From: Syntrophaceae bacterium
GTDB lineage: Bacteria > Desulfobacterota > Syntrophia > Syntrophales > UBA5619
Direction: 5' to 3'
Length of the DNA: 41,689 nt
Assembly: GCA_003141195.1 (NCBI GenBank)
Contig: PLLC01000061.1
Coordinates: forward strand, 22,578 to 64,266
The notes under the pieces were generated by a model. It did not search any database. It saw only the letters and a program-made list of their open reading frames with translations, and was not told the origin of the DNA. Of this stretch, positions 1 through 41,689 are shown one piece after another. Numbering within the stretch: the stretch's first letter is position 1; every line of letters starts with the position of its first letter. The translations under genes and the position numbers were made by a program.

Positions 1-129
1 TCCCGGTCTCCGTTCCGCCGCAGCAACCTCGGGAAATGGATAAATAGAGGGTGATTTTATATCAAATGGTCCCCTTGCCGTCAACACGGAAAAACAGGGG
101 AATGATACAATTGGTGTAGTTTTATAATG

Positions 130-351
130 CTACCGCGCTTCTATAACAGATAAAATCACTTCCTCATTCTGGTTTATATAAGCCGCGTAATCAGCTTCTC
201 TATGACTGACATCAATTTTCTCCGGAATTGATCGCGCAAAATAATTGATGATCGTCTCCGCTGCCGTGTCGGAAATATGAGTGAGTTCGGTCGTCAATAG
301 TGGACACCAAACACAAGTAGAGCCGACGGTTATTCCTACATTGCCATCCAT
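130..351 (-). CDS. hypothetical 73-aa protein downstream of the BrxL-like gene
   Basis: ORF co-directional with the operon, starting 18 nt after the BrxL-like stop; no recognised family and no clear Shine-Dalgarno. Confidence 0.35.
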   Translation of the reverse strand: MDGNVGITVGSTCVWCPLLTTELTHISDTAAETIINYFARSIPEKIDVSHREADYAAYINQNEEVILSVIEAR

Positions 352-369
352 AACATGACATCAGCTATG

Positions 370-1893
370 CTACGGAGCATCCAGAAAGGGGAAACTCACT
401 GAGCCGAATTCTTCGGGCTTCATGACGGCCAGTTGATCGATGACCCGTTTGCGCATTTCGGCCGCGAAGGCAACCAGGGAGCGGACTTTGGCGGCGTCCA
501 CCTTGTCAGCGGTCATGTTCGGATAAAGGAGTTTCAGCATCCCGGCCGCGGTCTTCTTGATCGCATCCTGGTTGCGGCTGGTCATGCCGCCGAAATCCGT
601 GACGGCGGCCACATGGGTTTGGAAGTTCAGCCGCCGGAGTTCGGCAAATATCTCCGCCAGATAGTCGGTCAGAAACCCGTAGCCGTCGGCGTAGTTTTCG
701 GGCATGATCTTGGGCATCTCCCAGCCAGGCACATAGGCGTGAATGCGGTCCAGAAAAGCCGCGTCCTGAAGTTCTTCAGGAAGGGGCGAAAAGAGATGTC
801 GATAGTGGTCCTTCGGCGCCACCCTTTCCATGTAGGTGTCGATGTTTCCGCCGAGCACGATGGAACACTGGGCGGAGAACTCCTGATCCCCTCTGGTAAA
901 CTTGCCGGTCTGCATGTAGTCCTTGAGGATACTCACGCTGGCATCGGCGTCTTCAAAGCGGGTATTGGCGATTTCATCGAAGAAAACGACATGCTTGAGC
1001 CCCAAGACTCCCAGTCGTCGCGTCCCTTTATTGAAGAACAAGGTTGCCGGCGTGGTTTTGCCGCCAGAGATCACGAACGACCGGTTCGACGTGTTCCGGT
1101 AGGTGTAGGTCTTCCCCGTTTCCCTCGGCCCAAGTTCAATGGCGTTGTAGTTCGATTCCACAAACGGGACCAGGCGAAGCATCATGAGCATTTTTACCCG
1201 CTGCGTGAACCGGGCGGGGTTGAAACCGATGGACTGCACGAGAAGGTCAAGCCACTCTTCATCGGTGAACAGTTCCCGCTTGCCGATGAAATCATCCAGG
1301 TTTAGACGCGTGTACTGAAGCGGCGTGAACTCACGGATGTAGAAGGGATACTTGCGAGACTTGATCTCATAGGTGGCATCGTATTCGATGAGCATTGTGC
1401 CCCATGCCCCACTCGTGAGCAGCACGTCGGCATACTCATCGAGTATTCGTTGGGCGACGCGAACCATGTTGTCACCCAGGGCCGGGACATCGGCCCAGTA
1501 GTGGTCCTTGGACTGATCTAGTCGAACGGACAACTGCCCCAGCAAGGCATACTCGCCGTTCTCCTTGATCCGACTCTTGATCAACTCCTTCTTGGCGCTA
1601 TCAGCATATCGCTCGGTCAGGATCCTGTCTATTTTCCGCTGCCCATTGACGGGGTCATGGGCATCCACGTACCGGCTGACCAGGTACTCCATCACGTATC
1701 GCGGGAACTCCTTGTAGGCTTCGTTCCATCGCGTCAACGGCTTGAGAATCACCCGGTCGGCCAGATGAGCCATAATTTTCAGGTTGAAGAGGTCTTCGGG
1801 AATCGGGGATCGTCCATCGCCCGATCCGGGACGGCCTTTTTCCGTGGCTGACTGGGAGGTGTCTTGCTTATCGGACATCGTATTCCTTTCCAT
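370..1893 (-). CDS. brxL: BrxL-like AAA+ protein (short form, no Lon-like C-terminal domain); start probably 1878 (MSDKQD)
   Basis: Walker A GPRETGKT, Walker B HVVFFDEIA, overall BrxL-like N-terminal/AAA+ layout; 507 aa ending right after the helical region. Confidence 0.75.
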   Translation of the reverse strand: MERNTMSDKQDTSQSATEKGRPGSGDGRSPIPEDLFNLKIMAHLADRVILKPLTRWNEAYKEFPRYVMEYLVSRYVDAHDPVNGQRKIDRILTERYADSAKKELIKSRIKENGEYALLGQLSVRLDQSKDHYWADVPALGDNMVRVAQRILDEYADVLLTSGAWGTMLIEYDATYEIKSRKYPFYIREFTPLQYTRLNLDDFIGKRELFTDEEWLDLLVQSIGFNPARFTQRVKMLMMLRLVPFVESNYNAIELGPRETGKTYTYRNTSNRSFVISGGKTTPATLFFNKGTRRLGVLGLKHVVFFDEIANTRFEDADASVSILKDYMQTGKFTRGDQEFSAQCSIVLGGNIDTYMERVAPKDHYRHLFSPLPEELQDAAFLDRIHAYVPGWEMPKIMPENYADGYGFLTDYLAEIFAELRRLNFQTHVAAVTDFGGMTSRNQDAIKKTAAGMLKLLYPNMTADKVDAAKVRSLVAFAAEMRKRVIDQLAVMKPEEFGSVSFPFLDAP

Positions 1894-1899
1894 GGAAAA

Positions 1900-4671
1900 T
1901 TACATATCGTCAAAACTCTTGAGGGCGTCCGCCTCAAGTCTTGTCGCCTTGGGTTTAACCCGGACGGGTATGACGACCATGCCTTCCTCAAATTCCCGTC
2001 GCTTCCCGTCCACATCCGTATAGTGGATACGGACACCCACGGATGTCACCGTGCCCTTTGGATCCACCTCGCGGGCGGCGGTTTCCCGATACCTGCCGGT
2101 CAATTGGCCGGCAATCGTCAATTTTTGACCCACGGCCAAGGTGGTCTCCTGCAACGCGACAGCCTCGCCGAGATTGTCCTGGAGCTTCACGGATAGGGAC
2201 AAATCCACATTGCCGGCATTTCGCACGACCAGGGAAACGTCGGCTACCGCGTCCTCTTCGACCACGATTTGCGTCGGCACGCTTTCCAAAACCGGTCGAG
2301 CGATCTTTCCCGCGAGCCTGCGCAGAAGGGTGCCCGGGATCACCATTTCGGCCATAGAGCAACCGCCATGGCCATATCTGGGCGATGCACGCATTCCTTC
2401 ACGCTTAAACCAGACGCTACCGACAGGCAGTTGGAACACCTCAGCGCCCGCCGTGACCGAAAGAGACGGATCGGTAACTTTCTTCTCCTGACCGCCGATA
2501 TAGCGGGGTTGGATCTTGCCGGCTTCAGCGCCGTTTACGACCGCCACGGGCAATGCCTGCGTGCGCAACAGTTCGATGAAGCCGTGATCCGATGTGAGCA
2601 ACAGGGTGTCCTCGGGGCGCACACGGACTTGGATGTCGTCGAGAATTCCTCGAACCCCCTGCGCCTTGTCTCCGATGATCGCGGCCCGAATGCGATGATT
2701 GAACGCCGCCAGATCGCCGTTGAAGTCATGGCAATCGTCGGAAACCGAATAAATCAGAACGTTCACATCCCGGACGTCCTTGTCCTTGAAACCGACCCGC
2801 ATCAGTGCCGCCGTCGTCTCGGCATCCGTCACAAACCGAAGCCGGGTCTTTGCCTCCTCCGGGGAGAGCCCGAGGTTCCTCGCCACCAGGATAGGCTCGT
2901 TTGTCGTCGGCTCTCCCTGGTTGTTCAACCCCTCGCCGGGCAGGCATCCGCCCAGCAAGCTGCTGCGGGCGTAAAGGGTGAATGTCGGCAGGACGGCGAA
3001 ATAGGGCTGAGCCTCGATCTCAAAGTGGCCGCTGAATGCCGAACGAACGACCTCGTCCCATGTGTCGTACCTCATTCCGTCGAAGATCAGTATCCAGACC
3101 CGCCCGTCCAACGACCCTAGCGCCAACCGCTTCAGGATTTCGTCCAGTTTCCGGCGAATCAACCCGGCCGCGGATCGCGGACCCTGCATGAACTTCCGGG
3201 GATTAGACCGGATCAAGTCCGCCAGGATTCGGTCTATCTCGTCCAACCTCACGCGCACGCGATCCCGCAGGGATCCCGGCGATGGGTTGGTGTCGCCCTC
3301 TTCGCCAAAGAAGCAGCGCCGACCTTGCTCGATCAGGTCCCCATCCCCACACGCCTGGAGGTCTCCCCAGGCACGCGCGACCGTCAACTCCAGTCCGTGG
3401 TGCCCCGTCTCGACGTACCATTGAAGCAAAGCCTCGGAATGCGGAAAAGCGGGAACGGGTTTTCCCAGAACGGCCTCGACATTCCGAATGCGGCGAAGGA
3501 GGTTCAGTCCCGCGTCGGCAGGTGCTCCGCCGGCCCTGACGTCGCTCAGTTGGTCCACCCACTCCATGGATGCGGGGATCGGTTGGCTGAAGAACTCCTT
3601 GAGGATGTGAAGCACATGCCGTTGCGCAATCAAGGCCACGCCGTCCGACCGCTGGATGTATGCCACGCACTGCGACCTGCTTTGTCCCGGCAACAGGCCG
3701 TCAAAGATGCGGTCCATCCGGCGAGGGGTCAAAAACCCCGCCGACAGGTCCTCGATGCGCATCCACACCTCCGCCTGACTGCGCAGCCGGGTGATGACGC
3801 GCATGGCCACCGGTTCGAGTTTGTTGATCGACATCTCGGGCGGGAACAAATGAAGCCCCATCAACTGCGTGGCGGGGTTCTGGAGCCCGTACTGTTCGGC
3901 CACGAGACGAAGTACGATGTACGAGGCCAACTCAGCCGGTGGGAGATCAAACCAATCCAGCCCGTCCATGACCTGCGGTTGTGCCGCCTCCCGCAGGATC
4001 TCGATAACCACGGGGCGATCCGCCGAAAGCGCAGGGGTCCCCAGCAGAAGCCTGAGTCCGTGTTCAACGAACGCGTCAGTTCGGGTTTCATCCGGCCAGA
4101 TATCGTGCAGGGTCAAGGCGGGATAACCGGCCAGGAGCGCCAGCGCTGCAATTTGACCGTTTCCCCAGTCATCCGGTTTCCCCCAACGCTGAACGATCTT
4201 CGCCGCCGCGGCCGGAACCACCTCAAGGCGATCCATCAGAACGTCACGGTAGCGCCGCAATGGGGTTTCGGGGAAGTTGATCCTGGGGCAGATGCGGCGG
4301 AAGAATGCGGGCAGGGACAGATCCAGAGGTTCGCTGCCTTCGTTGAGCGCCAGGATATCCGCAATCCAGGAGGCATCAATCCGAACAGCGGTCTGATTCC
4401 CGTCCACATCGGGCTTTTGCGGGCGGGCGCCAAGCACCACGACCACCGGCCCATTGCTCGCAGTCGCGCGAAACCGCATACGGAACGCCAGGTCATCGCC
4501 ACGGAATACCACCGGCCGCCACGTCCGTCCCCCGTCGTCCACGATGGCCGGCTTGCCGAGAACCCCGGCGTCGGTCAGGAGAGAATCGCTGTCTACCGCG
4601 ACCGCCATGCGGCAGTCACGAGCCCGTGCGCCGAGCCATTGCAGGAATACACTGGTGGGTGTGAGAGTCAT
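1900..4671 (-). CDS. pglZ: PglZ-domain (alkaline phosphatase superfamily) BREX-like protein with C-terminal beta-rich extension
   Basis: VWILIFDGMRYDTW, LLLTSDHGFIEL and RYGHGGCSMAEMVIPG motifs of the PglZ domain. Confidence 0.85.
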   Translation of the reverse strand: MTLTPTSVFLQWLGARARDCRMAVAVDSDSLLTDAGVLGKPAIVDDGGRTWRPVVFRGDDLAFRMRFRATASNGPVVVVLGARPQKPDVDGNQTAVRIDASWIADILALNEGSEPLDLSLPAFFRRICPRINFPETPLRRYRDVLMDRLEVVPAAAAKIVQRWGKPDDWGNGQIAALALLAGYPALTLHDIWPDETRTDAFVEHGLRLLLGTPALSADRPVVIEILREAAQPQVMDGLDWFDLPPAELASYIVLRLVAEQYGLQNPATQLMGLHLFPPEMSINKLEPVAMRVITRLRSQAEVWMRIEDLSAGFLTPRRMDRIFDGLLPGQSRSQCVAYIQRSDGVALIAQRHVLHILKEFFSQPIPASMEWVDQLSDVRAGGAPADAGLNLLRRIRNVEAVLGKPVPAFPHSEALLQWYVETGHHGLELTVARAWGDLQACGDGDLIEQGRRCFFGEEGDTNPSPGSLRDRVRVRLDEIDRILADLIRSNPRKFMQGPRSAAGLIRRKLDEILKRLALGSLDGRVWILIFDGMRYDTWDEVVRSAFSGHFEIEAQPYFAVLPTFTLYARSSLLGGCLPGEGLNNQGEPTTNEPILVARNLGLSPEEAKTRLRFVTDAETTAALMRVGFKDKDVRDVNVLIYSVSDDCHDFNGDLAAFNHRIRAAIIGDKAQGVRGILDDIQVRVRPEDTLLLTSDHGFIELLRTQALPVAVVNGAEAGKIQPRYIGGQEKKVTDPSLSVTAGAEVFQLPVGSVWFKREGMRASPRYGHGGCSMAEMVIPGTLLRRLAGKIARPVLESVPTQIVVEEDAVADVSLVVRNAGNVDLSLSVKLQDNLGEAVALQETTLAVGQKLTIAGQLTGRYRETAAREVDPKGTVTSVGVRIHYTDVDGKRREFEEGMVVIPVRVKPKATRLEADALKSFDDM

Positions 4672-4676
4672 TTGGA

Positions 4677-7574
4677 TTACAGCTCCAGCTCCAGTTGGTT
4701 CTTGCTTTCCTGTGACTTCTTGCCGGTCTTGTCCGGTTCGAATCCTTCCCGTAGCCGCGAAGAAGCCACACGAGCCTGTTTCTCCACCCGACCGAAGACG
4801 GCCGCGGGGACGCGATCACTCAACACGCCGTGGAAGAGTTGAGAGATCATCCGGTAACCGACGACCGGGTCGAAATCCCGGAGCGCGGGCAGCTCTTCAC
4901 CTTCCTGCTCTTCGACGGCTCGGCACGCCCTGAAGATCGCCTCGATCCATTCGCAGCGGTCCGTATTGCTGACTTGCCGCTTCAAACTGCCGGCCAGAAA
5001 CCGCTCCGCATCGTGGAGGACACGCAGGGTCTGACTGTCGTTCATCATCTCGCGCTCTTCTTCCGTCGGCTCGCGCCAGCGGTTGCTCTCCGCATCCTTC
5101 CAGAAGTTCTCGCGGAGCATGATCTCCAGGTCAAGTTGCTGCGACACCTCCGCCGGCAGCAACCCGGTCACCTGCATCCACAGGGGCTTCAGTTCGCCGA
5201 CCAGCAGGGGACGTACCTGGATCTTCTGGCGTAACCACTCAATCGCGCTCACTTCGTCCTTGACGGCGATCTCTTCCTGAATCAACCCGCCGTTGCTGCC
5301 GTTGCCACCGTTCACCGCCTCGCCACGCAGATACCAATGCTGTCCAACCTTTCGGAAGTATCGGGAACAAACACGCTCGATATATGGCAGGTTCAGGCGA
5401 TCCACACTTATCCCACGCGGAATAAGTACGTTCATCAACATGCTATTAATTGTGGCGGTGGTGCGGTGTTCGTCGCTGTATTTGGCAGGCTCCGCCTTGA
5501 TCCGTTCCGGTAGCGTCTGAAGGTGTTCGCGGACGGCATCGGCAACCTGGTGCTCCAAGTCATGGTCTTCGGCGCTCAACTGGGTGCGGGCCACAGCAGG
5601 CTTGTGGAGGTTGAAAACCACGTCCTTGTCCACGGTGTCCTCGCCGCGCATAACCCCGACCATTTGGTTGAAGCTCTTGTGCTCCTTGTCGAGAATCATC
5701 ATGTTCGTGATTTGAAATCCAGCATCGAGCGCGGCCTGCTTGATGTGTTCAAATAAACCAAGCTCCGGGTCGCCGTTGTTGAACTCAATCATCGCATATC
5801 TGCCAGGCTTCAGGACGCGGAACATCTCTCTGAAAGCGTTGCGCATCTTCTCCGTGTAGCTTTCGACTCCCCATTTGCGGCCATTGGACGTGATGGCCTC
5901 TTTCGGGACATCAGTCGTTCGGCCTAACCAGGCTTCCCAAAGAACGTTCAGCTCCGCATACGCAATGTTCCTCCCAAATGGTGGGTCAGCAAAGATGAAG
6001 TCGATGGACGAGTCATACAACCACGGCATTTCTTGCGCAGGCCCCGTAGTGACGAGAACGGAGCCTGCAAAAAACGAATTTGTCGAGAAGTAGCTCGTGA
6101 TGTCATCATATTTGCCTGCAAGAACCTTTAGTGGATTCATCTCCGCCTGAAAATGGGGAATGAACAGGCGCATTGCGAGGGCCTCATTGCCACGCTGACG
6201 ATAGCGCGTCATTTGCGTAAGATTTCGGGCCGATACCGCCGTGAAGAGAAACTGCAAGGCTTTCCGAACTCGTGTGTCACTTACGCTATCGAACTCTCTC
6301 CAAAGGCGAGCAGAAGCAAAGAGGTTTCGTGCCGTGTAAAGTTGGTCAACCGAGACTAGGCCGCGCTTGATGAATGGATTTCCCTGTTCGCCCGGAACCA
6401 GGGGCGTCTTAGGATACCAGTATGGAAGCTCGTGTTGGCAAATCTCTTGGACTTTTTCTCGGTCGCACATGCTCAGCTTTCGTCGCACTTTACTGAGCAT
6501 AAGACTCCCGTCTGAACGAACGCGACGACCGAGGAACTGATAGACAACCTCCGCTGGGTCGGCTCGAACGAGCGTGAGGTTATCAACCGCCCATTCTTGG
6601 CGACACTCAGGACATTGAAACTGCTCGAAGACTTTAGTAGTTTCCTTGTCCATAGCCACATCATAGAGAGCGAACTCTTGGCCACAGCCTCGCGCCACAC
6701 GTTTCTTGGATACGATGGGCTTGCCCGCGTTTTTGCCCCGTTTACTGATTTTTCCGGTGAGTTCCTCAATGGTGACGAAGCCTTCACAGCGATATACGTC
6801 CGACCAGATCGTGTATTGGATGGTGGCCGGAATACAGATCCACTCTTCAACCTGTGAAACGTCAAGGTCCTTCCACGCCTGGTCCATGGGGAGATCGGAG
6901 ATGGGATATCCAAGGCGTTGTTCCACGTCGGAACGGCTGAGCAAAGTCCAGCTCTTGGGGACCTCCGCGTCCTCCTCCAACAGGGACGTTGATGGTGCGG
7001 AATCTTGCTGGCTGTCAGGCGGGTTCTTCAACCGTGACAGAACCTCCGGGTTCGTAAGCGCGTAGTCTCCAATGGCCGGCTCGTAATGCTCGGTGCCGTA
7101 GAGCCAGTCGAATTCATCCTTGACAGCCGCCTTGATCCACTCGAACTCTTTTTTGAGGGCATTCACGTCCACGGATGTGTTATAGTTATAGGCAATGTGA
7201 CAGGCGGCAGGCGACAGATCGTTGAGGATGCAGGCGCGGGGGCCGACGCGGTCTTTGAATTCGGAGAATTGCTCCACGATGTCACCCGGTGGGTTGGCGC
7301 ACATCTGCGCCGCGACGCCCGTCATGCCCGACCCGCAAAACAGGTCGAGAACCAGATCGCCCGGTTTCGTGTAATGCAGGATGTAGGGGATAATGCTGCG
7401 GGGCGGCACCTTGGTGTGATAGGAGTGGGCGTTGTAGATGGGATCGTTTTTGCCTTCCTTGATGTCCGCTGTGAACGGCGGACGGTCGTAATCGTCCGTT
7501 GCCGGATCGTAGGGTTTGACGTGCCGTTTGAGGAACTCTTCCAGCGAGCCCTGATTTTCAAGAAAGTCCAACAT
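4677..7574 (-). CDS. DNA methyltransferase (probable N6-adenine/N4-cytosine type), BREX-like PglX position
   Basis: SAM motif DLVLDLFCGSGMTGVAAQ near N-terminus; catalytic DPPFGRNIAYAELNVLWEAW; intervening CG..F/CPEC Zn-ribbon-like segment. Confidence 0.85.
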   Translation of the reverse strand: MLDFLENQGSLEEFLKRHVKPYDPATDDYDRPPFTADIKEGKNDPIYNAHSYHTKVPPRSIIPYILHYTKPGDLVLDLFCGSGMTGVAAQMCANPPGDIVEQFSEFKDRVGPRACILNDLSPAACHIAYNYNTSVDVNALKKEFEWIKAAVKDEFDWLYGTEHYEPAIGDYALTNPEVLSRLKNPPDSQQDSAPSTSLLEEDAEVPKSWTLLSRSDVEQRLGYPISDLPMDQAWKDLDVSQVEEWICIPATIQYTIWSDVYRCEGFVTIEELTGKISKRGKNAGKPIVSKKRVARGCGQEFALYDVAMDKETTKVFEQFQCPECRQEWAVDNLTLVRADPAEVVYQFLGRRVRSDGSLMLSKVRRKLSMCDREKVQEICQHELPYWYPKTPLVPGEQGNPFIKRGLVSVDQLYTARNLFASARLWREFDSVSDTRVRKALQFLFTAVSARNLTQMTRYRQRGNEALAMRLFIPHFQAEMNPLKVLAGKYDDITSYFSTNSFFAGSVLVTTGPAQEMPWLYDSSIDFIFADPPFGRNIAYAELNVLWEAWLGRTTDVPKEAITSNGRKWGVESYTEKMRNAFREMFRVLKPGRYAMIEFNNGDPELGLFEHIKQAALDAGFQITNMMILDKEHKSFNQMVGVMRGEDTVDKDVVFNLHKPAVARTQLSAEDHDLEHQVADAVREHLQTLPERIKAEPAKYSDEHRTTATINSMLMNVLIPRGISVDRLNLPYIERVCSRYFRKVGQHWYLRGEAVNGGNGSNGGLIQEEIAVKDEVSAIEWLRQKIQVRPLLVGELKPLWMQVTGLLPAEVSQQLDLEIMLRENFWKDAESNRWREPTEEEREMMNDSQTLRVLHDAERFLAGSLKRQVSNTDRCEWIEAIFRACRAVEEQEGEELPALRDFDPVVGYRMISQLFHGVLSDRVPAAVFGRVEKQARVASSRLREGFEPDKTGKKSQESKNQLELEL

Positions 7575-7588
7575 CTTGCGCCTCAGCT

Positions 7589-8146
7589 TTACTCCTCACC
7601 CTGAGTCTGTCCCGCCGGGGAGGATGGACTGTTGGATTCGGCTTCTCCGGCCAGCCGGAGAGCTTCGCGAACAAGGGACTGCGCGATGTGGCAGCCGTGC
7701 CGAGGCAAGGCCCACAGCAGTGGACCCACCATCTCGATAAGTCCGCGGTGTTTGGCGCGCAGAAGCACCCCCACAGTGCCGAGCACCCGCACACCGAAGG
7801 CTTGGCCACACTGACGCGCCGCATGGTCATCTACCACGATTTCGCATTCCGCTTGCCGATACGCCCAGGCCAGCACCGCCGATTCCCCCGTGCCAAGGTC
7901 CCATGCGGCAATGGAGGGAGGCATCGCCGGATCGTCCCGAATGGCCGTGCGCCCCGGCCCTGCCAGCCATATTCGACCCGGATCATCAGCAGGTCCTGCC
8001 TCCACTTCCGCGGCTACGGCCGCGGGAATTATCAACACAGTCGGCAACCGGCGGAGCAGGTCGACCTGCCCCATACGAGCTAAGACGATGATGGGTGACG
8101 CGTTGACGATCCATCTACTCATCCGCCGCCTCCGCCGCCAAGTCAT
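7589..8146 (-). CDS. DUF3368 PIN-like putative toxin; start probably 8122 (MSRWIVNASPI)
   Basis: IVNASPIIVLARMGQVDLL...IIPAAVAAEV... pattern typical of DUF3368; overlaps the upstream UPF0175 gene. Confidence 0.8.
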   Translation of the reverse strand: MTWRRRRRMSRWIVNASPIIVLARMGQVDLLRRLPTVLIIPAAVAAEVEAGPADDPGRIWLAGPGRTAIRDDPAMPPSIAAWDLGTGESAVLAWAYRQAECEIVVDDHAARQCGQAFGVRVLGTVGVLLRAKHRGLIEMVGPLLWALPRHGCHIAQSLVREALRLAGEAESNSPSSPAGQTQGEE

Positions 8147-8369
8147 CGGGTGTGATCTGGAAAGGCGACACCTGGAACTCGTGCAACTTATCCAGAAATT
8201 CCCGTCTGCTCATTCCGGCCAATTCGGCGGCTTTCGATTGAGACACCCGTCCCATTTCGTACCACTTTACCACCGCCGCCAAGCGCATCTGCCGGGCGAA
8301 CTCGTCAGGACCGGCGCGAAACACGGACAAAGACTCTTCGGGAACGTCGAGTGTGATATGTACTGTCAT
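8115..8369 (-). CDS. UPF0175 family putative antitoxin
   Basis: MTVHITLDVPEESL...RLAAVVKWYEMGRVSQSKAAELAGMSRREFLDKL is a UPF0175 signature; paired with DUF3368. Confidence 0.8.
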   Translation of the reverse strand: MTVHITLDVPEESLSVFRAGPDEFARQMRLAAVVKWYEMGRVSQSKAAELAGMSRREFLDKLHEFQVSPFQITPDDLAAEAADE

Positions 8370-8413
8370 GCTAAACCTCCATGCTGTCCTGTAAACGCGA
8401 CGAGACGTCGCCT

Positions 8414-11400
8414 CTACCTTAAGAAAAACCTGATCCTCTTTTTGCCGCCGGTCTCCTGCCTGGCCTTAGCGAATGCTGCCTTGATGCGCTCTCGAACGGC
8501 TTCGAGGAAGGTGTCCACATCCTGTTCCTCGATGGCCGGTGCGTCTCCGATGATCTCCCGGACGGTGACGTCCCGCAGTTCAAGGTTGGCGTCGTACAGC
8601 AGCTTCTTGATCCGTTCGATCACCTCGGGTACGAGCACGTCGGGCAGGCGTTCCACCTGCGACGCGAGAATCACATCTAACAGCGTTCGCGCATCGTTGT
8701 CGCCGCTTTGTTCCAGAACCTTGCGCACAACGCCCTGGGCAACGCGGTCGCTGAGATCGGATACGGCCTTCTCAGCGCGCTTGACGAAGACATGAACCTC
8801 TTGTTCGGGCACATGGCCCTTGCCGGCGAACCGGCAAAGCGGGCAGACGGGATTCTGGTCAACCTTGGCGTAATCCTTGTCGGGACATACGGATAGACGG
8901 TCGAGCATGGCGTGGTACTCCAACCGCAGCGCGCCTTCGACGGTGGCGCCAAGCTCCAACTGGTTCAGCCGCTCGACGGCCAGCACTTTGCGTTCATGGG
9001 TCTGGAAGTTCGCGCGAAGGTCGGAAATCTGCTCATGATGCGCCCGATGAGTTTTGTGGTAGGCCTGCTGATAGCGATCCGCAAAGTCGTGGAACTGTTC
9101 AATAAGCGCGAGGATCTTCTGGGGGTTCTGGATCAAGCCGTCGAATGTGAGCTGACCGGAGAGGGTCATTTGGCGAACCGCAAGGTCGTTGTCCTCAAGA
9201 TCGGCCGCACCCTGCAGGTACGCCTTGATATGCTGAAGCTGCGACAGCTCCTCACACGCTTTGATCAGGTTACCGAACCGGCTGAATGCTTCCTTGAACG
9301 CCTCCGGCGAGGAGTAGGATTCCCGGACGGTGGCCCCAAACTCATTGAAGTCGTTGGCGGCGGCCACGAAATCCAGGCGCTGAAGCAGTTCCAGCATTTC
9401 GCTTGTGACTTTACCGCTCAGCAGTTGCGCAAGGGTCGGCAATGCGTTTCGGGTCTCGGCGATACGCTCGGCCAAAGTTTTCAGCAAACGAGCGAGTTCC
9501 TCGTTCCGGGCGTCTTCCTCCTCGGGCAATGCCACCGGTTTCAGCGTCTCGTTCAGAACGCGGGCGTAGGGAAGAATGTCGTTCCAGCCCTTTTGGGAGG
9601 ACTTCACGAGGCGCGCCCCGAGCAGGGCCTTATCCAGCTTGGCGTTCCAGTCCATCAGACCGAGAACCCGGCTTTTGAGGCGGTCGCCGCTTAAAGCCTT
9701 GCCGTTGTTGAGCATCAGCCCGTGATTCGGTTTGATGGATAGTTCGCAGCCTCCCATCTTCACCATGCCGAAGAGGTAGAGCATGACCATCTGGTCGGTG
9801 AGGGCGTGCGGTGCGCGACAAAACGTGGTCTTGACGTCGGCAACTGGAACATCGGGCTCGGGTCCGACGTACTCCCTGATCCGAGCGATCGCCAGACACT
9901 CCTCGGCCTTGAACTCGCCGGGATGGGATTTGGAGACGAGGCCGAGGCCGGCCGCAAAGTTCGTGACCGCGTCCTTCTCGGCGTTGGCCGGGTCCTTGTG
10001 AAACAGACCGGCGAAAACCTTGCGGGCATCATTGTCCGTGAAGACTTTTTTGAGGTGCTTGGGGGCAAACAGCGGGTTGTCATAGGCCTTCTCAAGCAGG
10101 CGGGCGCCGAGAGCATCTTCCCGGTCTTTGAGGTTGCCGAAAACCTCGATGGCCGGAATCCCGTAGCCTTTCTGAGAGAGAACCTTGCCCCGTCTGAACT
10201 CGTCCAACTGACATTTCAGGATCGCTTTGACAGCCTCCTTGCGGCGGCTTTCGGCGTAATCGCGAAGTCCGGCTTGGTTGGGGGCGGTGAAATTCCGCTT
10301 CATCTGCTCCGCGGCCAGGATGTCGGCCAGGCCCTCGCGGGTTTCGTCGCTCAAGGGAGCCGGACGGCAGACGGCAATCCGCGCGTCCTTCAACTGGCTT
10401 CCGATTTGTTCATCGGAGACTTCGGGCGCATGGATCAGATAGACCAGCCGGAAATGCTGATCGGGATTCTCAATCTCCTTGCCGAATTCCTCTCGCCAGC
10501 GGTCCGACACGGCAATTTCACCGCCGTACTGGACCTTGTGAACCCGGGACGTGGATGACGCGACGCGGTGGGGCAATGCGTAGAGGGGCGGCGCGTTATC
10601 CTGTCGTTGTTTGGCGGTGCGATGATCGGGCGGCTGAAAATCGGACAGCAGACCGCCGTCCATGTGCAGGACCATCTGGGCTTCCTGGGTCATGTCGGGC
10701 AACTGCCAAAACAGGCTCTCCAGCCATTTGTCGTTCTGGGCCTTGGCGTCTTCCTTGGCCTTCTTCTTGAGCGGGCCGAAGTATTTGACGGGGTTGGCCT
10801 GCGCCGCGGAAAGCTCGTAGGAGAAGATCGACACCGTCTTGCCTTCGCGGGACTTTTTCTCCTCCCGCACGGGGAAGCCATTCTGGATCATCTTTTCAAA
10901 AAGATATTCGGTCTGGGCTTTTGCCCCAACGGCGTCATCGGCCAGCCAGGCCGCCTCCGCAACCTCTCGCGACGTCAGACCATCCCTCAGGTTGTCAGGC
11001 AGGCTGACGGCCCAGAGAAACAGGGTCTGCAAGAGGCGCCGGGCCTGGCCCCGCTCTTCCGGCGAGACATCGAGCGTGGGGAGCAGTTCGAATGTGTCGT
11101 GCAGGTTCTGGAAGACGTCTTTGTATCCTTCGGAGCGGGGCATCTTTTGCAGTTCATCAGTATTGAAGAGATCGGGAATCGCCACCAGACGGGCGCCGTT
11201 CTGGAATGCAGGTTCCGAGAGCACCTGCCAGCCCATGCGAATGGCGGAACGGGCGGTGGGTAGATTGTGTTTTTCGGCATTCTGCGTGATGCGCCGCATG
11301 ACCTCGAAGCAGCGGGGTTGGAACGGAAATGTTGCCTTGAAATCCGATTGGGAGATATTGGCCTGTCTGATGAAATAGTACACTTTGCGGCAGTGGTTGT

Positions 11401-12430
11401 AATAGTCCTTGATCCCGACATCGGCGCCCGGCATGAGATCGCGACAACGGAACGCGACGATTTCACCAAAGTCGCTCTTGTTCTTGTCGGCGAGCAGGTA
11501 CAGGGGGATGAATCGGTCGCCTTCCCCACCGCCGGACAGTTTCTGCGGCATGTCGCCCTGACTGGCGATTACGGTCAGGATATTGTGGTGGTTCGTCGGC
11601 AGGACATAGGCGAGGGTTTCGAGCACCTCCTCGTCCTCCGCGTAGGCGGCAGTACCCGGCACGTGGCGGTCCTGCCAAGATCGGAACTCGTCCACGACAA
11701 ACAGCAGGCCGTCGTACTCGCCGAGTTTCGTGATCTGCTCATAGATCCAAGCAAACCGTTCCTTGAACTTGCCTTTGAGTTTGCCTTGCGGAAGGCCCGA
11801 GCGAACGAGTTCGCGCCCGAACGCCTTGACCCCATTGGCCTTGCGATACTCCTCCGGCGACGCCTTGTGCTCCTTCTCGAAGAAGGACCGGGCGCCGGCC
11901 TTCTCCCAATCGGTGGACTCGGTGCGGTACCAATGGTCGGCGAGCTCTTCCGATGTGATCGGAATCTTTTCATCCAGGTCGGGCCGGATCGTCCGGAGGC
12001 TTTCCCGAATCTGTTCTTCGAAAATCCGCATGAGGCTGTCTGCGCCATCGGTCGCACCCATACCGCGGAGAGAAAACGCCACGGGGAACATTCGAACTTT
12101 GGAGAGCGGATGGGCATAGGTCTTTCGGAGATCGTCGTCCCGAACGGCGTTCCAGATCGCTTCATCACGCCAAATGAGCAGGTTGACCAGTGTGCCCAGA
12201 AAATGGGTTTTCCCGGCGCCGTACTCCGCCTGAACCCAGAAACCCTGCCCCCTGCGATGGACGGCGCATTCGAAGACCATTTGGAAATGAGCCCGCAAGG
12301 AGGGCGTGAACAGATACTCCTGAACCGTTCGCGCGGCGTTCGCATCTAAGATGATCTTGGAGAGGAGGGGCGTTGTCTCCGGCGGCTCCGGTTTTACGCA
12401 AATGATCTCTTTAAGACGCTGCAATTTCAT
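8414..12430 (-). CDS. BrxC/PglY-like (DUF6079-type) large P-loop ATPase
   Basis: Walker A AEYGAGKTHFLG, Walker B GLLFVVDEF, 1338 aa, CPLC Zn-binding-like motif near C-terminus, position in BREX-like operon. Confidence 0.75.
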   Translation of the reverse strand: MKLQRLKEIICVKPEPPETTPLLSKIILDANAARTVQEYLFTPSLRAHFQMVFECAVHRRGQGFWVQAEYGAGKTHFLGTLVNLLIWRDEAIWNAVRDDDLRKTYAHPLSKVRMFPVAFSLRGMGATDGADSLMRIFEEQIRESLRTIRPDLDEKIPITSEELADHWYRTESTDWEKAGARSFFEKEHKASPEEYRKANGVKAFGRELVRSGLPQGKLKGKFKERFAWIYEQITKLGEYDGLLFVVDEFRSWQDRHVPGTAAYAEDEEVLETLAYVLPTNHHNILTVIASQGDMPQKLSGGGEGDRFIPLYLLADKNKSDFGEIVAFRCRDLMPGADVGIKDYYNHCRKVYYFIRQANISQSDFKATFPFQPRCFEVMRRITQNAEKHNLPTARSAIRMGWQVLSEPAFQNGARLVAIPDLFNTDELQKMPRSEGYKDVFQNLHDTFELLPTLDVSPEERGQARRLLQTLFLWAVSLPDNLRDGLTSREVAEAAWLADDAVGAKAQTEYLFEKMIQNGFPVREEKKSREGKTVSIFSYELSAAQANPVKYFGPLKKKAKEDAKAQNDKWLESLFWQLPDMTQEAQMVLHMDGGLLSDFQPPDHRTAKQRQDNAPPLYALPHRVASSTSRVHKVQYGGEIAVSDRWREEFGKEIENPDQHFRLVYLIHAPEVSDEQIGSQLKDARIAVCRPAPLSDETREGLADILAAEQMKRNFTAPNQAGLRDYAESRRKEAVKAILKCQLDEFRRGKVLSQKGYGIPAIEVFGNLKDREDALGARLLEKAYDNPLFAPKHLKKVFTDNDARKVFAGLFHKDPANAEKDAVTNFAAGLGLVSKSHPGEFKAEECLAIARIREYVGPEPDVPVADVKTTFCRAPHALTDQMVMLYLFGMVKMGGCELSIKPNHGLMLNNGKALSGDRLKSRVLGLMDWNAKLDKALLGARLVKSSQKGWNDILPYARVLNETLKPVALPEEEDARNEELARLLKTLAERIAETRNALPTLAQLLSGKVTSEMLELLQRLDFVAAANDFNEFGATVRESYSSPEAFKEAFSRFGNLIKACEELSQLQHIKAYLQGAADLEDNDLAVRQMTLSGQLTFDGLIQNPQKILALIEQFHDFADRYQQAYHKTHRAHHEQISDLRANFQTHERKVLAVERLNQLELGATVEGALRLEYHAMLDRLSVCPDKDYAKVDQNPVCPLCRFAGKGHVPEQEVHVFVKRAEKAVSDLSDRVAQGVVRKVLEQSGDNDARTLLDVILASQVERLPDVLVPEVIERIKKLLYDANLELRDVTVREIIGDAPAIEEQDVDTFLEAVRERIKAAFAKARQETGGKKRIRFFLR

Positions 12431-12433
12431 GAA

Positions 12434-12904
12434 TCACCCCTTGTCTGTGATGACGCGGCTGCACATTCCAATTCCCGTGAAGTAGTCATACAACCGGTCA
12501 TCGTCAAAGACGACCGCCGATGGCCAGGTCATCTTCTCGGCGGCTCGCGAAAGTGTGATAATGACCATTCCGAAGTCGCAGCAGAACCAATCGTAGAAGC
12601 TCTTCAGGCCAAGATTATAGCGCGCCAACAGCCCGCCGGAGCGAATGACCAGAACGATTTTCGAGCGGGCAGTAGGTTGAAGTCCCTGCAGATGCTGACG
12701 CAAGGAGGTTGTCAGGCGGGCGCGGGCATCTTCGTCATTCGCCGGCAAGTTGTCCGGCTCGAAGAGATCCAGGATGTCCAGTTCTTGGGTGTTGCACAGT
12801 CTAAACGCATCCTTCAGGGCGGCATCGGAACCGAGCCAGAGGACCACATCCTTGTCCCATGTCTTCTGCCGGAGCAGGGTTTTCAGTCCCATAACGCCGT
12901 TCAT
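12434..12904 (-). CDS. small conserved BREX-associated protein of unknown family (BrxB/BrxF position)
   Basis: 156-aa ORF, ATGA overlap with upstream gene and 3-bp gap to the ATPase gene; no Walker motif visible. Confidence 0.6.
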   Translation of the reverse strand: MNGVMGLKTLLRQKTWDKDVVLWLGSDAALKDAFRLCNTQELDILDLFEPDNLPANDEDARARLTTSLRQHLQGLQPTARSKIVLVIRSGGLLARYNLGLKSFYDWFCCDFGMVIITLSRAAEKMTWPSAVVFDDDRLYDYFTGIGMCSRVITDKG

Positions 12905-13785
12905 AGTCTGGCCCTCCGCGTGAACAGGTCCCGGAGAGAGAAGCAGGTTGTCACCTGTTCCAACTGATCCGCCACAACGTATTTGCCGAGGAGACGAGCG
13001 GCATCCGCTTCCCGCAGGATGGCCCTGACGGCCTGTTCGGACTTGAGGCCGAGGTGCTTCCAGAAAGGGTTGCTCAGGACAGAGGCAAGCTCGACCGTCC
13101 GAGGTCCGGTCGGGGAGAAGATCGAATGGAAAACAACCAGAAACGCCGTTTTGTCCAAGGTGATCCGGCCCAGCCGGTCGCCCTGAGACGAAGAACGGTC
13201 AAGGAAGCCAAGCTTGGCCAGATTCATCTTGAGCCGTTCGAGCGTTTTGGCGGGGGGCTGTTCGCCGAGCGCGTCACGCAAATAACGCTCGAAATAGGCC
13301 GCCGGGATCAGCATGCCTTCTTCCAGCGGGAAGAGACAGTTTTCGACGCACCTGCCGACCAGCGGTTCCGCGGTCAGATAGAGGTAACGGAGGATGTCGC
13401 GTTCAAGCTGCTCATCTTCGTAGGCCTGCCATACCTGGCGGGCCAGTCCGTCAATGCCATCCCCAAAGAACCAGAGCAGGATGGAGCGGGCATATCGTCG
13501 CCGCGTTTCGGCGCTGTTCTGACTCAACTCCTGCTGGAGCTTTTCCTGAAGTTGTTCGGTGCTGGCTGCACCCACGGCAAGCCTGACGGCAACCAATCCC
13601 TCCCGCAACAGGACATCCTGTATCGTCTTGCGTTCGCGGCGACTCCCAGTGGCCTTTGACCTGGGGGAAGGTTTCAAATCACTGCGGCCAGCCGAGCTGG
13701 ATTCATAGGACACCCCGTCCTCAAGGAGAACCATCTGCTTGTCATTCTTTTTTTGGCCACTCGTCATCAGATTCCCACGTTTCAC
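12901..13785 (-). CDS. BrxA-like (DUF1819-like?) protein, first gene of the BREX-like operon
   Basis: 294-aa helical protein with N..TRRRYARSILLWFF-type segment and winged-helix-like layout; position only suggests BrxA. Confidence 0.45.
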   Translation of the reverse strand: MKRGNLMTSGQKKNDKQMVLLEDGVSYESSSAGRSDLKPSPRSKATGSRRERKTIQDVLLREGLVAVRLAVGAASTEQLQEKLQQELSQNSAETRRRYARSILLWFFGDGIDGLARQVWQAYEDEQLERDILRYLYLTAEPLVGRCVENCLFPLEEGMLIPAAYFERYLRDALGEQPPAKTLERLKMNLAKLGFLDRSSSQGDRLGRITLDKTAFLVVFHSIFSPTGPRTVELASVLSNPFWKHLGLKSEQAVRAILREADAARLLGKYVVADQLEQVTTCFSLRDLFTRRARL

Positions 13786-13800
13786 ATTGTTTTAAAACCA

Positions 13801-14304
13801 TCACCCAAATGGCGTTTGTAAATAGCACTTCTTCAGCATGTTCTCAATAACAATCGGCTCATCGCTCATCGATCCGTAGGTGGTGAGCTCGGCCAGCACC
13901 TCCTCGGTATGCTGGTTCCAGCCGCAGATGATCAGATGATCCTTTACCTTGACTGTTTCCAAACCCCTGCCCTCCTTGATCTTTTTCTCCACGAAAATGG
14001 AAGCGATGGTGGCGGTGAACAGCGACATCATGCCGACGCCAAAGAACATCAGCACGAAACCGACGATCCTTCCGCCGATGGAAATGGGAAACCGATCCCC
14101 ATAGCCGACCGTGGCGACGGTCACCACCGCCCACCATAAACCGTCCCAGACGGAATGGATGTTGGAATCGTCCGCCTGCTGTTCGAAATAATGAACACTG
14201 ACGGAGCTGAGGAAGATGACGCTGAGCGTCATAACCGCAATCAGAACGGAGCGCTGCCTGACCAATCCTCCTAAATACTTGAGGTGCTTCATCAGCGGAG
14301 ACAT
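13801..14304 (-). pseudogene. truncated voltage-gated-type K+ channel (pore plus start of RCK/TrkA-N domain)
   Basis: Selectivity filter TVATVGYGDRFP, then VKDHLIICGWNQHTEEVLAEL (RCK start) that ends abruptly after about 30 residues. Confidence 0.75.
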
Positions 14305-14421
14305 AGGCGATGATCCCGTTTCACCGGCTCGAAGCCGCCGTTATCCACCCCGGACGGGCGCCTGCTCTCATTCCGAGGTGTTCCCGTCTATTCACTGCGA
14401 AGCGGATGCCTTCCAAAGAAA

Positions 14422-16461
14422 TCATCCGATCTTATCATAGGCAAAGAACTGCATTGTAAAGACGGCCCTCCCCTGCGTGGTGGAACGGAGATCCGTCGAA
14501 TAACCGAACATCGCCTTCAGGGGAACTTTCGCCCGGATCTCGCTAACCGCCCCCTTGGGGTCGATGGCCTGTATATCCCCCCGCCGGGCGTTGATGTCGC
14601 CGATCACCTCTCCCATGAATTCGCTGGGGGTGATGATATCCACCAGCATGATCGGATCCAGGAGTATGGGATCGGCCTTCAGGCAACCCTCCCGAAAGGC
14701 CGAGGAGGCCGCGATCTTGCAGCCGAGCGGCGTCGTCTCGCCCTCCTTCAGGATCCCCCCGCGGATGGCGATCCGGATGTCGATCACCGGATACCCAGTT
14801 AGAACGCCGCTCAGCACCCCCTCGCGGATGCCGTCTTCCATCGCGATCCATAACTCCTCGGGAATGGCGGCCTCGTCTTCGATCCGGCGGACGATCTCGA
14901 TCCCGCTGCCCCGTTCCTTCGGCTCCAGGATGAGCTTCACATGACCGAAATGCTTTTTCTCTCCCAGTTCCCTTTCGAAAAGCCCCTCGCATTCGACGCG
15001 CTTCTGGATCGTTTCCCGATGGACGACCCGCGGTTTGCCCACGTTGACGCGGGCGTTGAACTCCCGCAGCAGTCGATCGGTGATGATCTCGAGGTGAAGC
15101 TCCCCCATCCCGGAGAGGACCGTCTGGGCCGTCTCGTCCTCATACTTGACCCGGAGGGTCGGGTCCTCCTCCATGAGTTTGTTCAGGGCGACGGCGAGCT
15201 TCTCCTGATCGGCGGGCGTCTTGGCCTCGATCGCCAAGCTGATGACCGGCTCATAAAAATCGATCGGTTCGAGGAGGATGGGGTGCGCCTCATCGCAGAC
15301 AGTATCGCCCGTCGTGATCTCCTTGAGTCCCATGACGGCGATGATGTCGCCGGCGCCCGCCTGTTCCACCCGTTCCCGTTTGTTTGCATGCATTTTCAGG
15401 AGGCGGGCGATCTTCTCCTTCTTCCCCCGGCTCGCGTTGTAGAGCTCATCCCCCGCATGGAGGCGCCCCGAATAGATCCGGAGATAAGTTAGTTTCCTCC
15501 CCTCATCCTGCATGATCTTGAAGGCCAAGGCCGCCAGAGGCTCTTTGTCGCTGCTCGCCCGGACCTCCTCCTGCTTCGTCAGGGGATTCAAACCCTTGAC
15601 GGGGGGGATGTCTTCCGGCGAGGGCAGATAGTGAACCACCGCATCCAGGAGCGGCTGCACCCCTTTGTTTCGGAGGGCCGAACCACACAGGACGGGTACG
15701 ATCTGAAGAGAGGTCGTCGCCTTCCGGATCGCCTCGATGATCTCCGCCTCGGGAATCTCCATCCCCTCGAGATATTTCTCCGCGATCCCGTCGTCCACGT
15801 CGGCAAGCAGGGCGATCATCCGGTCACGATGTTCCATCGCCTGCTTCCGGATCTCATCGGGAATATCCGCATATCTGTAGGACACTCCCTTGGTCGCGTC
15901 GTCCCAGGTGATGACCTGCTGCCGGATGAGGTCCACGACCCCCCGGAAGGCTTCCTCCTCCCCGAAGGGGATCTGGATCGGCAAAGGCAGGGAGTTGAAG
16001 CGCTCCTTCATCTGCCGGATCGTCCTGGCATAGTCCGCCCCGACCCTGTCCATCTTGTTGATGAACGCCACCTTGGGAACACCGTACTTGTCGGCCTGGC
16101 GCCAGACGGTCTCCGACTGGGGCTCCACCCCGCCTACGGCGCAGAAGACGACAACGGCCCCGTCGAGGACCCGGAGGCTTCGCTCGACCTCAATGGTGAA
16201 ATCGACATGCCCCGGCGTATCGATGATGTGGATCTCGTGGTTTTCCCAACTGCAAGTGGTCACCGCCGAGGTGATGGTGATCCCCCTCTCCTGCTCCTGC
16301 GGCATCCAGTCCATCACGGCCTCGCCGTCGTGGACCTCGCCCATCTTGTAGGATTTCCCCGTATAGAAGAGAATCCGCTCCGTCACCGTCGTCTTGCCGG
16401 CATCGATGTGGGCGGCGATTCCGATGTTCCTCGTGCGTGAGAGTCTGGATTTGGATGCCAT
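14422..16461 (-). CDS. fusA: translation elongation factor G (stand-alone paralogue)
   Basis: GTPase motifs [19 protein letters not shown]; full EF-G domain layout, 679 aa. Confidence 0.95.
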
Positions 16462-16488
16462 GGAGATTTACCACGGGACAAAAGCCCG

Positions 16489-17118
16489 CTATCCCTCTTT
16501 CGGCGGCGGCGCCGGCGCGATCAATTCCCGGTTCATCATAAAGGGATTGCGGAGACCGATATGTCCCTTAAGCGACTCCCTTTCCTTTCCGTCGATCAGG
16601 ATTCTGATCCTTTTAATCGCCGGCAGGTTGGTGGTCAGCGTATTGGTCAATGAATAGACGGTGGCCATTTCCGCGGCGCTTCCCCCGGGATGATTCGTCA
16701 CGAGACTCTCCCTGAAATTGACGGAGAGGATATCCTCCCCTTCCCTTTTGACGCCCTGGAGTTCCGCCTTCTCGGGAAAGGTATTGACCAGCCCCGTCTT
16801 CGAGCCGGCGATGAGGGCCTGGATCATCTCCCTCGCCTGCGCCTCCGGTTCCTTTTCCTTGGGGATGAACCGCTTTTCCGGAACGAGAAAGCGTTCGTTG
16901 GGGTCGGAAAAAAAGAGGGTAACCTCCTGCTTATCCCTCTTTTTCGCTGCGGTGTATTTTCCGGCAGTAGGCAGGATATAATCGAAGATCGTGATGAAGA
17001 AGATCGCCAGAAAGACCACGGACACCACGACGATCACGGAAAGGAGTAAAATCCTCCGGCTCTTCTTCGTTTTCTTGTGTTTGACCTCATCGGTCCGCCT
17101 TTGCTTCTTTGTGGCCAT
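16489..17118 (-). CDS. GerMN-domain membrane-anchored protein
   Basis: N-terminal TM helix, then EVTLFFSDPNERFLVPEKR...INTLTTNLPAIKRIRILIDGKE-type GerMN pattern. Confidence 0.75.
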   Translation of the reverse strand: MATKKQRRTDEVKHKKTKKSRRILLLSVIVVVSVVFLAIFFITIFDYILPTAGKYTAAKKRDKQEVTLFFSDPNERFLVPEKRFIPKEKEPEAQAREMIQALIAGSKTGLVNTFPEKAELQGVKREGEDILSVNFRESLVTNHPGGSAAEMATVYSLTNTLTTNLPAIKRIRILIDGKERESLKGHIGLRNPFMMNRELIAPAPPPKEG

Positions 17119-17240
17119 ACGATCCTTCGCCCTTCCCGCTTGCTTGGTTGCGGCAACTTAGGGTATTTTCACGGCAGTGTCAAGAAGAGAACAAAACCGC
17201 GGGCAGAACCGGACAAGACGAAAAACCGGTTTGCTCCCTC

Positions 17241-18008
17241 TTACGGGATCGGGTTTTTGAGAGATTCTTTCGCCTTCCGTCCGAATTCCGACTCCGGCGC
17301 CAATCGGATGGCGCTCTGAAACGCCGCGGCGGCATCCGACTGTCTGTTCAGCTTTTGATAACACACCCCGAGCCAGTAGTGGGATTCGGCAAGCGACGGG
17401 GCCAAGGTCAGTGATTTTTGAAAATGCCGGAGGGCCTCTTCGGTGTCCACTTTCGCGAGCCAGCACATCCCGATATTCTTTTCGATCCACGTCATCAGGA
17501 TGTTGTCGGGGTCCTTCTCCGCTGCATCCCGGTAATACTTCATCGCAAGGTCGTATTCCCGCTTTTCATAATAGGCCCGTCCCAGGTTGTAGAGAGAGAC
17601 CGAGGGGGTATCGTAGAGGATGTTGGCGAGCGCCCGGTTGAAAGAGGCGATGGCGTCGTCCCAGCGCCCCTTTTCCAGATAGATCGCTCCCAGATAATTG
17701 TGAACCTCGGAGTCATCCGGCTTGAGGACAAGCGCCCGTTGGAACTCCACGATCGCCATATCGGACAGCCCCTTGCCGTGGTAGGAGATGCCGAGCAGGT
17801 AGTGGATCTTGGGGTCGTCCGGTGTCAGTTTTTCCGCCGCCAGGAATTCCTTCAAAGCCAAGGTGTACTGAACCGAGCCAAGGTATGCGGTGCCGACCTG
17901 GGTATGGTTGCCGGCCTGTTCCTGAAGCCGGGCCGTATTGGCGCACGCCGCGAGGCAGAGTAACAGCGCAGGCAACACCCGGAGTCTCTCCAGCCCGATG
18001 CTATTCAT
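17241..18008 (-). CDS. TPR-repeat lipoprotein
   Basis: Lipobox LLLCLAAC and successive TPR motifs (YLGAIYLEKGRWDDAIASFNRAL etc.); start moved to MNSIGLERL. Confidence 0.85.
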   Translation of the reverse strand: MNSIGLERLRVLPALLLCLAACANTARLQEQAGNHTQVGTAYLGSVQYTLALKEFLAAEKLTPDDPKIHYLLGISYHGKGLSDMAIVEFQRALVLKPDDSEVHNYLGAIYLEKGRWDDAIASFNRALANILYDTPSVSLYNLGRAYYEKREYDLAMKYYRDAAEKDPDNILMTWIEKNIGMCWLAKVDTEEALRHFQKSLTLAPSLAESHYWLGVCYQKLNRQSDAAAAFQSAIRLAPESEFGRKAKESLKNPIP

Positions 18009-18606
18009 TTTGCTCCGACGACGAACCATGATTGCCATTGACCCACCAGTCGCTCTTGTCCTTGAACCACCAGTTGGAGGAATCCGTAGCGAGGATGTCC
18101 GCGGCCAGGCTGCGGGCGTTTTCCGTCGCGAGACGCAGGACGGCGAAACGGATCCAGTCCCGACTGTATTTGTTTCCCAGATCGCCGCACTCCTTCAACT
18201 GGAGGATCAGCGAAAGCTGATCGGCATCCCGCGCCAGCAGGGATTCCTTTGTCTCTTTTCCGTTGAACTCGTCGAGGGCCTCCTCGATCTCCCCGCCGAA
18301 AAAAAGCGGCTCGGCCAGCTCCCGGATCGCCTTCTTCTCGTCCACCGCCACATACTTTTTGTTCACGTAATTCATGTCTCCCGTCCGGGCCTCGGGCAGA
18401 TCATGCATTAGACAGAGCCGGAGGACCTTCAGCTCGTCCGCCTCCGAATCCATCTTGCACAGAACGTAACCTATGTAAAGCGTTCTCAGGACGTGTTCGG
18501 CAACCGATTCGCACCCGGATCCGAGAAATTGAAAACCGCTCCGGGGAGTCTTTTTTAGCATCCCGACTTCGAAAAGAAAATCCGCTATTTCTCTCATCTT
18601 TTTCAA
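18001..18606 (-). CDS. HD-domain phosphohydrolase (YfbR/HDDC2-like)
   Basis: SVAEHVLR...LCLMHDLPEARTGDMNYV HD motif. Confidence 0.85.
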   Translation of the reverse strand: MKKMREIADFLFEVGMLKKTPRSGFQFLGSGCESVAEHVLRTLYIGYVLCKMDSEADELKVLRLCLMHDLPEARTGDMNYVNKKYVAVDEKKAIRELAEPLFFGGEIEEALDEFNGKETKESLLARDADQLSLILQLKECGDLGNKYSRDWIRFAVLRLATENARSLAADILATDSSNWWFKDKSDWWVNGNHGSSSEQNE

Positions 18607-18653
18607 TCACCCGTTATCCGTTACCCATTATCCATTAAGGCGCCTTACGTTGC

Positions 18654-18875
18654 TTATGGTTCCCTTTTCAGGGTCCGGATCCGGTTCGCCATCATCTCGG
18701 AGATTTTTCGGACCTGAATCTGAAGGGCGGCAATTCCCTCCGGTTTCAACACCGCCACCCGGTCCACCTGTTCCTTCCAGTATTCGAGGAGACTGATCTC
18801 GTTTTCCCTCACCTTGCGGTCGAACCGCGTCTGGATCTCCTTGAGAAAAGCCGCCTGCTGTTCTCTCTCCGCCAT
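18654..18875 (-). CDS. conserved hypothetical small protein
   Basis: MAEREQQAAF start preceded by AAAGGGGGG SD-like sequence. Confidence 0.6.
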   Translation of the reverse strand: MAEREQQAAFLKEIQTRFDRKVRENEISLLEYWKEQVDRVAVLKPEGIAALQIQVRKISEMMANRIRTLKREP

Positions 18876-19003
18876 GATCCCCCCTTTATCGTCGGCATTC
18901 ACCTTTTTTGAAACCATTACGGAAGCGGATTACCCGTCCGACCTTCCCCATCCGAATTATATATATCACTTCAAACCGATCTTGCAACCCTGAAAATGGC
19001 GTT

Positions 19004-19019
19004 ATTATGGATCCATAAT
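19004..19019. promoter_or_regulatory. 16-bp perfect palindrome ATTATGGATCCATAAT in divergent intergenic region
   Basis: Sequence equals its reverse complement; lies between divergent genes. Confidence 0.5.
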
Positions 19020-19227
19020 CATTCCTTTCCCTCTGGACATTTTCGGATGTTTGTCGTATATACTCGCCGGATTTTCTATCCGGCAGCGTCCGGCGTTATA
19101 GATACGCATCCTCTTCAATCATAACGAAAAGATTCATTTTGCCTCCACGACTCGACCTGAGGCGGACGCGATCATGGGAAGCGCAATCGCTTCAGCAGCA
19201 TATCATACTTCCAAGGAGGGAATGGCT

Positions 19228-20418
19228 ATGGCGCTCGATTTCGAATTCACGCTGGAGCAGAAAATGATTGAGGAAATCGTCTGGCGCTGGGCATCCACCT
19301 GGCTGGAACCCCAGATGGAGGAGCTCTACGAGCAGGACCGGATGCCCCCGGACCTCTTCCGGGAGCTGGGCAAGATCGGCGTCAACGGCGTCGTCTTTGA
19401 GGAAAAATACGGCGGGGCCGGCCTCGGCTACGTGGAGACCCTGCTCATCTACGAAACCATCGCCCGGGTGAGCAACGCCTTGGCCATGACCGTGGGGGCG
19501 AGCCAGACCCTCTGCTTCGACAACTTCCGGCGGAATGCGACGGAGGAACAGAAGATGGAAATTCTCCCCAAGGCGTGCAGCGGGGAGTACATCGGCTGCC
19601 TGGGGATCACCGAACCCAACGCCGGATCTGATGCGATGGGGATGACCACCCGGGCAGTCAAGGTCAAAAACCACTATGTTATCCACGGGAGCAAGACCTT
19701 CATCACCAACGGCACCGTCGCCGATTTTATGCTCTTCTACGCCAAGACCGACCCTTCACGCGGTTCACACGGCATCTCCGCCTTTTATTTTTTGACGGAG
19801 GGGACAAAGGGGCTTTACCGGGAAAAAATCAAAAAGTGGGGCATGCGGAGCTCCCCTACGGCCCTGATCACCTTCGAGGACATGGAAATTCCAGAGGAAA
19901 ATCTCATCGGCGGCCTGAACCGCGGCGGGGCGATCCTCACCAACGGCCTCTGCACGGAGCGGATCACCCTGAGCGGCTGCTGTCTGGGCTCGCAACGGGC
20001 CTGCCTCGAACTGAGTCTGCGGTACGCCCGGGAACGGGTCCAGTTCGGAAAGCCGATCTCTTCCTTCCAGTTCATCCAGGGAAAGCTGGCCGACATGTAC
20101 ACGAGCTACATGGCCTCCAAGTGGATGGCCTACAGTGCCGCCGCCTACTGCGACTCCCTGGAAAAAAAGGTCGGGGGAAAGGGAACGGACCTCGACCGCA
20201 AGGCCGCCGCCGCCTTACTCTTCTGCGGAGAGATGGGCACGAAGGTGGCCGCGGACGCTGTTCAGATCCACGGGGGCTACGGCTACTGTCAGGAATACGC
20301 CGTCTCCCGGCACTACCTCGATCAGAAGCTCTGGGATATCGGCGCCGGCACCGCGGAGGTCCGCCGGATGATCATTGCGAGGGAGCTTCTCCGGGACAAC
20401 TTTCAGAGCGCCCGGTAA
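19228..20418 (+). CDS. acyl-CoA dehydrogenase
   Basis: LGITEPNAGSDAMGMTT, QIHGGYGYCQEY motifs; SD AAGGAGG upstream of MALDFEF. Confidence 0.93.
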   Translation: MALDFEFTLEQKMIEEIVWRWASTWLEPQMEELYEQDRMPPDLFRELGKIGVNGVVFEEKYGGAGLGYVETLLIYETIARVSNALAMTVGASQTLCFDNFRRNATEEQKMEILPKACSGEYIGCLGITEPNAGSDAMGMTTRAVKVKNHYVIHGSKTFITNGTVADFMLFYAKTDPSRGSHGISAFYFLTEGTKGLYREKIKKWGMRSSPTALITFEDMEIPEENLIGGLNRGGAILTNGLCTERITLSGCCLGSQRACLELSLRYARERVQFGKPISSFQFIQGKLADMYTSYMASKWMAYSAAAYCDSLEKKVGGKGTDLDRKAAAALLFCGEMGTKVAADAVQIHGGYGYCQEYAVSRHYLDQKLWDIGAGTAEVRRMIIARELLRDNFQSAR

Positions 20419-20615
20419 CGGATTACACGCAAAAAAACGCCTACCGCTGCAACTGGAGAAGCCAAAGTTTTCCGCTGAACGCTTCGCACGAAAGCGGCGT
20501 CCAGTCGTCTTTGACTTTTATCGCCGTCTCCGGTATATTGAGTTATAAATGTATCCCACGTTCCGAGCTTTCCTTCCCTTGCCGGCAACGATCGCGCGGA
20601 TAATTAAGAGAGGAA

Positions 20616-22379
20616 TTGACCATGAAGAGATTTTCTCTGCAACCCGAAGGCAACCTCAAACACGGCGTGAAAGAGGGGGGGGTGCAAAACGGCGGAGGCC
20701 GGTTCGGTAGAACGAATGCGCTGACAACGTTTCGAAGGTCCGTCATCCTTTTCGCCATGATTCTTCTTCCCATCTTTTTCTCTTCCCCGCTTTCGGCCCG
20801 TGAAGACAGCGCCCGTCTTGTTCTTCAAAAGACGGCGGGCATCAGCAAGAGCAGGGTCCATGTGGTGAGAAAAGGGGAGTGGATCGCCTGGATCCTCCGG
20901 AGCCAGTTCGAGGACGAACCGGTCCCTTACGCCCTGATTCGCCGGTTGAACCCCGGGATCAGGAATCTGAACCGGATATACCCCGGCCAGATGATCGTTC
21001 TTCCGGTCCCGGGTAGTTTAGAACCTTCCGAATCAATCTCCGACATCGGCAGAGAAAACTCCTCCCCGCCGGTTATTTACCGGATCCTGGAGGGGGACTC
21101 CATCAGCCGGATTATCCTGTCCGAAATGAACGTGAACCCCGCGGAAGCCCTCCCGGCCTACCGTCTCATCCGCAAGCTGAATCCGGAAATCCCGGATCTG
21201 ATCGAGCTTCAGGCCGGCCAGACCCTTCGACTGCCGGCGATTCCAACCCATCCGGTCGTCCCGTCGGCACCCCTGAAGACCGCCGTGCGTCTGGCGGAAA
21301 CGTCCGACGCGGAAACGGCGACGATTGCGGACTCCCTGCTCGGGATCATCCGGCCGGTCATCGGCCGGATGCGAGGAGCGGTCACCGTTACGGGAAGTTA
21401 CTTCATCCCCCTGCAGGAAACAACCCAACTCACCATCGACTGCTCCCTGATCCCGGTCGTCGAACTGGATGATGGAACAACGGTTCTCCTCGATTACGGG
21501 AATCGCCTGTCGGAGAATCTGAAAGGACTGATCCGCCAATACTGGAAAAATTACGCCTTTCTGACGATGGAAGAGTTTCGCGACGGACTCGGGGGCTTGC
21601 AGGGCATTATCCGCCATTCCCGAAATTACAGGATGGTTCGGGCCGACAAACCCCTGACATTGACCGTGAAGCCGGAAATCCTCGTCTACCCCGACTGGAT
21701 CATCACCGGCAAGGAGACGGCAGGCGGCGTAACCTACCGTCAGGGGCTCTTCCTGCTCGATCGGAGCGAACGACCCCTACCCGCAGAGGCGATCACTTTC
21801 CTTGAGAAAAATGGCCTCGCTGTGACGGAGATCGCCGAAGGGAGCGCGCTCTCTTTCCTGGAAACACCGCCAGCGCTGCGACCGGCCATTGCCGATTTGC
21901 GAAGTTTGAAGGGCATCGCCTTCGCGGAACAGCTTCTCACGACCCTGGGCGAAACGCCGGTCCGGAACGCCGAGGTCACCGTCTTCGATCAGGAGCGCAA
22001 CGGATTCAACCTCTCCGTCACGGCCGATCTGCTCATCCGAAAGGGAGAGAAGCAGTTCATCCTGCTTACGAAGAGGCTGCCCGAACAGTTCCTTCACATC
22101 CTCAGAGAGGCGGGTACGGAGGTGATCCCGATCGGAGAAAAGGATCAGGGCAGGTCCCTCATCGAAGGCGTGCTTCAGGGGCTGGGGATCCCCGTCTCCT
22201 TCGGTTATTTCTCCTTCCGGATTCCCGAGGAGGGCAACCGCCCGCGGCTTACGGGCTCCTTTTCCGCCCTGCGGGCGATGAACGAGGGGGAACCGATTTA
22301 TCTGATCGATTTCGATTTGCCTTCCGCTGTCCTGCCTTTTCTCAATGGCCGACGGGGAGGACGTGTCGTCCGATACTGA
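20616..22379 (+). CDS. LysM-domain protein (two LysM repeats)
   Basis: VHVVRKGEWIAWIL...LNPGIRNLNRIYPGQMIVLP and VIYRILEGDSISRIIL...LNPEIPDLIELQAGQTLRLP. Confidence 0.8.
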   Translation: MTMKRFSLQPEGNLKHGVKEGGVQNGGGRFGRTNALTTFRRSVILFAMILLPIFFSSPLSAREDSARLVLQKTAGISKSRVHVVRKGEWIAWILRSQFEDEPVPYALIRRLNPGIRNLNRIYPGQMIVLPVPGSLEPSESISDIGRENSSPPVIYRILEGDSISRIILSEMNVNPAEALPAYRLIRKLNPEIPDLIELQAGQTLRLPAIPTHPVVPSAPLKTAVRLAETSDAETATIADSLLGIIRPVIGRMRGAVTVTGSYFIPLQETTQLTIDCSLIPVVELDDGTTVLLDYGNRLSENLKGLIRQYWKNYAFLTMEEFRDGLGGLQGIIRHSRNYRMVRADKPLTLTVKPEILVYPDWIITGKETAGGVTYRQGLFLLDRSERPLPAEAITFLEKNGLAVTEIAEGSALSFLETPPALRPAIADLRSLKGIAFAEQLLTTLGETPVRNAEVTVFDQERNGFNLSVTADLLIRKGEKQFILLTKRLPEQFLHILREAGTEVIPIGEKDQGRSLIEGVLQGLGIPVSFGYFSFRIPEEGNRPRLTGSFSALRAMNEGEPIYLIDFDLPSAVLPFLNGRRGGRVVRY

Positions 22380-23370
22380 CAAGGGAGTGGTGTTGAAAAC
22401 AAAAGCCATTGCACTTTTTTCAGGAGGCCTGGACAGCATCCTGGCTTTCAAGGTGATCGCGGAACAGGGGATCGAGGTTTTGGGGATCACCTTTGAGACC
22501 CCCTTTTTCAGCGCCGCGAAGGCGCGCGAGACCGCGAAGAGGATCGGTCTGCCGCTCGTCGTTCTCGACATAACGGCAGAACACCTGCAGATGCTGCGGG
22601 CGCCCCGTTACGGCTATGGAAGGAACCTGAACCCCTGCATCGACTGCCACACGCTGATGCTCCGGATCGCCGGACGGCGGATGGAGGAGGAGTGCGCCGA
22701 TTTCGTCTTCACCGGGGAGGTTCTGGGTGAACGCCCCATGTCCCAGGGGAAACAATCCCTCTACGTTGTGGCCAAAAATGCGGGTTATCCGGACCGCATC
22801 CTCCGTCCCCTCAGCGCACAGCTCCTCCCGGAGACGGAACCGGAACGGTCGGGCAAGGTGGATCGCAGCCGACTCTGCGATATCCAGGGGAGAGGCCGGA
22901 AACGGCAGATGGAGATGGCCGTGCATTACGGCATCACCTCCTACCCTCCGCCCGCCGGCGGCTGCCTTCTCACCGATCCCCTCTTCTCCCGGCGTCTCCG
23001 CGACCTCTTTAACCGGCATCCCGACTACCGGATCCGGGACATCGAACTCCTGAAGGTAGGGAGACATTTCCGACTCACCGACACGACGAAGGCCGTGGTT
23101 GGACGAAACGCCAACGACAACGGCACAATCGAGAGGCTGTCCGAGGCGTGCGATGCGCTCATCTGGGTCGATCAATTCCCGGGACCGACCGTCCTGGTTC
23201 CCGGAGGCGGTGATGAAGAGACGCGGCGTCTGGCGGCCGGGCTTTGCGCCCGCTACAGCGACGCCCCCCGGGACCGCGAGGCGGCCGTCCATTGTCTCCG
23301 GGACGGGATCATGACGCCGCTCACGGTCCTGGCCGTAACACCGGAAGAGGCGGAACGCCTGCTCATCTGA
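22345..23370 (+). CDS. PP-loop ThiI/MnmA-like protein with DUF814-like C-terminus
   Basis: PP-loop ALFSGGLDS, CIDCHTLM, GGCLLTDP; start probably a GTG near 22390 rather than 22345. Confidence 0.8.
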   Translation: MADGEDVSSDTDKGVVLKTKAIALFSGGLDSILAFKVIAEQGIEVLGITFETPFFSAAKARETAKRIGLPLVVLDITAEHLQMLRAPRYGYGRNLNPCIDCHTLMLRIAGRRMEEECADFVFTGEVLGERPMSQGKQSLYVVAKNAGYPDRILRPLSAQLLPETEPERSGKVDRSRLCDIQGRGRKRQMEMAVHYGITSYPPPAGGCLLTDPLFSRRLRDLFNRHPDYRIRDIELLKVGRHFRLTDTTKAVVGRNANDNGTIERLSEACDALIWVDQFPGPTVLVPGGGDEETRRLAAGLCARYSDAPRDREAAVHCLRDGIMTPLTVLAVTPEEAERLLI

Positions 23371-23385
23371 TCTCATACGGTAATT

Positions 23386-24930
23386 CTAAAGGTGCTGCGG
23401 CCGGAGGAGATCATCGACGGTCTTGACCGGATTGAAGGTCGCGAGGGGCGCCTCGATGAATAAGGTGTTCCAGAAGGCCATCGACCCGTTCCAGAGACCG
23501 GGCCTCTCCAGCGCGAGAAGCTCCCTCCCCTTCTCCGACTTCCGTGTGATCGCCGCCGTTGCCGGATCGACGAACGCCGGGAGATCGAATTTCCGCCCGC
23601 GGAAGTCCCGGACGCCGCAGACGATATCGACGGGGTTGAAGTGCGTGGCGGATGACCAGACGGCGCGCTGTTTTGGATCGCCCCGGTCGATCTGCGACTC
23701 CTCGATGATCTGAAGGGAGGCCCCGCCGTTCCCGTCCGGATCATCGACCCAGAAAGGACCGCCGCCCGGCTCTCCCTCATTTTTCACCATCCCGCAGACC
23801 CGGAGAGGCCGGTTCAGCCACCCGAAAAGAAACGACCGACGCTCGGATCGGGAAAGATCCCGGAAAGCGGGCGGGATGCCGATGTTCACCTCCTTTTGCG
23901 CGAAATCGCATATCCTCTCTAATTCTTTCCCCGTGCCGTTCTCCTCCGCAAGAAGTCGAACACAGGCAAAGATCTCCTCTTGAAGCCGGATCAGATAGCC
24001 GGCCAGGAGCTTCTTCCAGAGGACCGTCTCCGTCTTGAGGCGATCCGGCACGGTATTGTCGATATTCTTGAGGAAGATAACGTCCTCATCGAGGAGATTC
24101 AGGTTCCGGAGGAGCGAGCCGTGGCCCCCGGGGCGGAAAATCAGTCCCCCCTCCTCGGTTCGAAAAGGGCGGTTTTCCGGATCGACGGCGATGGTGTCTG
24201 TTGCCGGATCTTGGGTGGAGATGCCGACCTCGAATACCGTATCCAGACGGGATTCGTAATCACGGATCACCCGCGACAGAAGCGCCCGGACGGCGGCCTC
24301 GTGTTCGTGGGAAACGGTACAATGGAGGCGGGAGACGTTTCCGGCATCCCGGGCGTAGAGGGCCGCCTCGACAAGGTGCTCCTCGAGGGCGGTCCGGCAC
24401 CCTTCCGGATGGGCGTGGAATTTCAAAAGTGCCTTGGGAAGGAGGCCGTAATTCAGACCCTCCTCCGTTAGGATGAAACGCAGGACGGCCGCCTCCTCCC
24501 GATTCGCAAGCAGGGAGTCAATATCCCTTCCTTTTGCGGCGATAACCGCCCGCAGATCGGGGAAGAAAGCATATCGCTTCAGGTCGCCGGCGAAGGCCGC
24601 TCGTGCAACCTCGTCAGCGAAACCGCCTGCATCGAGGCCGCGGTACCACTCCTGGAACATCCGGCTCGCCGCCCCGGACGCGGGAACGAATTTCATAAAC
24701 CGGCGCGTCCGGCGGGCCTCTTCATAGGCCGCCAGGAGGTTCTGCTGCTCCGCCTCAGGAATTACGACGATCCCGTCCCCCGCCCGGCAGGGCCGGTTCA
24801 GACGGACCGGCGGGACGCCCCGCCGGAAGATCTTGATCTGTCTCTCCACCTCCTCGACGTTCAGCCCCTGCGCGGTGATCTGTTTCCGGTCCTCCGCGGA
24901 CCACACGCCCCCGGCCGTGTTCCTCGTCAT
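23386..24930 (-). CDS. DUF4301 family protein
   Basis: N-terminal FRRGVPPVRLNRPCRAGDGIVVIP and FVPASGAASRMF pattern; 514 aa. Confidence 0.75.
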   Translation of the reverse strand: MTRNTAGGVWSAEDRKQITAQGLNVEEVERQIKIFRRGVPPVRLNRPCRAGDGIVVIPEAEQQNLLAAYEEARRTRRFMKFVPASGAASRMFQEWYRGLDAGGFADEVARAAFAGDLKRYAFFPDLRAVIAAKGRDIDSLLANREEAAVLRFILTEEGLNYGLLPKALLKFHAHPEGCRTALEEHLVEAALYARDAGNVSRLHCTVSHEHEAAVRALLSRVIRDYESRLDTVFEVGISTQDPATDTIAVDPENRPFRTEEGGLIFRPGGHGSLLRNLNLLDEDVIFLKNIDNTVPDRLKTETVLWKKLLAGYLIRLQEEIFACVRLLAEENGTGKELERICDFAQKEVNIGIPPAFRDLSRSERRSFLFGWLNRPLRVCGMVKNEGEPGGGPFWVDDPDGNGGASLQIIEESQIDRGDPKQRAVWSSATHFNPVDIVCGVRDFRGRKFDLPAFVDPATAAITRKSEKGRELLALERPGLWNGSMAFWNTLFIEAPLATFNPVKTVDDLLRPQHL

Positions 24931-25040
24931 TTCTTTCTCTCATTCTTCCCTTTTCGGATCTTTTCGGACGGGAGCGCCTTCCGATCCCGCAACACACGGG
25001 CGATATCCTTCTGCCGTCTTGACCCCCTCTGTTTCGCCAT
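24927..25040 (-). CDS. 37-aa basic small ORF MAKQRGSRRQKDIARVLRDRKALPSEKIRKGKNERKK
   Basis: Strong SD TAAGGAGCCT-ATG and 4-bp ATGA overlap with the DUF4301 start. Confidence 0.55.
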   Translation of the reverse strand: MAKQRGSRRQKDIARVLRDRKALPSEKIRKGKNERKK

Positions 25041-25113
25041 AGGCTCCTTACGCGGTTTTCATCGACGGGGCGAGATGGCGCCCGTAGCCGTAACTCCCCG
25101 GAACAGGGAATTA

Positions 25114-25623
25114 TCACTCGATCAGCACCAGGCCGTAGTAATTGGCGTCGTCCGAGTAATCCTTCACCACCTCAATGGGGTAGCCATTGGCCCGGACCGT
25201 GGCATACACGTCGATGCCGCAGCCCTCCATGGAGGGACGCGCCTGCTCGGTGTGGATGCATCGCTTGGCATTACATTTCGCGCACAATTGGCATGGCCCG
25301 CTTCCCAGGCCAAAGGCCTTGTGAAAACCGGCCAGAAATATGCGGCGTTCCAGGTCGCAGACGATCGCGGTGGAGCTGCCGATCTCCTTGCAGTGGATCA
25401 GGATGGCGCATTGGTAACTGTCGATCACCTCCCGCGTCTCCAGGTAGGTGGGCGTATGCGGCGGGCAGCAGAGGCTCGTGTTATAGCCGCCGCAGCCGTA
25501 CCGGCATTTGAGTCTGACCCAGGGCGCAGTGACGATACTGGCCGCTTCGATCAGCTTGGCTTCCAGCGCCCCCAGTTCGCGGGCGTGGCGGAAGAAGGTC
25601 TTAATGGTTGATTTGGGAATCAT
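25114..25623 (-). CDS. DUF2284 metal-binding protein
   Basis: Cys-rich CRYGCGGYNTSLCCPPHTPTYLETREVIDSY...GPCQLCAKCNAKRCIHTEQARPSMEGCGIDVY. Confidence 0.85.
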   Translation of the reverse strand: MIPKSTIKTFFRHARELGALEAKLIEAASIVTAPWVRLKCRYGCGGYNTSLCCPPHTPTYLETREVIDSYQCAILIHCKEIGSSTAIVCDLERRIFLAGFHKAFGLGSGPCQLCAKCNAKRCIHTEQARPSMEGCGIDVYATVRANGYPIEVVKDYSDDANYYGLVLIE

Positions 25624-25949
25624 GGTTATTACTTTCCGTTACAGATCCTCACTTCAATTTTGGTGCGTTACGGCATACACCCGCCTAACACATACTGTTC
25701 CAAATCATTCTACCGTTTCTCGGCAAATTTATCCTTCGTATTGGAGGAAGTCAATCCCCGTTATTTCTTTCTTTTTGATGTCAGCCTTTGCTGCGTACGC
25801 CACCCGTCTCACTTTTGCTCCGCCCTTTAGAAAACGACAACACCTACAAACAAATGATCTGAGATGGTTGTAATGACCGTAGATTATCAAGAGAAATGGT
25901 TGATAATGTCGGTGGAGAGGTACCGTTCCACCACCTTGTTGGACATTCT

Positions 25950-26858
25950 TCATTCTTCCGTGAAGTAGTCCGAGTCGATTTTCTTCAGCTCGTATGTTGC
26001 GATGGTTGAGACCCCGACATTGTGATCAATCATGAGCTGGGCCAGCGTCTCGCCATCAATCAGAACGATCTTGGTATCAACGCGCGAAACGTAGTCCATC
26101 GCATCGCTGGAGAAATTGGACGTACTGATAAAGAGTCCTTTCTTTGCGCGTTGTCCCGTCAATGCCCCGACGAATTTCTGTATCTCTGGCCGTCCGACAG
26201 TGTTCTCCCACCGTTTCGCCTGAATGTAGATTGTGTCGAGCCCGAGTTTGTCTTCTTTGATGATCCCGTCGATTCCACCATCTCCTGATTTCCCTATTGC
26301 TTTTCCTGCATCCTGGCGCGTACCTCCGTACCCCATCTTGACGATGACCTCAACGACGAGCCGCTCGAAGAAAGAGGGTGTGCAGGATTTCAGCTTTTGG
26401 AGAATTTCTGTCGCCAAGCTGTCGCGGATTTTCTCATGGGCCGATTCAAGCGCTTCTTCAGGCGTTCCCGACTGTCCGTTTTCGTTGTCATTTGTGGATT
26501 CCGGTCGTTCGCGGTGGGTTTTTCGGAAGGCCACATATTCGGGAAATTGGTGGAGATACTTGAGGTTGATCAAGGTTGGATTCTTGCGGACGGTCTCCAA
26601 TCCTCTTTCTGTGATCCTGTAGATACCGCGCTTTGGAGTTTCGAGTAGGCCCGCCATCTTCAAGTGTGACTTGGCCCATGCAACGCGATTACGGAATATT
26701 TCTTGTACGCCGCTGGGAAGAAGAGCCTTGCGCTCGTCATCCGTCAACTTGAACTGATCAGCAAGAGTATCGGTCGTCTCACTGATGGCGTGTTCCTTTC
26801 CGTCGGCGCAGAGACGCATCAGCGGTAACATCACGCTTTGGAAATCGGGTATCGCCAT
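25950..26858 (-). CDS. mrr: Mrr-type restriction endonuclease (N-terminal winged helix plus Mrr_cat)
   Basis: GDGGIDGIIKEDKLGLDTIYIQAKRW (D..QxK nuclease core), GLFISTSNFSSDA; SD AGGAG upstream. Confidence 0.92.
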   Translation of the reverse strand: MAIPDFQSVMLPLMRLCADGKEHAISETTDTLADQFKLTDDERKALLPSGVQEIFRNRVAWAKSHLKMAGLLETPKRGIYRITERGLETVRKNPTLINLKYLHQFPEYVAFRKTHRERPESTNDNENGQSGTPEEALESAHEKIRDSLATEILQKLKSCTPSFFERLVVEVIVKMGYGGTRQDAGKAIGKSGDGGIDGIIKEDKLGLDTIYIQAKRWENTVGRPEIQKFVGALTGQRAKKGLFISTSNFSSDAMDYVSRVDTKIVLIDGETLAQLMIDHNVGVSTIATYELKKIDSDYFTEE

Positions 26859-26874
26859 TGTCTTATCTCCTCTC

Positions 26875-26933
26875 GTCCAACGCCTGGGTCAGTGGTAACC
26901 GGTTTTTCGGCGATCCACTGCACCCGATTATGC
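26875..26933 (-). other. candidate attC-like (59-be-like) recombination site between HNH and Mrr genes
   Basis: Minus strand GCATAATCGGGTGCAGTGG-loop-CCACTGACCCAGGCGTTGGAC; 10-bp stem with one bulged G; ends in GTTRRRY heptamer next to the Mrr RBS. Confidence 0.4.
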
Positions 26934-26960
26934 GCTTCTCTTTGCTGCTATCTGGGTTGT

Positions 26961-27818
26961 TCAGCCTCTATACTCTACTTCAAACCGATCAACTCCACGA
27001 CTGCCATCCAACTTGTATTCCGTCAAACGGTGGTGAGCGTTACACAGCCATACACCATTTTGCAGCTTATCAGAACCACCATCTTTGTACGGTGTTATAT
27101 GGGCGCCCTCTACTTGCCCGGAACACGGTGTTTCTATGACGCCTTTGGGCAGATTCTTGATTTTTCCAATCTCGCACTTACTATCTATGCTTTGTAAGCT
27201 CCTGTTTAAAGAAGCATTCCTCTTAAATACAGGCTTTGACGGATACAACCATAGAAATAGATCCCAACTATTCTGTATTATCTCGCCTATCGCCTCCTGG
27301 TTGAAGTCGCTCGCGAGACACACCCCGAAAATGTTCCCAACCCCCGTCTTCCCAACCTTGGATTTACCGAATACCGTTTTTGTAAAGCCAGCTGCTTCTA
27401 ACTCGTCAAGTTTGTTCAAAAACACTTCTAAATGGAGGGTCCTAATCTCCTCCTTAATACCCCTTCTTGAGAAGCGCAAGTAGTTCTCGTCTCTGTATTT
27501 CGCGGTATTTGCAATAATTGCCCTAAATGTTTCGTAGTCGAAATTATTTTTGAAGAACGACGACATTATAGGAGTGTGCGCTAATGCGAAAAGCAACCTC
27601 TTTTTCTCTTTGTTGACGACATACAGGTAACCACTGCGGTAGTCATTACGCCTATTTCTGTCTGCCTTTTGGAAATATGAAAATGCTAAATCCAAAATGA
27701 AATATTCTTCTCGATTGTTTACCCTTCGGAAGATGGCTTCTCGTCCCAGTTTATCAGAAACCGTTTTAACTATGGCAGCTACCATTTCGGGAGGTTGGCG
27801 TTTTATGCAAATCGGCAT
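26961..27818 (-). CDS. HNH endonuclease domain protein
   Basis: CEIGKIKNL...C...EGAHITPYKDGGSDKLQNGVWLCNAHHRLTE HNH motif; locally AT-rich. Confidence 0.85.
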   Translation of the reverse strand: MPICIKRQPPEMVAAIVKTVSDKLGREAIFRRVNNREEYFILDLAFSYFQKADRNRRNDYRSGYLYVVNKEKKRLLFALAHTPIMSSFFKNNFDYETFRAIIANTAKYRDENYLRFSRRGIKEEIRTLHLEVFLNKLDELEAAGFTKTVFGKSKVGKTGVGNIFGVCLASDFNQEAIGEIIQNSWDLFLWLYPSKPVFKRNASLNRSLQSIDSKCEIGKIKNLPKGVIETPCSGQVEGAHITPYKDGGSDKLQNGVWLCNAHHRLTEYKLDGSRGVDRFEVEYRG

Positions 27819-27898
27819 AAAATCCCCTCGACTTCTTTATGGGCAATAAAAAACCCATCTCTTTTTCCATGAGACGGGGTATTTGTCAGCCAGTCCAT
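27803..27898 (-). CDS. candidate 31-aa leader ORF MDWLTNTPSHGKRDGFFIAHKEVEGILCRFA
   Basis: SD GGAGG with 5-nt spacing to ATG; stop lies inside the HNH start region (16-nt overlap). Confidence 0.4.
   Translation of the reverse strand: MDWLTNTPSHGKRDGFFIAHKEVEGILCRFA
27848..27880 (-). terminator. intrinsic-terminator-like hairpin upstream of the HNH gene
   Basis: Minus strand CCCGTCTC-loop-GAGATGGG stem followed by TTTTTT. Confidence 0.55.
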
Positions 27899-28099
27899 AT
27901 TTTCCTCCAGCATGGTTACACGGGATGGAACTCTGTCAACTGTGTTTTATATGATGAGCTTATTATCACGATTTCCATTCAAAATCTACTATATCATAGA
28001 AATTTGTGAGCCTAACGACTCCAGGAAGAACTCCGAAAACAACATAAGACCCGGCTCTTTGCTGAAAAACGGGGTTTAGGTAATCTGTACATCGTATCC

Positions 28100-28115
28100 T
28101 TAAGAAGCTTCTTAA
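28100..28115. promoter_or_regulatory. 16-bp perfect palindrome TTAAGAAGCTTCTTAA
   Basis: Identical to its reverse complement; non-coding AT-rich region. Confidence 0.4.
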
Positions 28116-28243
28116 TTTAACCCGGCATAAATCCCTCTCTTCACCGTCCTGATCTTTCCCTGTTTATCGGCACGATTAACGACACCCCAGATCTGGCGGG
28201 AAGCGGGCCAAGCGATGATTCTCAAGCGGGGGCGTGATGCGTG

Positions 28244-28630
28244 CTAAGCCTTGTACGTGTGATGCAAGCCATGATCCTGGCTGGCCTGCATCGCGTCGGC
28301 CATCTCGGGAATCGCCGCCGCGCCAAGCCGGTACTGGAAGGGCCACATGGCCTGGAGATGAAAAAAAGCCACACGGTCGCCATCGCGCAGGGCATGCCCC
28401 AGGTCCGGCTGCAGACCGGGCATGGCACTCAACTGACCGTTGATGAACGTAATCCCACGCGCCTCAGTCGGCATGTTCAGATAGGCCAATAAATCATTCA
28501 CCGTGCGTCCTGCTTGTAAGCGCACCTGCAAGTTGGCGTAACTGCCCTTGTCCGCCTGGCCTCCGTAACGCGCCAACTCGCCATACAGCCACGTATCTAC
28601 GGTGATATCCGACACTCTATCCCCCTCCAA
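28244..28630 (-). CDS. MoaD/ThiS-like ubiquitin-fold protein with C-terminal extension, no GG terminus
   Basis: VRLQAGRTVNDLLAYLNMPTEARGITFINGQL...LRDGDRVAFF beta-grasp pattern. Confidence 0.65.
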   Translation of the reverse strand: MEGDRVSDITVDTWLYGELARYGGQADKGSYANLQVRLQAGRTVNDLLAYLNMPTEARGITFINGQLSAMPGLQPDLGHALRDGDRVAFFHLQAMWPFQYRLGAAAIPEMADAMQASQDHGLHHTYKA

Positions 28631-28856
28631 TCAGCGGAAAGATACCGATTTCATCGCCAGGTTCCAGACGCCAATCCTCAGGCCGGGCGCGGGCATTGAC
28701 GTAGACCATCTTCGCTTCTTCAGCAGGCAAACTTAGATGATGGATCAAGTCCGCTACGGCAGCTCCCTCAGCCAAGTCAATTTCAAAAGGAAGCCCGATC
28801 GCCGCGCTGGGAGCGAAGTGACGCAAGGTAGCAAAGAGTTTCACGTGGACACGCAT
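28617..28856 (-). CDS. MoaD-family sulfur-carrier-like protein
   Basis: MRVHVKLFATLRHF...LEPGDEIGIFPLIGGG with C-terminal GG; start set at MRVHV. Confidence 0.8.
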   Translation of the reverse strand: MRVHVKLFATLRHFAPSAAIGLPFEIDLAEGAAVADLIHHLSLPAEEAKMVYVNARARPEDWRLEPGDEIGIFPLIGGG

Positions 28857-28863
28857 GGTCGCC

Positions 28864-29217
28864 TCATGGGCACAGAGGAATGTTGGGATGTGACAGAGGT
28901 TCGCCAAAGCCAGTGAAAATGACACGGGTCAAGTCGGGCAGGCTCTCCAGGCTGTCTACCACACGCTGGAACGTATCCATAGCCATCTCGGCTTCGGGGT
29001 CGCCCCAGACGTTGCGGATGCAGGTGCGGCAATGGAGATTACATTGAGTCGTTGGCTCGATGTACAGCTTGCGCGCGTCGGGGAGCCGCGGGCGGAGAAT
29101 GAGTTCGCCTTCGCGCTCGTCCAGCCAGTATTCGAGGTTGGGGGCCAGTCGTCGGCGCTGGACAAAATCATCAGGCAGAGCCAGCCGGCCCTGATCGTCG
29201 GTTATGATTTTGGGCAT
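28864..29217 (-). pseudogene. truncated radical SAM protein (tungstoenzyme-associated maturase type)
   Basis: CNLHCRTC (CxxxCxxC) and FTGFGEPLSHPNI motifs, then immediate stop; only 117 aa. Confidence 0.7.
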
Positions 29218-29224
29218 CTTGCCT

Positions 29225-29271
29225 CAGCAGCAAACGGACAGGGCAGTGGTTGCCCCGTCCGTTTGCTGCTG
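29225..29271. other. strong hairpin between AOR gene and the radical SAM gene
   Basis: CAGCAGCAAACGGAC...GTCCGTTTGCTGCTG, 15-bp uninterrupted stem plus GGGCA/TGCCC. Confidence 0.75.
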
Positions 29272-29278
29272 CGATCTG

Positions 29279-31048
29279 CTACAGCTCGGCGAAGACCGAA
29301 TCCAATGCGCTGTCTGGCACGTCAAAGACTTGGTTATGCGGAGGCAGCGGCTCCAATTTCATGAACTCGGGCACGCGGTCGGCGGCCTTGCCGATACCGG
29401 CCGCTTCGTTGAAGGCGCGCTCTTTCTTCAAGATGGATCCGCCCAGCGCGAGGATGTCAGCCGCGCTCCAGTTGGTGCCCAGGACGCCGTTGGTCTCTTC
29501 GACCATGCCTTCATAGCCGCTGGCAATGTCCAGGATGGCAAAGGCGATGAATAGGCAGTGGCCGCTGGAGTCAATGAAGGCCGTAGTCGCCTGGAACGCG
29601 CGGCTCAGGCCCGCCTTGCCTTCAGGGCTGAGCGGGTCTTGCTTGCCCATGACGCCCAGGATTTCGGGAGCGATGGTGTAGCCGGCGGTGTGGTCGGCGC
29701 CCATGGTGGTGGTGGCATAGGTGATGCCGATGCCCTTGACGGCGCGAGGCTCATAGGCGGGCATACTCTGGCCCTTGACCGTGGGCACGTGGATCACGCC
29801 GAACGCCTTGCCGGTGAGCGCAGTGCCGCCGCCCAGGATACGGCCCATCGGCGTCCCTTTGCCCATTTCGTGGACCAGGTTGATTGCGCCCTTGCCGTCG
29901 CCGAACTTGATCACACCGGCTTCCATTACCACGGCAATGGCGGTGCCGGTCTCCATGGTGTCCAGGCCGTAGGCATTGCACAGGCGAATCATCTCGGCCA
30001 CATCGTCCAGGTTGTCAATGCCGCAGTCGGCGCCAAAAGCCCAGATTGACTCGTACTCCAAGCAGGAGGTATGCTCTGTGCCATCAGGCTTGTACCATGT
30101 GTTGGAGCACTGGATGATGCAGCCGGGGCTGCAGGCATGATTGTACGTTTCCTTGCCGGTGCGTTGCTTGACCCCATCGAAGACGGCCTCACCGGCGATA
30201 CTGCCGGCGCCTTCAAAACGGCCACTGGAAAAGTTGCGGGTCGGCAGGCCACCGGCCTCGTTGAGGACATTGATCAAGGCCGCCGTGCCATAAGTGTTCA
30301 GGGTGCCCTTGGGCTTGGTAATGTTGTGGGTCCGCAGGGCGTCCGTCATCTTCTTGCAGCCCTGATTAAACAGGGCCTTGTCGGTAATCTGCACGCCGGG
30401 AGCGCCATCATCGTTGATGACGATGAACTTGAGTCCCTTGCTGCCCATGACGGAGCCCAGGCCACCGCGCCCGGAATAGCGGCTGGGACGCCTGAACTCG
30501 TCGTTGAACGCGATGCCCGCGTTGCAGTAGCCATATTCACCCGCCACGCCGCATCCGGCAATGGTAACCTTGTTCCCGAACCGTTCGTACACCTTCGGGA
30601 ATACCTCATACAGGCTTTTGCCCGCATATTCAGTCGCGTCAAAGAACTTGACTTTGGGCTTGCCGGCCGCGGCGTCCCAAGCGAGATTGACACCCCAGAA
30701 CTTGCCTTTTGCCTTGGGCTGGCCTTCGACCACTATAGCCTTGACCTGCATCACCGCCAGGTCGCAGGCCCACGATGTGCCGGCATTGGACTCCTTGATA
30801 CCGCCGGTCAGCGGCGACTTGGCCCCGGCCGAGACGCGGGCCGATGTCGGCGCGGCGGTGCCCGTCAACATACCAGGTGAAAAGACGAGCTTGTTGTTGG
30901 GGCCGAGTGGATGGCACAGCGGCGGAACCTCGTCGGCGACAATAGACGAGGTCATCCCGCGCCCGCCCAGATGCTTGTAGGCTTCTGGGACTTCCTCTAC
31001 GCGATAGGTCAGATCGGTCATGTTGATGCGCAAGATAGAAGTGGACAT
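29279..31048 (-). CDS. tungsten-containing aldehyde:ferredoxin oxidoreductase family protein
   Basis: GGRGMTSSIVADEVPPLCHPLGPNNKLVFSPGMLTGT, AGAKSPLTGG, CSPGCIIQCSN; 589 aa. Confidence 0.93.
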   Translation of the reverse strand: MSTSILRINMTDLTYRVEEVPEAYKHLGGRGMTSSIVADEVPPLCHPLGPNNKLVFSPGMLTGTAAPTSARVSAGAKSPLTGGIKESNAGTSWACDLAVMQVKAIVVEGQPKAKGKFWGVNLAWDAAAGKPKVKFFDATEYAGKSLYEVFPKVYERFGNKVTIAGCGVAGEYGYCNAGIAFNDEFRRPSRYSGRGGLGSVMGSKGLKFIVINDDGAPGVQITDKALFNQGCKKMTDALRTHNITKPKGTLNTYGTAALINVLNEAGGLPTRNFSSGRFEGAGSIAGEAVFDGVKQRTGKETYNHACSPGCIIQCSNTWYKPDGTEHTSCLEYESIWAFGADCGIDNLDDVAEMIRLCNAYGLDTMETGTAIAVVMEAGVIKFGDGKGAINLVHEMGKGTPMGRILGGGTALTGKAFGVIHVPTVKGQSMPAYEPRAVKGIGITYATTTMGADHTAGYTIAPEILGVMGKQDPLSPEGKAGLSRAFQATTAFIDSSGHCLFIAFAILDIASGYEGMVEETNGVLGTNWSAADILALGGSILKKERAFNEAAGIGKAADRVPEFMKLEPLPPHNQVFDVPDSALDSVFAEL

Positions 31049-31186
31049 GATGATACTCCTTTCTTTGATATTTATTTGTTTGCTTGATAAAATACCACTA
31101 TCGACAGTTAAGAATAGGGGGGCTGTTATTGCTTGTCAAGGGATATTTTGGCATGGATATTTTGCAGGGAACGACGCCGATGGGTG

Positions 31187-31477
31187 TTAGACATTTTCCT
31201 CCATCGGCAGGCGGAAACTCCGGACGCCGGCGCGGGGATGCTCCTCTTGGAGCCGTCGGATCCGTTCGTTGATCCGGGAAACCTCTTCGTCGGCCACGGC
31301 CATCAACAGGACGTTGTTCTTTCCGGGCCAGCAGTGGGTTCCGAGCTTGGGCTCCGTCTCCGTCCCCTCGCCCCGGGCCTCCACCATCTTGGTATAGCCG
31401 TGGATCCCGGCCTCCTTCAGGGCAGCGATCACATCCTCATCCGCCGCCTCGCAGTAGATGATCAGAAACATCTTCAT
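31187..31477 (-). CDS. PII-like (ferredoxin-fold) small protein
   Basis: MKMFLIIYCEAADEDVIAALKEAGIHGYTKM...ADEEVSRINERIRRL; follows RND operon. Confidence 0.6.
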   Translation of the reverse strand: MKMFLIIYCEAADEDVIAALKEAGIHGYTKMVEARGEGTETEPKLGTHCWPGKNNVLLMAVADEEVSRINERIRRLQEEHPRAGVRSFRLPMEENV

Positions 31478-31495
31478 GGGATACCCCCTCCTGAT

Positions 31496-34400
31496 TCACG
31501 GTTGTGACGTTCCGCCCTCCTTGGCGACGGGAGAAATCCGTGGCTGTTCCATCACGCCGTCCTTTTTCCCTTTACGGCGCCTTTGGAAGAACCCCTGCCA
31601 GTCGTCGAAAAGGTCATAGGCGGCCGGTACGACGACAAGTGTCAGAAACAGCGAGGTAAGAAGTCCGCCGATGACCGCAATTCCCATGGGAGCACGGGAT
31701 TCCGCTCCCTCTCCTATGCCGAGGGCGACCGGCAGCATCCCGAAGACCATCGCGAAGGTGGTCATCAGGATCGGGCGCAGCCGGACCGGTCCGGCCTGGA
31801 GGATAGCCTCCTTGCGGGAAAGGCCCCGCGCCCGCAAGACGTTCGTGTAATCGACGAGCAGGATCGCGTTTTTCTTGACCAGCCCCATCAGGAGGATGAG
31901 GCCGATAAAACTGTAGATACTGAGTGTATTTCCCGTCAGCAGGAGCGCACTGAAGGCCCCGATGAACGAGAGCGGCATCGCCAGGAGCACCGTGAAGGGA
32001 TGGACGAAGCTTTCGAACTGTGCGGCAAGGACCATGTAGGCCATGGTCACCCCGAGAATGAGAGCGAACAGCAGGTACCCGAAGGATTCCGCCATCGTAT
32101 CGGCCTGCCCCCGGTATTTCGGAAGATAGTCGGAAGGCAGGATCTTGGCCGCGATGCCGTTGAGCTCCTCGATCGCCTGCCCCAGGGGTATCCCCTCGAG
32201 GCTGGCGAAAAGGGTGACCGCCCGCTGACGATCGGCGCGGTTGATGACGCTCGGGCCTCCTCCCTCCTGGATCCGGACCATGTTCCCGAGATCGACAAGC
32301 CGTCCGTCGCGAGCCCGGACGTAGAGCTTTTTCAGGTCATCCGGATCCCTCCGTTCTTCGGGATTGAGGCGGATCCGCAGGTCGTATCGCTTTCCCCGGC
32401 TCTCGTCCTTGTACTTCGTCACATCGGTTTCACCGCTGATGAGGAGGTTGATCGCCTCGGCGATGGTCGATATGTCCACCCCGAAATCGGCCGCCTTGTC
32501 CCGGTCGATGAAAACCTTGAGTTCGGGCTTGCCCATCTCGAGGGAGGTGTCGACGTCCACAACCCCCGGTTTTTTGGAGAACTCGTCGGAGATCTGCTTC
32601 GCATAGGTCTGAATCGCCATGAGATCCGGTCCACGGACGCTGTACTGGATCGGCACCTGCCGCTGACCGCCGCCGATCATGGAGAAGTCCTCCGCCGATA
32701 CCTTGAGGCCGGGAAACCGGCTCAGCTTCTGACGGATCTCTTTTTTCAGATCCATCTGGGTCTTCTTGCGTTCGCTCTTCGGGATGAGTCTGGTCATCAT
32801 TATCGCCCGGTTGATGTAGCCGCCGATGCCGAGTACATAGTAAACCGCCATAACCTCCGGCATTTGCCTCAGGATCTTCTCAACAGGCCGGAAGAGCTCA
32901 TCCGCCTTCTCCACAGAATAGTCGATGGGCGCCTCCAGACGGACGATGAACTGCCCCTGGTCCTCGGGAGGGATTAATTCCTTCCCCAGGAAGGTCGTCA
33001 TATAGAGGCTGCCGGCAAAGAGGATGAGGGCGCCGACCAGCATGATCCCACGGTGGTTCAGGGAAAAGGCCAGGACATGCCGGTAACCCCTCTCCATTTT
33101 TTTGTATCCCCTCTCAAACCACTCCGCCAGGCGGTGCTGAGGCGCGATGGCGGCTGGCTTGCCGGCCGGGTTTTCCCTCTTGAGGGCAACGCGCTTCAGG
33201 AAGATCGAGGCGAGCATCGGCGTCAGGGTAAAGGAAACCAGCAGGGAGACCAGGACCGCAAAGACGACCGTCAGGGCAAACTGGAGGAAAAACCTCCCGA
33301 TCATTCCCTTCATGAAGGCGACGGGAAGGAAGATCGCCACGATGGCGAAGGTCGTTGCCATGACGGCGAGGCCGATCTCCGAGGTGGCGAAGGTCGCCGC
33401 CTCCCGCGGCGCCATCCCCTCCTCGACGTGACGGTAGATGTTCTCGATGACGATGATCGCGTCGTCGATGAGGAGCCCGACGGAGAGTGTCAGCGCGAGC
33501 ATCGTCATGTTGTTGAAGGTGAAGTCGAAGACCCGGATCAGGGCGAAGGTGGCGATGATCGACACCGGCAGGGCGACCGCACTGATCAGCGTCGTCCGGA
33601 CGTTCCGGAGGAAGATGAAGACGGCGAGGATTGCGAAGAAGCTCCCGAGGATCAAGTGCTTCTGAACCTCCGCGATGGACCGTCGGATGAAGATGGACTG
33701 GTCGATGGCGATGTTCAAGGTCATCCCCGGCGGGAGCGTCTTGTTGATCTTCACGATCTCCGCCTTGACCGCGTTGACGACGGCCACGGTGTTCGTCCCC
33801 GACTGCTTCTGAACGCCCATACCCACGGCCGGGATTCCGTTGTAGCGGACGATGGAGCGCCGCTCCTCCATCCCGTCTTCCGCCTTCCCGAGGTCCCGGA
33901 GACGGACGGGGGCGCCCTTGTCATAGGCGATGACCAGGTCGTTGAAGTCGGGGACGTTGAGAAACTCCCCCTTGACCTTGACCGTGTATTCTTTGGAGAG
34001 GCTCTCGATCCGGCCCCCGGGAAGCTCGACGTTCTGCCGCTGGAGGGCGCCCATGACATCGTTCGCGGTGATCCCGTAGGCCTGAAGCTTGCTGGCATCA
34101 AGCCAGACGCGGACCTGCCGCAGTTGGAGGCCGCCCAGTTGGATGTCGCCGACGCCGTTGATCCGCTGGAGCTGCTCCTTGAGGACCTCGTCAACGTAGG
34201 TGGAAAGTTCGCGGACCGACTTCTGGCCCGAGAGGTTCAGCCACATGACCGCCGTCGCATCGGGATCGACCTTGGCGATCTTGGGTTCATCGATGTCCTG
34301 GGGCAGCTTGTTCCGGATCAGGGCAACCTTTTCCCGGACGTCCTGAACGGCAAGATCGATATCCCGCTCGAGGACGAACTCTATCGTAATCCGGGAGTCC

Positions 34401-34660
34401 CCCTCGGTGCTGCTCGAGGTGATCGACTTTACGCCGTTGATCGTGTTGACCGACCCTTCGATTTTGTCGGTGATGTCCACATCGATGACCTCGGGGCTCG
34501 CCCCATTGAGGTGCGTGGAGATCGTCACGATCGGGAAATCGACCTTGGGCAAGAGGTCCAGGCCGATCTCCGGATAGCTGACCGCACCGAGTACCACCAG
34601 GGCCATGATGACCATGGTGGCGAAAACCGGCCTTTTGACTGAGGTATCAGCGAGCCACAT
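31496..34660 (-). CDS. RND efflux transporter permease (HAE1/AcrB type)
   Basis: 1054 aa, typical RND motifs incl. GLLIDDAIIVIENIYRH and C-terminal TM bundle. Confidence 0.95.
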   Translation of the reverse strand: MWLADTSVKRPVFATMVIMALVVLGAVSYPEIGLDLLPKVDFPIVTISTHLNGASPEVIDVDITDKIEGSVNTINGVKSITSSSTEGDSRITIEFVLERDIDLAVQDVREKVALIRNKLPQDIDEPKIAKVDPDATAVMWLNLSGQKSVRELSTYVDEVLKEQLQRINGVGDIQLGGLQLRQVRVWLDASKLQAYGITANDVMGALQRQNVELPGGRIESLSKEYTVKVKGEFLNVPDFNDLVIAYDKGAPVRLRDLGKAEDGMEERRSIVRYNGIPAVGMGVQKQSGTNTVAVVNAVKAEIVKINKTLPPGMTLNIAIDQSIFIRRSIAEVQKHLILGSFFAILAVFIFLRNVRTTLISAVALPVSIIATFALIRVFDFTFNNMTMLALTLSVGLLIDDAIIVIENIYRHVEEGMAPREAATFATSEIGLAVMATTFAIVAIFLPVAFMKGMIGRFFLQFALTVVFAVLVSLLVSFTLTPMLASIFLKRVALKRENPAGKPAAIAPQHRLAEWFERGYKKMERGYRHVLAFSLNHRGIMLVGALILFAGSLYMTTFLGKELIPPEDQGQFIVRLEAPIDYSVEKADELFRPVEKILRQMPEVMAVYYVLGIGGYINRAIMMTRLIPKSERKKTQMDLKKEIRQKLSRFPGLKVSAEDFSMIGGGQRQVPIQYSVRGPDLMAIQTYAKQISDEFSKKPGVVDVDTSLEMGKPELKVFIDRDKAADFGVDISTIAEAINLLISGETDVTKYKDESRGKRYDLRIRLNPEERRDPDDLKKLYVRARDGRLVDLGNMVRIQEGGGPSVINRADRQRAVTLFASLEGIPLGQAIEELNGIAAKILPSDYLPKYRGQADTMAESFGYLLFALILGVTMAYMVLAAQFESFVHPFTVLLAMPLSFIGAFSALLLTGNTLSIYSFIGLILLMGLVKKNAILLVDYTNVLRARGLSRKEAILQAGPVRLRPILMTTFAMVFGMLPVALGIGEGAESRAPMGIAVIGGLLTSLFLTLVVVPAAYDLFDDWQGFFQRRRKGKKDGVMEQPRISPVAKEGGTSQP

Positions 34661-35777
34661 GGACCAGCACTCCTTCCATCAGATTGTTCTGTCCCACGGT
34701 CACGACGATCTCCTTTTCCTTCAGCCCCTCGGTGATCTCCATGAACTCCCCATATTTACGTCCGATCTTGACTTTTCTTTCCTTGGCCCTGTCCCCCTCG
34801 ACGACAAAGAGCTTGGTCGTGGAGTTATCGTAGAGGAGCGCGGTGATCGGGGCGACAACCGTGTCCCGCGACGTCCCCGTGTAGAGCGTCACGCGGGCGA
34901 AAAGCCCCGGCTTGAGACTCCGGTCGGGGTTGGCCACCACGGCCTCGACCTGGAGGGAACGGGTCTTCTCCTCCAGGCTGGGATAGATTGTCTTCACCCG
35001 GCCGCGAAATTCGCGCCCGGGGAAGGCATCCACCGCAAAGGAGACATCCTGATCCGCCCGGAGGCCTCCCACATCCTTCTCCGGAATGGTAAAGGAGAGT
35101 TTCAACAGGTCCGTCCGGATGATCGAGACCAGGAACGTGCCGTTGCGGATATAGTCCCCCGCGGTGACCTTCTTTTCTTTGATGCTGCCGGCCATGGGGG
35201 CATGGATCTTCGTCTTGGTCAATTTCTCCTTCGCCAGGTCGAGTTCCGCCATTGCCCGTTCCACATCCCCCTGGGCAACGGCAAGACGCGCGACAATATC
35301 ATCAAACTGCTGCTTCGTGACCAGTTCCTCCCGGTAGAGGGCCTCCTTGCGCTGATGCTCGAGTTTCGCATTGGCCAGGCTTGCCTGCGCCTGTTTCAGG
35401 GCGGCTGTTACCTGCTCCTCGGCAAGCCGGTAATCGGTCTCCTTGATCTCGGCAATGACTTGACCGGGGGTCACGGGAGATCCTTCGTCGACGTGGATCG
35501 TCTTGAGGATTCCGTCCAGTTCGGAACTGACATTGACAATTTCGTACGGATTGAGTGTCCCGATCGACTCCACGAAAGGCCGGAGCGAGCGGGTCTCCGC
35601 CGTCCAGACATGGACGTTGACGGCATTCTCCGTGGCCACTTTCTGCTCCTGTTTCTTGCACCCGATATTCAAGGAGACTCCGGCGCACAGCAGGATTGCC
35701 ATGACCACCGAACCAGCCCTGATTCTTTGCCGATCCGACCTGACTTCCCCGGTTAAAGACGACGTTCGTCCGAACAT
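34647..35777 (-). CDS. RND efflux periplasmic adaptor (membrane fusion protein)
   Basis: Lipoyl-like VDEGSPVTPGQVIAEI, hairpin and barrel; overlaps permease start. Confidence 0.93.
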   Translation of the reverse strand: MFGRTSSLTGEVRSDRQRIRAGSVVMAILLCAGVSLNIGCKKQEQKVATENAVNVHVWTAETRSLRPFVESIGTLNPYEIVNVSSELDGILKTIHVDEGSPVTPGQVIAEIKETDYRLAEEQVTAALKQAQASLANAKLEHQRKEALYREELVTKQQFDDIVARLAVAQGDVERAMAELDLAKEKLTKTKIHAPMAGSIKEKKVTAGDYIRNGTFLVSIIRTDLLKLSFTIPEKDVGGLRADQDVSFAVDAFPGREFRGRVKTIYPSLEEKTRSLQVEAVVANPDRSLKPGLFARVTLYTGTSRDTVVAPITALLYDNSTTKLFVVEGDRAKERKVKIGRKYGEFMEITEGLKEKEIVVTVGQNNLMEGVLVHVAR

Positions 35778-35804
35778 GCAAAACTCCTTCCTGACCTGTC
35801 TATT

Positions 35805-37118
35805 CTATTTCGTCGCGGCCACTGTCGCAAGCAGCGCTCCCGTAGCCTTCTTGATTCGTAGGAGGGCCAGCCGGTAACCGTACTCCGCCGACGCCACCTT
35901 CCGCTCCGCCGACACCAGAAGGGTGTTGGCGTCCATCACATCGAGGCTGTTCGACAGACCGAACTCAAACTGCCTCGCCACGGCGCGGTAGTTATCACGG
36001 GCGAAAAGCAGTTGGTCGTTGAGAAACAGGAGGATTCCCTTCTGGGTAACCAGATCCAGATAGCCGGTCTGGACCTCGATCTCGATCCCCTTTTTCATGT
36101 CCTCGTAATAAAGCGCGGCCTGCCTCTCCCGGGCCTTAGCCTCCGCCAGTTCGGCCTTCCGGAGCCCCCCCTCGAAAAAGGGGAAGTTCAGCGCAACCCC
36201 GCCGTAGATGCTGTCCCGGTTCAGGCTTGCCGTTGGCGGGTACTGATCGGATACGCTATAGACTCCGGATACGGAAACGGTGGGCCAGAAGGCCCCCTCG
36301 GCATATTTGATCTGATCCGCAGCGATCTGCTTCTGCACCTCCAGACTTTTCAGATCCGCCCGCGCGGCGAATGCCTGTTCCTGGAAAAAGCTCAGCACAG
36401 GGACTTCACCCTCCACCGGGGGAACTTCCCGAAGCGAGAAGTCCCCTGCGATTCCGACATTGCTCGCCAGGACGGCCATTGCCAGCTCGAGACCGTTTTG
36501 CGCCTGAAGGCGGTCCGATTTCGCACCGGAGAGCTCCCCCTCCGCCCTGAGGAGCGCCGTCTTGGTCACCTCGCCGATTCGGAGCCGTTTTTCAGCCGCT
36601 TCGCGGTATTTTGTCAATCTCTCCAGGTTGGCATCGGCGATCTCCAGGTTCTTCCGGGCCATGAGGACATCGTAATAGGCAGCGGCCACATACCGGAGGA
36701 GATAGTCCTCGCGGATGGCCGTGAGATCAAACTGACTTTTCGCCACGTTCTGCTTCGATATGCCGAGAGCCGTCAATTCCCGTCCGCTCAGAGAGAAGGT
36801 CTCGTCCAACCGGACCCCCCAGAAGGAGGCGCTCTCCGGCTGGAGAAGGGTTCCCTGTTCGTTCAGTATCTTTTCAGAATACTGCGTGACGCCGCCGAAA
36901 GCGGTCATACGGGGGAGCAGGAAAGAGCGGGCCTTATCTATCCCGATCTCGGAAATCGTGAGGTTCTCCTCCGCCACCCGGAGTTTTTCGGAACGGGTTA
37001 GGGCGATCCGGCTGAGATCTTCCAGGGAATATTCCTGCGCAAAAAGGGAGGCCGGCGCTGCCGCAAACAAAAAAAACAGGAGGCCGCCGACCGATAGCGC
37101 CATTACGATTTTCTTCAT
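35805..37118 (-). CDS. TolC-family outer membrane efflux protein
   Basis: Signal peptide MKKIVMALSVGGLLFFLFAAAPASLFAQ; SD AAGGAGAG; two OEP repeats; start moved to 37118. Confidence 0.9.
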   Translation of the reverse strand: MKKIVMALSVGGLLFFLFAAAPASLFAQEYSLEDLSRIALTRSEKLRVAEENLTISEIGIDKARSFLLPRMTAFGGVTQYSEKILNEQGTLLQPESASFWGVRLDETFSLSGRELTALGISKQNVAKSQFDLTAIREDYLLRYVAAAYYDVLMARKNLEIADANLERLTKYREAAEKRLRIGEVTKTALLRAEGELSGAKSDRLQAQNGLELAMAVLASNVGIAGDFSLREVPPVEGEVPVLSFFQEQAFAARADLKSLEVQKQIAADQIKYAEGAFWPTVSVSGVYSVSDQYPPTASLNRDSIYGGVALNFPFFEGGLRKAELAEAKARERQAALYYEDMKKGIEIEVQTGYLDLVTQKGILLFLNDQLLFARDNYRAVARQFEFGLSNSLDVMDANTLLVSAERKVASAEYGYRLALLRIKKATGALLATVAATK

Positions 37119-37257
37119 GGACTCTCCTTGCAAGTGGTTTGACGGGCCCACCATGACACGCATTCTTCCGCCCCGCTGCCGCCGCATCCCGCCAGAAGCA
37201 TCAGGACGACTGGGATCGCGAAAAGGAGAAGGGTTAAGGGCAAAGGCGCCGGCCGCT

Positions 37258-38640
37258 TCACTTCGTCTCACCCCGCACGGCGGTTCCCATTGCCCGCTCC
37301 AGCCTCGCCCGGCTGATGCTGTAATCTCCGAGGGCGTTGTCGTGATCCGATCTAACTTTCGTGAGAAGGGTCTGGGCGTCGATCACATCGGTCGAGGTCC
37401 CCACTTGCTCCCGGTACCGTTCGGTGTTGATCCGGAAATTCTCCTCGGCCTGTTCGATCGCTTTTTTCGACACCTGCACCTGTTTTTCCGCCTCATGGAG
37501 GAGGAGGAATGCATTTTTCACCTCGAGGGTGATCTGATCGCGGATGTTGGTCAGGATATCAGCCGCCTGGTTTTCGCGGCTGAGACCGGCATCTACACGA
37601 TTTTTTGTCTTCCCCCATTCCCAGAAATTCCAGTTTGCCACCGCCATGACATACCAGTTCTCCTGGTCCCGGTAGGGGCTTCCGGCGACGCCCGGCGTGT
37701 CGCCGTACCTCTCGTAGTTCCCGACCACACCGACGTTCGGGTAATACTCGCTTCGGGCCAGCGTGACAAGGCTCTTCGCCTGTTCCAGCCGGAGGGCATA
37801 CGACCGGATCTCCGGGCGGTTCTCCAGGGCCGCGGCGATGCAGGCGTCCAGCGGCTTCTCAAAGGACCGGTCGTTCAAGACGTCCTCAATCTCGACAGGG
37901 GCGTTGATTTCCTGCCGGAGAACCGTGTTGAATTTCGATTTGGCCATCTCCACGGCGTTTTCCGCCCGGACCAGGAACTGCTGGCCGTTCGCCAGCTCGA
38001 CCTCGGCGTAGAGCAGATCGTTTTTGGGGATGACGCCGACGTCGTAAAACGCCTGGGCCGTGTCCCTGTGGGCCTTCAACAATTCAAGGGACTGCTTTGC
38101 CACGGTGAGGATCCGGCTCGCCTTCAGGATGTTGAAATAGGCGATCTTCACCTCCTGGACGAGATCCTGAACCGCCGAGGTCTCTTCGAATCGGGCCACA
38201 TCCACCCCCAGGCGGCTCGCCTGATAGTTCGCGAGGATTCCGCCCCCGGCGAAGAGGGGTTGCTTCGCCTCGACGCTCCAGCTGTAGTTTTCTTTGGTCC
38301 CGGCCTGGTAGGTGCTCGGCGGGATCGTCACTGATCCTATCGGAGGAGGCAGCGTTAAAGATGTTCCGGGATAGTTGAAGGTCGGATCCGTATTGAGCCG
38401 GGTGTAGCTGTAGGCCGTGCTGAACTTCGGGAGGAATCCCGTGAAGGCCTCCTTCCGTTGCGCCTCGGCCCCCCGAACCCCCTCCTGCGCCGCGTGGATG
38501 AGGACGCTCTGCTTCAGGGCAAGATCGATGCTGTCGGAAAGCGACAGCGGCTTGACCGTCTCCGCCGCACGGGCGGCCGTCCCCAGGACCATCATCATGA
38601 TCAGGGCTAAAACACAGAGGGATCGTTTTTCAGTGCGCAT
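37258..38640 (-). CDS. TolC-family outer membrane efflux protein
   Basis: Signal peptide, LSDSIDLALKQS, OEP repeats. Confidence 0.9.
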   Translation of the reverse strand: MRTEKRSLCVLALIMMMVLGTAARAAETVKPLSLSDSIDLALKQSVLIHAAQEGVRGAEAQRKEAFTGFLPKFSTAYSYTRLNTDPTFNYPGTSLTLPPPIGSVTIPPSTYQAGTKENYSWSVEAKQPLFAGGGILANYQASRLGVDVARFEETSAVQDLVQEVKIAYFNILKASRILTVAKQSLELLKAHRDTAQAFYDVGVIPKNDLLYAEVELANGQQFLVRAENAVEMAKSKFNTVLRQEINAPVEIEDVLNDRSFEKPLDACIAAALENRPEIRSYALRLEQAKSLVTLARSEYYPNVGVVGNYERYGDTPGVAGSPYRDQENWYVMAVANWNFWEWGKTKNRVDAGLSRENQAADILTNIRDQITLEVKNAFLLLHEAEKQVQVSKKAIEQAEENFRINTERYREQVGTSTDVIDAQTLLTKVRSDHDNALGDYSISRARLERAMGTAVRGETK

Positions 38641-39253
38641 TCTGCCTTACCCCCTCCAGAAAAATGTCCAGCACAAACGGAACCTTCGTTTTGAGAGACC
38701 CTTCCTTCGCCACGGTGAGCCACTTGAAGGAGCAGGAATTGATGATGCCGAGAAGCGCAGAGACCATCATGCGCGGATCCATCTTCTTCAAGTCGCCGGT
38801 GCGGATCCCCTCGCGGATCACCTCCTCAAGGAAGGAGACGTGGTCGGCATAATCGCGTATCATCCGCTCCCGGAGCGCCTCGCTTCCCTCCGACAGCGAA
38901 AGATGATCCCCCCGGACGAAGATGCTGCAGAATTCCGCATTGCTCTCGATAAACTGGAAATTCGAGGCAGTTAGAACCTCGATCTTTCTGAAAACGCCCG
39001 CCTCCTGCCCGACCGCTTTCCGGATTCCCTCGTACATCATGTTCAGCTTTTCAGTGAGCATCGCGGTGTATAGCTGCTCCTTACTCTCGAAAAACAGGTA
39101 GATCGTTCCGACGGCAAATCCCGACGCTGCGGCAATCTCCGCCACCGTGGTGTTGTAGAACCCCTTCGCGGCGAAGATTTTCTCCGCCTGTTCGAGGATC
39201 TCCGCCCGTCTCAGATTGAATTCCCGTTCCTTGCGCTTCGCTTTTTCCATCAC
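38630..39253 (-). CDS. TetR/AcrR-family transcriptional regulator
   Basis: N-terminal HTH ILEQAEKIFAAKGFYNTTVAEIAAASGFAVGTIYLFFESKEQL. Confidence 0.93.
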   Translation of the reverse strand: MMEKAKRKEREFNLRRAEILEQAEKIFAAKGFYNTTVAEIAAASGFAVGTIYLFFESKEQLYTAMLTEKLNMMYEGIRKAVGQEAGVFRKIEVLTASNFQFIESNAEFCSIFVRGDHLSLSEGSEALRERMIRDYADHVSFLEEVIREGIRTGDLKKMDPRMMVSALLGIINSCSFKWLTVAKEGSLKTKVPFVLDIFLEGVRQNAH

Positions 39254-39268
39254 TGGTCCAATGTTTAT

Positions 39269-39296
39269 ATAATAGAAGGATCGTTCATTTTATGAA
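39269..39296 (-). promoter_or_regulatory. putative promoter (TTCATA-16-TATTAT) with TTCAT-TTT-ATGAA dyad, upstream of TetR gene
   Basis: Read on minus strand; dyad overlaps the -35 element. Confidence 0.4.
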
Positions 39297-39573
39297 TGCG
39301 GGCTCACCCTGCTTTCAAAAACGGATTTTGTCAAGGGGAATTTTAAAAAGGGAATTTCAACATTCCCAGACGTCTCCGGGAGCCATATTCAATTCGGATA
39401 ATTCCCCTCTCCGCCGGGTCATGGCGCCAGGCCGAATCGACAGCCTTACTGAGCGTCAGCTTTGAAAGAGCGCGCGCCCAAGACCAGGGATATGCGGATT
39501 TGACGTAGTGACGCCCAGTAGTAATCGCTCATTACCTGACCAAGAGTTTTTTAATGAGATACCACAACCCGCT

Positions 39574-40992
39574 TCAGGGGAAATCCGACCGGCAAACCTT
39601 CTGATCAACGACCATGCGTAGAGCCGCTTCCCGGTCGCGCTTTCCGGTCCCGGTCGAGGGGATGGCGGACACCTTCCGGATATGCCGGGGGATCTCGAAC
39701 GGGCTGAGTGTTTCTCGCATGGTGTTTTTCAAACACTTCAAGGTACCATCATAGACCACCAATGCGGCGATTCCATTCTCCCGGCCGGCCTGGACCGCTA
39801 CCTGGAAGACATAGACATCCTTGACCCCGGTATGGGTCTTGAGCTTCTCTTCCACGGCCCCCAGGTCCACACGGTTTCCACCCACCTTCACCACACGGTC
39901 GGCGCGGCCGTAGAGCTCGAATGTCCGGCCGTCATTACATACCCCGACCCGGTCTCCGGTCATAAAATACCCTTCCGAATCCTTAGCCAATTCGGGCGAG
40001 ATGAATGGCGATTTGACCAGCAGGCGTTCATCGCGGGTTTTCCATTCAACCACGGGGAACGGCTTCCATGCGTCCTCGCCATGCCAACGGCTGCGGGAGG
40101 CAATTCCACCGGTCTCCGTGGAACCGTACACCTCCTCCACAGGGGCGCCGGTATTCGCTGAAAAGGCCAGACTGTGCGCTTCCTCCAGAAATCCTCCAGA
40201 GGAGAAAGCCAGACGAACAGTGTCCAGTTGAAAGGGCCGCCCCGCCAGCGCCTTGTAATGCATGGGCGATCCAATAAAAACGGTAGCCCGTGCGTTATCC
40301 GCTTTCGTGACGATCTCTCCCGGAAAATAAGGGGTATCGTTCACGACCCCGGCCCGAGACACGAAGGGCAGCAGGACGGAAAACAATAAACCGTAGATAT
40401 GCTGCGGCGGCACGGACGCCAGGAAAAGGTCCTGGGGGGTGATGTGGAAATGATCGCTCAGGAAGAAGGCCTCGCCCAGGAGATTTAGGGGCGTCTTGGA
40501 CCAGAGCGAAGGCCTGTCCGACGACCCCCCCGAGTACAACCACAAAAAAGGACGATCGAGATCCCGCTCCAACTTAAGAGACCTGCCTGCTTTCACACGC
40601 GTCTTTGAAATGTCCGGCACCTCCAGGCGCACACCCTCCGGCGCCGGCCGGGAATTGTCCGACAAGATTAGATGCGTATCCTTTGAGCGGCATGCCTCGT
40701 CAACGACCTGTTCCGAGAGGGTATGAGGAATGACCAGCTCCGGACCGCCGCATAAGGCAGCCAGAATGGCGGCCATAAAGAAGCCCCGGTCCTCCGTCCA
40801 AAGACAGACCGGCCTGTGGTTCCGCCCCTCGTCCTCCAATAATACTTTGATGCGACAGGCGGTCTCTACCAGCTGCCGCCGGGTCATTCCACCGGAGATG
40901 AAATCCGACTCCGTATACAGCACCGGTTCATTAAATAGCCCCGTGATAGAGGTAGGTAAAACCTGTATGGTCGCTTGAGTGTCATCCGTCAT
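39574..40992 (-). CDS. AMP-binding acyl/aryl-CoA ligase-like protein
   Basis: WLYSGGSSDRPSLWSKT, VYGSTETGGIASR, YFMTGDRV, GRADRVVKVGGNRVDL, TGTGKRDRE motifs. Confidence 0.88.
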   Translation of the reverse strand: MTDDTQATIQVLPTSITGLFNEPVLYTESDFISGGMTRRQLVETACRIKVLLEDEGRNHRPVCLWTEDRGFFMAAILAALCGGPELVIPHTLSEQVVDEACRSKDTHLILSDNSRPAPEGVRLEVPDISKTRVKAGRSLKLERDLDRPFLWLYSGGSSDRPSLWSKTPLNLLGEAFFLSDHFHITPQDLFLASVPPQHIYGLLFSVLLPFVSRAGVVNDTPYFPGEIVTKADNARATVFIGSPMHYKALAGRPFQLDTVRLAFSSGGFLEEAHSLAFSANTGAPVEEVYGSTETGGIASRSRWHGEDAWKPFPVVEWKTRDERLLVKSPFISPELAKDSEGYFMTGDRVGVCNDGRTFELYGRADRVVKVGGNRVDLGAVEEKLKTHTGVKDVYVFQVAVQAGRENGIAALVVYDGTLKCLKNTMRETLSPFEIPRHIRKVSAIPSTGTGKRDREAALRMVVDQKVCRSDFP

Positions 40993-41080
40993 GGCATTCC
41001 CATCGCCGATTTACGATATATGCCCATGCACACGGTTGTCCACGGGTGTTTAGCCTTTGCCGCGGCGGTGGTGATCTTTT

Positions 41081-41257
41081 TTACGGGATCAATTTTTCAC
41101 ACAATGGTCCGATATCGCCTTTGGCATACATGCGCGACATGACCTTGTTCATCCTGTCGCCGCCCGATCCTACGACCCAGTTCGGGCGTCCGGCAGCCCG
41201 CTTTTTATGATCTCTTCGATCTCGGCGGACGAACACCACGCCCAGGGTTGCCGTCAT
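41081..41257 (-). CDS. small 58-aa ORF ending ...SGGDRMNKVMSRMYAKGDIGPLCEKLIP; possibly a gene remnant
   Basis: Read manually from minus strand; not in ORF track; AAGGAAG about 10 nt upstream. Confidence 0.3.
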   Translation of the reverse strand: MTATLGVVFVRRDRRDHKKRAAGRPNWVVGSGGDRMNKVMSRMYAKGDIGPLCEKLIP

Positions 41258-41689
41258 TGATAAGAACTTCCTTTTTCACGGCGGGAGTATATAGAAGAAG
41301 GATCTTGTGTGTCAATGGAAGTTTGACCACAAAATAGGGGGTGTGTTGCCGCTCATTGTGCAGGGATGTATCGAGTCGGCAGTCTATTTGATAAATTGGC
41401 TCACCTTTTTGTTGATTTACCCGCCAAAAGCCATTTTAGCGGCATTCCGGCAGACATATCCTTTACGCCTCAAATCAGCTTCGCTGATTCTTCGAATTCT
41501 CAAAGCGTTATGCCTGAATATATTCGTCCCAGGAATATTCAGAATCCCGATAGAGGTGTCATTACGTATCGAGATCTTGTAACCATGCAAAAATGACAGA
41601 TTGCTTGACTACAAGGAAGAAGCAGATGCCATTATCGTCGACAAGTGCGCAGTTTCAGTTTAGAAATGAGAGGTAATTGCAAAAGTACC

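Follow-up and report, generated by a model that had tools for sequence, protein, structure and literature searches.

The window analysed here, the whole 41,689-nucleotide stretch of DNA from a Syntrophaceae bacterium, very likely carries an intact BREX anti-phage operon that, judged from its sequence, forms a lineage separate from the six types described so far and would be guided by methylation, with BrxL replacing BrxHII. Its eight ORFs, all open and tightly packed on the minus strand between 370 and 13785, follow the order BrxA-like, BrxF-like, BrxC, UPF0175/DUF3368, BrxXI/PglXI, PglZ and a BrxL devoid of a Lon domain (Table 1). Spacing is an ATGA overlap, gaps of 3 and 44 bp, a short overlap within the UPF0175/DUF3368 pair, then gaps of 14, 5 and 6 bp. 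A first-pass annotation, made from the letters and an ORF list, had described seven close-set minus-strand genes and a small leading gene, with ATGA overlaps or gaps of 3-44 bp, and every one of these ORFs was found where it had placed them. Scans of the ORFs against Pfam, the PADLOC protein models and NCBIfam bore out the domain names it had given (DUF6079, UPF0175, DUF3368, methyltransferase, PglZ and BrxL). Its "small helical" protein and "156-aa" protein, left nameless at that stage, are read here as BrxA-like and BrxF-like. The true start of the DUF3368 ORF is likely the internal ATG at 8122. The presence in one locus of PglZ and BrxC, each above its Pfam cut-off, places the operon in the BREX superfamily.

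Table 1. Coordinates of the cassette and its predicted genes, in window positions
Feature	Position	Strand	Evidence
Mobile cassette, in K+ channel gene	~-13 (contig C86:22564) to 13850		Occupied versus empty site
BrxA-like, 294 aa, first gene	12901-13785	-	BLAST and family profile; without direct Pfam/PADLOC match
BrxF-like small protein, 156 aa; probable inactive STAND (BrxB/BrxF role)	12434-12904	-	Family profile and position
BrxC/PglY AAA+ ATPase, 1338 aa	8414-12430	-	Pfam DUF6079 above cut-off; PADLOC BrxC E 1.2e-8
UPF0175 antitoxin-like, 84 aa	8115-8369	-	Pfam E 5.6e-24; PADLOC PDC-S70
DUF3368 PIN-like toxin candidate, 185 aa	7589-8146	-	Pfam E 1.4e-11; PADLOC PDC-S70 E 2.7e-50
BrxXI/PglXI N6-adenine methyltransferase (predicted), 965 aa	4677-7574	-	PADLOC PglXI E 3.9e-150; Pfam N6_N4_Mtase
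PglZ, 923 aa	1900-4671	-	Pfam PglZ above cut-off
BrxL without Lon domain, 507 aa; BrxL_N and MCM-like AAA+ ATPase	370-1893	-	Pfam BrxL_ATPase E 2.2e-111, BrxL_N 2.2e-25

This grouping exceeds chance, as the same genes lie together in other genomes. Related loci were sought in the phylum and the order with PglZ, BrxL and BrxC as queries, and in IMG/VR with family alignments. Six shared core genes (BrxA, the small protein, a BrxXI-like methyltransferase, BrxC, PglZ and BrxL) occur in G382 (L019), a genome of the same taxonomic order as the window, in two loci (L020, L021) of G384, a complete one-contig genome of the phylum, and on the IMG/VR contigs L079 and L080, the BrxL of L080 running off the contig end. 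Partial or broken copies were also obtained. Genome G047 (L092) retains the end of BrxC, a PglZ split into two ORFs, and BrxL; the copy of the neighbouring species G001 (L029/L030) is near-identical to that of the window but broken across contigs; and contig C71 of the window's own genome, G000, bears a remnant (L091:8042-10806) comprising BrxA, a 159-aa protein and a BrxC cut after 502 residues. A Halorarius plasmid shares the core and has no BrxL anywhere, so not every member of the wider BrxC clade has BrxL. Co-conservation in homologous loci was the check that the first-pass annotation had proposed, and its reading of the operon as a BREX variant or sister system agrees with the outcome, since these loci keep the genes together. 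Its claim that the gene set fits no published BREX order also held, no published type of such composition being found in the literature searched. Its recurrence across several further genomes makes this combination look less like an accident than like a BREX lineage that has not been listed.

When the window methyltransferase or BrxC was used alone as query, IMG/VR gave no match; L079 and L080 came from the family alignments. A genome-contig scan with the window PglZ returned the near-identical neighbour (G001) as its sole match. HMM-based callers probably under-detect this lineage, as its BrxC and PglZ reach only marginal scores and its BrxA and BrxF none. The L079 contig, classed as viral by IMG/VR, has its BREX locus near a large serine recombinase (L079:1-1497, L079:4660-19154) and probably represents an integrative element, not a phage. 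Two further loci were noted during the searches. Contig C77 of the window's genome holds a type-3-like BREX (L028:8750-19901) with BrxC, a methyltransferase, PglZ and BrxA, the helicase position being occupied only by a 361-aa ORF without BrxHII similarity. In G499 (L093:4993-13375), a 1537-aa DUF6079 protein with a BLAST match to a PglZ (E 9e-7) has as neighbours a RecQ helicase bearing a dual-OB domain and a SEC-C protein, which is possibly another BREX-like system.

Neither the 294-aa nor the 156-aa gene product matched a family of its own in Pfam or PADLOC. BLAST identified homologues of the 294-aa protein as the product of the first gene in L019, L021, L079 and L080 (E 1e-7 to 5e-11) and in L091 (E 5e-16), and a weaker one in Halorarius, whose protein passes the Pfam BrxA cut-off (24.6 versus 23 bits) and is named BrxA by NCBI. 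The family profile of the 294-aa protein gave P 0.0085 against type-1 BrxA, P 0.087 against type-3 BrxA and P>0.5 against unrelated controls. The 156-aa protein has counterparts at the same position after BrxA in related loci, and its family profile matched type-3 BrxF with P 3.9e-4, falling to 8.6e-5 when the window group was left out, versus P of at least 0.03 for controls including type-1 BrxB. Its low-confidence predicted model alternates strands with helices. The AlphaFold models of the BrxA-like and BrxF-like proteins were of low confidence (pLDDT 45 and 54); a Foldseek structure search and profile searches of the PDB with the two families gave no match. From chained BLAST and weak profile matches, the first two genes are probably BrxA-like and BrxF-like. 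As BrxA-like and inactive-STAND (BrxB/BrxF) parts are found in every BREX type (PMC12839542), the window operon would carry a complete BREX core. The BrxA of the sister loci (L019:17642-18814, L021:466-1620, L080:4660-5880) has an additional N-terminal UPF0758/RadC-type helix-hairpin domain, absent from the window BrxA.

The window BrxC retains its Walker A (GAGKTH) and Walker B (VVDE) motifs. It had been considered DUF6079-type rather than classical BrxC, a distinction that falls away since the DUF6079 profile is the top match of all BrxC proteins (PMC12839542). In the BrxC tree, the window protein forms one clade (98/99) with those of L019, L020, L021, L079, L080 and Halorarius, apart from types 1, 3 and 4, and so lies inside neither the type-1 nor the type-3 clade; this tree and those of BrxL, the methyltransferase and PglZ contain long branches and do not include types 2, 5 and 6.

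The methyltransferase has a different affinity. Its FCGSG and DPPF motifs are intact, and it contains an internal insert in which C263, C297, C321 and C324 are conserved with type 3; an inserted recognition domain with four cysteines is the hallmark of type-3 BrxXI (PMC12839542). Pfam detected no DUF1156, in keeping with this class. No PglX-class match appeared among the PADLOC and NCBIfam matches listed, and the protein is not of the PglX/BrxX kind of type 1 (and of types 5 and 6), which has a helical domain at its N terminus and recognises its target through the C-terminal part. Its place in the tree is with type 3 (92/92), and a 100/99 split separates it from the methyltransferases of the new loci. 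When the methyltransferases of the new lineage were constrained to a single clade without Halorarius, the topology was rejected (p 1.7e-6); constrained together with Halorarius, it was not (p 0.06). The window operon is a mosaic in that its methyltransferase groups with type 3 and not with the sister loci: the phylogenies suggest that it has its own BrxC/BrxL lineage and has probably exchanged its methyltransferase with the type-3 pool. L080 holds a second BrxXI-like methyltransferase (L080:17024-19519) in the PglZ/BrxL interval, 45% identical to that of L021, as if two specificities were kept.

BrxL is a ring-shaped DNA-binding AAA+ protein. The window BrxL, whose Walker motifs are intact, matches the solved BrxL 8emc with E 3.4e-102 and ends directly after the AAA+ domain, and the same 507-aa form is found in the neighbouring species (G001). 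A Lon remnant was looked for 3′ of the gene and none was found. At E<=1e-20, BrxL occurs in 35 of 395 genomes of the phylum, the closest to that of the window being those of G382 and G384 (43-44% identity), followed by others at 40% and less. In the BrxL tree, the proteins of the window, G001 and the new loci fall into a single clade (100/99) next to type 1. Since the sister loci keep a full-length BrxL with Lon_C and a grouping with the type-4 BrxLs is rejected (p 8.7e-44), the Lon domain was lost separately in the window lineage. A short BrxL outside any BREX locus was observed on a Thermus oshimai plasmid (L065:4906-14557), with TROVE, vWA and tubulin-like genes.

The ORF list, Pfam and PADLOC revealed no helicase of BREX types 2, 3, 5 or 6 in the window operon, and thus no BrxHII, which is present in 77% of type 3 (PMC12839542). 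Types 2 and 3 are described as having no BrxL at all, so that BrxXI with BrxL, as found here, is an unlisted combination (PMC12839542). In the literature searched, the two proteins led only to that survey and to a cyanobacterial population study describing a type-1 system, and none of the type-1 and type-4 BrxL neighbourhoods examined contained a BrxXI-class methyltransferase.

PglZ has been described as a nuclease (PMC12839542, PMC12205998). The window protein contains an alkaline-phosphatase/PorX-type nuclease domain at ~520-800, and the PglZ family profile matched PorX structures with E 3.6e-26. The residues of the metal-site pattern (D531, T565, D695, H696 and H768) are invariant in five relatives, and the threonine of the LPTxT motif and H768 align with PorX T272 and H500. 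These PorX residues have been equated with T538 and H741 of type-1 PglZ, mutation of which lowers or abolishes nuclease activity (PMC12205998). The PglZ tree gave no resolution of the placement of the window protein.

An ordinary type-3 BREX that lost BrxHII and acquired a BrxL gene alongside could also account for the type-3 grouping of the methyltransferase and for the BrxF-like small protein; the window PglZ may group with type 3 as well, although a further PglZ tree was without resolution. This origin is unlikely and already disfavoured by the BrxC tree, which puts the window protein outside type 3 and with L019, L021, L079, L080 and Halorarius. The window BrxA is unlike type-3 BrxA, the set with BrxL is found repeatedly with methyltransferases of its own, and elsewhere in the window's genome lies a separate type-3-like locus, its methyltransferase 55% identical to a reference type-3 enzyme. 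A type-4-like system, suggested by the length and architecture of the window BrxL, which match those of type 4 (PMC12839542), is scarcely credible given the rejected type-4 grouping, the full-length BrxL with Lon_C in the sister loci and the lack of a PAPS reductase in the window operon according to Pfam.

Nor does a decayed or chimeric remnant, as opposed to a working system, appear at all probable, even though the window comes from a metagenome assembly, contig C71 of the same genome holds a BrxA-small protein-BrxC remnant, and in the G001 copy a Schlafen-like gene stands where the 3′ end of BrxC, the toxin-antitoxin pair and the methyltransferase would be. The eight window ORFs are open and short-spaced with intact catalytic motifs, and in L021, part of a one-contig genome, all six core genes are intact. 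We retain the reading of an intact BREX operon of a separate lineage.

The UPF0175/DUF3368 pair, recognized by PADLOC as PDC-S70, sits between BrxC and the methyltransferase and, as adjacent overlapping genes for a predicted antitoxin and a PIN-like toxin, corresponds to a candidate type II toxin-antitoxin system. Its position is occupied by other genes elsewhere. In G001, a Schlafen-AlbA/HATPase/Fic-like_C gene (L029:11722-13236) is followed directly by PglZ, this copy being either an assembly chimera or a BREX devoid of a methyltransferase. In L019, a HEPN gene separates BrxC from the methyltransferase, and a 23S-IVP gene separates it from PglZ; L020, L079 and L080 have a DUF7662 gene as accessory; the type-3 loci L096 and L101 carry an RNA-binding protein gene in the BrxC/methyltransferase interval; and a Nostoc BR operon includes an antitoxin-VapC pair. 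Interchangeable backup RNases (PIN, HEPN, Schlafen) occur in BREX operons (PMC12839542), and the varied slot genes fit this picture. The pair noticed in the first-pass annotation is one of several accessory genes near the slot rather than a defining part of the operon.

The operon lies in a mobile cassette. Homology between the window and the G001 copy is limited to 358-13850, and the similarity of the potassium-channel gene at 13801-14304 to its relatives ends at the same position 13850, after residue 157 of ~391. Intact homologues of 388-391 aa exist in three genomes of the genus, including G006, in which no cassette occupies this chromosomal site and the channel gene is intact alongside a 169-aa gene, and where the window flanks match positions 1162 and 2554. 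Comparison of the two sites indicates that a ~13.9-kb cassette replaced ~1.4 kb of chromosome, truncating the potassium-channel gene. The BREX copy of G001 sits at a different place, as that genome keeps an intact channel gene elsewhere (L111). No integrase was found within the window cassette. GC content gave no sign of a compositional island, being 0.584 in the cassette versus 0.576-0.588 in the flanks.

To our knowledge, there is no agreed mechanism of BREX restriction, and the roles of BrxL and BrxHII have been inferred from the presence of one where the other is absent. In the mechanism we propose, BrxXI, with BrxC, BrxA and BrxF, would methylate adenine at a specific site and thereby mark host DNA. 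Unmarked incoming DNA would let a BrxC-PglZ-BrxF complex engage, with assembly on BrxC and sensing via BrxA and BrxF; PglZ would nick this DNA, and BrxL would encircle it and unwind or block it, in the role of type-3 BrxHII. The UPF0175/DUF3368 pair may act as a backup RNase toxin-antitoxin, also stabilising the cassette.

A natural system joining a type-3 methyltransferase class to BrxL makes the replacement of BrxHII by BrxL directly testable, and the need for the Lon domain can be addressed in the same family, the domain being lost in the window lineage and kept in its sisters. The operon also corrects the statement that BrxL never accompanies type-3 components. On balance we lean towards a further BREX type, defined by its own BrxC lineage, a distribution in bacteria with an archaeal-plasmid relative, and a type-3-class methyltransferase joined to BrxL. 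If so, BrxL and BrxH helicases would be motors able to stand in for one another on a shared methylation-PglZ core, and methyltransferase modules would be swapped among BREX lineages.

With type-3 BREX (BrxF, BrxC, BrxXI, BrxHII, PglZ, BrxA), the window operon shares the four-cysteine-insert methyltransferase class, a BrxF-like protein, PglZ, the BrxC architecture and, with L096 and L101, the extra gene between BrxC and the methyltransferase; it differs in having BrxL for BrxHII, BrxA first rather than last, BrxC in another clade and a PglZ of 923 aa versus ~670. Like type 1 (BrxA, BrxB, BrxC, PglX, PglZ, BrxL), it begins with BrxA and a small protein and ends with PglZ and then BrxL, the latter of the same broad lineage, whereas its methyltransferase is of the type-3 class and not PglX, its BrxL lacks Lon, and its BrxC and PglZ fall outside type 1. 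The short BrxL is shared with type 4 (BrxP, BrxC, PglZ, short BrxL), which has a PAPS reductase where the window has a methyltransferase, and whose BrxL and BrxC lie in other clades. The type-2 (Pgl) genes PglW, BrxD and BrxHI are not among the ORFs of the window operon. DUF499 BREX-related systems (BR/Hma) have a methyltransferase of related architecture and, in one example (L100), internal toxin-antitoxin genes, but the window has no DUF1156 N-terminus, DUF499 ATPase or SNF2 (Swi2/Snf2) helicase. The Halorarius halobius plasmid (NZ_CP101162.1, L017) differs by its methyltransferase in first position, its lack of BrxL and a metallophosphoesterase gene after PglZ, and resembles the window in its BrxC clade, its BrxA-small protein-BrxC-PglZ order and its BrxXI-class methyltransferase.
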